A stretch of DNA of 52,223 nt from Treponema sp. Lineage in GTDB: Bacteria > Spirochaetota > Spirochaetia > Treponematales > Breznakiellaceae. Both the position numbers and the translations under genes were made by a program. Shown here in pieces: positions 1 to 52,223 of the stretch. Each line of letters starts with the position of its first letter. Position 1 is the stretch's first letter. Below the pieces are notes generated by a model, which saw only the letters and a list, made by a program, of their open reading frames with translations, was not told where the DNA came from and ran no database searches. Location: the NCBI GenBank assembly GCA_009787835.1, contig WQSN01000015.1, forward strand, positions 1-52,223. Reading direction: 5' to 3'.

Positions 1-906
1 TACGGCGACCTTACAGACACTTCAAACCTTATCAGGATAATCCAGCAGGTGCAGCCCGATGAAATTTATAACCTTGGAGCGCAAAGCCATGTACAGGTTT
101 CCTTTGAAGTGCCTGAGTACACTGCGGACACTGATGGAGTTGGAACACTGCGCTTACTCGAGGCAATCCGTATACTTGGTATGGAAAAGAAAACGCGTAT
201 CTATCAGGCTTCCACTTCAGAACTTTACGGTAAGGTACAGGAAATTCCTCAAAAAGAAACTACGCCGTTTTACCCGCGCAGTCCTTACGCCGCGGCTAAA
301 CTTTATGCTTACTGGATAACGGTTAATTACCGGGAAAGTTATGGCATGTACGCATGTAACGGAATACTTTTTAACCACGAAAGCCCCCTGCGTGGAGAGA
401 CATTTGTTACGCGCAAAGTAACAAGAGCAGCGGCTCGCATCAGTCTTGGTTTACAGGATAAACTTTACATGGGAAACATTAACGCCAAACGCGACTGGGG
501 ATACGCCGGCGATTATGTGGAACTTATGTGGCTCATGCTTCAACAGAATGAACCTGATGATTATGTAATGGCGACAGGTATTACCACCACTGTCAGGGAT
601 TTTATAACAATGTCATTTAAAGAAGCAGGAATCAATCTTAAATGGGAAGGTAAAGACATAGAAGAAAAAGGCATTAATCAGGCTGATGGAAAAATCCTTG
701 TAGAAATAGATCCCCGCTATTTCCGTCCAGCGGAAGTAGAATTGCTTATAGGCGATCCTTCAAAAGCAAAGGCAAAACTTGGCTGGGAACCGAAAGTAAA
801 GCTTCCTGAGCTTGTAAAAATGATGACAGAACATGATATAGAGCTGGCTAAACGGGAACTTCATCTTAAAGAAGGCGGATATAAAACGGAAAATTATTAT
901 GAATAA
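1..906 (+). CDS. gmd: GDP-mannose 4,6-dehydratase, 5' end cut by window
   Basis: Converts GDP-D-mannose to GDP-4-keto-6-deoxy-D-mannose, the first step of GDP-L-fucose synthesis in the cytoplasm. The reading frame is open from base 1, so 301 C-terminal codons are visible and about 50-70 N-terminal residues, including the Rossmann glycine motif, lie outside. The visible part has the short-chain dehydrogenase hallmarks: [15 protein letters not shown], the STSELYG serine/threonine segment, the YxxxK pair in [10 protein letters not shown], then NHESPLRG and the [10 protein letters not shown] substrate-loop region typical of Gmd rather than of dTDP-glucose dehydratases. The last eight bases overlap the start of fcl, which makes the next enzyme, so the two are translationally coupled. 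An apparent GTG start at 49 is internal and should not be used. Confidence 0.95.
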
Positions 907-1879
907 AGATGCTAAAATATATATAGCAGGACACACAGGATTGGTAGGCGGTGCGATTACCCGTTACCTGAAAAGATCAGGTTACACAAATCTGATTACA
1001 AGGGAACTGGATGAGCTAGACTTAACAAATCAAAGAGATACAAATAATTTCTTTGAAAAAGAAAAACCTGAATATGTATTTCTCGCCGCCGCGAAAGTGG
1101 GAGGAATTGGAGCAAACTCAACATATCCTGCTGATTTCATCTATATCAATACAATGATAGGTTTTAATGTAATTAATGCCGCGTATAAAAGCGGAGTAAA
1201 GAAACTCATCAATCTTGGATCATCATGTATTTATCCCAAACTCGCGCCTCAGCCTATGAAAGAAGAATACCTTTTATCAGATTATCTTGAGCCGACCAAT
1301 GAGGCTTATGCGATAGCTAAAATAAGCGTGATAAAACTATGCTCGTACTACAACCGGCAATACGGGACAGATTTTCTCTCTGTAATGCCTACCAACCTTT
1401 ACGGTCCAGGGGATAATTATGATCCTGAAGGCTCCCATGTACTGCCTGCGCTTATCCGTAAATTCCATGAGGCGAAAGAAACGGGCAAGGATCGTGTAAC
1501 GCTATGGGGTGATGGCTCTCCAAGGCGTGAGTTTTTGTACAGCGAGGATCTTGCAAGAGCATTGGTTATGCTGATGCAGAATACGGACTGTAAAGATTTA
1601 TCAAACCCCGCAGGCGATTTTGTCAACATAGGAAGCGGCAAGGATCAGACAATCAGGGAACTGGCGGAAAAAATACGGGATATCGTTTACGAAGATGTTC
1701 CCGGCAGAACATGCGTCATTGAATGGGATGCATCCAAACCCAACGGCACGCCGCAGAAGCTGCTTGATATTTCTCGAATTACAGCTTTGGGATTTACTCC
1801 TGAGATTGAATTATCCGAAGGGATTAAACTCAGCTATAATGATTATTTAAAAAATATTCCTGACTTCATTCCCATCTAA
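899..1879 (+). CDS. fcl: GDP-L-fucose synthase
   Basis: NADPH-dependent epimerase/reductase that turns the Gmd product into GDP-L-fucose. The 326 aa length is normal for the family. Near the N terminus is the glycine-rich nucleotide motif (AGHTGLVGG). The LGSSCIYPK segment carries the catalytic Ser/Cys, and the Tyr-x-x-x-Lys pair is in [20 protein letters not shown] is characteristic of WcaG/Fcl. The ATG at 899 lies inside the last codons of gmd, so the start is fixed by the overlap. Together with the export and chain-length genes that converge on it, this suggests fucose or a derived 6-deoxysugar in a surface polysaccharide; the link to that particular polymer is inference. Confidence 0.95.
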
Positions 1880-1954
1880 TCTCTCCCACCTTCAAGTCTA
1901 TAACTTTTCTCTCAAAAAAAATACCTATTCTTATTTACAAATTTCTTACTTCTA

Positions 1955-1990
1955 ATTGTTTAATTTATTTCATTATTAAATTCAAACAAT
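1955..1990. terminator. AT-rich inverted repeat between convergent genes
   Basis: Arms at 1955-1966 and 1978-1990 (ATTGTTTAATTT against AAATTCAAACAAT) pair with one bulged base, around an 11-base loop. It sits between the converging ends of fcl and the wza-like gene. The stem is weak and AT-rich, so a terminator role is only a suggestion. Confidence 0.3.
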
Positions 1991-1996
1991 CAATCT

Positions 1997-3520
1997 TTAC
2001 CTTGAATTAATAAATGTTATAATGGAAAAGAAACTGGTAATTAAAGAAAGAAAAGTAGTCACGACAGGACCGTATTGATTAAAATAATAAAGAAAGTGAT
2101 TTGTTATTGCAGTTATTGTAGTTTCAGGAGTTATTATATCGGTTTTATTTAATCGTTTCCCGTTCATGTCAACTATTTCTATTCTATTTGCCGCATTACG
2201 GCTTGGGACAAATCCGCCGGCAAGGCCGATATAATATTCCCAGTCGCGATCGGGAATATAAGGATAACGGCCGGGACTTAAAACTGCTCCGGCAACTGAA
2301 ACAAAGTACTGCCTGAACGGAATTATAAGAGTGTCGTTTTCCTGCACAAGCACATTACCGCTGTAAAATGCATCGTAAAGAATAAGATTTAAATCAATAG
2401 GTATGCGTTCATTTTTACGGATGATATATGCGTTTTTTATATCTGAAACTTCAGAAAACCAGCTCTCATTTCTGCGGACAAGGGATGAGTATGTTTCCCC
2501 ATCATTAAAACGCATAATAATCCGGCTGGAAGATGAAGCGGAACTTGCCGCGGTTCTGCCTACCGCGCCTTCTACAAACATAACAGGTTGCAGTAATAAT
2601 ATTTCCGGAACATAAACCGAATCAAAGTGCTCCAGAGGGTAATTATTAATAAAATCAATTTCATTCAAAAATATTTTATCACCTGAAATTCCCCTGGTGT
2701 TAATATATCGTACAATTTCAATTTTTGCGCTGTCTGCAAAAGCAGTATAGCCGTTGCCGTAAAAATCAATTAGTTCATTTATATTTTCTCCGTCCAGCAG
2801 TTGATATATCCCTGGCCGTTTTACTTCTCCTTCAATTGTTACGATACGTTTGGCTTTATTAAACGTTATTGTATCTCCCGGACGCAGGTACGGATCCTGA
2901 GTTTGGTCGCCTAACCGCTGTGCCTTAAAAAGATCGTATACTCTTGTTTGTCCGTTGGAAGCCCTTATTGATACATCGCGGATTGACGCGAAATCAGTTA
3001 AATTTGTTACGATTAACGATGAAAGTCTGCTTAATCCCCATGCGTCAATATCTCCCGCGAGGTTTACCTCGCCGTTAATGGAAACCCTGAAGATAGCCGG
3101 TTGAGTCAGTACCAATTGCACTCCGCTTAATGGGTAATTGTTGGAAATAATGTTTTCGACTTCAGTCTTTAAATTTATAAAAGTTCTTCCGGCTCCGTTA
3201 ATAACCCCAAGATTAGAAACGCGGATTCTGTACGATGAATCTACAGTAATTACATAGTTTACCTGCGAGGTGCCGGCGGCATAAGATAAAGTATATACAT
3301 CTCCCGGAGTCACCCTGTAATCGGAGCTTGAGCGGGCAAGCATTAAAATCCGACCCGTATCAATTGAAGGCATTGTTATTGTATTTACAGGAGGTCTAAC
3401 GGTTGTAGTTGCTTGTGTGGCCGAACCAGGATTAGTATTTGATGTTGTCCTGTCCTGGGCGAAGGAGGATAATATAATGAAAAATAACAGGATAAATATG
3501 CAGACTAATTTATTCTTCAT
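1997..3520 (-). CDS. Wza-like polysaccharide export protein with SLBB domains
   Basis: Probable periplasmic/outer-membrane component of a polysaccharide exporter. The 507 aa product starts with a signal peptide (residues 1-21, hydrophobic run ending SSFA before Q), which looks like signal peptidase I rather than lipoprotein processing because no lipobox Cys follows. A polysaccharide biosynthesis/export domain is visible from about residue 68 (YRVTPGDVYTLSY) to 155. SLBB-type beta-grasp repeats follow (VTIEGEVKRPGIYQL near 230; VSVAGAVLSPGRYPY near 410). A hydrophobic segment near 480-505 could cross the membrane, as in Wza. The ATG has an AGAGGA ribosome site. It overlaps the upstream Wzz-like gene by 11 bases, so the two are made together. 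The cognate cytoplasmic genes are not in the window apart from gmd and fcl. Confidence 0.85.
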   Translation of the reverse strand: MKNKLVCIFILLFFIILSSFAQDRTTSNTNPGSATQATTTVRPPVNTITMPSIDTGRILMLARSSSDYRVTPGDVYTLSYAAGTSQVNYVITVDSSYRIRVSNLGVINGAGRTFINLKTEVENIISNNYPLSGVQLVLTQPAIFRVSINGEVNLAGDIDAWGLSRLSSLIVTNLTDFASIRDVSIRASNGQTRVYDLFKAQRLGDQTQDPYLRPGDTITFNKAKRIVTIEGEVKRPGIYQLLDGENINELIDFYGNGYTAFADSAKIEIVRYINTRGISGDKIFLNEIDFINNYPLEHFDSVYVPEILLLQPVMFVEGAVGRTAASSASSSSRIIMRFNDGETYSSLVRRNESWFSEVSDIKNAYIIRKNERIPIDLNLILYDAFYSGNVLVQENDTLIIPFRQYFVSVAGAVLSPGRYPYIPDRDWEYYIGLAGGFVPSRNAANRIEIVDMNGKRLNKTDIITPETTITAITNHFLYYFNQYGPVVTTFLSLITSFFSIITFINSR

Positions 3521-4523
3521 TAATTCCTCTTAGTTTTGCCATAGCCTTCGGATCTTTTCTGATATTTACAATAGCGTTAATGACAAATGCCAAAAAAACA
3601 GAAACGAAAAATCCCGCAAGAGTAACAATGATGCATAACATTTCCCTGTTAGGTTTTGATTCTTTGTCCGGTATTTCCGCCATTTCCAGGATTTGAAAAA
3701 TGGGCGTTTCGCTTGCCATGCTTATTTTTAATAGTTCGTACTGTACTCTAAGCTGAGTGTAGATCTGCCGCTTGGCTGTTAACTCTAGAGTGATTCTGTT
3801 TATATCTGATGTAATTGCAGGAAGCCTTCCATAGGGAGATGCGGTAGCGACTGTCAGTTCCAGGCTCCGGCTTTCTTCTTCAAGCTGTATAATTTCCTGA
3901 AAGGTATTATCAATGTTAAATTCCAGATTATCCCTTTCAATTAAATTTTTATCCAGACCAAGTTCAATAAAACGTCTTTCAAGGTATGTTGTGCAAAAAT
4001 TAACAATATCTCTTGCAAAAACCGGATCTCTATGGGTAAAACCTATGCTGAGTACGCCGCTTTTTTGATCATACGAAGGCGTAAGCGGCCCTCTGATTAT
4101 ATTTCTGCTTGTTGTTTTTGGGGATTTACTTAAATTATATTTTTTTATCAAATCAAACTGATCTACAACTGAGTCAAGAAATGAATTGGTATTTATAAGG
4201 TATAACGCAAGTTCGCTGAAACTTGAGCCTGATGACATGCTTATTCCGGCAAGAGATGCCAATCCGCCCAACGCTGACGATATGCTTCCGCCTGATGATC
4301 TGTTTTCAATAAGCATCAATGCCTGTGGAGTATAAAGATTTGGGTAAAACGACTTTTCAGGCGGCATATTGTCAGAAACATATGAGAAAATATTTACCCC
4401 AATACCCGCAAGTACGGTAACTACCAGTATCATGATTTTATACCGCCAAACAACGGCAAAAAGGTCTATTAAACTGATTTCATCATCAGATTCATTTTCT
4501 TTCTTTTCAATTTCTTCGTTCAT
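3510..4523 (-). CDS. Wzz/GumC-type chain-length determinant protein
   Basis: Polysaccharide co-polymerase of the inner membrane that sets polymer chain length. An acidic N-terminal tail (EEIEKKENESDDEISLIDLF) is followed by a first membrane helix at about residues 25-48. A periplasmic region has a Ser/Gly-rich stretch and a coiled-coil part near residues 200-260. A second membrane helix at about 295-318 is preceded by the Pro-containing EIPDKESKPNRE segment that marks the family. No C-terminal tyrosine kinase is fused. The ATG at 4523 is chosen because GGAG lies just ahead of it; the in-frame GTG nine bases upstream has no ribosome site. The stop overlaps the Wza-like gene. Confidence 0.85.
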   Translation of the reverse strand: MNEEIEKKENESDDEISLIDLFAVVWRYKIMILVVTVLAGIGVNIFSYVSDNMPPEKSFYPNLYTPQALMLIENRSSGGSISSALGGLASLAGISMSSGSSFSELALYLINTNSFLDSVVDQFDLIKKYNLSKSPKTTSRNIIRGPLTPSYDQKSGVLSIGFTHRDPVFARDIVNFCTTYLERRFIELGLDKNLIERDNLEFNIDNTFQEIIQLEEESRSLELTVATASPYGRLPAITSDINRITLELTAKRQIYTQLRVQYELLKISMASETPIFQILEMAEIPDKESKPNREMLCIIVTLAGFFVSVFLAFVINAIVNIRKDPKAMAKLRGINEE

Positions 4524-4588
4524 ATACTCCACATTTGTTACTGTTATGCATTAAATTTTCGGCTATATACTAAATATAGTGAATTTTA

Positions 4589-6571
4589 TTAAATTTGTCC
4601 ATAATAGGGAAGAATTTTAGCCGCAATCATCTCCCATTCGCGATTTTTTTCCTCAATGGCCGTTATGCACATATCAATTTTTTCTTTTACCGCCCTTGCT
4701 TTTTCTCCGTTTGAGTAAATTTCCTGCCGCGACAGTTCCGCTTCATAATGTTTTTTCTCCCTGTTAAGTTCTTCCAAAACTGCAAGAATCTCCTTCTCCT
4801 GCCTTTCCAGCCTGCGAATCACTGTCTGCTTCTGCTTTTCAGCTAAACGCCTCTCTTCACTGTTAATTCCTGCCTGTTTTTCTACCGTAAATCTCTCTTC
4901 ACAGCTCATTTCAAGTTTCTCATTTTTGATTCCAATTTTATCCAGGTAGTACGCATAATTCCCATAATATAGTTTCACGGCGGCGGGTTCTGCTGCTGTT
5001 GCGGGGCGTAACTCAAGAGTTTTTGTGGAGAGGGTTTCCATGAACGCGCGGTCATGGGAGACAAAAATAATAGTGCCTGTAAATTTTTTAAGCGCGTCCA
5101 GCAGAATGTCCTTTGAATAGAGATCGAGGTGATTTGTAGGTTCATCCAATACCAGGAGATTCATGGGTTTCAGGAACATTTTTAATAGGGCAAGGCGGCT
5201 TTTTTCGCCGCCGCTCAGAACAGAAACGCTCTTGTAGACATCGTCGCCGCGGAATAAAAAAGCACCCAGCATATCGCGCAGTTTGGGGATTAAAGCCGTA
5301 GGTGACTGAGACTCCATAAACTCAATTATTGATTCATTTGAATCAAGCGTCTCCGCCGCGTCCTGTGAGAAGTATCCTGCTTTTATACCGCTGCCATATT
5401 TAACGGTTCCGGTAAAATTACTGTCTATGCCGGCTATAATCCGCAGTAATGTACTCTTGCCCGCGCCGTTTACACCGGCTACTACAAGCCTTTCTCCTGA
5501 GTCAATGCACAGGTCAAGGCAGGAGAGTACTTTTCGCTCTCCGTAACTTTTACCGATACTTTCCAGGGTTAAAGCGACATTACCTGAATGCGGCGGAGGC
5601 GGGAAACTAATATTTATCTTTTTAAGTGATTCAGGTATTTGAACACGTTCCATTTTTTCCAGACGTTTGATCAGTTCCTGCGCGAAAGCTGCCTTAGATG
5701 CCTTGTAGCGGAAACGCCGTATAAGGGCTTCAGTTTTTATTATTTCATCCTGCTGTTCGTGATAACGTTTAATAAGGCTGGCAAGTTCTGTCTGACGGAC
5801 TTTTTCATAGGCACTGTAATTACCCGCGTATCGTTTTAAATTTCCGTTAAAAATTTCGTATACTTCATCAACGCACATATCCAGAAAGTACCGGTCATGG
5901 GAAACCAAAAGATAACCTCCTGGAAAAGTATTCAGCCATTCTTCAAGCCAGGCTCTTGCTTCAATATCAAGGTAATTTGTAGGCTCATCCAAAAGCAGAA
6001 TGTCGGGTTTTTCCAGGAGAACTTTGGCAAGGGCAATACGCATCTGCCAGCCGCCTGAAAATTCTCCCGTGTCGCGATCAAGGTCTGACAAGGAAAAACC
6101 AAGGCCTGTCAGAACCATTGAAATGGCCGCCTCTCTTCTGTAATATCCGGAAGCTTCAATCTGCTCCTGTAAATTGTGATGCTCTTCAATTAATATTTTC
6201 GCAGATGATTCATCGGCTTTGGTTTTTTCCAGCAAGGCGCCGATTTCTTCAAACTGCTCAATTAATACATGGATAAAATGAAACGCGGTTTCTGCCTCAT
6301 CGCGGAGGCTTTTTCCGCGGTGAACAATTCCCGACTGAGGCAGGTAGGATATGCGCGTTCCCTTCTGAATGGCGCGGTCTCCGGAATCGGCTGCCGTTTT
6401 GCCTGCGATTATTTTCATTAATGTGGATTTTCCGCTGCCATTCGCGCCTGTCAGACAGGAACGGGAACCTGCGGCGAGGCGCAGGCTTATATTTTTCAGA
6501 ATATCCCTGTCGCCGAATGCAAGAGAAATGCCTGAAAACTGAACTGAAAAGCTGTTCTTTACAAAGACCAT
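4589..6571 (-). CDS. ABC-F family ATPase
   Basis: Soluble protein with two ABC ATPase domains and no membrane segments, as in ABC-F translation factors. Domain 1 has Walker A GANGSGKST (residues 42-50), signature FSGGW and Walker B with DEPTNYLD. Domain 2 has GVNGAGKST, signature LSGGEKSR and DEPTNHLD. Both domains end in the VSHDR switch. An inter-domain linker rich in Lys/Arg/Glu and a C-terminal coiled coil (about residues 560-650) resemble the Uup/YheS branch. ABC-F proteins act on the ribosome; a specific role in stalling relief or antibiotic resistance cannot be read from the sequence. The ATG is two bases downstream of the preceding stop and has no clear ribosome site, suggesting translational coupling. 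Confidence 0.9.
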   Translation of the reverse strand: MVFVKNSFSVQFSGISLAFGDRDILKNISLRLAAGSRSCLTGANGSGKSTLMKIIAGKTAADSGDRAIQKGTRISYLPQSGIVHRGKSLRDEAETAFHFIHVLIEQFEEIGALLEKTKADESSAKILIEEHHNLQEQIEASGYYRREAAISMVLTGLGFSLSDLDRDTGEFSGGWQMRIALAKVLLEKPDILLLDEPTNYLDIEARAWLEEWLNTFPGGYLLVSHDRYFLDMCVDEVYEIFNGNLKRYAGNYSAYEKVRQTELASLIKRYHEQQDEIIKTEALIRRFRYKASKAAFAQELIKRLEKMERVQIPESLKKINISFPPPPHSGNVALTLESIGKSYGERKVLSCLDLCIDSGERLVVAGVNGAGKSTLLRIIAGIDSNFTGTVKYGSGIKAGYFSQDAAETLDSNESIIEFMESQSPTALIPKLRDMLGAFLFRGDDVYKSVSVLSGGEKSRLALLKMFLKPMNLLVLDEPTNHLDLYSKDILLDALKKFTGTIIFVSHDRAFMETLSTKTLELRPATAAEPAAVKLYYGNYAYYLDKIGIKNEKLEMSCEERFTVEKQAGINSEERRLAEKQKQTVIRRLERQEKEILAVLEELNREKKHYEAELSRQEIYSNGEKARAVKEKIDMCITAIEEKNREWEMIAAKILPYYGQI

Positions 6572-6573
6572 AA

Positions 6574-7923
6574 TTAATATGACGAATCTTTGAAAAAATA
6601 CAGAACCATGGGCGACGGAGAACGGCGCATGACGGTTAGGTTTTCCACTGTATTGTCCTGTACGACTTCCAGACGCATTCCCTGGTTATCAAGGCTGTAC
6701 ATGAAACGCAGATTCAAATTTGGAATAATATCAGTAAAACGGAATGTAGCTGCGCCTGTGTAACGCTCTATTAAAGAGGAATCCAGGAAGATGTCCATAT
6801 AAATTCGCCCTTCGCCTTTGGCTTCGGCGGGGATTAATTGAGGAACCAGAAGATCAAAACCTGTCCAGATAAAACCGCCTGTTTGTGTAAACGTAACAGT
6901 TCCGTAATTGTTGCTTGTAAATACCGGCCCCTGATCGTAAATAGCCATAAACTGGCCTTCCCGCCGCGCGTTCTCCTGAATAATAAGATCATTTACATCC
7001 GAGGAAAGCGCTGCAAAATTGAAAGTACGCCTGACGCCTGTATCTTCAGTTATCTGTACCGAAAGAGCCGTGTTAGAACGCAGTGTCATCTGCAGGCTGC
7101 TGCCTTCAAAACGCCATGTACGCTCCCCGTCGGGATAGATGCCTTCGTAAACAATTTCTCTTTCCAGGTCAGGCAGAATTATTTTGGCAATGCCTGTATC
7201 CTGTCCGGGATCAAAACGGTAGTGTTTTTCAAGTTCGCCGGTATTTATACGCCTTGAATTTATCATCTGTAAATATGATTCAGGAGACCATCTTCTTGAC
7301 ATTATCATATCCAGGTCAGGATCATGAGCCGCTTCATTTTGCACGACAGCAGCGGAATTAGGCTGCCAATCAGTGTAATTAAACTGTTTAAGCCTGTATG
7401 AGAAGCAGAAGCCTGTAACTCCGTCGCTGGTTAGCACTTTAAGCCAATCGCCTTCCAGCGGATCGCCCGATGCGCTTATCGGCGGAACTCCTTTTACTTT
7501 ATTCAGTACCTTTATTACTTCACCAAGGCGCAGCCTGTATACCCGCCTTGAGTTATTATCAGGGTGATCCCGAATGGGCAGGCCGTCCTGTAAATTTTCT
7601 GCGTAAATTTGGGCGTATTCGGCAAATTCCTCCGCCCAAAGAGCGGCTTTTTTCTTGCTGCCTATAAATTCAAGCCTTTTTAAGGGGATTTCCATTTTAT
7701 CTGTATCATTCTTATCCTTTAGCAGCTCCCCGGGAATGCCGACTACCCAAACATGTTCGATATTTGATTTGATATAGACCGGTAAAACTGTTCCGGAAAG
7801 GACAAGAGGTTCATCTGTAGACCATAATAAAACACCCCATCCAAGCCGCTGTGAACATGATAACAAACATATAGTTGAAATAAGAGAAAAAAAAATAAAA
7901 AAAAATCTATTTTTGGTATTCAT
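6574..7923 (-). CDS. Lipoprotein with SH3-like domain
   Basis: Product of 449 aa, probably anchored in an envelope membrane. From the ATG at 7923 the sequence is a basic N terminus, a hydrophobic core and lipobox LLSC with Cys at residue 23. The ATG at 7938 lies within the groES terminator stem, so the internal start is preferred, although neither has a strong ribosome site. A bacterial SH3-like segment (about 105-185, with YRLRLGEVIKVL and GDWLKVLTSDGVTGFCF) is followed by a long beta-rich region with no family I recognise. SH3-like domains often bind cell-wall peptide, so a periplasmic or surface role is likely, but the function is unknown. It is followed directly by the ABC-F gene. Confidence 0.7.
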   Translation of the reverse strand: MNTKNRFFFIFFSLISTICLLSCSQRLGWGVLLWSTDEPLVLSGTVLPVYIKSNIEHVWVVGIPGELLKDKNDTDKMEIPLKRLEFIGSKKKAALWAEEFAEYAQIYAENLQDGLPIRDHPDNNSRRVYRLRLGEVIKVLNKVKGVPPISASGDPLEGDWLKVLTSDGVTGFCFSYRLKQFNYTDWQPNSAAVVQNEAAHDPDLDMIMSRRWSPESYLQMINSRRINTGELEKHYRFDPGQDTGIAKIILPDLEREIVYEGIYPDGERTWRFEGSSLQMTLRSNTALSVQITEDTGVRRTFNFAALSSDVNDLIIQENARREGQFMAIYDQGPVFTSNNYGTVTFTQTGGFIWTGFDLLVPQLIPAEAKGEGRIYMDIFLDSSLIERYTGAATFRFTDIIPNLNLRFMYSLDNQGMRLEVVQDNTVENLTVMRRSPSPMVLYFFKDSSY

Positions 7924-7926
7924 AAT

Positions 7927-7986
7927 AAAAAAAACCACAGAATCACACTACCTGTAGAATACACGCGGTTTAGTGAGACTCTGTGG
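7927..7986 (-). terminator. Rho-independent terminator of groES
   Basis: On the minus strand a 16-bp stem (arms 7971-7986 and 7935-7950, one mismatch and one wobble pair) with a 20-base loop is followed by eight T residues (7934-7927). It starts 16 bases after the groES stop codon, so it should end the groES transcript. Confidence 0.85.
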
Positions 7987-8002
7987 CTAAATTTTCTTTT
8001 GT

Positions 8003-8269
8003 CTACTCGACGACTGCTATAACATCGGACATTTTCAGAATCAGGTGTTCTACACCGTCAATTTTGATCTGGGTTCCGGCGTATTTGTCATACATAACTT
8101 TCTGACCTGCCGATACCTTGATCGCGTCCTTGTCGTCTCCAACTTCAACAACCACTCCCTGCTGGGTCTTTTCCTGGGCTGTATCGGGAATAATAATTCC
8201 CCCGGCGGTTTTCGCCTCATTTTTCTCCAATTTTACCATGACCCGGTCTGCCAAGGGTTTAACCTTCAT
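8003..8269 (-). CDS. groES: Co-chaperonin GroES (Cpn10)
   Basis: Forms the heptameric lid of the GroEL chaperonin in the cytoplasm. The 88 aa protein has the family pattern throughout: KPLADRVMVK at the N terminus, AGGIIIPDTAQEKTQQGVVVEVG with the mobile loop, and the C-terminal LILKMSDVIAVVE. The start has a strong GGAGGAG ribosome site. groEL is not adjacent on either side, which is usual in spirochaetes. A sigma70-type promoter and a terminator bracket the gene, so it is transcribed alone. I see no CIRCE palindrome in the upstream 90 bases, so HrcA control is not supported by the sequence. Confidence 0.97.
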   Translation of the reverse strand: MKVKPLADRVMVKLEKNEAKTAGGIIIPDTAQEKTQQGVVVEVGDDKDAIKVSAGQKVMYDKYAGTQIKIDGVEHLILKMSDVIAVVE

Positions 8270-8307
8270 TTTTATCTCCTCCGTATATAAAAGTTTAATT
8301 TAACTTT

Positions 8308-8336
8308 ACTATACCAAAATGATTTTCTTTTATCAA
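8308..8336 (-). promoter_or_regulatory. Sigma70-type promoter of groES
   Basis: On the minus strand, -35 TTGATA (8331-8336) and -10 TATAGT (8308-8313) are separated by exactly 17 bases and lie about 40 bases before the groES ATG. Confidence 0.75.
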
Positions 8337-8492
8337 TAGCCGCAATGAAAAACGGAGAAAATGGATTGTATAATCCTCAGTTTTCATTTCATACGCTTTA
8401 ATATCCATGAACTGAAAAATTATTATAGCCAAATTTACCTGTTTATTGAAAAATATAGTGGTGTTAAATACCCGATGTTCAAGGGGAGAAAA

Positions 8493-10661
8493 ATGGCCAA
8501 ATACAAGAGCGGGCGGGTTACGCTGCCCACAGACAGGGATATGGACGAAAAAATACTGGAAATTCGCGAGCTTTGGGGTGCGGACGCGGTGCGTAACAGC
8601 GACGGCACAAGCCTTGGAGAAGATATAATGCACAGTTTTCAGAAAGTATACGCCACATATTTAACCACAAGAGCGGATTTAATATGGGGAAAATTGCACC
8701 CTGAAGAACTTTCTCAAATTTACCTTATGACTCCGCACACAACAGCGCGGACAGAAACGCTGGAAATACGCCTTTTAGATGGTTATTACGAGGAAGAAGT
8801 GCAGATAAACAAAATTGAAGATCCTGTCCGTTTTTGGGAAGTAATGGACCGCACTACAGGAGATGTTGTAGCTCCTGAACGCTGGAGATGGGATTTTGTA
8901 AAGGGAACGGTAACAATCAAAGCGGAAAAGTGGCATGTATATACCGTAACCTTTCTTGCTTTTCAGATATGGGACGCTGTTTGCATGTACAATCACCTGA
9001 CAAACAACTGGGGAAGCAGACCTCACGACCTGCCTTACGATGTTTACAATCCGCGCACAAGGGAACATGTTCTTCAATATTTAAAGGATTGGCTTCATGA
9101 TAATCCGCGGCCTGATGTTGTCCGCTTTACCACTTTTTTTTATCAGTTTTCATTGATTTATGATGACCTGAAGCGGGAAAAAATTGTCGATTGGTTTGGC
9201 TATTCAGGAAGTGTAAACCCGCGCCTGCTTGAAGATTTTGAAAAAGAATACGGTTACCGTCTTCGCCCGGAAGATATTGTAAGGCAGGGATCGCATAACA
9301 GTTCCTTCTGCGTGCCAGCCAAACAGTTTTTGGATTATATGGATTTTGTGCAGCGGTTCGTAACAAAGCTCGCGAGGCAGTGCGTGGATCTGGTGCACGC
9401 GGCGGGCAGGGAAGCCATGATGTTTTTCGGCGATCACTGGATTGGAGCGGAACCTTACGGAAAATATTGGGGAGAAATTGGTTTAGACGCAATTGCAGGC
9501 TCTGTAGGAGACGGCGTTACGTGCAGAATGATTGCCGATGTGCCTGATGTAAAATACCGGGAAGGGCGTTTCCTTCCGTATTTTTTTCCCGATACTTTTT
9601 ATCCCGGAGGGGATCCGACAGCGGAAGCAAACGCAAACTGGCTGGCCGCAAGGCGTTCCATCTGCAGAAAACCTCTCGACAGGATAGGGTACGGCGGTTA
9701 TCTTGGACTTGCTTCCCGGTTTCCTGATTTTATCAATCGTGTGGCGGAAATATGCGATGAGTTCCGGGAGATATATGACAAGATAGGCGGTACAAAACCT
9801 TATGCTCCCAAATTTAAAGTCGCGATATTAAACTGCTGGGGAAAAACGCGCAGATGGCAGACTACAATGGTCGCTCACGCTAAAACATACAAGCAGAATT
9901 ATCCGTACATCGGCATAGTTGAAGCTCTCTGCGGAATGCCCTTTGATGTGGACTTCATTTCATTTGACGAAGTGCGCGCGAATGGAGTGCCGTGCGATGT
10001 GCGCGTAATCCTGAACTACGGCATGGCAGGCACTTCCTGGAGCGGCGGAGAAAACTGGCTTGATCAGAAAATTGTCAGCGCGTTACGTGAATTTACACAT
10101 TCAGGCGGCGGCTTTATCGGAATAGGGGAGCCCTGCGCACTCCTGCATCAGGGGCGATTCTTCCAGTTAGCTGACATTCTGGGCGTTGACAGGGAACTTG
10201 GCTTTACATTGATCTATACCAAATACACAGAACAGTTTCGCGGAGAACATTTTATAATTGATGATCCTGGCCGGGATTTTGATTTTGGCGGAGGATCCGA
10301 CGATGTATACGCGATTAATGACAATACCAGAAATCTTGTTGTAGAAAACGGCTGTGTCAGGATCGCTGCAAACAGTTTCGGCGCGGGCAGGTCTGTGTAT
10401 ATATCAGGCCTGCCATACAATGCACGTAATGTCAGGCTGCTTCTCAGAAGCATCTATTGGGCAGGCGGCATTGAAGGAGAGTTAAAAAAATCATGGTTCA
10501 GTGAAAATATATACACGGAATGCAATGCCTACCCTGACAGCGGCTGGTATTGCGTTTTGAATAATTCCTGTGAAGCGCAGACAACCAAAGTATATAAAGG
10601 CGATGGAACAAGCGTCAATGTTAATCTTGAGCCGATGGAGATCAAATGGTTTGTAATTTGA
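8493..10661 (+). CDS. GH112 phosphorylase (lacto-N-biose/galacto-N-biose type)
   Basis: Cytoplasmic enzyme of glycoside hydrolase family 112. The family phosphorolyses beta-1,3-galactosyl-N-acetylhexosamines (or in one branch galactosyl-rhamnose) to galactose 1-phosphate and the free sugar. Family-like features include RVTLPTDRDMDEK at the N terminus, long runs of Trp/Tyr-rich TIM-barrel sequence, DHWIGAEPYGKYW (about residue 315) in the active-site region, FFPDTFYPGGDP, and a glutamine-amidotransferase-like middle domain (GGGFIGIGEPCALLHQG). The start at 8493 (722 aa) follows a GGGGAG ribosome site and removes 44 N-terminal residues that look non-native. No transporter or Leloir-pathway kinase sits beside it. 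Substrate within the family cannot be decided from sequence alone. Confidence 0.88.
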   Translation: MAKYKSGRVTLPTDRDMDEKILEIRELWGADAVRNSDGTSLGEDIMHSFQKVYATYLTTRADLIWGKLHPEELSQIYLMTPHTTARTETLEIRLLDGYYEEEVQINKIEDPVRFWEVMDRTTGDVVAPERWRWDFVKGTVTIKAEKWHVYTVTFLAFQIWDAVCMYNHLTNNWGSRPHDLPYDVYNPRTREHVLQYLKDWLHDNPRPDVVRFTTFFYQFSLIYDDLKREKIVDWFGYSGSVNPRLLEDFEKEYGYRLRPEDIVRQGSHNSSFCVPAKQFLDYMDFVQRFVTKLARQCVDLVHAAGREAMMFFGDHWIGAEPYGKYWGEIGLDAIAGSVGDGVTCRMIADVPDVKYREGRFLPYFFPDTFYPGGDPTAEANANWLAARRSICRKPLDRIGYGGYLGLASRFPDFINRVAEICDEFREIYDKIGGTKPYAPKFKVAILNCWGKTRRWQTTMVAHAKTYKQNYPYIGIVEALCGMPFDVDFISFDEVRANGVPCDVRVILNYGMAGTSWSGGENWLDQKIVSALREFTHSGGGFIGIGEPCALLHQGRFFQLADILGVDRELGFTLIYTKYTEQFRGEHFIIDDPGRDFDFGGGSDDVYAINDNTRNLVVENGCVRIAANSFGAGRSVYISGLPYNARNVRLLLRSIYWAGGIEGELKKSWFSENIYTECNAYPDSGWYCVLNNSCEAQTTKVYKGDGTSVNVNLEPMEIKWFVI

Positions 10662-10700
10662 GCTTAGATATTAGTCGTGCAATCTATGAAAAAAACAATT

Positions 10701-12434
10701 TTATTCCCAGATACCCAATCTTTTATCCAGTTCAAAACGGACGGAAACATTATCAGGATCCAGTTCCAGAGAATTCTCCAGAGCGTTATACGCTTCACTG
10801 ATACGTCCAAGGGAAAAAAAACATTTTGCAATTCGGGATTGAATTACTGCGGCTGTTTTTTGGTTTTTTACTTTTAATGCCGCAGTTTCGTACTGTTCAA
10901 TGGCGCGGACAGGGTAACGCTGCGATTCATAAATTCGCCCCAGATTGGCGTAAATAAACCATTCATCCGCACCTGAAGGAACGGAAGTCAGGATTTTTTC
11001 AGCCATTTCAAGATTTCCCTCCTGCATTAATTGAATTGCCCTGTAGACAGAAACCCATTGGCCGTTAAATCCTAACCTTTGAGCGTGATTTAACAATATT
11101 TCAGCTTCATCATTGTAACGCTGATAAAAAATTTTCCATGCCGCCCACCAGTAAAGGTTTTCAATGCCGGAAAAATCCTGGTGGCGATCCAGAAGGAGCC
11201 ATGCTTCAGCTACCTGACGGCCGGGTTCCTGCCATTGGCTGCCGCGCCTGCATATTTCTAGGTCGATATAAGGGAAGTCTGAAATTTGGGAAACCGCGGC
11301 GGATGAAATTTCACGTAACGCTGTTTGCACCTGTTTGGGTTCGAGTATTGCCATCGCTTCACTGTGATCAAGTAGGCGGCTGTAGCGGATAAGGCCGAAC
11401 TGGCGGCTGTTTTTTACAGACAGGGGATCCGCGTTAACAAGCTCTTTCAAGTAATGGACATACTGACTTTGATCTTCACTGGTAATGGCGAGGTTGTAAA
11501 GACTGTTCTCATTCCGTGTGCTTGCCAGAATTGACCAGATTGAACGGGCAGTGCCTGTATAACCTGCCAAATACAAGGCGTCAGCCTGGCGGATTAACGC
11601 GTCTTCGTCATCAAGGCGCGAGAAAATTTCTGCGGATCTTCGGATGTCGCCGAAATCATAGTAATATTCAGCGGCGAAACGTATAAAATTTTCTGTTACA
11701 GGAACCTGTGAGTTAAAATGCGTCTGTATAAGTGTTGCGGCCTCGCGGAAGTCCCCGCGCAGAATGGCAAGAATCGCAATATCAATAATGAGGTCTTCAT
11801 TATACTCAAAACCTCCGCTGTAAATATGAAACAAAGGTTCGCTGCGGGAAGATCCCCCTGCCGCAGAAAGCGTGTTGTCTATTTGAGCGGCTGCTTGCGG
11901 ACTGTTAAAATCCCCCAGAATTATATGCGCGCTCAGGCGCAGTTCATCCAGCGAAGGTTCTGAAAGAGCGTTTAACATTTCGCGTAACTTCTGTTCCGCT
12001 TCCCTGTTAACCGCCGTATCTTTTATTATAGCGGCTGCGGCGAGAGCGGTTAAAGGCTGCGATGAAGGGAAGGATTTAAGCGCGCGGTCAATTGAATTAA
12101 GGTATGTTTTCGCGTACGGGTAGTGAAGATCCGCAAGCGCCCTGTGGCGTTTAAGGATAGAAAGCCAGGATTCAAGGGTTATTGCCCTTTTTTCAAGCCG
12201 GTCAAGCTCGCGGCCAAGCTGTTCATATTCCTTGTCTGTGCCGGTAATAATCTTTAATGAAGCGTCGTATTCATTAAGGAGAAGAATAAAATTATCTTGC
12301 TGCCGCGCAGCCCTGGATGCGTTTCTTTCGCTGAACCAGAAAACAATAAAAACAACACCTGTTAAAATTAAAAGTATTAAACCGGCAAGCTGCGTTATGC
12401 GCAAAGGATTGCCGCCGGATACCGGAAAACTCAT
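10701..12434 (-). CDS. Membrane-anchored TPR protein
   Basis: Product of 577 aa with one N-terminal membrane helix (about residues 14-34), a coiled-coil stretch to about 80 and then alpha-helical repeats. The C-terminal 150 residues contain recognisable tetratricopeptide repeats (for example YANLGRIYESQRYPVRAIEQYETAA and a following unit with AYNALENSLELDPDN), so it is probably a scaffold facing the periplasm. No catalytic motif is visible. The ATG overlaps the nusB stop in an ATGA, so it is translationally coupled to nusB. The specific role is not known to me. Confidence 0.75.
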   Translation of the reverse strand: MSFPVSGGNPLRITQLAGLILLILTGVVFIVFWFSERNASRAARQQDNFILLLNEYDASLKIITGTDKEYEQLGRELDRLEKRAITLESWLSILKRHRALADLHYPYAKTYLNSIDRALKSFPSSQPLTALAAAAIIKDTAVNREAEQKLREMLNALSEPSLDELRLSAHIILGDFNSPQAAAQIDNTLSAAGGSSRSEPLFHIYSGGFEYNEDLIIDIAILAILRGDFREAATLIQTHFNSQVPVTENFIRFAAEYYYDFGDIRRSAEIFSRLDDEDALIRQADALYLAGYTGTARSIWSILASTRNENSLYNLAITSEDQSQYVHYLKELVNADPLSVKNSRQFGLIRYSRLLDHSEAMAILEPKQVQTALREISSAAVSQISDFPYIDLEICRRGSQWQEPGRQVAEAWLLLDRHQDFSGIENLYWWAAWKIFYQRYNDEAEILLNHAQRLGFNGQWVSVYRAIQLMQEGNLEMAEKILTSVPSGADEWFIYANLGRIYESQRYPVRAIEQYETAALKVKNQKTAAVIQSRIAKCFFSLGRISEAYNALENSLELDPDNVSVRFELDKRLGIWE

Positions 12435-12901
12435 ATTTCCTGCACCGGCTCAGGAGCGCTGTTGGCGCAGCCTGCGGCATTACTCTGCAGTACAGTCCGC
12501 TTAATGCTGTCCAGGACTCCGTTAATGAAACGGAAGGATTCATCTGTGCCGAATTCCCTGCTTATACCGATAGCTTCATCAATTACAATTGAAGGCGGAA
12601 TATCGCTTTGGTACAATAATGTATAAACAGACATCCTTAATACCGCAAGGTCTACGCGGTTTAAACGCGAGATGTCCCAGTTTTCAAGATGATCTTTTAT
12701 TGATTTGTCGATTTCCGTGATATTTTCAATGGCGCCTGCGATAAGGGTTTTGGAAAATACTGCTATACCTTCATCCAGAGAAACGCGTTTTTCTTCGTCA
12801 AGCCAGGCGAAATTAACAAGTTCCTCTACAGGGACACGGTTAGATTCCCAAAAATATAGAGCCTGAAACGCGAGAATCCGACCCTTTCGCCGCGATGCCA
12901 T
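12431..12901 (-). CDS. nusB: Transcription antitermination factor NusB
   Basis: RNA-binding protein that, with NusE/S10, loads on boxA of rRNA transcripts to prevent premature termination. The 156 aa all-helical protein shows ASRRKGRILAFQALYFWE at the N terminus and the family signature NRVDLAVLRMSVYTLLYQ and IPPSIVIDEAIGISREFG, then FINGVLDSIKR. The ATG at 12901 is chosen because AGGGG precedes it; an upstream in-frame TTG has no ribosome site. Its stop overlaps the next ATG by four bases. Confidence 0.95.
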   Translation of the reverse strand: MASRRKGRILAFQALYFWESNRVPVEELVNFAWLDEEKRVSLDEGIAVFSKTLIAGAIENITEIDKSIKDHLENWDISRLNRVDLAVLRMSVYTLLYQSDIPPSIVIDEAIGISREFGTDESFRFINGVLDSIKRTVLQSNAAGCANSAPEPVQEI

Positions 12902-12952
12902 TTCAATCAGCCCCTTTTGGGCAGGCAAACACAGGAGAATTTTTTCGCGCGT

Positions 12953-13996
12953 TTACCATCTTATATTATTATCAAACACCTGGAAAGTTCTGCCCGCTCT
13001 TAACTCTGTAGTAAGTTCCTGGGTTGCCTGTGTTAGAACCGCCTGTTGTCTTTGGTTTAACATAGTCTGCCCGATATATTGCCTGACTGTTATTCTTGTT
13101 CCAAGCTGCGCTATATCATCCAGCTCCAGGTTTCTCATAGCATGATTTTCAGTTACCTTAATAATTTGGAAGCCTTGAATGCCTTCAATCAATCTGGAAA
13201 CCTCGCCCTGTCTTAAACTGAACGCGATATCTATAAACACCTGCCCGACAGTTGATACAGCCTGGGAATTCCTCGGCAGATACCCGGCATCCCCTGCCTG
13301 ATAACCGGAATTTGGCGCTGCCGATCTCAGTACAATTTCATCGAATTTTGAAGGATTTGATCCAATTTCCCGGATCAGTTGATTGGCTAAATCCCTGGCT
13401 CTGTTCCTTGCTGCAGCGTCTGCGCCATAGGGAACCTGAATCATGGAAAAACGAACTGTTTCAGGGCGGACAAATTCGGTTCTCGCATTGTTATATTGAG
13501 TTGAAATTTCGGCTTCTGTCGGCACTTTTACAGAGCCAAGCAGTTCGCTCTTTTTTGAAAGGAGGTACTTTTGCACAATCAGCTGCTTACGTAATTGTTC
13601 CCTGAACGCGGGCATTTCCAGAGCGCTTTGTTCCCTGATTGCCTGGTTAAATTCCGCGTCAGTAGGCTGCCGTCCGATTTGCTGAGCCATCTGCGATCTG
13701 AGTTCCTGTATCTGCTGATTTACCTCATTTTCGGTAACGGTGACTCTGTCCCGCTCGGCAGCCTGAATGGCGAGCCGTTCATTGATCATTACATCCAGCA
13801 CCTGGGAACGTTCTGCCTGAGTTAAAACCCGGCCTGCGGATTTTTCCATTCGATCCACTTCAGTACGAAGCTGTCCGACTGTAATGACTTCGCTTCTTAT
13901 TAAATTAACAGTTGCCGCAGGCTGTAAATTTGCCTGAGCAAAGCCGGAAACCGATAATAATGTTAATAAAGTCAGAAAAAATATTGTTCGTTTCAT
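12953..13996 (-). CDS. SurA/PpiC-like peptidyl-prolyl isomerase, periplasmic
   Basis: Probable periplasmic chaperone/isomerase for exported proteins. A signal peptide (residues 1-20, ending SGFA before Q) precedes a SurA-like N-terminal helical region (about 30-165, with SQVLDVMINERLAIQAAE and a second MPAFREQLRKQLIVQKYL helix). A parvulin-type domain runs from about 175 to 285 (VRFSMIQVPYG, GDAGYLPRNSQ, AFSLRQGEVSRLIEGIQGFQIIKV). The ATG has an AAAGGA ribosome site. The gene is followed by nusB after 51 bases and is preceded by a palindromic repeat element. The order SurA-N then parvulin is clear; whether isomerase activity is retained is not. Confidence 0.85.
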   Translation of the reverse strand: MKRTIFFLTLLTLLSVSGFAQANLQPAATVNLIRSEVITVGQLRTEVDRMEKSAGRVLTQAERSQVLDVMINERLAIQAAERDRVTVTENEVNQQIQELRSQMAQQIGRQPTDAEFNQAIREQSALEMPAFREQLRKQLIVQKYLLSKKSELLGSVKVPTEAEISTQYNNARTEFVRPETVRFSMIQVPYGADAAARNRARDLANQLIREIGSNPSKFDEIVLRSAAPNSGYQAGDAGYLPRNSQAVSTVGQVFIDIAFSLRQGEVSRLIEGIQGFQIIKVTENHAMRNLELDDIAQLGTRITVRQYIGQTMLNQRQQAVLTQATQELTTELRAGRTFQVFDNNIRW

Positions 13997-14078
13997 ATTA
14001 ATCCTTTAAGTATAATATATCACAAATTTAAACAAATGATAAGAGGAAAGAGTAACAAATCTGAATTTGCGATGAACT

Positions 14079-14185
14079 AGTGTCCTGTTATATTCGGTTT
14101 CCAATATAACAATATGCGTTAAATCCTTATTACATAAGGATTTAACTTAACATTTCATTCCGTTATATGAATATAACAGGATACT
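14079..14185. repeat. Cruciform-forming nested inverted repeat element
   Basis: Outer arms 14079-14095 and 14169-14185 pair over 16 of 17 bases (core TCCTGTTATATTC against GAATATAACAGGA). Nested inside is a perfect 13-bp hairpin (GTTAAATCCTTAT 14118-14130, loop TAC, partner 14134-14146). The unit of about 107 bases lies between alaS and the SurA-like gene, with no ORF and no T-run, so it looks more like a small palindromic repeat (MITE or REP type) than a simple terminator. Confidence 0.65.
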
Positions 14186-14218
14186 GGCAAATATTTTGCT
14201 GCCTAACTACGGCGTTAC

Positions 14219-16030
14219 TCATTCCTCATTCGTAAGTACAGCTCTAATCCTCCTTACTCCGGCTGATGATGATTGTTCTTTTTGTATTTTAAACTTTCCC
14301 AATGTCCCGGTCTTTTCCACATGAGGGCCGCCGCATACTTCCTTTGAAAAAAAGTCTGTTTTTGAAATGCCGACAGTGTAAACTTTTACCTGCGATTCAT
14401 ATTTCTCGCCGAAAAGGGCAATCGCTCCTGATGATTTCGCGTTTTCTATAGCCATTGTTTCCATTAAAACAGGAAGATCTTTTTTAATTTGCTCATTGAC
14501 CATATTTTCAACCTTAATTAAGTCATCGGAAGTCATGGGAGTGTCATGGGTAAAATCGAATCTAAGGCGTTCAGCCGTAATATTGCTGCCTTTCTGAGCA
14601 ACATGCTGCCCTAAAATTGCTTTTAAAGCCTGGTGCAGAAGGTGCGTAGCAGTATGGTATTTTACAGCCATCTCTCCCTGATCGCCCAAACCGCCCTTAA
14701 ACGCCTGTCCGCTCTGAGTACGGGATAACTCCTGATGCTTTTTAAACGCTTCATCAAATTCTTCCCTGTTTACTTTCATTCCGGATTCTGATGCAAGCTC
14801 TTCTGTAAGCTCTATTGGAAATCCGTAAGTATCGTAAAGTTTAAAGGCCAGACGCCCCGGCATGATTCTTCGCGGATCCTTTAATAAATTCGGAAGGAGT
14901 TTTTCAAATTCATGTTCACCCTTTTGCAATGTCTCCATGAACTTCGCTTCTTCCCTGATTAGTTCGTTCAATAATGAGGCGCGGTTTTCTTCAAGTTCAG
15001 GGTAGGAGTTTTTTAACTTTTCAACCACCACTTCGGCAATGGGAGCTAAGCTTATTCCCTCGATAGAAAGTTTACGCCCATGCCGGACAGCGCGGCGGAT
15101 AAGGCGGCGCAGTACATAACCCGCTCCTACATTTGAAGGGTTTACAGATTTTGGATCACCTAAAATAAATGCCGCTGAACGCACATGGTCGGCAATGATT
15201 CTGATTGAGCGGTCTGTTTCTTCATTTTCGCCGTATTTGCAGTTTGCCGCTTTTTCAATGGCCGCTATTATTGCCGTGAAGATTTCGGTATCGTAAACGC
15301 TCGACTTTTTGTTCAGGACGGTAATGGTTCTTTCAATACCCATACCGGTATCAACGCATTTTCGCGTGAGAGGTATATATTCACCCGATGAATTTTTATT
15401 GTACTGCATGAAGACATCGTTCCAGAATTCTAACCATTTACCGCAGGAACATCCGGGCTTGCAATCCGGTCCGCATGGCGTATCCCCAATGTAATAGAAC
15501 ATTTCTGTATCGGGTCCGCATGGTCCTGTAGTTCCCGCAGGTCCCCACCAGTTATCTTCTCTTGGCAGATATGCTATACGGTTTTCCGGAATACCGGCTT
15601 TTATCCAGATTTGCGCGGACTCATCATCCCTCGGAATGCCTTCTTCGCCTTTAAAAACAGTAACCCCCAATTTTTCAACGGGGATGTTTAGCCACTTGGG
15701 AGATGTGATGAATTCAAAACTCATATTTATCGCTTCTTCCTTAAAGTAATCTCCCAGCGACCAGTTTCCAAGCATTTCAAAAAAGGTCAGATGGCTTGGA
15801 TCGCCTACGCTGTCAATATCGCCAGTCCGGATGCATTTTTGATAATCCACTAGCCTGTTGCCTGCCGGGTGTTCTTCACCTAAAAGGTAAGGAACAAGCG
15901 GATGCATTCCGGCGGTTGTAAAGAGCACAGTCGGATCATTTTCAGGCAGCAGCGATTTACCCTGTATCTGCGCATGTCCTTTGGAAACGAAAAAATTTAT
16001 AAATTTACTGCGAAGTTCATCAGCGGTCAC
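14219..16030 (-). CDS. alaS: Alanyl-tRNA synthetase, short form
   Basis: Charges tRNA-Ala. Class II core motifs are clear: FFVSKGHAQIQGKSLLPENDPTVLFTTAGMH-type N terminus, HLTFFEMLGNWSLGDYFKEEA, TGPCGPDTEMFYY and the GMGIERT motif 3. Editing-domain zinc/active-site residues are present (HTATHLLHQAL and CGGPHV). At 603 aa it ends right after the editing core, so it lacks the C-terminal oligomerisation/C-Ala domain of the common 870 aa form; short forms are known in spirochaetes, so this is not read as truncation. The start is GTG, fixed by an AGGAGG site eight bases upstream. The ComFB-like gene lies 44 bases before it. Confidence 0.95.
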   Translation of the reverse strand: MTADELRSKFINFFVSKGHAQIQGKSLLPENDPTVLFTTAGMHPLVPYLLGEEHPAGNRLVDYQKCIRTGDIDSVGDPSHLTFFEMLGNWSLGDYFKEEAINMSFEFITSPKWLNIPVEKLGVTVFKGEEGIPRDDESAQIWIKAGIPENRIAYLPREDNWWGPAGTTGPCGPDTEMFYYIGDTPCGPDCKPGCSCGKWLEFWNDVFMQYNKNSSGEYIPLTRKCVDTGMGIERTITVLNKKSSVYDTEIFTAIIAAIEKAANCKYGENEETDRSIRIIADHVRSAAFILGDPKSVNPSNVGAGYVLRRLIRRAVRHGRKLSIEGISLAPIAEVVVEKLKNSYPELEENRASLLNELIREEAKFMETLQKGEHEFEKLLPNLLKDPRRIMPGRLAFKLYDTYGFPIELTEELASESGMKVNREEFDEAFKKHQELSRTQSGQAFKGGLGDQGEMAVKYHTATHLLHQALKAILGQHVAQKGSNITAERLRFDFTHDTPMTSDDLIKVENMVNEQIKKDLPVLMETMAIENAKSSGAIALFGEKYESQVKVYTVGISKTDFFSKEVCGGPHVEKTGTLGKFKIQKEQSSSAGVRRIRAVLTNEE

Positions 16031-16074
16031 GAGGAAAGCCTCCTATTAAATTGTTTGCAGGACTCTAATTCCGG

Positions 16075-16800
16075 CTATTCGTTAATCTCCGCTTCTCCGG
16101 GGGGGAAAAGGTACAGATCAGGTAATTTAAAAGTTCGGTTTAAAGCATATGAATGCGGAGTATGATATCTGCTGGTAGATGAGATTTCAAAGAAGTGCTG
16201 CAGAGGTTCATAATCGGGCGAATTTACTTTAATCGCGAATTTAAATACCTGAATTGCTTCAGGAGCATAGGCGGTTATTGGAGCCGGCCAGAAACTGAAA
16301 GCGCCAGGAGTACTGGTAACCATTCTGTAAGGATTCTGCCAGTTACTATTTCTCATGGAGACAATGTCGCTGTCCAGAGTTAATTCAACATCTATATCAA
16401 CTACCGGTTCAAAACTTTCGCCGTTAAAGATACGGCCTGATATTGTCGGAATATCAAATACAGGCAGATTATGTTTGGAAGATGCAGCAGTGCTTCCGTC
16501 ATGCGGCGCTGTCGGACGCATGTTGTGATTTACCAGTCTTAAACCCCGGTAAACAAGCGATGTTACATCAGCTTCAGCCTGCTGGTGTGTTATACCGGTT
16601 TGCTCGATTCTGGTAAGCCCCCTGTTTGATACAATATAATGAGGCGCTATACGGTTAAGGGCATAACAAATAGTATCTATCCGGCATTGATAACACAGAC
16701 ATAAATCGTCCGAATTGCCGCTACTTTGAATTTCCTCGAAAATTGACTGCACCGCGTTAACCACGATGTCTTCGCTGGTATTGTGAATATCCATACTCAT
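16075..16800 (-). CDS. ComFB-like protein with extra C-terminal domain
   Basis: The first 110 residues match the late-competence ComFB family: an acidic helical start, then the cysteine motif CLCYQCRID followed by ICYALNRIAPHYIVSNRG. ComFB-type proteins in cyanobacteria have been reported as c-di-GMP receptors, so a second-messenger role is possible here. The C-terminal half (about 120-241) is beta-rich (VFDIPTISGRIFNGESFEPVVDIDVEL) and resembles a carboxypeptidase-regulatory-like sandwich, which I cannot name firmly. Two Met codons (1 and 3) share an AGGGAG ribosome site. It is eight bases downstream of the HD gene and 44 bases upstream of alaS, so all three are probably co-transcribed. Confidence 0.7.
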   Translation of the reverse strand: MSMDIHNTSEDIVVNAVQSIFEEIQSSGNSDDLCLCYQCRIDTICYALNRIAPHYIVSNRGLTRIEQTGITHQQAEADVTSLVYRGLRLVNHNMRPTAPHDGSTAASSKHNLPVFDIPTISGRIFNGESFEPVVDIDVELTLDSDIVSMRNSNWQNPYRMVTSTPGAFSFWPAPITAYAPEAIQVFKFAIKVNSPDYEPLQHFFEISSTSRYHTPHSYALNRTFKLPDLYLFPPGEAEINE

Positions 16801-16808
16801 GACTCCCT

Positions 16809-18068
16809 CTAAATTACTTCTTTTAGTATATCATATATCTGCGGAAAAGTCTTTAGTGTTTTAATATATTTTTTGTCAATAAATATTCTTACAGTGTAAA
16901 GCGTATGAATAAAGGAATTTACTGTTTCTGTCCTGAACGCGCTGGAACTTTCGCTGAAACTGCATCCTTCGTCAACAACAAAAAGACCGGTTTCAAATGA
17001 CATTTTTTCCGGAACATCGATAATAATGTCTTCTCCTTTTACCGGTATGCCTGTTTTACGAAGTTCCGCCGCAAGCTGTTCTTCCAGCCGGGGACGGGAT
17101 TTTATGTCCTTTATTGTGTCAGAATCAAGGCGATCAAATGGAATTTCCGCGGCTTTTATGAAAATTCTGCCTTCTTTTACATCTTCAACAAGAGGATTGC
17201 CTGTTTTTTGGGTGAGAAGGTCAAAAAGGCTGTAGTCGTCCAGGTTATACAGGTCTTCGCCTGATATTTTACCGGATTCAAGACCTTTTATTAGAGCTTT
17301 TTTAATCATGGAAGTGGCGGATCGTACCTGATGGTGCCAATATACCGTGCGATACATTAAATATTTTGAAAAAAGGATAGATTCAACATTGGGAATGAGC
17401 CGTGAGTCTATATCTGTACCCCTTTCCTTGTTTGGATATAATCTTGACAGGATAAAATCAACATCCTGCGCGCCATAAGGTACGCCGCAATAGCGCGCGT
17501 CACGGTTAAGGTAATCAAGCTTGTCAGGATCCAGAGCGCCTGAAAGGAGTTTCCTGTAAAAAAATAGTTCATCTGTTATATTGGAGTATTTAACTTCTTT
17601 ATCAACAATCGCGGCTGTAAGATGAGGATCCGCTCCTGTTTCACCAACGAGGCTTATTATGGGTTCTTTCAGAATGATTTCACCTGTAAGTGATTCATGA
17701 GAAGAAAGAGATAATTCCTTTAATGAGTGAGTATATGGGAAATGTCCAAGATCATGTAAAAGACATGCGGCGAGGAATGAATTAACTCCTTCATGTGTGA
17801 GCCATGCGGATGCGCCCCGTGTACTGAGATTTTGCAATAAACGCCTGCCCAGATGGTACACGCCGATAGAGTGGCTTGCCCTTGTATGTGTCGCGCCAGG
17901 ATATGTAAGGTAAACCGGCCCAAGCTGAAGGATTCGGGAGAGCCGTATAAATGGAGCCGATACTGTTAATTGCGCCAGTTTCTCTGTCATAAAAATATGA
18001 CCCCATAATACATCTCTGACAGGATGGGTATAATCTTCGGTTAGCGAAGCTTCAACAGTCTTTTTCAT
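16809..18068 (-). CDS. HD-domain phosphohydrolase (dGTPase-like)
   Basis: Soluble metal-dependent phosphohydrolase of 419 aa. The HD motif set is visible: THTRASHSIGVYHLG with the first His near residue 61, LLHDLGHFPYTHS with the paired His-Asp, and later DKLDYLNRDARYCGVPYG with the second metal Asp. This is the pattern of the dGTPase/SAMHD-like branch (YwfO type), so a nucleotide triphosphate is the likely substrate. A TATAAT box (18079-18084) lies only 10 bases before the ATG, with no ribosome site between, so the message may be nearly leaderless. The gene is divergent from the exported protein at 18122. Confidence 0.85.
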   Translation of the reverse strand: MKKTVEASLTEDYTHPVRDVLWGHIFMTEKLAQLTVSAPFIRLSRILQLGPVYLTYPGATHTRASHSIGVYHLGRRLLQNLSTRGASAWLTHEGVNSFLAACLLHDLGHFPYTHSLKELSLSSHESLTGEIILKEPIISLVGETGADPHLTAAIVDKEVKYSNITDELFFYRKLLSGALDPDKLDYLNRDARYCGVPYGAQDVDFILSRLYPNKERGTDIDSRLIPNVESILFSKYLMYRTVYWHHQVRSATSMIKKALIKGLESGKISGEDLYNLDDYSLFDLLTQKTGNPLVEDVKEGRIFIKAAEIPFDRLDSDTIKDIKSRPRLEEQLAAELRKTGIPVKGEDIIIDVPEKMSFETGLFVVDEGCSFSESSSAFRTETVNSFIHTLYTVRIFIDKKYIKTLKTFPQIYDILKEVI

Positions 18069-18121
18069 TTATTAATTTATTATAGAATTTTCACAGTGAA
18101 TATGCTAGAATTGAATCAGGA

Positions 18122-18724
18122 ATGAAATATCCTTTTAAATATACTATTTGCCTAACCGGCTTATTTTTTTTTACTTCGTTAATAGCGCTTGCCCAGAATC
18201 GGGATATTGTTTTAACCAGAGGATCAATCCCCGAGGAATTACTTAGACCCAGGCGGGGAGAATCTCCGCGTTATCCGGTTGATACTGTAATTGGAGAATT
18301 GGGAAGGGGAGAAGCGCCTGTTGACGCGTACTCATTCGCCAATAGAATCGCTTCAGGTTTCATATCAGGAGAAATGACCCATCCCGCCCTGGCCGGCATT
18401 AACGCGTCATTACGTGAAAATTATTTATCATTGCTGAGAGCCGTTGAAAGCGAAAGTTACAGGATTGGAAGCGGTAAGGGAGAACCGGACGGTTCTGTTT
18501 CTTTTTTAATCCGGTTCATTGGCAGAGAGTTTGGCATAACGGGCGAACTGTTTATAAGATATGTGACCAGGCAGACAGAAGAGGAAGCTGACGGAGAGAT
18601 AAATATTATAATAACGGGGAACTGGACTTTTGAGGAAATGATTCTTGATGAAGCGAAAACCCGCGACGAGGAAAAACGCGAATTGCAGCGTTTTGATTTT
18701 TCTCCCTATGAAAGGTTTTTTTAA
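18122..18724 (+). CDS. Exported protein of unknown function
   Basis: A 200 aa product with a clear signal peptide (residues 1-24, hydrophobic core then ALAQ). The mature part contains PEELLRPRRGESPRYPVDTVIGELGRGEAPVDAYSFA-type sequence and a C-terminal half rich in charged residues ending in a Glu/Lys/Arg helix (about 170-200). I do not recognise a family. The ATG follows AGGA with almost no spacing, so initiation may be weak or nearly leaderless. It lies 47 bases upstream of the PilZ protein on the same strand. Confidence 0.6.
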   Translation: MKYPFKYTICLTGLFFFTSLIALAQNRDIVLTRGSIPEELLRPRRGESPRYPVDTVIGELGRGEAPVDAYSFANRIASGFISGEMTHPALAGINASLRENYLSLLRAVESESYRIGSGKGEPDGSVSFLIRFIGREFGITGELFIRYVTRQTEEEADGEINIIITGNWTFEEMILDEAKTRDEEKRELQRFDFSPYERFF

Positions 18725-18771
18725 AAAGAAACGTAAAAATGATTTTTCTGTAGATATATTCAGGATGAATT

Positions 18772-20010
18772 ATGGGTACACCGGTAGGGCGTATTGAAAG
18801 GGAATATCTCTTTAAAGTGTTATATGACGCTCAATTGCCAATAATGTACATGAAGGATCGCGCTGAGTATACCATGACTCTTGAACATCCTGTTAACGAT
18901 GAAATGACGCTGCGCCCCGACAGATCAATAGGCAGACCAAAACCGCTGTCAAGACTTGATTTGCTTTTTAAATACAGGGGACAGGTTGTGGATTTTTCCG
19001 CGGAAATTCAAACCTTTCATGATGATTTGATAGTCTGTAAAGTTCCTCAGATGCTTTATAAGGATCTAGATCGTGATTATCTGAGAGTTGATACTCCATC
19101 TGATTTAAAAATTGTTTTTACCTTCCGGGGCGATCGTTACAAACTTTCACTGCCCAAACTGTCGGAATATGAAACTCTTGATCATGAAGAACTGATTCGC
19201 AGTCTGGATCCTCGCAATCTTTCAGGACTGATCATGCAGATAACAAACCTGCTGAAGAATTATGCCGACGGGTACAAGATTGTAAATTTTAAGGACAAAA
19301 AACCAGAAAATATCGAAGAAAGAATTGTGTCGGAAACCGGTAAAACCCTCTTTGTGCCTTCAACGGTCGGACGCCTGCCAAAGAACGATCCATATCCCAA
19401 AAAAAGAATTATAACAGAGGATCTGTTCAAACGTTATCTTGAAAGCACCGGAACAGGCCAGGCTTATCTTGCCGAAATGTGCACCCGTTTTATTAAACAA
19501 AAATATGATGACGGAATTTATTCTGATGCGTGGATACCAATTCTGTTTCAGGAATATGTGATAGGTTATGTCCATATCTGGATAGACAAGGAAGACCGCC
19601 TTCCCATTGATTACAGCGTAATTGATAATGTGTATGAATATACCAAAGTTCTGGCCTTCGCGCTGAAGGAAAACGGATACTTTGAACACGGCAAGGTAGA
19701 AAATGAATCATTCAGGGGCAGGGTTCTTGACATGAGCGCATCAGGTCTGCTTTTCGCTTATCCGCATAGCAGCGTTCTTGCCTCGACGCTTTTGATAGAT
19801 TCTGAACTAACGGTAACCATTGAAGCTCCCAACCGTTCAATCAATGTGATAGCGAAAATTGTCCGCCGTTTCAAGGACAAATCCGCTCAGTACTTCGGCT
19901 GTCACTTTATTAACATTGTTCCCGAAGATATCCGCTTCCTTTTTGAACATCTCTACGGCCGCCATATGGACGATGACACAGTCACTGATCTGCTGATTGG
20001 GCAGGTGTAA
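18772..20010 (+). CDS. PilZ-domain protein
   Basis: 412 aa soluble protein, probably a c-di-GMP effector. The C-terminal domain (about residues 310-405) has FRGRVLDMSASGLLF, which contains the PilZ DxSxxG element, followed by beta strands and GCHFINIVPEDIRFLFEHLYG. The usual upstream RxxxR is not evident just before that element, so binding may be altered. The N-terminal 300 residues resemble the spirochaete-type extension (DUF1577-like, an unsure assignment). Its start has AGGA eight bases ahead. The gene ends 122 bases before a palindromic repeat and is followed by clpC. Confidence 0.75.
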   Translation: MGTPVGRIEREYLFKVLYDAQLPIMYMKDRAEYTMTLEHPVNDEMTLRPDRSIGRPKPLSRLDLLFKYRGQVVDFSAEIQTFHDDLIVCKVPQMLYKDLDRDYLRVDTPSDLKIVFTFRGDRYKLSLPKLSEYETLDHEELIRSLDPRNLSGLIMQITNLLKNYADGYKIVNFKDKKPENIEERIVSETGKTLFVPSTVGRLPKNDPYPKKRIITEDLFKRYLESTGTGQAYLAEMCTRFIKQKYDDGIYSDAWIPILFQEYVIGYVHIWIDKEDRLPIDYSVIDNVYEYTKVLAFALKENGYFEHGKVENESFRGRVLDMSASGLLFAYPHSSVLASTLLIDSELTVTIEAPNRSINVIAKIVRRFKDKSAQYFGCHFINIVPEDIRFLFEHLYGRHMDDDTVTDLLIGQV

Positions 20011-20131
20011 AGGAATCGTAATGGGAATGGATAACGGTATATTGATTTTTAACGACTGCAATTTATAAAAAAAAATCTTTCACACCCCTGCCAATCACTC
20101 AGTAATGGAACAAAACAACTATAATTCAAAA

Positions 20132-20239
20132 ATGTATGCTTAAATAAATGTTTTAGGGGTGTCTGGGGCAAAGTGCCGTGCCCCGCCACGGTGCTTGTGC
20201 TCCTGACAGGTCCCCAAACATAATTAATAAAGCATACAT
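20132..20239. repeat. Palindromic repeat element (long copy)
   Basis: Terminal inverted repeats ATGTATGCTT (20132-20141) and AAGCATACAT (20230-20239) enclose about 90 bases that are GC-rich and self-complementary in places (GGGGC near 20167 with GCCCC near 20182; GGGGTGTC with a bulged partner GACAGGTCCCC). No ORF is present. The arm sequence also occurs in the short hairpin at 40876-40920. The surrounding gene-free stretch 20011-20324 otherwise holds only AT-rich sequence and the clpC promoter region. Confidence 0.55.
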
Positions 20240-20324
20240 ATCTGTATAGTATTACTTTTGTGAAAAAACATTGAAAAACACCCCGAAATGTACTAAATTT
20301 AAAAAAACAGCAAAGAGGTGCTTT

Positions 20325-22904
20325 TTGTTCAAAGGTTTAACACAACGGGTAGAAAGACTATTATCAATAAACGCACAGGAAGAAGCGCGGCGTTTTAATT
20401 CTGATCAGTTATTGCCGGAGCATATTATTATAGCGATGCTCAAGGAAGGCGGAGGAACTGCCTGCAAGGCGCTTGTTTTCCTGCGGATAGATTTGCCGGA
20501 ATTTAAACATATACTTGAAAGTTCCATCCCGAGGATACCGGGTCTTATAATTCGCGGAGAGGTTCCTCCTTCAAAACGTACAAAAAATATGCTTGATGTC
20601 GCAACAGAAGAAGCAAGAGCGATGGGAAGCGATTATCTTGGTACTGAACATATACTTTTCGCAGCCATGAGGGAACAGGATTCCAGCGTTCAGGTCTATT
20701 TAAATCAGCGGGCAGTGGATACTGATATGATGAGGGTGATAATTCAAACCACATTCAGCCAGCCGGGAGCCCGAAGTGATGATGGGTATGTGCCTGTGGA
20801 AAAATATCAGCCCTATATTGTTCACAGGGAACGGCCTGTTATTCCCCATAGAAGCGGTGTAGAAACAGAGCGTCAAACCCAGAGGATAAAGCCTGCTACA
20901 TATCCAGTACTTACTCCAATTCTGGATAATTTTTCACGCGATCTTACCGCGCTTGCCAGAGCTGGTAAACTTGATCCTGTTGTAGGCAGAAAAGCTGAAA
21001 TTAACAGGGCTGTCCGTATACTGGCAAGACGTACAAAAAACAACCCGATTTTGGCAGGAGAGCCGGGTGTCGGAAAAACAGCGATTGCGGAAGGGCTGGC
21101 TCATTATTTAATCAGTGAGGATGTTCCGGAAGCTCTGGCTGGTAAGCGTATACTATGTCTTGACATGGGGCTGGTTGTCGCCGGAACAAAGTACCGCGGA
21201 GAGTTTGAAGATCGAATTAAAAAAATCATCCGGGAAGTTAGTCAGGCGGGTAATATAATTCTCTTTATTGATGAAATTCATACAATAATCGGAGCGGGCG
21301 GAGCGGAAGGAACACTTGACGCTTCGAATATGCTCAAACCTGGTCTTGCCCGCGGCGAGATTCGCTGCATTGGAGCGACAACGCTTGCCGAATATCGCAA
21401 ACATTTTGAAAAAGACGCCGCGCTTGAACGCCGTTTTCAGGCTGTAATAGTCAATGAACCAAATTTTGATGATACAGTTGAGATTCTAAAAGGCATTCAG
21501 AAAAAGTACGAAGAGCATCATAAAGTAAGATATACTGAAAGTTCTGTTACCCTTGCCGCGAAACTCGCACAACGTTATATAATGGGCAGGTTTATGCCGG
21601 ACAAGGCAATAGACATTCTTGATGAAGCCGGCGCAATGCGCAAACTGGAAACGCGCGATGAACCGCCTGAAATCGCCGGTCTTGAAACAGAAATAACAAA
21701 GTTATGTGAAGAGAAGAATGCGTTTGTAAGCGCTCAGGATTATGAACATGCCGCCGAAGTCCGCGATAAAGTACGCGCACTGCGGGTGCGCCTGGAAGAT
21801 GCGCACGCGGCATGGGAACGGGCTTCACTGAATGAATTTCCGCAAGTTACAGAAGAAGATGTCCGCCGTATTGTTACAGAATCAACTGGAATACCGGTTA
21901 TGCATCTTGAGGAAAGGGAATCACGCCGCCTGCTTGTTATGGAAGATGAACTACAAAAATCCGTAATAGGGCAGAATGAAGCGATTAGACGGATTGCTTC
22001 GGCCATCAGGCGATCCAGAGCGGGTGTTTCATCTCCGCGCCGTCCTATGGGTTCTTTTATATTCCTTGGACCAACAGGAGTAGGCAAGACGCTTCTTGCC
22101 AGAAAACTCGCGCAGTATCTGTTCGCAAGCGAAGACGCTCTTGTACGGATCGATATGTCTGATTATATGGAAAAGCATAATGCATCCCGTCTTGTAGGCG
22201 CGCCGCCTGGTTATATCGGTTATGATGAGGGCGGAATGCTTACGGAAAAAATCAGGCGGAATCCATACCGTATTATTCTGTTTGATGAGGTGGAAAAAGC
22301 GCATAGCGATATTTTCAATATTTTGCTTCAGGTAATGGAAGAAGGCGAACTTAAAGATTCGCTTGGCCACACTGTAAATTTCCGCAATACCGTTATAATA
22401 ATGACGAGTAACGCTGGTATTCGTGAGATTTCAAAAGATTCAAGGCTGGGTTTTTCTTCCGGCAGCGGCCTTATGAGCGTTTCAGAAATTGAATCGGCTG
22501 CCATGTCAGAACTGCGCAGAATTTTCAATCCCGAATTTATCAACAGGGTTGATGAAATTATGGTTTTTAATCCATTAAACCGTAAACAGATTGAAATGAT
22601 TTTTGACATCGAACTGGATGATCTATCAAACCGTCTTGCAGAGCAAAATTTCGGAATAAGAATTTCAAGGACCGCAAAGAACATCCTGATTGACAAAGGC
22701 TGGGATCCAAAATACGGCGGCAGACCTTTACGCCGCACCATTCAAAAAGAACTGGAATGCCCGTTATCAGAACTTATTCTGGACGGCTGCTGGGAACCTG
22801 GCACGGTTTTTACAGCTGACGGCAGAAACGGAGAGATTAAACTGCGCGTGAAGAACACCGTTAACGCGGAGCAGGAACTGGTAGAAACCAGTCAGTATAT
22901 ATGA
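20325..22904 (+). CDS. clpC: ATP-dependent Clp protease ATPase subunit ClpC
   Basis: AAA+ unfoldase of 859 aa that feeds substrates to ClpP. Two Clp-N repeats occupy about residues 1-145 ([16 protein letters not shown], then [12 protein letters not shown]). The first ATPase has GEPGVGKTA and [19 protein letters not shown]-type coiled-coil motif ([19 protein letters not shown]) marks ClpC rather than ClpA. The second ATPase has GPTGVGKTL and the LGF loop for ClpP docking (RLGFSSG). The start is a TTG at 20325 with AGAGG six bases ahead, giving the family-typical N terminus MFKGLTQR; the longer frame from the TTG at 20271 is not preferred. A moderate -35/-10 pair lies at 20271-20299. Confidence 0.93.
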
Positions 22905-22911
22905 ACGCCGC

Positions 22912-23787
22912 TTAATTCAATTTAATCCATTCATGGATAAACCTTAGGGCATACTGCTGTATTCCGTTAAAATAATTATCAATAAACGCCGCAAGTGCCT
23001 TTCCCATATACCGGTAATGCCAGCTTTCCCAACTGTAGCCGGTTACTCCTTCATAGCCTTGAGGGTATGAGAGCGACCAGCCGAAACGCGAAGCGTTAGC
23101 TGTAAGCCAGCGGCTTTCCCCGGTTAAAGCGAAGGAGTCGTCTATGGAACCGAAGTCCACAACTAACCCCAACTGATGCTGGCTGTGCCCGGGACGGGCG
23201 GATATTTTATCCGCCGCATTCTGACCCATTTCATTCACATAACGCTGGTAAAGCTGTACCTGATAACTGTATGAACGGTAAGCTGAAGACGCTGTCAATA
23301 CCAATCCTTCGGCTCTGGCTGCACTGGCCATCTCTTCCAGTGATGCGGCGGCGGCGTTTCTCAGATACAGATCATCCCTGTTTATTCTGTAGGAACCGTT
23401 ATTTAATTCAACAAGATCCTGGGGTTCATAATTTCCGGAAAGAGAGCGCTCCTTGTCTACAAGAATCCACAAATACGGATCGCTTTGTAAAATGGCGGTT
23501 AATTCAAGGATAAAAAAAGGATTTGATAATATATTTTGCTGTATTTTACCTGATATATTTGCCGGTAGTTGTGCGTTTGTAAAAACAATAGAAAAGGCGG
23601 AAATATCCGGATTTGTATCTTCACCTGATGAACCATCAATTTGAGCATCCGGTTCTTCATGAGAGGCGGGTGTTGTAACAGACGGTGTTATTGACTTATT
23701 ATTTTCATTCACTGCGTTGGATTTTAAACATGAAAAAAAAAATAATAATATAAAACCGCAAATAATAATGGGAATTTTTCTTTTAAT
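22912..23787 (-). CDS. VanY-type D-Ala-D-Ala carboxypeptidase lipoprotein, ATT start
   Basis: Zinc carboxypeptidase of family M15B that trims peptidoglycan stem peptides. The C-terminal domain (about residues 130-270) has SSAYRSYSYQVQLYQ, the metal motif GHSQHQLGLVVDFG and ESWHYRYMG. The only in-frame conventional start (GTG at 23712) would leave no export signal. Extending the open frame upstream gives a full lipoprotein signal: an ATT at 23785-23787, then KRKIPIIICGFILLFFFSC with the acylated Cys at residue 20. An AAGGA site lies seven bases before this ATT. A nearby ATG in another frame stops after three codons. A rare ATT start, or a one-base sequencing difference, is inferred. It follows glgC after 16 bases. 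Confidence 0.75.
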   Translation of the reverse strand: MKRKIPIIICGFILLFFFSCLKSNAVNENNKSITPSVTTPASHEEPDAQIDGSSGEDTNPDISAFSIVFTNAQLPANISGKIQQNILSNPFFILELTAILQSDPYLWILVDKERSLSGNYEPQDLVELNNGSYRINRDDLYLRNAAAASLEEMASAARAEGLVLTASSAYRSYSYQVQLYQRYVNEMGQNAADKISARPGHSQHQLGLVVDFGSIDDSFALTGESRWLTANASRFGWSLSYPQGYEGVTGYSWESWHYRYMGKALAAFIDNYFNGIQQYALRFIHEWIKLN

Positions 23788-23803
23788 AGCTCATTCCTTG
23801 TTT

Positions 23804-25075
23804 TTAAATTACAGTTCCCGGATATAGAATCGTATTCTTTGGTATTACAATGATCCCATCCACAATATAGTAATACCCGTAGTTGCCGTCTGACCGTTTA
23901 ATGTCGTCTACTCCAATACGGCAGCCTTCGCCGATACACACATTCTTGTCGATTATCGCCCCTTTTATTATTACGCCGCGGCCAATTCCTACATTTGGCA
24001 CTCTGGCTTCGGCGTTTTGCGCTTTCTGAACCTCTGTTTCGTAATAGTCAGCTCCCATACATATAACACCGTTAAGGCTTGAACCGCTTTCTATAAGTGT
24101 ACGGATACCGACAATTGAATTCGTGATATTGGCGTTTGTGATAATACAGCCTTCCGACGCTATTGATTGATTCATGTTTGAAAAATTCATCTTGGATGGA
24201 GGGAGGTTGCGCATGTGGGTATAAATTGGTTTATGCTCATCATAAAAGTCAAAACGTGGTTTTAGTGTGGTTAACTCAAGGTTAGTTTCATAGAAATTTC
24301 TGATTGTGCCAATGTCTTCCCAATAGCCGTTAAAAATGTAAGCGTTTACCTTTAATTTGCTGATTGCAGAAGGGATTACCTCTTTTCCAAAGTCGGTAAG
24401 GTCGTTTGCGAGGCAGTCCTCCATAGCTTTTGAATTAAAAACATAAATGCCCATGGAGCCAAGGTAATTATCATCCTTGCTTTTATCTTTAAATAATTCC
24501 TGAGGAGCTTTAAAATTGGAAATATCCTTGCTTGGACCTGGTTTTTCCATGAATTCAGTAATCTGATTGTTTTTATCAGCTTTTAGAATGCCAAGACCGC
24601 TTGCGCTGTCTCTGGAAACACCGGTACAGGCAATTGTAATGGCAGCGCCTGAACTAATATGTTTCTTTAAAAGATCCTGTAAATCCATTCTGTATAGCTG
24701 ATCGCCTGAAAGTATAATGTAATATGATGGATTCTGTGTTCTGAAATGGGAAAAATTCTTGCGGACGGCATCCGCTGTGCCTTCATACCATCCTGAATGC
24801 TCAAAAGTCTGTTCAGCGGCGAGAAGCTCGACAAAACCATGTGAAAATGAGTCAAAAATATATGTTTGACCGATATGCAGATGTAAAGACGCTGAATTGA
24901 ACTGTGTTACAATGTAAATCTGCCTTAAATTGGCGTTAATGCAGTTGGAAATAGGAATATCGACAAGCCTGTACTTTCCACCAAATGGGACAGCCGGCTT
25001 TGATCGGAACTGAGTAAGCGGGAATAAACGGGTACCCTTGCCTCCCCCCAATATTATGGATAAAACATCAGACAT
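23804..25075 (-). CDS. glgC: Glucose-1-phosphate adenylyltransferase
   Basis: Makes ADP-glucose for glycogen synthesis. The 423 aa protein starts with the nucleotidyltransferase loop (ILGGGKGTRLFPLT), continues with SKPAVPFGGKYRLVDIPISNC and YEGTADAVRKN in the sugar-phosphate site, and ends in left-handed beta-helix repeats (about 300-400, VGIGRGVIIKGAIIDKNVCIGEGCRIG). The ATG has a GAGGAG ribosome site. A well-spaced promoter lies 50-80 bases upstream. The VanY-type lipoprotein gene follows 16 bases after the stop. No other glg gene is visible. Confidence 0.95.
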   Translation of the reverse strand: MSDVLSIILGGGKGTRLFPLTQFRSKPAVPFGGKYRLVDIPISNCINANLRQIYIVTQFNSASLHLHIGQTYIFDSFSHGFVELLAAEQTFEHSGWYEGTADAVRKNFSHFRTQNPSYYIILSGDQLYRMDLQDLLKKHISSGAAITIACTGVSRDSASGLGILKADKNNQITEFMEKPGPSKDISNFKAPQELFKDKSKDDNYLGSMGIYVFNSKAMEDCLANDLTDFGKEVIPSAISKLKVNAYIFNGYWEDIGTIRNFYETNLELTTLKPRFDFYDEHKPIYTHMRNLPPSKMNFSNMNQSIASEGCIITNANITNSIVGIRTLIESGSSLNGVICMGADYYETEVQKAQNAEARVPNVGIGRGVIIKGAIIDKNVCIGEGCRIGVDDIKRSDGNYGYYYIVDGIIVIPKNTILYPGTVI

Positions 25076-25128
25076 ATCGCTTCTCCTCGATATTCAGTTT
25101 CTGTTAAAAATTTAAACTGCTATTATTT

Positions 25129-25157
25129 ATTATATAGTATAATAAAACCTTTGTCGA
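25129..25157 (-). promoter_or_regulatory. Sigma70-type promoter of glgC
   Basis: On the minus strand, -35 TCGACA (25152-25157) and -10 TATAAT (25129-25134) are 17 bases apart. The -10 is a perfect consensus and the -35 matches five of six bases. Confidence 0.75.
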
Positions 25158-25217
25158 TAGAATTGTTTGATAAATTGTGAAATCTATATTCACAGTTTTA
25201 ACAATTCGGAGTAGGAT

Positions 25218-27737
25218 ATGCTTATGAGTGCCGGAAGCTCCGCTGCTAGTACAAGAGATAATCTGGAAAATCTGCTGGAAAGCCCTGAATTTGCACCTAA
25301 TACCATAATTAACAGGTTATTGCCAGCCATGGATGGGGTATATGCTCCCTTTCCGGATGGTCTGGATGTCCGGATTATAAAATCTTTGAACAGAAGAGGG
25401 ATTGAACGGCTCTATATTCATCAGGCTGAAGTGTGGAAGCAGGCGCAAGCCGGTAAAAATGTTGTTGTTGTCACTCCTACAGCTTCCGGTAAAACGTTAT
25501 GTTACAATTTACCGTGTTTACACGCGCTATTAACAGATGATAAAGCGCGTTGTCTGTATCTTTTTCCCACGAAAGCGCTTTCCCAGGATCAGCAATCGGA
25601 ATTAAATGAAATTTCAGGCGGCGATGAGGGACTGAACCTAAAAATAGCGACTTATGACGGAGATACGCCTGAAAGTTTGCGCATATCGGCGCGCGACAGC
25701 GGCAGAATCATCATTTCAAATCCTGATATGCTGCATACAGGCATTCTTCCCAATCATCCTAAATGGATAAAGTTCTTTTCCAACTTAAAATTCATTGTAA
25801 TTGACGAAGCCCACGCTTACCGGGGCGTTATGGGCAGCCATGTAGCCAATGTTATCCGCCGTTTACGCCGTGTCGCGGCGTTTTATGACGCTAAACCGCA
25901 ATTTATCCTCTGCTCGGCGACTATCGCAAATCCCGGAGAACTCGCGCAGGCGCTAATAGGTCAAAATGTAGAGTTAGTTGATAAAAACGGCTCTCCGCGC
26001 GGTGAAAAGAGAATAATTCTCTACAATCCGCCTTTGGTAGACGCTGTGCAGGGCATCCGCCGTTCTGTTGTCAGTGAAAGCCGTCGCTGGATGATTGCTT
26101 TACTGAAGGCGGGGATAAAAACCATTCTTTTTGCACATTCACGTATAAGAACAGAAGTAGCCGCCTCCTATGTAAATGAGGATTTAGCCAATATCTTTAC
26201 TGACAATTCACGTATCCGGGTAGAAGCGTATCGCGGCGGATTTTTACCTAACGAACGCCGCCAGATTGAGAAAGGTTTAAGGGAAGGTACAATCCAGGGA
26301 GTAGTTTCGACTAATGCGCTGGAACTTGGAATAGATATCGGCGGTCTTGACGCTTCTGTGGTTGCGGGCTTTCCCGGTTCCTTTAACAGTTTCTGGCAGC
26401 AGTCGGGCAGGGCAGGCAGGAGGGGCGGTACTTCTGTTTCTGTGTTTATTGCCAGTGTATCTCCTATCGATCAGTTTATTATGAATGATCCTGAGTGGTT
26501 TTTCCGTAAAAACGCCGAAGAAGCCCGCGTTGACCCCGATAATCCGTACATTCTGACAGATCATGTGAAATGCGCGTGTTTTGAACTGCCGTTCAGGGAT
26601 GATGAACTAACAATGAATAATGAACAATCAGCGATTAACAATATTGAAAGAGTTTATGGTGAGAATGCTCTTGACGCGCTTGAGTATCTTGAGGAAGCGG
26701 GGATTGTGCGCTATACAGGAGAGAAATGGCATTGGGCAGACAGATCATACCCTGCCGAAGGTGTAAGCCTTCGCTCCGCCGGAGCGGATAATGTTGTGAT
26801 AATTGATGTAACAGACGGCAGAAACGCGGTAATTGGTGAGATGGACAGGCCAAGTGCTAAGGAAATGCTCTTTGTTAACGCAGTTTATATCCACCGCGGA
26901 CGTCAGTATATGGTTGAACTATTGGACATCGAAAACCGTAAATGCCATGTCAGGGAAGCCGATGTTAATTATTTTACAGACGGTTTGGTGAAGACAGATA
27001 TTAAGGTGTTAACTGAAGATGAAAGGGTTAAGGTGGGGAATGGGGAGTGGGGAGTGGGGAGTAGAGAATTGGGATTAGGGAGTGGGGAGTTTGATTTGAT
27101 TAATCGGGATGATATGTCAACTCACGATTCTAAGTTTCCTGTTCAAAGTTCTCAAACATCAATCCCTACTCCCGACTCCCCACTCCCGACTCCCCACCAT
27201 CCACTCCCCACTCCCTACTCCCTGGAAACAGTGCTTGGTGATGTTTTAGTCCGTTCTCAGATGACCAAGTTTAAAAAACTGCGATTCCGTACCCATGAGA
27301 ATATCGGCTACGGGGACATCAGCCTGCCTGAGGAAGAAATGCAGTCGCGCGGGCTTTCTTTGCTTTTCGCGCCGGACAGCGCGGGAGGGAAGGTGTTAGC
27401 TGCAATGGATGAGCAGCAGATCGGCGAAGCGCTTTCAGGCACAGGCGCTTTGATACGCAACATCGCGCCGGTTTTTCTGCTGTGCGATCCGCGCGATCTT
27501 GGAATTGCCGAGCGTGTAAAAGATCCCCACTTTGGCGTAAGCGCGCTTTATATCTACGATAAATATCCCGGGGGAACCGGTCTTACAGAAAGCCTTGCCC
27601 GCCGCCTGGAACCTCTGTTATGCGCCATTCTTGAAGCCATTGAACGCTGCCCCTGCAAAAACGGCTGCCCTTCATGCGTTGGGCCTGGAGGAAATAAGGC
27701 TGCGGCGAGAGAACTTTTAACGGCGATTGGCAAATAA
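25218..27737 (+). CDS. mrfA: MrfA/YprA-type DEAH helicase with DUF1998 zinc domain
   Basis: Superfamily 2 DNA helicase of about 839 aa. Motif I is TPTASGKT (residues 86-93), motif II DEAH (about 196-199) and motif VI QQSGRAGRRG (about 394-403). The C-terminal MZB/DUF1998 domain has its four cysteines (CPCKNGCPSC). In Bacillus subtilis the homologue MrfA works with exonuclease MrfB in mitomycin C repair; a MrfB-like gene lies 2.5 kb downstream. Two features are odd: an Asn-rich insertion near residue 470 and a 65-residue insertion (about 605-670) encoded by an inverted G/C-rich repeat, both in frame. The first ATG (25218) and one two codons later both have GGAG or AGGA close by. An inverted repeat TGTGAA-N7-TTCACA lies just upstream. 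Confidence 0.88.
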   Translation: MLMSAGSSAASTRDNLENLLESPEFAPNTIINRLLPAMDGVYAPFPDGLDVRIIKSLNRRGIERLYIHQAEVWKQAQAGKNVVVVTPTASGKTLCYNLPCLHALLTDDKARCLYLFPTKALSQDQQSELNEISGGDEGLNLKIATYDGDTPESLRISARDSGRIIISNPDMLHTGILPNHPKWIKFFSNLKFIVIDEAHAYRGVMGSHVANVIRRLRRVAAFYDAKPQFILCSATIANPGELAQALIGQNVELVDKNGSPRGEKRIILYNPPLVDAVQGIRRSVVSESRRWMIALLKAGIKTILFAHSRIRTEVAASYVNEDLANIFTDNSRIRVEAYRGGFLPNERRQIEKGLREGTIQGVVSTNALELGIDIGGLDASVVAGFPGSFNSFWQQSGRAGRRGGTSVSVFIASVSPIDQFIMNDPEWFFRKNAEEARVDPDNPYILTDHVKCACFELPFRDDELTMNNEQSAINNIERVYGENALDALEYLEEAGIVRYTGEKWHWADRSYPAEGVSLRSAGADNVVIIDVTDGRNAVIGEMDRPSAKEMLFVNAVYIHRGRQYMVELLDIENRKCHVREADVNYFTDGLVKTDIKVLTEDERVKVGNGEWGVGSRELGLGSGEFDLINRDDMSTHDSKFPVQSSQTSIPTPDSPLPTPHHPLPTPYSLETVLGDVLVRSQMTKFKKLRFRTHENIGYGDISLPEEEMQSRGLSLLFAPDSAGGKVLAAMDEQQIGEALSGTGALIRNIAPVFLLCDPRDLGIAERVKDPHFGVSALYIYDKYPGGTGLTESLARRLEPLLCAILEAIERCPCKNGCPSCVGPGGNKAAARELLTAIGK
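26606..26645 (+). repeat. Asn-rich in-frame insertion in mrfA
   Basis: Low-complexity stretch of AACAATGA-like words encoding TMNNEQSAINN. It falls between the helicase core and the next domain. The same words occur in tsaB (45483-45530), so it is probably a dispersed repeat that inserts without breaking frames. Confidence 0.5.
27029..27224. repeat. Inverted GGGGAGT repeat with G-quadruplex motif inside mrfA
   Basis: A G-rich arm (27029-27090, units of GGGGAGT) and a C-rich arm (27160-27224, units of ACTCCCC) are imperfect reverse complements around about 70 bases. In the G arm, four GGGG tracts separated by three-base loops (27035-27059) form a canonical quadruplex motif on the coding strand. 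The whole repeat stays in frame. Confidence 0.8.
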
Positions 27738-27759
27738 TGCCTTTCCTTATTTATTATCC

Positions 27760-27789
27760 TTGACATATTTTTATCATAATTGTTATAAT
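27760..27789 (+). promoter_or_regulatory. Consensus sigma70 promoter of caspase-FGE gene
   Basis: Perfect -35 TTGACA (27760-27765) and perfect -10 TATAAT (27784-27789) with an 18-base spacer, just ahead of the ribosome site AGGAG at 27801. Confidence 0.85.
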
Positions 27790-27814
27790 AAAATACCAAC
27801 AGGAGATGTTTAAC

Positions 27815-29452
27815 ATGAAAAGGTTTATTATCTTTTTTGTTCTTTTTTCTATCGTTACATTATTTTCTTTTACTCAACAGAAATTCGCGCTTGTTATAGG
27901 GAATGGAGCTTATGTACATACTACCCATCTTAACAATCCTGTAAATGACGCGAATGACATGGAAGCCGCTCTGCGCGCTTTGGGTTTTACTGTTGATAAG
28001 GTTTTAAACGCCTCGCAGGATCAGATGGTTAACGCTGTCATGCAGTTAAAAAGGCAGCTTGGCGCGTCAAGAAATTCCTACGGTTTTTTATTTTATGCGG
28101 GCCATGGTGTGCAGTCAGGCGGCGAGAACTTTTTAATCCCTGTTGACGCCAATATTCCAAGCGAGAATTTTCTGCGCAACCGCACTGTCTCCGTTCAGGA
28201 AATGCTTGACGAACTGAACGACGCCGGCAATGAATTCAATGTTGTAGTCCTTGACGCCTGCCGTGACAATCCATTCAGCTGGAGGCGTTCAGGCTCACGC
28301 GGTCTTTCAGTTGTTGGACACCAGCCCGCGGACAGTATTGTCGTTTACGCCACTGCCGCGGGTTCTACCGCCGCGGACGGAACAGGCAGGAACGGCTTAT
28401 TTACCTCTCACCTGTTAAACAATCTTAATATACCCGGTCTTGAAGTAACCGAAGTCTTCCGCCGCACAGGCGCCGATGTAGCCAGCGCCAGCGGTAACAC
28501 TCAACGCCCTGCCGTTTACAATCAATTTTACGGAACAGCGTATTTGGGAACAAGACCTGCGCCAGCCGTAGCCCAGCCGCCAGTACAGTCAACACAATCC
28601 GTGCCAACTACGACAGTACAATCTGCTCCTGCACAGTCAACCCAGCCTGCCTCTGCCGCGCCAACTATAACGCCTGCTCCATCGACAACAACTTCCGCCG
28701 CCTCGGCAGTTCCCGCAAATATGGTACGCATAAACGGCGGGACTTTTGCCATGGGCAGCCCATCTAATGAGGCAGGGCGTGGTAGTGGTGAAACACAATG
28801 GCAGGTAACAGTAAGTTCATTTAACATGAGTAAGTATGAAGTAACACAAAAAGAATACCAGGAAGTAATGGGAGTAAATCCCAGTTGGTTTAAAGGAGAT
28901 AATTTACCAGTAGAGCAAGTAACGTGGTTTGACGCGATAGAATATTGCAATAGACGCAGCCAGAGAGAAGGATTAACACCAGCGTATACAATAACAGGCA
29001 GAACACCTGCGAGCGGATATCCAATAATAGCGGCGACAGTAACATGGAACCGCAGTGCGAACGGATACAGACTACCGACAGAAGCGGAATGGGAATATGC
29101 CTGCCGGGCAGGGACAACAACAGCGTACAATACAGGTAACGCGATAAACACTAATACAGGCTGGTATATCGCGAATAGTAATGGCAGAACACAGCCTGTA
29201 GGGCAGAAAACCGCGAATGCTTGGGGATTGTATGATATGCACGGGAATGTATTGGAGTGGTGCTGGGATTGGTCTGGAACATACCCAAACGAAGCGCAAA
29301 CAGACCCGGTGGGTGCTTCTTCGGGGTTTATCCGCGTGTATCGCGGCGGGAGCTGGAGCGGTTCGGTCGCTGACGCCCGTTCTGCGGGTCGGTACGGCAG
29401 CAATCCGCCTTACCGGTATTTCAATATCGGTTTCCGCGTGGTCCGCCCCTAG
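27815..29452 (+). CDS. Secreted caspase (C14) fused to FGE-like C-lectin domain
   Basis: 545 aa fusion. An N-terminal signal peptide (about residues 1-20) precedes a metacaspase/caspase p20-type domain with ALVIGNGAY, the His of FYAGHG (residue 97) and the Cys of LDACRDNPF (residue 149). A Pro/Ser/Thr/Gln linker (about 255-305) leads to a formylglycine-generating-enzyme-like domain (MVRINGGTFAMGSP, YEVTQKEYQEVMG, RLPTEAEWEYACRAG, GNVLEWCWDW, RGGSW, IGFRVVRP). The last 39 codons look like a retroelement-diversified region (separate feature). The ATG at 27815 is preferred because AGGAG is nine bases away; the ATG at 27806 is too close. Proteolytic and binding roles are inferred; neither substrate nor ligand is known. 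Confidence 0.88.
   Translation: MKRFIIFFVLFSIVTLFSFTQQKFALVIGNGAYVHTTHLNNPVNDANDMEAALRALGFTVDKVLNASQDQMVNAVMQLKRQLGASRNSYGFLFYAGHGVQSGGENFLIPVDANIPSENFLRNRTVSVQEMLDELNDAGNEFNVVVLDACRDNPFSWRRSGSRGLSVVGHQPADSIVVYATAAGSTAADGTGRNGLFTSHLLNNLNIPGLEVTEVFRRTGADVASASGNTQRPAVYNQFYGTAYLGTRPAPAVAQPPVQSTQSVPTTTVQSAPAQSTQPASAAPTITPAPSTTTSAASAVPANMVRINGGTFAMGSPSNEAGRGSGETQWQVTVSSFNMSKYEVTQKEYQEVMGVNPSWFKGDNLPVEQVTWFDAIEYCNRRSQREGLTPAYTITGRTPASGYPIIAATVTWNRSANGYRLPTEAEWEYACRAGTTTAYNTGNAINTNTGWYIANSNGRTQPVGQKTANAWGLYDMHGNVLEWCWDWSGTYPNEAQTDPVGASSGFIRVYRGGSWSGSVADARSAGRYGSNPPYRYFNIGFRVVRP
29333..29449 (+). other. Candidate DGR variable region at 3' end of FGE domain
   Basis: Codons for the framework RGGSW, ARSA, NP, IGFRVVRP are interrupted by positions whose codons are tat, agc, ggt, tcg, gtc, gac, ggt, tac, ggc, agc, aat, cct, tac, tat, ttc and aat. 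All but one end in C or T, as expected if the template has AAC/AAT at these places and adenines are mutated. The location, just before the stop of a C-lectin-fold domain, is the usual one. No template repeat or reverse transcriptase is in the window. Confidence 0.55.
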
Positions 29453-29465
29453 TTTGCAGGGTATA

Positions 29466-29525
29466 GTGACTGTCACCACTTTTCGTCTAGTGTCGTTATG
29501 CGCAATGAGACGCTATATATAGCGT
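29466..29525. repeat. Palindromes downstream of the candidate variable region
   Basis: GTGAC-T-GTCAC (29466-29476) begins 14 bases after the stop codon, and a perfect 16-base palindrome ACGCTATATATAGCGT follows at 29510-29525. A third hairpin, ATCCGCGGA/TCCGTGGAT, lies at 29542-29569. They could be terminators, or target-site structures such as those found after DGR variable regions. Confidence 0.5.
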
Positions 29526-29615
29526 GTACTTTGCATTAATAATCCGCGGAAATCCTTTTATCCGTGGATAAATATAAAAATTACTTATTACAAATCTGCG
29601 TCTATGCGAAAATAA

Positions 29616-30176
29616 TTAATTCAATCCTGAAACAAACCTGTTTCCCTTAATATAGAATCGCAATTCCAGTTCCTTACCTGCGGACAGTCCAATGCGAGTG
29701 CTGGCTTCTATTTCAGGCTTTATCCTGTTATTATATATTTGAATAGGCCCGTCAATTAAACTTAAATTATTTTGTTTTAATGTGATGCCGAATGCCTGTG
29801 TCAGTTTTCCGGGGCCGCTGCACAGGTTTTCTGTCTTTTTTGTTTTACGTCTTTTTTGCATCAGTTCAATACCCTGCACAGGTTCAAGAGCGCGGATAAG
29901 GACAGCTTCTCCTTCACCTTCTTTGCCGGAAACAATATTCAGGCAATGGTACATTCCATAAATTAAATATACATAAGTGTATCCCGCAGGCCCGAACATT
30001 GGCGTATTGCGCGGGGTAGGACCGCGGCTTGCATGGCAGCCAGGATCATCCCTATAAAGATACGCCTCTGTTTCAACTATTATTCCGCGTAATTCTCCAA
30101 ATACCAGTTGTTTGCCCAAAAGAGCCTTTGCAAGTTCAATGGTTGGCTGATTGAAAAATTTACTTCTTAGTATCAT
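29616..30176 (-). CDS. mpg: 3-methyladenine DNA glycosylase (AAG/Mpg type)
   Basis: Base-excision repair enzyme that removes alkylated purines. From the ATG at 30176 the 186 aa product begins MILRSKFFNQPTIELAKALLGK, the family start. It shows VETEAYLYRDDPGCHASRG with the catalytic Glu, TPRNTPMFGPAGYTYVYLIYGMYHCLN, and GPGKLTQAFGI near the end. The open frame continues upstream but that part does not match the family and would run into the divergent gene. It lies 41 bases from the MrfB-like gene, divergently, so both may share control elements. A second DNA repair function next to the MrfAB pair is consistent with a repair cluster. Confidence 0.93.
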   Translation of the reverse strand: MILRSKFFNQPTIELAKALLGKQLVFGELRGIIVETEAYLYRDDPGCHASRGPTPRNTPMFGPAGYTYVYLIYGMYHCLNIVSGKEGEGEAVLIRALEPVQGIELMQKRRKTKKTENLCSGPGKLTQAFGITLKQNNLSLIDGPIQIYNNRIKPEIEASTRIGLSAGKELELRFYIKGNRFVSGLN

Positions 30177-30217
30177 TGCCGTTATTATACAATATGATAT
30201 AATTATTATACGGTAAA

Positions 30218-31372
30218 ATGACTGGTAATTTGCGGGACAGATTAAAAAGAATACAAAATTTAAAAAAAACTGAAACTGCTGTAGATATACTCGCCGCTGC
30301 TCTAAAAACACGAACGCCTGAAAATAGTTCATTCGCTGATTTAACATCTCTGACAGAAAAAGGCTGGATTCCTTGCGGATTTCAGGTTTTAAAAAGAGAA
30401 GTTTTAATTGACTTTCCGACGAAAAATTTTAAAAAAATGCCCGCCGCTTTACCGATTATTATTCCGGATTTGGCAAAAAAGGCTTCCTGTTGCATAAATG
30501 ATTTTATTTTTTTTGATTTAGAAACAACAGGGCTTTCAGGCGGCGCGGGAACAGTGGCTTTTCTTGCGGCTTTTGGCCAATTTTCACCAGACGGAAAATT
30601 GCGCGTAACGCAATACCTGCTTCTGGATTATCCGGGTGAAAATGATTTTTTAGAAGCGGTTCTTGTAAATTTTAAAATTGAAAGATCTGTGATAGTAAGT
30701 TATAATGGTAAAAGTTTTGATTCAAATATTTTAAAAACAAGATGTCTTATGAATGGAATAAAACCGCCTGAATATACTCACGCTGACCTTCTTCATCCTG
30801 CAAGGCGGCTTTGGAAAAATATTATTACTGATTGTTCTCAAAGCTCAATCGAAACTCAAATTTTGGGTTTGGATCGAAAAGGCGATATGCCGGGATCTCT
30901 TGCCCCTGATATCTGGTTTGAGTTTTTAAAAACAGGCGGAACAGATTGGTTAATGGGTATCTGCGATCATAATATCCGTGATATTACGGGGCTTGCTTCA
31001 ATCCTTTGCGCCATGTTTTCCATCGCAGAAGATCCGTTCAAGGCGGAAAAATACAATATTAATTTTGAAAGGCTTGCCCTGCGCTGGCGCGATATTATCA
31101 GAAAGTCAGACAGGTATTTGCAGCTAACAAATGAAGGTGACGGATATGAACAATATGAAGAACTTCAATTGACAGGGAATAATCTTTTAAAGTACGCCGC
31201 GGATAAAGGATATAAGCGCGCGGTCTATGTGTATTCATTCGATCAGATGAGAAAGGGAAATTACCATGAAGCGCTTGATTTCGCAAGGCGCGGACTGAAA
31301 CTCTTTGGCGAAGATACAATATGGCATGAAAAATTATTACGGCGGATTGAGAGACTTGAAAAGAAAATATAA
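30218..31372 (+). CDS. mrfB: MrfB/YprB-type RNase H-like exonuclease with TPR tail
   Basis: 384 aa protein with a DEDD-type exonuclease fold: FFDLETTGLSGGAGT (about residues 105-119, first Asp and Glu), VSYNGKSFDSNIL (Asp), SIETQILGL and DHNIRDITGLASIL (last Asp). The C-terminal 120 residues are TPR-like (KYAADKGYKRAVYVYSFDQMRKGNYHEALDFA). This order matches YprB/MrfB, the partner of the helicase YprA/MrfA in Bacillus subtilis mitomycin C repair. The gene here is split from mrfA by the caspase-FGE and mpg genes. The ATG has no strong ribosome site. Confidence 0.82.
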   Translation: MTGNLRDRLKRIQNLKKTETAVDILAAALKTRTPENSSFADLTSLTEKGWIPCGFQVLKREVLIDFPTKNFKKMPAALPIIIPDLAKKASCCINDFIFFDLETTGLSGGAGTVAFLAAFGQFSPDGKLRVTQYLLLDYPGENDFLEAVLVNFKIERSVIVSYNGKSFDSNILKTRCLMNGIKPPEYTHADLLHPARRLWKNIITDCSQSSIETQILGLDRKGDMPGSLAPDIWFEFLKTGGTDWLMGICDHNIRDITGLASILCAMFSIAEDPFKAEKYNINFERLALRWRDIIRKSDRYLQLTNEGDGYEQYEELQLTGNNLLKYAADKGYKRAVYVYSFDQMRKGNYHEALDFARRGLKLFGEDTIWHEKLLRRIERLEKKI

Positions 31373-31396
31373 TAGTTCATGATACATTGCAGTATA

Positions 31397-32152
31397 TTAA
31401 TCGTTTAATCCTTTAATCCGCTGTAAATGTCCTCTGGAAAATTTATGAGAGCCGCTGCGCCTGTCAATTTCAGTTTGCATTTTCTGCCTTACAGATTCTG
31501 CAAATTCCCTGATAGAGTCTACAGACAGTTCTCCGTTTTCATCACGTCTTACATACTGACTGGGATAGACAGGTTCAAGCACAACAAGAGTTTCATTGGG
31601 AAGCGAACGCCCCCAAAATGACCAGGGACGGAAAGGCCCTTCTGAAAAAACAGTAACTAAAGGAAGAATGGGGACATCCAATTCAGATGCAAGCCTGAAC
31701 GCTCCGGTTTTAAATTCACGGATATTTTGATTGTACAGATAACATTCGCCTTCAGGATAAAAATGAAAAAAACGCCTGTACTTAAATGACCTTTCGCATA
31801 TCTCAAGAATTTTCCGGTAACCGGTTCTTCCTCTCGGCACCGGCACTCCTCCCAATAATCTTGTGAATGTTCCCAAAAAGGGAAATTCTACGGTAGCCTC
31901 CAAAAGAGTCTGATAGAAAAGATACGGAATCGCAAGTGAAACAATTTTTACTGGATCAAGAAAAGTCGTATGATTGGAAACAGTAACTGCTTTTTTTATA
32001 CTGTAAATTCTGAATCGATTTTTAAATCTTGTAAAAAACATCATATAATTGATTAAAAAGGCTATAGGAAAAATCAGAAATAAAACTAAATGAGATGCCA
32101 GTCTGAAAAAAAATGAAAGGTCTATGACAGGGCGACCATGTTTGTATGGCAT
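31397..32152 (-). CDS. PlsC-type 1-acyl-transferase
   Basis: Membrane-associated glycerolipid/glycolipid acyltransferase of 251 aa. A hydrophobic N-terminal segment (about 15-40) is followed by the HX4D motif NHTTFLDP, the PFLGTFTRLLGGVPVPRG segment and FYPEGE, the second acyltransferase motif. The ATG at 32152 overlaps the stop of the upstream glycosyltransferase by one base (TAATG), so the two products are made together and may act on one lipid. The longer frame upstream lies inside the other gene and is rejected. Confidence 0.85.
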   Translation of the reverse strand: MPYKHGRPVIDLSFFFRLASHLVLFLIFPIAFLINYMMFFTRFKNRFRIYSIKKAVTVSNHTTFLDPVKIVSLAIPYLFYQTLLEATVEFPFLGTFTRLLGGVPVPRGRTGYRKILEICERSFKYRRFFHFYPEGECYLYNQNIREFKTGAFRLASELDVPILPLVTVFSEGPFRPWSFWGRSLPNETLVVLEPVYPSQYVRRDENGELSVDSIREFAESVRQKMQTEIDRRSGSHKFSRGHLQRIKGLND

Positions 32153-33300
32153 TAGCTGACCTTTCTGTCCTTCCAGATAAAACCTTTTCCTGACACGGTT
32201 CTGAACCATGACCACGCTGCCATGTAAAGAAGATTTAAAAATATCAGCGGCCACAGTAATCCGTACCACCAGTTTAAACGCTGTCCAAGGAACATAAAAA
32301 TCCATGTTAATGTGTAAAGAAGATTAACAATCAATATATGCAATGTCCAGGGACTTTTCAATATTAGTCCGCCTATCAATAGCGGAAACGGAAAGAAAAG
32401 GAAAAATAAAACCGCGACCGCCATAAGAAAAATCACAATGGTATTCTTTCCCAGAAAATCAAAAATATTTTTTCCGATGCCTTCAATAGCCCCGTGATAG
32501 CCATTATACATTCTGCATTTAACATATTCCGTGATATTGAGGAAACGGACAGAATAACCCTTGCGTTTCACATAACGGGACATGTAAATGTCTTCGGATG
32601 TTTTTTTTCTGAATGATTCGCATCCGCCGATTGCTTTGAACACATCATGCCTGATTGCGATATACTGGCCTATCGCTGCTGTAAAACAGCTGAGTTTGGT
32701 ATAACGGTTAAGGCTTAAGGGTATTACAAAACCTGTAAGAAAGAACATCAATGGAACTGTCACAATTTCACCTAATGTTTTAAAAACCTGTCCGATATAA
32801 CCTGACACCATATCCGCTTTTAAATATTGCATGTTTGTAACAGCCCAGGAAATGCTGGAAGGGCTATGTATTGTATCCGCGTCTGTCAGCAGAAGAATCT
32901 CTCCCTTCGCGTGGGAAGAAAGCTGGTGCAGCGCGAAAGGTTTTCCGTACCAGTCATCGGGCAGGGGATCGCCTGTAAATGCCCTGATTTTTTGATCTTC
33001 TGACACATAACGCTCGAGGATTTTTGCCGTATTGTCCACAGAATTGTCATTCAGAACAAGAATCTCATAATTTTTGTATAACTGGTTTTTTAGCGAGTTT
33101 AGGCAGCGTTCTATGTTTTTCTCTTCGTTTCTCGCGGGGATTAATACGGAAACCAAAGGACCGTCAACTAATTCAGGCCCGTATGTAAAACGCCACATTT
33201 CATAATGATTAATAAGCGATAAAATAAAAAAATATGAAGCGACAATAATCAGCGCGTTATAGTAGTACGGGCTTAAAAGCAGCGCCAGATAGTTTAACAT
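32152..33300 (-). CDS. Family 2 glycosyltransferase, membrane-bound
   Basis: 382 aa enzyme with an N-terminal membrane helix (about 14-32), a GT-A domain (VSVLIPARNEEKNIERCL, NDNSVDNT, LLLTDADT with the metal Asp residues, and a later SEDIYMSRYVKRKG) and several C-terminal membrane helices (about 280-360). This is the layout of glycosyltransferases that modify membrane lipids, such as the CrtQ/HpnI type. Directly coupled to the acyltransferase downstream. Donor and acceptor cannot be read from the sequence. Confidence 0.85.
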   Translation of the reverse strand: MLNYLALLLSPYYYNALIIVASYFFILSLINHYEMWRFTYGPELVDGPLVSVLIPARNEEKNIERCLNSLKNQLYKNYEILVLNDNSVDNTAKILERYVSEDQKIRAFTGDPLPDDWYGKPFALHQLSSHAKGEILLLTDADTIHSPSSISWAVTNMQYLKADMVSGYIGQVFKTLGEIVTVPLMFFLTGFVIPLSLNRYTKLSCFTAAIGQYIAIRHDVFKAIGGCESFRKKTSEDIYMSRYVKRKGYSVRFLNITEYVKCRMYNGYHGAIEGIGKNIFDFLGKNTIVIFLMAVAVLFFLFFPFPLLIGGLILKSPWTLHILIVNLLYTLTWIFMFLGQRLNWWYGLLWPLIFLNLLYMAAWSWFRTVSGKGFIWKDRKVS

Positions 33301-33315
33301 TGATTTACCCCAATT

Positions 33316-34023
33316 CTATAATTTTGCAAGGAGAGACTGCGCGTATTTGTTTGTAGGATACACTTCAAGTGATTTTTGCAGCCATTGCCGCGCCTGGGCG
33401 CTGTTTTTTTGCTGTAAATACGCGTAACCTATACCTATATAAACATTGAAAAAGTCATCTTTTTGCATATTGCTTTCATCGGGGATGGCGCTCATCATTT
33501 CTATTCCCCTGCGGTAATTGTTAAACGGAGAAGGAGCGTAAACCCAGCGCGCGGCGATCATAATCTGCGCCGCCGCGTTTCGTCTGTCTATTGTAAGGGC
33601 GTTTTTTGAATATCTTTCTACTTTTAGTCCGTTAGCCATGGCATAGGAGACGGAACGCACAGCGCATGATTGGGAAATATTTTCCGCTAACATCTGCCAT
33701 GCTTCGGCGCTGTCCTGTAATTCCAGAGCCTTCTGTGCCCATATTATTCCTTCTTCAAAATGAGATGCTGCCTGATCTTTTTTTTCTTCATACTGATACG
33801 CCCTTCCCATCATATATTCGCAGCGTGAAAGCATTATATACTGCGCCGCTCCGGAAAGGGATGCCTTCGCCCTGTTTGATACATTGTTATATACAGGCAT
33901 AATTTCATCCGCTGATAATTTTTGTTCATAGATCGCTTCCCGCAGCGGGATATACCACTCTGGCAATGACTGGCCAGAGACTGAAACTAAAGGAAAAAGC
34001 AATAAAAACGCAAGTACAATCAT
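33316..34023 (-). CDS. Exported TPR protein
   Basis: 235 aa with a signal peptide (about residues 1-17, ending SVSG before Q) and TPR-like helices. The clearest unit is near the C terminus (VYIGIGYAYLQQKNSAQARQWLQKSLEVYPTN). It ends 15 bases before the glycosyltransferase start, so it is in the same transcript. Probably a periplasmic scaffold; no specific function recognised. Confidence 0.7.
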   Translation of the reverse strand: MIVLAFLLLFPLVSVSGQSLPEWYIPLREAIYEQKLSADEIMPVYNNVSNRAKASLSGAAQYIMLSRCEYMMGRAYQYEEKKDQAASHFEEGIIWAQKALELQDSAEAWQMLAENISQSCAVRSVSYAMANGLKVERYSKNALTIDRRNAAAQIMIAARWVYAPSPFNNYRRGIEMMSAIPDESNMQKDDFFNVYIGIGYAYLQQKNSAQARQWLQKSLEVYPTNKYAQSLLAKL

Positions 34024-34145
34024 ATTTACAATATATACTTTTTTGTTTTTTTATTCCATAAAAATTATATAAAAAAAATAATATATAAACATTAATCAGG
34101 TATTTTATATTGTTTTTTTCCGGTAATTGGGTTAATGTGTTTCCA

Positions 34146-36005
34146 ATGTACGATTACAAAGAACAATGGAAAGAAATTATAACATCTGCGCTTAATGATA
34201 TATTAAGCGAATCGGGAATTGAAACCCGGATAAACGCGTTTCAGGTGATTGCTGAAACTCCTCCAAACCCAGGTATGGGAGATATTGGTTTTCCCATGTT
34301 TGGTTTCTCGAAGATTCTGCGTAAAGGTCCGCCTCAAATTGCTCAGGTTATGGCGGCAAAGTTAAAAGAAACGATTGCATCAAGCGTTTGGAACGGAACC
34401 GCAGAAGCGCAGGGACCGTATTTGAATATCAGGCTGGATCGCGGCATAACGGCAAGGTCAATACTTAATGAGGTATTATCAATAAATAAAGAAACAGAAT
34501 GCAGTTCTGTAGAGCCGGGTTTTTCATTCGGCAGACCTTCAACAATGAAAAATAAAAAAGTGATGGTAGAATTTTCCAGTCCCAATACCAATAAACCTCT
34601 GCACCTCGGCCACCTGCGCAATGACGCGCTTGGCGAAAGTGTTTCTCGTATTCTCGCAGCCTGCGGCGCCGAGGTGCGTAAAGTCTGCATCATCAATGAT
34701 CGCGGTATTCATATATGCAAATCCATGCTTGCGTATAAAGAACACGGGAACGGCAGAACTCCTGAATCTGAAGGAATTAAAAGTGATCACTTTGTCGGTG
34801 ACTGGTATGTGCACTTCAGCAAGGCTTTAAAAGCGGAAGTTGAAGAGTTGATCAATAAAGGGATTAAAAAAGAAGAAGCCGAAGCTCAGGCTCCGCTCAT
34901 GAAAAGGGCTCAGGATTTATTACGCATGTGGGAAGCAGGCGACTTTGACACAACAGAACTATGGAAAAAGATGAACGGCTGGACAATCGACGGAATGAAA
35001 AAAACTTATGAGAGGACAGGCGTTTCTTTTGACAAGTATTATTTTGAAAGCGAAACATATATGCTCGGCAGGGAAGAAGTTTTAAAAGGTCTTGAAAACG
35101 GAATCTTTTACCGTCAGGAAGACGGAGCCGTAGCCGTGAATTTAGACGAGGAAAAACTTGATAAAAAGATTCTTCTTCGCAGCGACGGAACTTCGATTTA
35201 CATTACCCAGGATTTCGGAACAGCGATCAGCCGTCATAAAGACTGGCCTTTTGATCAGTTGATCTATGTGGTCGGATCCGAACAGCAGTATCATTTTAAG
35301 GTGCTGTTTGTTCTTCTGGAAAAACTGGGCTATCCATGGGCGAAGAGCCTGTATCATCTTTCCTACGGCATGGTAAACCTGCCTGAAGGAAAAATGAAAA
35401 GCCGCGAAGGAACAGTTGTTGACGCTGACGATCTGATTGACTCACTGCGCGGCATGGCGTTAGCTGAAATCAGGGCCAAGGAAAGGGAAGATGAAGTCGG
35501 CGATCCTGGCGAAGTAGCGGAAAAGATCGCCCTTGGCGCGCTTCATTATTTTTTACTTCAGGTCAGCCCCGCAAAGGATATGCTTTTCGATCCAAAAGAA
35601 TCGCTTTCCTTTACAGGAAACACGGGCCCTTACCTTCAGTACATGGGCGCGCGCATTTCTTCTATGCTTCGGAAAAATGATCAGATGACAAACAACAGGG
35701 AACATAGGACAGATAACATTGATTTTTCATTGCTTGTTTCCGATTCTGAGTGGGAGTTGATCAAATGTCTTGCCGCGTATCCTGCTGCGGTCGCTGAAGC
35801 CGGTGCATCCTTTGATCCTTCCCATCTTGCCGCCTATCTTTACGATCTTTCAAAATATTTCAGCCGCTTTTACCATGAATGCCCTGTTTTAAACTGTGAT
35901 GATCAAACGCTTTCCAGGGCAAGACTTGAACTTTCCCGCGCGGTGATGCTTGTGTTAAAGGACGCATTTTATCTTGTTTGCATACCTTTTTTAAACGTTA
36001 TGTGA
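34146..36005 (+). CDS. argS: Arginyl-tRNA synthetase
   Basis: Class I synthetase of about 619 aa. The N-terminal Add1 domain is followed by VEFSSPNTNKPLHLGHLRND (HIGH motif as HLGH), INDRGIHICKSMLAY, the KMSKS-equivalent KMKSREGTVVDADDL, and a DALR-type anticodon domain ending YHECPVLN. The ATG at 34146 is preferred for its homology-like start (MYDYKEQW), although no strong ribosome site precedes it; upstream TTG (34110) and GTG (34137) are alternatives. A short Asn/Arg-rich insertion near residue 515 (35677-35722) looks like a low-complexity in-frame insertion. The 120 bases upstream are extremely AT-rich. Confidence 0.95.
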   Translation: MYDYKEQWKEIITSALNDILSESGIETRINAFQVIAETPPNPGMGDIGFPMFGFSKILRKGPPQIAQVMAAKLKETIASSVWNGTAEAQGPYLNIRLDRGITARSILNEVLSINKETECSSVEPGFSFGRPSTMKNKKVMVEFSSPNTNKPLHLGHLRNDALGESVSRILAACGAEVRKVCIINDRGIHICKSMLAYKEHGNGRTPESEGIKSDHFVGDWYVHFSKALKAEVEELINKGIKKEEAEAQAPLMKRAQDLLRMWEAGDFDTTELWKKMNGWTIDGMKKTYERTGVSFDKYYFESETYMLGREEVLKGLENGIFYRQEDGAVAVNLDEEKLDKKILLRSDGTSIYITQDFGTAISRHKDWPFDQLIYVVGSEQQYHFKVLFVLLEKLGYPWAKSLYHLSYGMVNLPEGKMKSREGTVVDADDLIDSLRGMALAEIRAKEREDEVGDPGEVAEKIALGALHYFLLQVSPAKDMLFDPKESLSFTGNTGPYLQYMGARISSMLRKNDQMTNNREHRTDNIDFSLLVSDSEWELIKCLAAYPAAVAEAGASFDPSHLAAYLYDLSKYFSRFYHECPVLNCDDQTLSRARLELSRAVMLVLKDAFYLVCIPFLNVM

Positions 36006-36008
36006 CGA

Positions 36009-37034
36009 TTAATGGTTTAAGAACGCCAATGACACGGAACCATGATTAAAATACAGGTCTCCTTTGCCGTCTTCAGTCTGCAGAATACACCGTCCTGCGG
36101 GGTCTATTCCTTTAAAGGTTCCGCGGGCCAGAATGCGGCCCGGCACATCAATTGAATTATTTTCTTTTTTGTTTTCTGGTTCAAAAACAGCCGTTTTCGC
36201 GTTGATGCAGTCGGTCAGTGAATTCCATTCGGCGGCAAGAATCCTGCTGCCCTGAAAATACGCAGCGGTTGAGTTAAAACTTTTCTTAACAATTTCTGTT
36301 TGTTCCAGAATTTTTATGAGCGTTTCACGCCGTGAGAACTGCCTGCCTGTAATATCCGCGCAGCTTGCCGCCTTGAGCGAAGGAGAGGGATTGTTTACAT
36401 TTACGCCGACGCCGCAGGACATCCATGTTATTAAATCTCCCTCCCCGGAAATTTCTGTTGTAATCCCGGCAATTTTTTTTCTGTTAATATAAATATCATT
36501 TGGCCAGCGCAGATAAGCCTGCGTTCCGCAGATTGATGAAACAGTGCGGACAACAGCAATTTGCATAACAAGGGAGAGCAGTGTATAGTCCGCTATTGTG
36601 AGGCGCGGACGCTCTAAAATTGTAAAAAAAAGTCCGCCCTGGCGTGAAACCCATGTCCTGCCGTTACGCCCCATGCCTGCGCTCTGTTTTTCGGCGGTAA
36701 TGACAGTTCCGGCGTTTTCACCCCGCAGGGCCAGTTCCCTCGCGCGGTTCATGGTGCTGTCAGTGTTCAGATAATGATGGAATAACGCTTCCTTTTCGCC
36801 GAATTCCCAGGGATAAATAAAATCTTTTTCATTTTTTGGATCAAGGGAATAACCTGTTTCCCCTGTCTCAATTGAATAACCTGCTTCAACAAGGCTCTGA
36901 ACATTCTTCCAGACCGCGACGCGGGATACTCCCATATCTTTTGCCAGTATGCTCCCGCTTACAGATGATCCCTGCTTTTCACGTAACAGGAAGAGCAGCT
37001 TGGCTTTGCTTGATTGACCGTCATCTATATTCAT
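36009..37034 (-). CDS. birA: Biotin-protein ligase / biotin operon repressor BirA
   Basis: Bifunctional BirA of 341 aa. The N-terminal helix-turn-helix (about 20-60, SILAKDMGVSRVAVWKNVQSL) precedes the ligase domain with the biotinyl-AMP loop GMGRNGRTW and LRWPNDIYINRKKIAGI, then a C-terminal SH3-like domain. It attaches biotin to carboxylases and, with biotinyl-AMP, represses biotin genes. The HTH fits the operator found before bioY. The ATG has AGGAG five bases ahead and overlaps the bioN end by 14 bases. It is the last gene of the biotin unit. Confidence 0.95.
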   Translation of the reverse strand: MNIDDGQSSKAKLLFLLREKQGSSVSGSILAKDMGVSRVAVWKNVQSLVEAGYSIETGETGYSLDPKNEKDFIYPWEFGEKEALFHHYLNTDSTMNRARELALRGENAGTVITAEKQSAGMGRNGRTWVSRQGGLFFTILERPRLTIADYTLLSLVMQIAVVRTVSSICGTQAYLRWPNDIYINRKKIAGITTEISGEGDLITWMSCGVGVNVNNPSPSLKAASCADITGRQFSRRETLIKILEQTEIVKKSFNSTAAYFQGSRILAAEWNSLTDCINAKTAVFEPENKKENNSIDVPGRILARGTFKGIDPAGRCILQTEDGKGDLYFNHGSVSLAFLNH

Positions 37035-37722
37035 AGTATCTCCTTGCCTCCATTGCCTTTGCTTTCAGCGCGGCTTTTTCAAAACTCAATGAAATTAAAA
37101 CAAATACTGACATTTTTATTTTATCCAGTCCCTGTTTGCCTCCCCGCGCCTTCCATGAAAGATTGAATGAAAACCAGATGGAAAAAATTTCCGGAATAAA
37201 ACACAAAAACAGTGAGATGTTTTCCACAAATCCGCTCTGCTTTGATATCCGCTTTCCCGCAAATGGCAGGCGGGTAAATCCCAATCTTATGAATCGTTCT
37301 GTCATGTTTAAGCTATCCCTAATTTCCATGGAACTTGTGGTGCGGAATAATAACGCGGATAACTGCACAATTAACATCAGGCGAAGAGCGATGCGCAGGA
37401 ATCCCGGGCGCGGAAGGAAGACAGTGGGCAATGAGTTATATTCAATGAGCGATGATAAATTTTTCCAGTTGTCAAAAATATTCGCAATTAGGGAGAGGGC
37501 GTACATTAAAGCCGCGTAATAGAATACAGGTTTCAGGTCTGTTAACTGTTCGCGTAATGTGAAATTGCACATAAAAGCTATAAATATAATCACGGCTATT
37601 CCGGCTCCAAGCCAAATTGAAGGCAAAGACATGCAGATTAGCGCAGCCGGCAGTAAAAGAAAAAGTTTTAATATCGCGGGAAGTTTATGCAGAGGCCCCT
37701 TTATTGTTTTATATCTGAACAC
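37021..37722 (-). CDS. bioN: Biotin ECF transporter transmembrane subunit BioN (EcfT)
   Basis: Energy-coupling-factor membrane subunit linking the S-component to the ATPase. The product of about 233 aa has several hydrophobic segments (around 20-65, 75-95, 120-140, 180-200) and the C-terminal cytoplasmic coupling helices with ARGGKQG and KAMEARRYY, whose Ala-Arg-Gly and Ala-x-Glu-x-Arg patterns are the ATPase contacts. A GTG start at 37722 (VFRYK) is preferred because it leaves 14 bases after bioM; the ATG at 37800 would overlap bioM by 64 bases. Confidence 0.88.
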   Translation of the reverse strand: MFRYKTIKGPLHKLPAILKLFLLLPAALICMSLPSIWLGAGIAVIIFIAFMCNFTLREQLTDLKPVFYYAALMYALSLIANIFDNWKNLSSLIEYNSLPTVFLPRPGFLRIALRLMLIVQLSALLFRTTSSMEIRDSLNMTERFIRLGFTRLPFAGKRISKQSGFVENISLFLCFIPEIFSIWFSFNLSWKARGGKQGLDKIKMSVFVLISLSFEKAALKAKAMEARRYYEYR

Positions 37723-37736
37723 AGCCTGCTCTCTAT

Positions 37737-38534
37737 TTATAACCACAGAAGATCTCCAAGTTCCCGCGCGGGATTGCATAATGGATGATGAATGCCCCAT
37801 TTTGAAAAAGGCGGATCTTCGCCTTTTATGCCCGGTTCAGGATTAAGGGAAAGAGCTTCTTTTGCGTTTCCGTCAAAAACTTTTTTCCCTTTGAATAAAA
37901 CGATAAAGCGATTTGCCAGAGCCAGACATTTTTCAAGCTCGTGAGTAAGAATTATTAATGTTTTTCCGTCTGTTATAAGTTTCTGAAACAGGCGGTTTAC
38001 CTGCGCTACGCCGGGAAAATCCATATTGGCATAAGGTTCATCAAAAATTATTATTTGAGCGTCCATGGCCAGAACTCCTGCAGCCGCGAGCCTTCGTTTT
38101 TCTCCTCCTGAAAGCGAGCGGGCGGGGAAGTCCTTTCTTTCGGCAAGACCTGTTTCGTTAAGCGCAAGATCGACGCGGGCGTGTATTTCTTCTTTTGACA
38201 ATCCCATGTTGCGGGGACCGAAAGCAATGTCTTCCACTGGAGTCTCACCCAATATCTGCGCATCAGGTTCCTGAAAAACAAGCCCAATCCTGCCGGCTGT
38301 TTTTACGGTTCCCGAACTGGGATTTTCAAGACCGGCGATGATTGCCATTAATAGGCTCTTGCCTGATCCGTTTGCTCCGGCGATTATAACGCAGTCTCCG
38401 TTTCCGATGGATAAAGAAATATCATCCAAAGCGTAAAATTTTCCATCACGTGCCTGTTCATTATGAACTATATTTTCATCGTAAACGGGAAAAAATTTGG
38501 TTATGTTATTAAGCGTAATAATTTCATTATTCAT
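37737..38534 (-). CDS. bioM: Biotin ECF transporter ATPase BioM
   Basis: ABC ATPase of 265 aa for the ECF-type biotin transporter. Walker A is GANGSGKSLL, the signature LSGGEKRRLAAAG, Walker B IIIFDEPYANMD, and the switch His is in TLTHELEK-like sequence (LIILTHELEKC). The cbiO-like N terminus (ITLNNITKFFPVY) is typical. It sits between bioY and bioN in the order expected of a BioMNY set. Confidence 0.93.
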   Translation of the reverse strand: MNNEIITLNNITKFFPVYDENIVHNEQARDGKFYALDDISLSIGNGDCVIIAGANGSGKSLLMAIIAGLENPSSGTVKTAGRIGLVFQEPDAQILGETPVEDIAFGPRNMGLSKEEIHARVDLALNETGLAERKDFPARSLSGGEKRRLAAAGVLAMDAQIIIFDEPYANMDFPGVAQVNRLFQKLITDGKTLIILTHELEKCLALANRFIVLFKGKKVFDGNAKEALSLNPEPGIKGEDPPFSKWGIHHPLCNPARELGDLLWL

Positions 38535-38547
38535 TACAGTTGTATGT

Positions 38548-39126
38548 TTATTCCTCTGAATTAATATATCTTGCCGCGACAGGACGCAGCTTTAAAGCAA
38601 GCGGAATACTGACTGCGAATTTTATTATATCACCTGCAATAAACGGTAAAAAACCGGAAGCAAGAGCCGCCGTTAGCGGCATAGAATTTAGATACATCAT
38701 ATAAAATACACCTGACATCAGAATAATGATAAAACCCGCGAATGAAGCAATTCCAATACGGATGCAAAGAAAAAGTTTTACATTTTTTTCGCTTGTTTTT
38801 GGCAGTCCAGTAATTAACCCAGCGGCGAGGCTTGATAAAAAATAACCGATTATATATCCGCCCAAGGGAGTCAGAAAAACACCGGGGCCTCCGGGGATCA
38901 CAAAAACCGGTATTCCAATTAACCCTGCGGCAATAAAAATGAGCGTCGCGATACTTCCATAAAAACTGCCCAGGACAGTTCCTGATAAAACAACAAAAAG
39001 ATTTTTAAGTACGATAGGTACTCCGGCTGGTAATGGAATGATAAAAAAACCTGAAACCGCGATTAAAGCGGCAAAAACCGCCGCAAATACATATCTGTTA
39101 CGTGTAATTTTATTATTCTTTCTCAT
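38548..39126 (-). CDS. bioY: Biotin transporter substrate-binding subunit BioY
   Basis: S-component that captures biotin. About 192 aa with six hydrophobic segments, the PLPAGVPIVLKNLFVVLSGTVLG and GIPVFVIPGGPGVFLTPLGGYIIGYF regions being typical of BioY. The ATG at 39126 is preferred over the one ten codons upstream (39156), because the operator lies over the interval 39125-39156 and AGAGAG precedes 39126. First gene of the bioY-bioM-bioN-birA unit; no biotin-synthesis gene is in the window, so uptake and ligation are the visible strategy. Confidence 0.95.
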   Translation of the reverse strand: MRKNNKITRNRYVFAAVFAALIAVSGFFIIPLPAGVPIVLKNLFVVLSGTVLGSFYGSIATLIFIAAGLIGIPVFVIPGGPGVFLTPLGGYIIGYFLSSLAAGLITGLPKTSEKNVKLFLCIRIGIASFAGFIIILMSGVFYMMYLNSMPLTAALASGFLPFIAGDIIKFAVSIPLALKLRPVAARYINSEE

Positions 39127-39156
39127 GTTAACTCTCTGAGTATTTATAGTTAACAT
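39125..39156. promoter_or_regulatory. BirA-type operator
   Basis: Perfect inverted repeat ATGTTAAC (39125-39132) and GTTAACAT (39149-39156) with a 16-base spacer, the known bacterial BirA half-site and spacing. It overlaps a TATAAAT box and the bioY start codon, so BirA binding should block transcription. Confidence 0.88.
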
Positions 39157-39158
39157 AG

Positions 39159-39176
39159 ATTGAAATTTATTTCAAT
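39159..39176. promoter_or_regulatory. 8-2-8 palindrome between bioY and purH
   Basis: ATTGAAAT-TT-ATTTCAAT is a perfect inverted repeat two bases from the BirA operator. It includes the TTGAAA (39160-39165) that, with TAAACT 17 bases on, could be the purH promoter. The binding protein is unknown. Confidence 0.45.
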
Positions 39177-39215
39177 ACTATGTAAACTGATTTTCTAAAA
39201 AAATTTGGAGGAAAA

Positions 39216-40853
39216 ATGAATAAACGTGCATTAATAAGCGTATTTTATAAGGACGGTATCCTTGAACTTGCCTCATTTTTGAACAGTTCAGGATGGGAGA
39301 TTATTTCAACAGGCGGCACTTCCAAACACCTGCAGGAAAATAATATTCCTGTTACGGATGTTTCATCTGTCACGGGTTTTCCGGAATGCCTTGACGGCCG
39401 TGTAAAAACTTTACATCCGGCGATTCACGCCGGTATCCTTGCGCGCCGTGATGTGCAGAGCCATACAGATACTTTAAATTCATTAAATATTAAAACAATT
39501 GATTTGGTATGCGTTAACCTCTATCCTTTTTTTGAGAAGGCGCAGGCTGGTTTGTCACAGGAAGAGACCATTGAATTCATTGACATAGGCGGACCGGGAA
39601 TGCTTCGTTCATCAGCAAAAAATTACCGTGATGTTATCGTTCTTACAGACCCTCAGGATTATGCCGAAACCGTTAACTGCATTAAAGCGGATAATGTTCC
39701 GCTCGAATTTAAAAAACGCCTCGCCGGTAAAGTGTTTAATCTGACATCGGCTTATGATGCGGCAATCGCGCGTTATCTGTCAGACGAGGAATATCCCCGG
39801 TATCTTCCGCTGTCTCTGGCAAAAGGGCAGAGCCTGCGTTACGGTGAAAACGGCCACCAGTCGGCAGCGCTCTACCTTAATACCGATTACTCAGGCGTTT
39901 TAAGGGGGATGGAACAACTGCACGGAAAGGAACTTGGTTACAACAATATAAGGGATTTGGATATTGCATGGAAATCTGTATGCGCTTTCGGCCTAAACGC
40001 AGACGGAACGGTTCCCGCAGGCGAGGATGATGTGAAACGCCTTGTTCCCGATGCCGCCGAAGGAAGCCAAATTTGCTGCGCCGCTGTAAAACATAATACC
40101 CCCTGCGGTATTGCTCTTGGAGACGATCTGCCGGACGCGTTTAAGAAAGTATATAAATGCGATCCTGTTTCCATATTCGGCGGTATTGTTGCGTGTAATG
40201 TAAAAGTGGACGTGTTAACCGCGGCCAGGTTGGGCGAATTATTTCTTGAAATTGTCGCCGCTCCTGATTTTGATGATGATGCGCTGCAGATGCTTAAAAA
40301 GAAGAAGAACATGCGCATTTTAAAACTTAAAAAAGCTCCCGCTCAGACTCATGAGTATATAGCTGTAGATGGCGGCCTTTTAGTTCAGCAAAGCGACCGC
40401 ACCCTGTTAGATAAATGGGAAGTAGTTACAAAGGCATCTCCTTCGCCGCGCGATATTAAAGATATGATCTTCGGCATGAGAGCTGTAACTTATGTTAAAT
40501 CAAACGCTGTCATCATTGTAAAAGAGCAGTCCGCAACCGGTATCGGAGGCGGGCAGGTAAACCGTATCTGGCCTGTGACGCAGTCGCTTGAAAGAAGCTC
40601 AGAAATCATAAAAACAGCTTCAGAAGAAACAGCGGATACAGGCGGCAGCCCCTGGAGCGATAGCAAACCTGCGAGGGTTCTTGCCTCTGACGCTTTCTTT
40701 CCATTCCCTGACATTGTAGAGGCTGCTGCAGCGGCCGGAATTAGATCAATCGTCCAGCCCGGCGGCTCTGTAAACGATAAACTGTCAATAGAAGCCTGCG
40801 ACAAATTGGGGATAGCGATGGTATTTACCGGAATTAGACATTTTAAACACTAA
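39216..40853 (+). CDS. purH: Bifunctional AICAR transformylase / IMP cyclohydrolase
   Basis: Last two steps of purine synthesis. The N-terminal cyclohydrolase domain (about 1-190) starts with RALISVFYKDGILELASFL and has STGGTSKHL, GRVKTLHPAIHAGIL and DIGGPGMLRSSAKNY. The transformylase domain shows RYGENGHQSAALY, KHNTPCGIA and GIGGGQVNR. 545 aa is close to the usual size, with GGAGG ahead of the ATG. No neighbouring purine gene. It ends at a strong hairpin at 40876. Confidence 0.96.
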   Translation: MNKRALISVFYKDGILELASFLNSSGWEIISTGGTSKHLQENNIPVTDVSSVTGFPECLDGRVKTLHPAIHAGILARRDVQSHTDTLNSLNIKTIDLVCVNLYPFFEKAQAGLSQEETIEFIDIGGPGMLRSSAKNYRDVIVLTDPQDYAETVNCIKADNVPLEFKKRLAGKVFNLTSAYDAAIARYLSDEEYPRYLPLSLAKGQSLRYGENGHQSAALYLNTDYSGVLRGMEQLHGKELGYNNIRDLDIAWKSVCAFGLNADGTVPAGEDDVKRLVPDAAEGSQICCAAVKHNTPCGIALGDDLPDAFKKVYKCDPVSIFGGIVACNVKVDVLTAARLGELFLEIVAAPDFDDDALQMLKKKKNMRILKLKKAPAQTHEYIAVDGGLLVQQSDRTLLDKWEVVTKASPSPRDIKDMIFGMRAVTYVKSNAVIIVKEQSATGIGGGQVNRIWPVTQSLERSSEIIKTASEETADTGGSPWSDSKPARVLASDAFFPFPDIVEAAAAAGIRSIVQPGGSVNDKLSIEACDKLGIAMVFTGIRHFKH

Positions 40854-40875
40854 GTAATACATTGCTATTGCAGAA

Positions 40876-40920
40876 CAGAAATGTATGCCTAAAAAATAAA
40901 TTTTCAGGCATACATTTCTG
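40876..40920. terminator. 15-bp perfect hairpin between convergent genes
   Basis: CAGAAATGTATGCCT (40876-40890) pairs perfectly with 40906-40920 around a 15-base AT loop, between the ends of purH (+) and the kinase-like gene (-). It can serve as a terminator for both strands, though without a long T tail. Its arm is also found in the element at 20132, so it may be a short copy of a repeat family. Confidence 0.6.
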
Positions 40921-40921
40921 A

Positions 40922-42325
40922 TTACCGTATGATTTCTGTTATCTGCCAGTTTTTCTTTCTGTCGCGCGATAGAATTAGCACATCGCTGCGGGTGATTGGA
41001 TCGGGCGTGTTTGGAATCCAAAGCAAATAATTTACGCGGTAATGTATTTGATTTTCTGTCTCACTGCCCGCGATATAGTTAATATTTAAATCCGTTATGC
41101 CGAAAACATCTTCAGCGGGTTCATCTCCTCCCTGCTGTTTCCAGGTTTCCGCGGAAATATATATTGAATTTGTTCTGTATTCATAAGACTGCCTTACCCT
41201 TTCGATTACAAATAAATTTAACGCTAAATTTATATCGCTCTTGTCCGCTCCCTTCAGGCATGCTTCCATATATACATGATCCAGCGAATTGAATGCATTG
41301 TAATAACCTTCAACGACAGCGCCGGAGTTCAATCCCGCTGTCGTCGGCCGGTCCATGCGGCTTTTTACCAGGCTTACGGCGAATATAATGCCGAGAATCA
41401 AAGCGGCGGCAATTCCTGTCAGAAAAAATTTGTTATATGCAACATAGCGGTTTGCTTTTACAGTAATATTTTTTAATTTAAGTTTCTTTTTATTTTTTTC
41501 CAGACGTGCTGTTTCCTCCGCTGTCAGTTCGCGGAACAGAGAAATGACAGGGACGACATTGCCTTCTTTATCCATCAGCAATGAAAGGAGTTTACTTAAG
41601 ATTTCTGCGCCTGAACGGAGGAATTTGCCTGAATCTGAGCCTTTTTTAAAAGCTGGCAGCGAAAGGGAGTTGTGAATTAAACTGCTCAAATTTTCATCCA
41701 GGCCTCCTGCCGCCTGATTCAGCGGGATAAAAATTCCGTCTCTTATATCCTGGAAAAAATTTACTTTATCAGGGAAAGGGTGATTTCCGGTCAGTATCCT
41801 GTATAACATGGCTCCGGCGCAAAAAGCGGAGGCCTCTGAATTCATCAAATCCGGGCTTGAGTAAGTGTTTTGATCCGCTCCCTCTGCCATAAGACAGCGC
41901 TGTGATAAATTTGGCGGAGTAAAGAAAACGCTGCCTGCGGGATATTCCTCCGTATCTGTAAACGAGATAAACGCGGCTCCTGGATTGGGAGCGCCATTTT
42001 CTTTACCTAGCAGTAATTTCGCCCTAATCCAGAAAACTACCGCTTTCAGCGCAGTTTGCGTTGCGTTATCAGAAGAATTTGAATTATTGATAAGCAGATC
42101 CAGTCTTTCACCGGGAAAATACGGCCCCCATATCCTCATAAAACCGTTGATTTCCGCCACCCCCAATGACTTCCATGTTATATGCGAGCCATCGGGAAAA
42201 ACAATAAAGCCGCTTTCTGTTAAGCTCATGGACATTTTTGCCCTGGCAAATGAGACCGGCTCCACTCCGGTATCAAAACAGAAAAACGGCTTTCCCTCTG
42301 TTTCAGAAATATGGATATTCTGCAT
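40922..42325 (-). CDS. Membrane protein with degenerate protein-kinase-like domain
   Basis: 467 aa. The middle (about 130-235) resembles the C-lobe of a Ser/Thr kinase (YSSPDLMNSEASAFCAGAMLYRILTGNHPFPD, comparable to an APE-to-helix F stretch), but no glycine loop, VAIK lysine, HRD or DFG is visible, so catalysis is unlikely. A membrane helix at about 300-322 is followed by an exported or periplasmic domain (VVEGYYNAFNSLDHVYM, NTF2-like in feel but not certain). The ATG overlaps the hflC stop (TAATG), tying it to HflKC. Confidence 0.6.
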   Translation of the reverse strand: MQNIHISETEGKPFFCFDTGVEPVSFARAKMSMSLTESGFIVFPDGSHITWKSLGVAEINGFMRIWGPYFPGERLDLLINNSNSSDNATQTALKAVVFWIRAKLLLGKENGAPNPGAAFISFTDTEEYPAGSVFFTPPNLSQRCLMAEGADQNTYSSPDLMNSEASAFCAGAMLYRILTGNHPFPDKVNFFQDIRDGIFIPLNQAAGGLDENLSSLIHNSLSLPAFKKGSDSGKFLRSGAEILSKLLSLLMDKEGNVVPVISLFRELTAEETARLEKNKKKLKLKNITVKANRYVAYNKFFLTGIAAALILGIIFAVSLVKSRMDRPTTAGLNSGAVVEGYYNAFNSLDHVYMEACLKGADKSDINLALNLFVIERVRQSYEYRTNSIYISAETWKQQGGDEPAEDVFGITDLNINYIAGSETENQIHYRVNYLLWIPNTPDPITRSDVLILSRDRKKNWQITEIIR

Positions 42326-43302
42326 TACTGTCTGGGTGAATACAGATACCTGAAATAATCCATATTGGTTGTAAGCGTTTTATCAAAATTCGGCATGGTT
42401 GTCCTGTAAGATTCAATCGCTCTCCAGAAATCAAAGAAATTTCTGTCAGTGTTGTAAGCATCCGCGTAAATACGCGCTGCTTCAGCGTCGGCGCTTCCTC
42501 TGATTATCTCCGCCTGTTCATAGGCGGCGGAAAGTATTGAACGCCTGTCATTGTCTAGCCTTCCCAGCCATTCAGCCTTGCGGCCTTCACCCTGGGAGCG
42601 GTAGAACATTGCTATCTGGTTACGTTCCCTGATCATGCGGGCATAGACGCTTGGCGTAAGTTCAGGGGAATAACTTATCTGGCGCGTTACAACATCAATC
42701 AGTTCAATGCCGTATTCCGGAACCATGCGTCTTGAACGCGTAAGGATTTCCCCTGCAAGCTGCCGCCGTCCGCGCGTGATAATATCATTGTTTGTGCCGG
42801 ATTGTGTGGTAGTGACAATTATCTCGGTATCAAGTTCATCCAGCCCCAGCGCGTCCGTATCAGGAGTGCGCTCCAGAATTAAATTGGAATTTCTTACAGA
42901 TTCACGCAGGGGGTTTTCCGCTACAACCGTGCGAACTTCGGAGTCGATTATCTCAGCAAGTTTTGAATACGCTGCTTCCACCCTGTTAATTGATTCGTAG
43001 AATTTTTTTGGATCATCTATGCGCCAGCGCGCGACAACGTCAACAAAGATAAACTGTCTTTCCGCTGTCGGCACAATTCTGGCCTCGCCGTCCCATGCCA
43101 TAATTTTTTTAGGGTAACGGACCACTTCGTCAATAAATGGTATTTTTAATTTTAAGCCGGCATTTGTAACAACATTCGTTATTTTTCCGAACTGCACAAT
43201 AACAGCCTGCTCGCCTTCATTCACAATATAGAAAGGTCCGGCTACAAAAATACCGATTAGAATAATCGCGATAATTATAATGGTAGTTAAAGCTTTTTTC
43301 AT
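42325..43302 (-). CDS. hflC: HflC, SPFH/band-7 membrane protein
   Basis: Partner of HflK in the complex that surrounds and tunes FtsH protease. 325 aa with an N-terminal signal-anchor (about 5-25) then a band-7 domain (VNEGEQAVIVQFGKI, PKKIMAWDGEARIVPT) and a coiled region (SAAYEQAEIIRGSADAEAARIYADAY). One-base stop/start overlaps on both sides (TAATG) place it tightly between hflK and the kinase-like gene. Confidence 0.92.
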   Translation of the reverse strand: MKKALTTIIIIAIILIGIFVAGPFYIVNEGEQAVIVQFGKITNVVTNAGLKLKIPFIDEVVRYPKKIMAWDGEARIVPTAERQFIFVDVVARWRIDDPKKFYESINRVEAAYSKLAEIIDSEVRTVVAENPLRESVRNSNLILERTPDTDALGLDELDTEIIVTTTQSGTNNDIITRGRRQLAGEILTRSRRMVPEYGIELIDVVTRQISYSPELTPSVYARMIRERNQIAMFYRSQGEGRKAEWLGRLDNDRRSILSAAYEQAEIIRGSADAEAARIYADAYNTDRNFFDFWRAIESYRTTMPNFDKTLTTNMDYFRYLYSPRQ

Positions 43303-44258
43303 TATCTGTTCCCTCCCAGATTCATCAGAGGCAGGAAATTCTGCAGGTTACGGTCAATGATAACCATTTCTTTTTCATTCTTGAACACTTCTTCGATCAT
43401 TTCATAATAAAGCCTCTGTCTTGTTACATCGGGAGAGCGGCGGTATTCATCATATACTGAATTAAAGCGGGCGACATCGCCCCTTGATCTGTTAACGCGC
43501 TCTGTAGCGTATCCTCTGGCCACCTGGATCATTCTTTCAGCTTCGCCCCTGGCTCTGGGGATCTCTTCGTTGTAAGCCTGCTGCCCTTCATTAATGAGCC
43601 TCTCTAAATCCTGCATGGCTTTATTTACATCTTCAAAGGCTTCCTGTACACCTGACGGGGGAGTAACATTCTGCAGCTTAACCGCTATTACATCAATGCC
43701 CAGTCCGTACCCGCGGAATGTCTCGTTCATAAACGCCAAACCGGCTTCTTCAATGGAACTGCGTTCAATTCCCATGATGTCCATAATTGCGCGGTCGCCT
43801 ACAAGCATATTAATGGCCGAACGCGACACATCCCGTATTGTAGATGTCTTCTCATTCACATTAAAAGTCCATGCTTTTGGATCGACAACCCTGTACTGGA
43901 TAATCCATTCCACATCAATAATATTGAGATCGCCTGTAAGCATAACAGACTCAGCAGTCTGACTGGAATATGACGGAAAATTTCCGCCCCTTGTTGTTGT
44001 GCGGAAACCAAATTCTTCGGTCTGTACTGTCCTGACATTTACCGTATAATTACGATCAATACCGAAAGGCAGTTTAACATGAAGCCCCGGATCCCTTGTA
44101 TCGACATACTTGCCAAAGCGGGTTATTACCGCTTCTTCTGTCTGATCTACAATAAAAACACTGGTACTTAGTACAATAAGCAGCAGTATTCCCGATATTA
44201 TAAGCACAACTTTGGTACGGCTTAACTTGCCCATTTTAGGCGGAGTGAAATTTAACAT
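43302..44258 (-). CDS. hflK: HflK, SPFH/band-7 membrane protein
   Basis: 318 aa from the ATG at 44258, which has AGGAGG five bases ahead; the longer frame from 44309 has no site. One membrane helix (about 15-38), then the band-7 domain (FIVDQTEEAVITRFGKYV, DPGLHVKLPFGID, SAINMLVGDRAIMDIMGIERSSIEE) and helical tail with EEIPRARGEAERMIQVARGYATERVNRSRGD-type sequence. First gene of hflK-hflC-kinase-like; an FtsH regulator by family knowledge. A good promoter is just upstream. Confidence 0.93.
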   Translation of the reverse strand: MLNFTPPKMGKLSRTKVVLIISGILLLIVLSTSVFIVDQTEEAVITRFGKYVDTRDPGLHVKLPFGIDRNYTVNVRTVQTEEFGFRTTTRGGNFPSYSSQTAESVMLTGDLNIIDVEWIIQYRVVDPKAWTFNVNEKTSTIRDVSRSAINMLVGDRAIMDIMGIERSSIEEAGLAFMNETFRGYGLGIDVIAVKLQNVTPPSGVQEAFEDVNKAMQDLERLINEGQQAYNEEIPRARGEAERMIQVARGYATERVNRSRGDVARFNSVYDEYRRSPDVTRQRLYYEMIEEVFKNEKEMVIIDRNLQNFLPLMNLGGNR

Positions 44259-44275
44259 CAATGCCTCCTTGGGAA

Positions 44276-44303
44276 AGTATACTACATATAATTTATTTGT
44301 CCA
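44276..44303 (-). promoter_or_regulatory. Sigma70-type promoter of hflK
   Basis: Minus strand -35 TGGACA (44298-44303) and -10 TATACT (44276-44281), 16 bases apart, about 18 bases before the hflK ATG. Confidence 0.65.
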
Positions 44304-44356
44304 AGACAATTGATGAATATAATGTCAGAATAATAATAATGAATAATTAATCATCA

Positions 44357-44734
44357 TTAAGCCTTAAATTTTTGAATCTGAATATTGGGAATATAACCAT
44401 AATGCTTATAATTTGCTGTCAGTAAAATTTCATTTTTATCAATGGCTGTTGCCGCAATAATAGCATCTGCCGCTTCTATGAAATGGCTTAAAAAATAATT
44501 TTCCACTAAATACATTGCATAAGAGGATATACTTTCATTGATTTGAATAATTTCTGTTGACCATTTTTTTATTTGCTTTTGAAGCGCCCATAATTCATTT
44601 TTGTTCTGCATTCCATGAATTAATTCCAGGTAATTAATAACCGAGATTTTAAAAGGAATGTTTGCTTCCACTGTTTTCTTTGCGTTTATATTTCCGCGTA
44701 AATACCAAATTAATACATCGGTATCAAATATCAA
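44357..44734 (-). CDS. vapC: VapC-type PIN-domain toxin
   Basis: Endoribonuclease toxin of 125 aa. PIN-domain acidic residues are present: Asp4 and Asp6 (IFDTDVLIWYLRG), Glu37 (YLELIHG) and Asp90 (EAADAIIAATA), then TANYKHYG. VapC toxins cut specific RNAs such as initiator tRNA; the target here is unknown. Its ATG overlaps the antitoxin stop by four bases. The pair lies between tsaB and hflK. Confidence 0.88.
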   Translation of the reverse strand: MIFDTDVLIWYLRGNINAKKTVEANIPFKISVINYLELIHGMQNKNELWALQKQIKKWSTEIIQINESISSYAMYLVENYFLSHFIEAADAIIAATAIDKNEILLTANYKHYGYIPNIQIQKFKA

Positions 44735-44976
44735 AATTTTCTTCCTTTTCTCATATCTCTTACATATTGCTCTACATTTTCCAAATCATTTCTGTTTTTC
44801 CAGATTCCGAATAAATCATTTTCTGTATCATCTGTACTTATTATTTCAGTTTTATTAATTGGAATAATTTTTGCACATGCTTTTCCTCTGTAGGTTATTG
44901 TTACATCCAATCCTTTGTTTACCTGCGTTATGATCCTGCCAGGCTGTACCCTTAATTGTTTTGTAGAAATTTCCAT
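44731..44976 (-). CDS. Phd/VapB-type antitoxin
   Basis: 81 aa antitoxin with a Phd/YefM-like N-terminal DNA-binding part (MEISTKQLRVQPGRIITQVNKGLDVTITYRGKACAKI) and a charged C-terminal tail that would wrap the toxin. A strong AAAGGGG site precedes the ATG. A perfect palindrome 13 bases upstream is the expected self-operator. Encoded first, with vapC coupled, so the antitoxin is made in excess. Confidence 0.85.
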   Translation of the reverse strand: MEISTKQLRVQPGRIITQVNKGLDVTITYRGKACAKIIPINKTEIISTDDTENDLFGIWKNRNDLENVEQYVRDMRKGRKF

Positions 44977-44988
44977 AAAAACCCCTTT

Positions 44989-45019
44989 ATTCAGTATACA
45001 CTATAAGTGTATACTGAAT
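44989..45019. promoter_or_regulatory. Toxin-antitoxin operator palindrome
   Basis: ATTCAGTATACACT (44989-45002) and its exact complement (45006-45019) surround a three-base centre. A TTTAAC/TATAGT promoter pair with a 16-base spacer overlaps it on the minus strand, so antitoxin binding would block transcription. Confidence 0.8.
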
Positions 45020-45090
45020 AGGTTAAAGAGTCAATGAAGAAAAACAAGCTGCATGACAGAATATAAATTCGCGAACACTATAAATGGTAA

Positions 45091-45852
45091 TTATTTTAGG
45101 GACAGCTCGGCGTCTGTTTTTCTTAAATATTCAGGCCCTGAAAATAAATATACTGAATTGTCATTATCAAATAATTTATTATTTTTTGCGATGAGTATCA
45201 GTTCTTTCGCGTAACCGCGGATTTCACTGTCTGAAATTATGGAGGTTTTCAGCTCCTGCGGAAGAGCGTCATACAATAGCTGAGCGCCTGGGCCTGTAAT
45301 AGCTGTTATTTTACCTTTATCAGCCTTTCTTATAATGTCAGTAATTTGCCCGGTAGTACCGTCAGCATCAGGCGTCAGCCGTTTATAACCATTAAAAAAC
45401 GCGTAAAAAAATGCGCCTTTCCTTGCCTCTATAACAGTTAAAATAATCTCTTCTGATCGCTGATTATTATTATTATTATTTTCAATTTTTTCATTGCTCA
45501 TTGTTGATTGCTCATTGTTAAAATTTATCTGTTTATTAATACCTGTTCTTTGAAAAGCAATGCAGTCCAGTGTTGGAACCGGAACAAAAGGGATGGAAAG
45601 AGAGAGGGCGAGTCCTTTGGCAATTGAGTAACCGATACGCAATCCTGTAAATGAGCCTGGGCCGCCCATACATAAAACGCCGTTCAGAGCCTGCGGTTTT
45701 AAAGAGGCTTTTTTCATCAGGCTGTCTATACAGTCCATTATAATTTCTGATTGCTTTGTTCCTGAGTCTTTCACTTCATAAATAATTTCATCGTTCCGCG
45801 CGACAGCGATGGAGAGGGTAGAGCAGGCTGCGTCTATTGCAAGTATGTTCAT
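45091..45852 (-). CDS. tsaB: tRNA threonylcarbamoyladenosine factor TsaB
   Basis: Partner of TsaD/TsaE in t6A37 modification of ANN-decoding tRNAs. The N-terminal ASKHA fold is clear (NILAIDAACSTLSIAV, LNGVLCMGGPGSFTGLRIGYSIAKGLAL). The 253 aa product is slightly long because of an Asn-rich insertion (about 118-140, with a run of six Asn from an AAT microsatellite). The ATG at 45852 overlaps the tsaE stop by one base, with AAAGGA ahead; the adjacent in-frame GTG is less likely. Confidence 0.9.
   Translation of the reverse strand: MNILAIDAACSTLSIAVARNDEIIYEVKDSGTKQSEIIMDCIDSLMKKASLKPQALNGVLCMGGPGSFTGLRIGYSIAKGLALSLSIPFVPVPTLDCIAFQRTGINKQINFNNEQSTMSNEKIENNNNNNQRSEEIILTVIEARKGAFFYAFFNGYKRLTPDADGTTGQITDIIRKADKGKITAITGPGAQLLYDALPQELKTSIISDSEIRGYAKELILIAKNNKLFDNDNSVYLFSGPEYLRKTDAELSLK
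45483..45530 (-). repeat. Asn-rich in-frame insertion in tsaB
   Basis: AACAATGA/GCAAT-type words encode FNNEQSTMSNEKIE, followed by an AAT run (45461-45478) giving six Asn. It resembles the insertion in mrfA at 26606-26645. Confidence 0.5.
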
Positions 45853-46370
45853 CACATTTGTTCCTTTACTTTTATCACTCTGGAAGCAGGCCCGGAAATT
45901 TCCAGAGTGATACTGATTATTTTATCAGGCAGTGATTTTTTAATGCGCTCGCTCCACTCAATTATTATTATGCCGCCTGAGTTGATTATTTCACTACCGC
46001 CTATTTGCTCAAAGTCTTCTTCGTTATCAAGACGGTATGCGTCAATGTGATAAAGGACAGGCTGGTTGGTATGCCATTTTTTTCCGGTAAGATTTGGCAA
46101 TGAATATTCACTGATAATTGTGTATGTCGGGCTTGTAATTGTTTCACCAATTCCAAGGCCGCAGGCTATGCCCTTGGCAAGGCAGGTTTTTCCGCTTCCG
46201 AGCGTTCCCGAAAGGGCGACTATTGAACCATTTGTTAGTATACCAGCTATTTTTTTTCCTATATAAAAAGTTTCTTCTTCACTGTTGGAGATAAATTCTG
46301 TACCAGCGCCTCTTACGGAAATTTCCGGGGGATTCTCAGTCAGGGAGCCCGGCGGCGGAATCCAGTTCAT
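45852..46370 (-). CDS. tsaE: tRNA threonylcarbamoyladenosine ATPase TsaE
   Basis: P-loop ATPase of the t6A pathway, 172 aa. Walker A is GTLGSGKT, followed by the family ETITSPTYTIISEY and the IIIIEWSERI segment. The ATG at 46370 is preferred over a TTG at 46373. It overlaps the end of the preceding 87 aa gene by 35 bases, and its own stop overlaps tsaB (TGATG), so the three are coupled. Confidence 0.92.
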   Translation of the reverse strand: MNWIPPPGSLTENPPEISVRGAGTEFISNSEEETFYIGKKIAGILTNGSIVALSGTLGSGKTCLAKGIACGLGIGETITSPTYTIISEYSLPNLTGKKWHTNQPVLYHIDAYRLDNEEDFEQIGGSEIINSGGIIIIEWSERIKKSLPDKIISITLEISGPASRVIKVKEQM

Positions 46371-46599
46371 CAATATATTTTTTTAATTCCTTGTTGACCG
46401 GTATTAATGGATAATCAATTTTATCTATAAAAGTAATCGCGATTTCTTTGGCGCCTGTAGGTTTATACTCCAGGGAAAAATCAATCCGGTAATTTTCGGT
46501 TTTACCTGTCATTTCTATTACTGCAACGCCAGTATATAATTTGCGGTAATAAATGGGGACGTCTTTTCTAATCATGTCCTTTATCGTAACTACTTTCAT
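46336..46599 (-). CDS. Small conserved-looking protein in the flagellar/tsa block
   Basis: 87 aa, no signal peptide or membrane helix, mixed charged sequence (KVVTIKDMIRKDVPIYYRKLY at the start). A clear AAAGGA site precedes the ATG. It lies between the PilZ gene (18 bases away) and tsaE, which it overlaps. I do not recognise the family. Confidence 0.65.
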   Translation of the reverse strand: MKVVTIKDMIRKDVPIYYRKLYTGVAVIEMTGKTENYRIDFSLEYKPTGAKEIAITFIDKIDYPLIPVNKELKKYIDELDSAAGLPD

Positions 46600-46617
46600 T
46601 TTTTTATCCTTTTATGT

Positions 46618-47724
46618 TTAATCATTAATAAACTCGTATACATAGGCGTTAATTAAATTCATGGACTTCCTGGAAGCTTTTAAAAATTTAATATGCAGTA
46701 TTGTAGCCAAACCTGTACGGTTTGATCGCAATACCTGCCCTAAAGCCGCTACATTAGCCCTCCCCTGAGCAAATTCTATTTTTAGTTTCGCGCCAACCTG
46801 CACCTGAACTTTGGCTTTTAATGAACATCCTCCAACTGAAATGTCAGCAAACTTTCCAATAAACTTGTGTTTGTCAACTATCAAACGCTGCTTTCTTCCT
46901 TCACCTTCAACATATACTAAATTACAATTACAATCAATATCTGTTTGCCTTCGGCGGAAACGCCGTTGTGAAAGAAATCTCATTTGATTTGAATGGGTCA
47001 GTAATAAAGAAGGTATTCCATGCGAAGAGGAATAACCCGCTACCCGCGTGTCAAATGAAAACCCTTTATTGTTTTTCATGAATAACATAACATTCAGCTT
47101 GGCTCCCCTGTCCAGCTTAATCTGGGTTCCAAGCGGATTTTTAGGGTTTTCAACCACCAAATGCTCGTCTTTTGCCGATATTACTGTTACATTTAACTTT
47201 TCCTTTCCGTGGCTGATAACTAAAGTAGAATCTTCTTTTATCTGGCGGGTGGAAGATATGTCCGGGCTTACATTGCTTTCAAGCATATTTCTGGCGGAGA
47301 AGAGTGAAGACAGCTTGTGCTGCGCCTCATCGTCTGATTTTGAAGTTTGGTTTATTACCCTGTATGCCCGTCTGAAATGACGGTCCAAAAGCGCCGGAGA
47401 ATTAATTGATTTGTCCGGTTCGGTTACTCCGTCTATCTTTAAGGCAAAATCTACCATTTTTCTCTGTTCCCGGTTTAAACCGATGCTTCTTGTTATCTGA
47501 TGTAATTTTATACCCGCCAAAATATTGAATGATCCGCTTGTGCCGCTGTTGTTTTTTGCGGCCGCTACAGGAGATCTTTTTTTATATGAATTGTAAATAA
47601 TTACGACAGCGATGATTACAACGATAGCAGACACAAATATAATTATATCTGTGGAAGTGAATGTAGGAGTCAGATCAAAATCCGAAACGTCGATTTGCAG
47701 GGGAGATATAGAAAAAACTTTCAT
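46618..47724 (-). CDS. Membrane-anchored PilZ protein of the flagellar cluster
   Basis: 368 aa. One membrane helix (about 25-45) precedes a linker and a YcgR-N-like beta region (about 165-240). The PilZ domain (about 250-360) has the c-di-GMP motif intact: an Arg-rich FLSQRRFRRR stretch with RxxxR spacing, and DISVGGC matching DxSxxG. Being within the flagellar filament block, it probably couples c-di-GMP to motility. ATG overlaps the upstream stop by four bases. Confidence 0.85.
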   Translation of the reverse strand: MKVFSISPLQIDVSDFDLTPTFTSTDIIIFVSAIVVIIAVVIIYNSYKKRSPVAAAKNNSGTSGSFNILAGIKLHQITRSIGLNREQRKMVDFALKIDGVTEPDKSINSPALLDRHFRRAYRVINQTSKSDDEAQHKLSSLFSARNMLESNVSPDISSTRQIKEDSTLVISHGKEKLNVTVISAKDEHLVVENPKNPLGTQIKLDRGAKLNVMLFMKNNKGFSFDTRVAGYSSSHGIPSLLLTHSNQMRFLSQRRFRRRQTDIDCNCNLVYVEGEGRKQRLIVDKHKFIGKFADISVGGCSLKAKVQVQVGAKLKIEFAQGRANVAALGQVLRSNRTGLATILHIKFLKASRKSMNLINAYVYEFIND

Positions 47725-48584
47725 TGGCTGCCTGCAGTGCCGCGTATATTTAACATGATGACTTTGTAAAGGTTTTGAAGCTGCGGCGCCATTTCGTACT
47801 CTGCCAGGTCTCCAACAAGAATTATATCCTGTCTTTCATAGGCCTGTAAAAGCTCTTTTGTCGCTTCACCGAAATCATTGATTAGCGCAAGGATGGATTT
47901 TTCTTTTGTCTCTTCAGAAGCATCTGACGATTCTTCCTTAAGTAAACCCTGATTTTTCAGTTGTTTGTAAATGCGGAAAATCTTTTCAGAGGCGCATGAA
48001 AAAAGCTGAATAGTTTCAGCCGCTCTTTTATCCTTGCCTGTCTGAATATCCAAAGGCAGATCAACAAGCCGGTTACAGGTTTCTATTAATAATGGTTCCA
48101 GATTTACAAGTTCCTGCGCGGGTTTATTAATTTCACGCAGCCTCTCTTCCGTAATGGACTGTAAGACGCGTGAATTTACGCTGCCGCCTGAAAATACATC
48201 TGCGCAAGATGAAAATAGAGCGCTCCACTGTTCACTGATAAATTTTGCCTGCGCACTTTTCTGCCATGTTTTAAAGAATTGAGTTTTTTCACCATAGTCC
48301 AGGCTTTCATATTTTTTTATATCATCAAGAAGAGTTAACAGGCAGGATGTGGCAAGTTCCGCTGTTGTTTTTGTGGATATATCCAGAATTTTTAGCGTCA
48401 TAATATCCCTGGAAAAAGCATCTTCAATCATGGAAGCGCTAATTATTTCCCCGTCTATTGAAAGCTCGCTCATGCGGTGTCCCGAGTCAGTAAGCCATTG
48501 TTCCAGAGCGGCTAAAACCTCCCCGATTGTTTTTTCATTGTCTAAAGTAAAATTAAGCGGTTTACCATTAATTTTTATTTCCAT
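47721..48584 (-). CDS. Flagellar-cluster protein of unknown function
   Basis: 287 aa, soluble and mostly helical after a small N-terminal beta part (MEIKINGKPLNFTLDNEKTIGEVLAALEQWL, ubiquitin-like in pattern). No catalytic motif seen. It starts four bases after fliD and overlaps the PilZ gene, so it belongs to the same transcript; a role as chaperone or assembly factor for FliD is possible but unsupported. Confidence 0.65.
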   Translation of the reverse strand: MEIKINGKPLNFTLDNEKTIGEVLAALEQWLTDSGHRMSELSIDGEIISASMIEDAFSRDIMTLKILDISTKTTAELATSCLLTLLDDIKKYESLDYGEKTQFFKTWQKSAQAKFISEQWSALFSSCADVFSGGSVNSRVLQSITEERLREINKPAQELVNLEPLLIETCNRLVDLPLDIQTGKDKRAAETIQLFSCASEKIFRIYKQLKNQGLLKEESSDASEETKEKSILALINDFGEATKELLQAYERQDIILVGDLAEYEMAPQLQNLYKVIMLNIRGTAGSQ

Positions 48585-48587
48585 AGT

Positions 48588-50669
48588 TTACCTGTTGTTG
48601 TTGCGATTTTGCTGATTGAAATTATCAAGAGAAGTCGCCATTGATTCCATCCGCGCGTAAGCTGATTCCATTCTGGCGTATTGAATTTTTAATTCCTGTT
48701 CTTTCGCGGCAAGCTGCTTTTCCATGGTATCAACGCGCTTTTGATCCTGAGAGATGCGTGAATCTATCGTGTTTGTTTTCAGCGTAATGATGCCGCCTGT
48801 GTCAACAAACGGTCTTACAAAAGTGTCAATATTAACCGCGATGCCGGTATCCGCGATCAAGTCGCCGTTTGTGTCGGATCCAAAAAGTTCCTTTATGGCC
48901 GGCACTTTGTTTTCCAATGCCGTATCAAGGGCTTTTTCATTTATTTCAAGATATCCGCGCAGCCTTGCAATATCATAACCGCCGCTTGTGCCGCTTCTGT
49001 CTGAAGCGTTGGTGCTGATGCCTATTTGAGCGAGTAAACTAAGATCCCGTTCCAGGCTGGTAGGGTAGGGCGCTGAAACAATTCTTTGCAGGTTATTTCT
49101 CAAATTACTTAATGTGGTATCTCCGCTGAAAGCGCCAAGCCTCAATCTCATTGCGGCGGCTTCTTCCGCGGATAAATATGTTAATTCATCTATAAGGCGG
49201 GTATCTCCGCGTATATCAGGCTGCCTGGCATCCGGTATGCTGGAGGCTGTGGTGCTGGTAAGTACATTTATCTCGGACAATAGTCTGTTATAATTTCCCA
49301 CAAATGTAATAATGGCTTCCTTGATTCTTTCTGTGTCAGCCTTAATATTCAGTTCAACAGGCCTGTCAGAAATTCCCCTGACATTCAGGGTAAGGCCCGG
49401 GATAAGATCATTAATGCTGTTGGTTTGGCGGTATATTTCAATTCCTTCCATGGAGACAATCGAATCACGCGCTGTAGAAACAGCGTTTTTTGGTTTATAA
49501 CCGCCGCTTAACGCAGTAGGATCAAGGATTTCAATATTGCTGATAAAAATATCGCGGTGGGTATTTGTATTTTCTATGTTCAGGAAAGCAACTGCTCTTC
49601 CCTGCGCGATACTGCCAATTGGGTACTGTCTTTGCGTAAATGAGCCGGTATCGGTTATTGGCGGCAGTTTTGCTGTACTGCCATCCGAAAATGTCAGGCT
49701 TAGAACAGCCATTTCGTCAATGCGCACCGGCTGCGGGGGTGCACTCCATTCAGGTTTTGGAAAGAGCGACGGATCATTTTCTATTGTAATGCCGCCGTAT
49801 GTTACCGATCCTGACTGAACGGAGGGACCCGGCGGAGGCTGGGGGATTTCTATAATACCTGCTGCTTCAACCTTTGTGGATGTTTCCAGTTGAAGTAAAA
49901 ATAACGAGTCCGCATTCAGGGATATTCCTATGGGCAGGGACACCGAAGATCGCGCGCCTGCCTGTAAAACGCCTTCGTTTATATTGATGTTTTCCGCACC
50001 AAGTTTTTTTTGCACTGAATTTTCTGCTATGCGGATTTCTTTTCTGGAATCATTTACCTGTTCCATCATGCCGATATTTACGGCCATTGTTGTCGTGTCA
50101 TCCTGGAAACCGAGCCTGTTAGCGGCTCCTGTTATTTTCGATTCAAGCAGCAGGGATCTGGTTCCGGTCTGTATTGTTATCAGACTTGCCGAAACTTTAT
50201 CGCGGCCTCTGCGGTTTACCAAATCAACAAAATCCCTTAAAGTACCGCCGCGGAAATCCATTGATATTTTCTCTTCGCCGACAGTGAAAGTATATGTGCC
50301 GCTTTCTATCCTCATTCTTTCATCAAGCGGTGAGGATAAAAAGCGATCCGCTTGAGCGGTTTGTTTAACTGTAAAAAAATATGATTGTTCGGAAGCCTCA
50401 CGGGTCGCGGAGGCTGTGATCACCGATGAGTCTGTGGAGGAGGCAATTCTTTCATTAAACGGGTTTTGAAATGAGTATAGAAAACGCGCGCTGTCACGGA
50501 CAGAACTTATGCGCCGTCCCAATTCCTGCCAGTATCCTTTTTGCGCCTGAAGATTTTCAATATTTCGCTGAACTCTGTCCTGGGGAACGCGTTCGACCCT
50601 CATCAGGTCTTCGATGAGCTGCTCTGAATTAAATCTGCTTCTAACCCCTGGTATATATACATCGGACAT
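48588..50669 (-). CDS. fliD: Flagellar hook-associated protein 2 (filament cap) FliD
   Basis: Caps the flagellar filament in the periplasmic space and helps flagellin fold. The 693 aa protein has the N-terminal FliD domain (about 8-105, PGVRSRFNSEQLIEDLMRVERVPQ), a long variable central part and the C-terminal FliD domain (about 405-650, GLTLNVRG, RGYLEINEKALDTALE). The tail is coiled coil with Ala/Met/Glu repeats. Length is within the spirochaete range. Follows flaG after 52 bases. Confidence 0.95.
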   Translation of the reverse strand: MSDVYIPGVRSRFNSEQLIEDLMRVERVPQDRVQRNIENLQAQKGYWQELGRRISSVRDSARFLYSFQNPFNERIASSTDSSVITASATREASEQSYFFTVKQTAQADRFLSSPLDERMRIESGTYTFTVGEEKISMDFRGGTLRDFVDLVNRRGRDKVSASLITIQTGTRSLLLESKITGAANRLGFQDDTTTMAVNIGMMEQVNDSRKEIRIAENSVQKKLGAENININEGVLQAGARSSVSLPIGISLNADSLFLLQLETSTKVEAAGIIEIPQPPPGPSVQSGSVTYGGITIENDPSLFPKPEWSAPPQPVRIDEMAVLSLTFSDGSTAKLPPITDTGSFTQRQYPIGSIAQGRAVAFLNIENTNTHRDIFISNIEILDPTALSGGYKPKNAVSTARDSIVSMEGIEIYRQTNSINDLIPGLTLNVRGISDRPVELNIKADTERIKEAIITFVGNYNRLLSEINVLTSTTASSIPDARQPDIRGDTRLIDELTYLSAEEAAAMRLRLGAFSGDTTLSNLRNNLQRIVSAPYPTSLERDLSLLAQIGISTNASDRSGTSGGYDIARLRGYLEINEKALDTALENKVPAIKELFGSDTNGDLIADTGIAVNIDTFVRPFVDTGGIITLKTNTIDSRISQDQKRVDTMEKQLAAKEQELKIQYARMESAYARMESMATSLDNFNQQNRNNNR

Positions 50670-50721
50670 ATGCCTGATTTTCTCCCAAAATCTGATTTCG
50701 CTGCACAGTAATTATGAAAAA

Positions 50722-51060
50722 TTAAACCCGCTCATCAAACAAAAAACCGATAGTATCCCTGAGATTGTGATGCAATCTCTGCAGTTCTTCCGGCGGCAGC
50801 TCCTTGATCACCTTATCGGTCTCTTTATCTATGACCTTGACGATCACTTCATTTGAGTTATGATCAACCACAAACTGCAATTTTTTATTGAAGACAAGAC
50901 CGATTCGCTGCAAGTCTGCGGCGGCGGAATTAATAACTTGAGGTTTTACTTTTTTTGGCTCTGGCTGGCTTGACGGCGCTTCCGTCCTTGCAGTCTGTCC
51001 GCGTAAACCGACAGGTAAAGGAACAGGCGGGACAGTGGATCCCATACTTGTTACAGTCAT
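50722..51060 (-). CDS. flaG: Flagellar protein FlaG
   Basis: 112 aa from the ATG at 51060, which has GGAGG five bases ahead; the longer frame to 51099 has no site. Pro-rich N-terminal part, then the FlaG domain (QFVVDHNSNEVIVKVIDKETDKVIKELPPEELQRL). FlaG affects filament length in other bacteria; it lies between flaB and fliD as in many flagellar clusters. Confidence 0.93.
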   Translation of the reverse strand: MTVTSMGSTVPPVPLPVGLRGQTARTEAPSSQPEPKKVKPQVINSAAADLQRIGLVFNKKLQFVVDHNSNEVIVKVIDKETDKVIKELPPEELQRLHHNLRDTIGFLFDERV

Positions 51061-51124
51061 AATATACCTCCGTGTAAATTGAGTTTTACAACTCAGCAAT
51101 CCGCCAATCCTTGGCAGAAGATTT

Positions 51125-51160
51125 ATCCGGCCGCTTAATTTGTAAATAAAGCGGCCGGAT
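51125..51160. terminator. 12-bp GC-rich hairpin between flaB and flaG
   Basis: ATCCGGCCGCTT (51125-51136) pairs exactly with 51149-51160 around a 12-base AT loop. No T-run follows, so it may be an attenuator, a processing site or an mRNA 3' protector for flaB rather than a full terminator. Confidence 0.55.
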
Positions 51161-51198
51161 GAACAGTGAAGGCGCGAACTCCGCTGTTTTCAATCTGA

Positions 51199-51220
51199 CC
51201 GCCTGGTTTTAATCAGGCGG
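51199..51220. terminator. 7-bp hairpin after flaB
   Basis: CCGCCTG (51199-51205) pairs with CAGGCGG (51214-51220), about 110 bases after the flaB stop. Together with the larger hairpin further on it may limit read-through to flaG and fliD. Confidence 0.4.
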
Positions 51221-51326
51221 CCGATGAGCGAAAAAAAGACGACGTCCAGAAGTCTCTTTATCCGCTTAAAACTAAATAGCTTCCATCATTTTGATGGAAC
51301 AGACCGGTATGTGTTGTTATGCAGTT

Positions 51327-52181
51327 CTACGAAAGAAGCGATAATACCGACTGTGTCCGCAAATTGGCCTGAGCCAACATCGCGGTTCCCGTCTGGGCCA
51401 AAATGGAATCTTTTGTATAGTCAACCATTTTGGATGCCATATTCACGTCCCGAATTCGGGATTCGGCGGCCTGAATGTTTTCTGCCGCAACAGCGATGCC
51501 CTGAGCGGCCATTTCGAAACGGTTCTGATAAGCGCCAAGATCGGCTCTTTGTTTTGAAATTGTTCTTAATGCATTGTCCAAAGTTCCGATTGCCATGTTT
51601 GCATCTTCGGGGGATGCAATGTTAAGCTTCCCTTCGTCCCCCTGAATGGATATCAAGCCAAGCGCTGAAGCGGTCATATCGGCTACATAGATTCTTGTGT
51701 TTTGATCCATGTTTGCACCGACCTGTAACTGCATCACTCTGCCTGTTGCCGAATCTCTCGCAAATCCTCCGGTTAACATGTTCATGCCGTTAAATTGCGC
51801 ATGACTTGCTATACGATTTACTTCATCGACCATCTGCGACACTTCAACCTGGATCTGCATTCGATCCTCATCGGTATAAATGCCGTTGGCCGCTTGTACT
51901 GACAATTCCCGGAGACGGTGCAGAATGTCCTGGGTTCCCTGAAGATACCCTTCAGTCGCCTGAATAAAGGAAACACCGTTCTGAATATTGCGTTCAGCCT
52001 GCTGTAAACCACGAATCTGGCTCCGCATTTTTTCGGAGACTGCCAATCCAGATGCATCATCACCAGCGCGATTGATCCTTAAACCGGAGCTTAATTTCTC
52101 CATGTTCTTGGTCAAATCAGAGTGGGTTACGCCAAGCTGACGATCAGCATATATGGCGCTCATGTTGTGATTAATAATCAT
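51327..52181 (-). CDS. flaB: Flagellin FlaB (periplasmic filament core)
   Basis: Core filament protein of the periplasmic flagella, 284 aa with both conserved helical ends and no variable middle, as in spirochaete FlaB. The N terminus ([17 protein letters not shown], then [29 protein letters not shown]) and C terminus ([41 protein letters not shown]) are typical. A strong GGAGGG site precedes the ATG. The promoter lies near or beyond the window edge. Confidence 0.97.
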
Positions 52182-52223
52182 TATTACCCTCCATAGTTTT
52201 GCTAGCCCCGGCTATCCGTGCCA

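Follow-up and report, generated by a model that had tools for sequence, protein, structure and literature searches.

The closest described relative of the locus reported here is the TvpA-type diversity-generating retroelement (DGR) of Treponema denticola. All targets of that system are reported to carry an FGE-sulfatase domain, and the main text of its description does not use the word caspase (PMC4891356). The gene that we describe lies in the window, the whole 52,223-nt stretch of DNA analysed, and shares with the T. denticola system an FGE domain of C-lectin fold that carries the variable region (VR) at its very end, as well as several remote targets. The HRDC accessory overlapping the RT, as given in the T. 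denticola account, is seen here in the congener G015 (PMC4891356). In contrast to TvpA, the window domain stands behind a caspase and a linker, the protein shows no lipobox by eye, and no cassette was found in the draft genome.

Two further groups of proteins resemble the window protein. Cyanobacterial orthocaspase-CLec proteins join a caspase-family protease to a C-terminal, DGR-diversified C-lectin, and include remote variable proteins (PMC7517822). The window protein contains the Peptidase_C14 domain (PF00656) by which an orthocaspase is defined. However, the cyanobacterial variable proteins are described in that source as mostly cytosolic by prediction (PMC7517822), whereas the window protein bears a likely signal peptide and belongs to the spirochaete TvpA-type family. 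DGR conflict systems also combine diversified FGE/C-lectin sensors with caspase-like, trypsin-like or TIR effectors (PMC10907252, PMC7159879). The systems covered by these two papers are of the STAND NTPase or MoxR-vWA kind, and the window protein is compared with them by description; its likely signal peptide speaks against the role of a phage sensor in the cytosol. Within the DGR literature that we searched, which covered few subscription papers, no caspase-FGE target is described in a spirochaete. Taken with the complete cassette that a congener has for the same architecture, a caspase that bears a likely signal peptide and a diversified lectin face points to targeted hypermutation as a way of steering an exported protease.

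The caspase-FGE gene and its C-terminal domain

The caspase-FGE gene (27806–29452, plus strand, as are all features of the window below) is an open reading frame for a protein of 548 aa with two Pfam domains, PF00656 and PF03781. Reading the translation by eye, we notice a likely Sec signal peptide without a lipobox cysteine (MFNMKRFIIFFVLFSIVTLFSFTQQ, 27806–27880). The caspase (Peptidase_C14) domain follows at residues 26–239 (27881–28522; PF00656, E = 4e-39) and includes the motifs FYAGHG and VVLDACRDNP, assigned as the His and Cys motifs by eye only. A Pro/Thr/Ser/Ala-rich linker, also delimited by eye (28523–28717), leads to the FGE-sulfatase domain of C-type-lectin fold at residues 305–547 (28718–29446; PF03781, E = 5e-51), which reaches the C-terminus. 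The VR, 41 codons collinear with the DGR templates of congeners, occupies 29327–29449. It thus sits at the 3' end of a C-lectin-fold domain, as DGR variable regions do. The GC content is 0.66 in the last 117 nt of the gene and 0.49 in its remainder.

The first-pass annotation had proposed that the last 39 codons (29333–29449, an interval that is correct) alternate invariant and variable positions in the manner of a DGR variable region, with all but one variable codon ending in C or T. The alternation is real and of the DGR type. With a congener template as the outside guide for picking the variable codons, 16 such codons were identified among the last 41. At these positions, which are Asn, Thr or Ile in the template, 15 of 16 codons end in C/T, compared with 268/509 in the remainder of the gene (binomial P = 5e-4). 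In the window gene on its own this bias is modest and suggestive only; it becomes strong because dispersed relatives in the same genome can be added.

Among solved structures, the best match to the FGE domain is T. denticola TvpA (2y3c), a known DGR target, with a phmmer E-value of 9e-37 and an alignment that extends through the 3' segment of TvpA, its VR. An AlphaFold2 model of the domain, built with 25 sequences, has a mean pLDDT of 92. In a Foldseek search of the PDB with this model, 2y3c ranks first (E = 5e-24, TM-score 0.88 by query length, 34% identity) and human FGE ranks below it. The relation to the TvpA family, the VR segment included, is therefore upheld by both sequence and fold. 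The window VR aligns to the segment of human FGE bearing the active-site cysteines C336 and C341, whose identity we took from the titles of the mutant structures 2aft and 2afy, and no Cys is present in the aligned window segment. Since the VR covers this segment and is free of Cys, the domain most likely serves for binding rather than catalysis.

Templates and variable regions in the genus

The window is contig C15, complete, of the genome G000, a draft of 3.08 Mb in 143 contigs that is 96% complete and 8.4% contaminated. Its relatives are Treponema MAGs, and from the isolate codes we take the source of the closest ones to be termite gut. Our genus set comprises 39 genomes, among them the congeners G003, G005, G015, G016, G025, G036 and G037. 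RVT_1 matched in 11 of the 39, G000 not among them, leaving 28/39 without a match. A DNA search of the genus with the window VR returned two matches each on one contig of G015 and one of G025, and in both cases one match lies before an RT and the other after it.

The G015 contig (C43, locus L106) holds a complete cassette with target, HRDC accessory, RT and template (TR) in that order. The target is a caspase-FGE protein of 543 aa (1812–3443) with both Pfam domains in the same order as in the window. An HRDC protein of 152 aa (3553–4011) and an RT with the motif IGNLTSQ (3987–5009) follow, and the TR overlaps the end of the RT gene and continues past it. TR and VR of this locus differ at 21 of 148 positions, of which 19 are template adenines and the other two stand just after the stop codon.

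Near-repeat pairs of this kind are present in 8 of 12 examined congener loci that bear an RT or a VR, and 151 of their 168 summed differences fall at adenines of one copy (19/21, 19/24, 22/25, 20/21, 19/20, 19/21, 14/16 and 19/20 for the single pairs). Two of the loci, L108 and L110, have two extra repeat pairs each, without adenine bias. Five HRDC-type templates can be read as peptide, and all are asparagine-rich. The TR/VR-like pairs in eight of 12 loci indicate a common occurrence of DGRs within the genus, and in one of its members the sequence marks a caspase-FGE protein as a DGR target.

In the G036 locus L109 (minus strand; VR 4790–4939, TR 2922–3071), a TAA stop interrupts the TR in mid-frame, and at that codon the VR reads TGA, so that the target would be truncated unless adenine rewriting makes a sense codon. 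The VR-bearing frame of this locus was left out of the Pfam search.

The window VR compares directly with these templates. Its 41 codons align without gaps to the TRs of G015 and G025. At codon positions 1 and 2, the window has changed 18/29 adenines and 7/53 other bases of the G015 TR (Fisher p = 8e-6), and 20/34 adenines and 6/48 other bases of the G025 TR (p = 1e-5), where sites are treated as independent and the templates come from congeners rather than being cognate. Twelve paralogues of G000 behave alike at these codon positions, with 180/310 adenines and 92/574 other bases changed against the G015 TR, and 224/368 and 73/516 against the G025 TR; L002 and L009 carry indels and entered with only their last 16 codons. 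The changes thus concentrate on template adenines, as in a DGR variable region, and they do so in a protein that is probably exported, as the first-pass annotation had supposed. At third positions, 14 of 37 non-adenine sites differ from the G015 TR and 12 of 40 from the G025 TR. These differences identify the two templates as relatives and not the parent, and the window VR as no young copy. Relative to its nearest G016/G015 relative, the window protein has an amino acid identity of 0.78 upstream and 0.47 in the VR, but third positions differ alike (0.43 and 0.39, respectively), and such pairing of each target with its nearest relative was hardly informative.

Beyond the genus set, relatives of the congeneric RTs were found on viral contigs, with at most 43% identity among the best 80 of 315 matches, and a scan of viral contigs for the VR framework gave 0 matches. 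The flanks of 78 loci from genome contigs (L114–L191) contain no relative of the RT (tblastn, E 1e-5). The tested neighbours of the window gene (helicase, DNA glycosylase, exonuclease and glycosyltransferase) were not found in these loci either, and hence no syntenic orthologue of the window locus was found there.

Related 3' ends in the genome and their origin

In G000 we obtained 27 FGE matches, of which 24 could be read at the 3' end and three lack it. Twelve tails were chosen by eye for a shared tail, and nine were kept by closer framework (L004, L010 and L020 left out). Four G000 loci on short contigs, L002, L003, L011 and L012, share at least 99.4% identity with contigs of the congener G016 and may be binning contamination or shared contigs. 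Dropping G016-like loci reduced the nine to seven genes, all on contigs of at least 19 kb (as is L020, already out). These seven, the window gene and six other dispersed genes, share the VR framework on differing N-termini. The part before the FGE tip is a caspase in the window gene, L001 and L009, LpoB/TolB_N in L005, CsgG/LpoB in L006 and MBG/PKD in L014, and has no Pfam domain in L008. By eye, the leaders appear exported, several with a lipobox-like cysteine.

The codon alignment of the 12 genes displays many VR columns that are highly diverse at positions 1 and 2 and almost constant at position 3. Among the seven genes, the third-position diversity of variable codons is 0.13 in the VR (n = 15) versus 0.58 upstream (n = 52; p = 6e-8), and that of invariant framework codons is 0.08 (n = 11) versus 0.41 (n = 56; p = 2e-4). 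The third base of variable codons is C at 0.70 and T at 0.28 in the VR, against 0.19 and 0.29 upstream. Because a shared tail, recognised by eye, was the first criterion for the family, the framework test is in part circular; over the 12 paralogues its effect is 0.33 versus 0.45 (p = 0.06). The variable-codon effect over all 23 complete ends is small (0.54 versus 0.64, p = 5e-4). The window copy departs from the nine-gene framework at 8 non-adenine sites, within a range of 4 to 16 over the nine genes. Diverse adenine-derived positions on a common framework are what template-directed adenine mutagenesis would give; selection or conversion alone is not expected to give diverse positions 1 and 2 on a shared framework.

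The test was extended to congeners with 13 of the 20 FGE matches of G016 (four of them shared loci), 6 of 70 in G003 and 3 of 7 in G015, a choice set by the available DNA and by the motif. The 13 tails of G016 show the effect more weakly and in the same direction (0.38 versus 0.53, p = 0.008, and 0.26 versus 0.42, p = 0.04), and the six G003 tails and three G015 tails show no codon-position effect. Between genomes, compared with nine FGE genes of G016, the third-position difference in the VR is 0.147 within G000 and 0.272 from G000 to G016, and the corresponding upstream values are 0.469 and 0.529.

Two observations on individual gene sets are added here. The VR of the caspase-FGE gene L009 (G000 C30:19795–20565) has 14 extra codons that look as if the VR start had been partly duplicated in tandem and could stem from a slip in cDNA synthesis. 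The 3.5-Mb draft of G003 has 70 FGE-sulfatase matches and no RVT_1 match, and the six tails tested there lack a recent common framework.

Having noted no RT and no template repeat in the window, the first-pass annotation assumed a remote cassette. Neither was found in the window, nor in the whole of the draft (143 contigs, 96% complete). RVT_1 gave 0 matches in G000, and a profile of eight congeneric DGR RTs gave a best E-value of 0.18. The template was sought with the window VR, with the G015 TR as DNA and with a degenerate pattern; the strong matches are the ends of FGE genes and one orphan tail, and the remaining ones are short and at chance level. A profile of the HRDC accessory found no accessory in G000, its best match lying within a 648-aa ORF. 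Two matches to PF05635 (the Avd-like four-helix bundle) are on contigs without an FGE match, one of them 77 bases from the contig edge. The assumption gains from the complete DGR with a caspase-FGE target in a congener and loses from the failure to find any cassette in the draft. A genome with neither RT nor template repeat is an outcome that the annotation had named as refuting it; here this applies to the assembly, which is incomplete, and does not extend to the organism.

The orphan tail is a VR-like 3' end without an FGE domain (RVVRGGGWSDSAGVRSARRGGSYQTSQYFRRGFRVARN, G000 C31:920–1063, minus strand, L053). We considered and rejected it as the template, since it lacks the richness in asparagine and differs from the window at bases of all kinds, which makes it a stray VR-like end. 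It directly follows a leucine-rich-repeat gene that looks BspA-like by eye, and its 3' flank is as in L005 and L014.

Taking the comparisons together, we estimate a probability of about 0.88 that the last 41 codons are a VR written by mutagenic retrohoming of a DGR of the TvpA/HRDC type. In this process, a template RNA with predominantly AAC/AAT at its variable codons would be copied with random bases opposite its adenines, and the cDNA would take the place of the gene's 3' end as far as a mark just past the stop codon. In G000, seven or more dispersed genes would be written in trans from one template or very similar ones, and the same randomised C-lectin face would be set on differing, apparently exported N-terminal parts. 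The lectin face may then pick what the caspase, predicted to be exported and active as a protease, binds, either a substrate or an anchoring partner.

The pattern could instead arise in ordinary FGE paralogues under diversifying selection, with C/T endings that reflect codon use and residue preference and with no retroelement at all. The framework residues belong in part to the general FGE fold, being present in PvdO and human FGE, and the codons of Asn, Ser, Tyr, Asp and Gly frequently end in C/T. However, C is the third base in 0.19 of the equally variable upstream codons, compared with 0.70 for the VR, and these upstream codons have a diverse position 3; moreover, the VR is collinear with asparagine-rich templates and adenine-biased, and a complete cassette serves the same architecture in a congener. 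We therefore regard this origin as improbable. We give even less credit to a recent duplication or gene conversion that spread one 3' end among the FGE genes without template-directed mutagenesis. Some 3' flanks past the stop are shared, and an element of about 85 bp is present five times in G000, but conversion would make codon positions 1 and 2 uniform as well, and at these the VR exceeds the upstream part in diversity. Gene conversion may additionally act on the flanks.

A reading that differs from retrohoming by a working DGR in present activity only is that the VR was written by a DGR since lost, which leaves the caspase with one frozen face under ordinary mutation. We rate its chance as a little short of even. 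No RT, TR or accessory was found in the G000 draft, RVT_1 has no match in 28 of the 39 genomes in the genus set and in 10 of the 14 with a VR-like DNA match, and the orphan tail at C31:920–1063 has been left without its domain. The mark past the stop codon is missing in five of ten G000 tails. Some T. denticola isolates also have target genes without RT or TR, described as likely leftovers (PMC4891356). On the other hand, the VR frameworks within G000 are far more alike than the domains that carry them, which implies that writing continued well beyond the separation of the genes. The draft, too, is incomplete, and L001 is a caspase-FGE gene whose VR, the most similar to the G015 template, stops some 130 bases short of the edge of contig C23, with the 85-bp element in between. 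That the cassette lies beyond this edge is a guess. Only tentatively, and at somewhat less than an even chance, do we propose that one unassembled cassette of the TvpA/HRDC type writes in trans an exported repertoire of 7–10 or more proteins, caspases included. If such a cassette does so, the spirochaete would possess a set of extracellular sensor-proteases whose specificities are re-drawn as needed. One VR framework on quite different N-termini makes trans-acting diversification testable in Treponema of an uncultured community.

Signals and repeats downstream of the variable region

In all five HRDC-type cassettes (G005, G015, G025, G036 and G037), the stop codon is followed by TT in the VR and by CC or CT in the TR. 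The window has the VR form, identical to the VR of G015: the mark CGCCCC TAG TTTG (CGCCCCTAGTTTG, 29444–29456), which resembles an initiation-of-mutagenic-homing sequence. A role of this mark in homing can be inferred. The sequence has this sole match within two mismatches in the window, where 0.92 is expected by chance. Among the 39 stop-to-stop frames of at least 200 codons in the window, TT[TC][GT] directly after the stop is seen only in the caspase-FGE gene. The G000 tails without the mark are L005, L006, L008, L009 and L014; L001, L010 and L020 have a longer form of it, and in L004 it takes the form seen in the G025 VR.

Further downstream, a perfect 16-nt palindrome (ACGCTATATATAGCGT, 29510–29525) is the only perfect palindrome of at least 16 nt in the 52-kb window. 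A cruciform after the VR is described as a cis element of known DGRs (PMC7517822), and by analogy the palindrome is a candidate for such a cruciform. In L001, L010 and L020, an 8-bp GC-rich hairpin is located at almost the same distance, and many other tails gave none in our scan. The hairpin has one compensated pair (L001 versus L010 and L020) and lies within the element of about 85 bp.

This element was found five times in G000, with E-values up to 0.001 and each time at most about 110 bases downstream of a VR-family gene (C23:1–130, C84:3058–3142, C36:7287–7371, C47:1237–1322 and C16:41905–41976). A second segment, of about 100 bp (AATTAGGTTTATTTGTT...GGCGTG), follows the VR in L005, L014 and the orphan tail of C31. 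In L005 and L014 it precedes the CCCCTAG/CCCCTGG-plus-element that directly follows the VR in L001 and L010, which gives the impression of an insertion at the edge of the VR. Upstream of the caspase-FGE gene, we also notice by eye that a helicase-like ORF (25218–27737) contains an in-frame low-complexity stretch (GNGEWGVGSRELGLGSGEF ... PTPDSPLPTPHHPLPTPYS), which looks like a dispersed repeat translated in frame.
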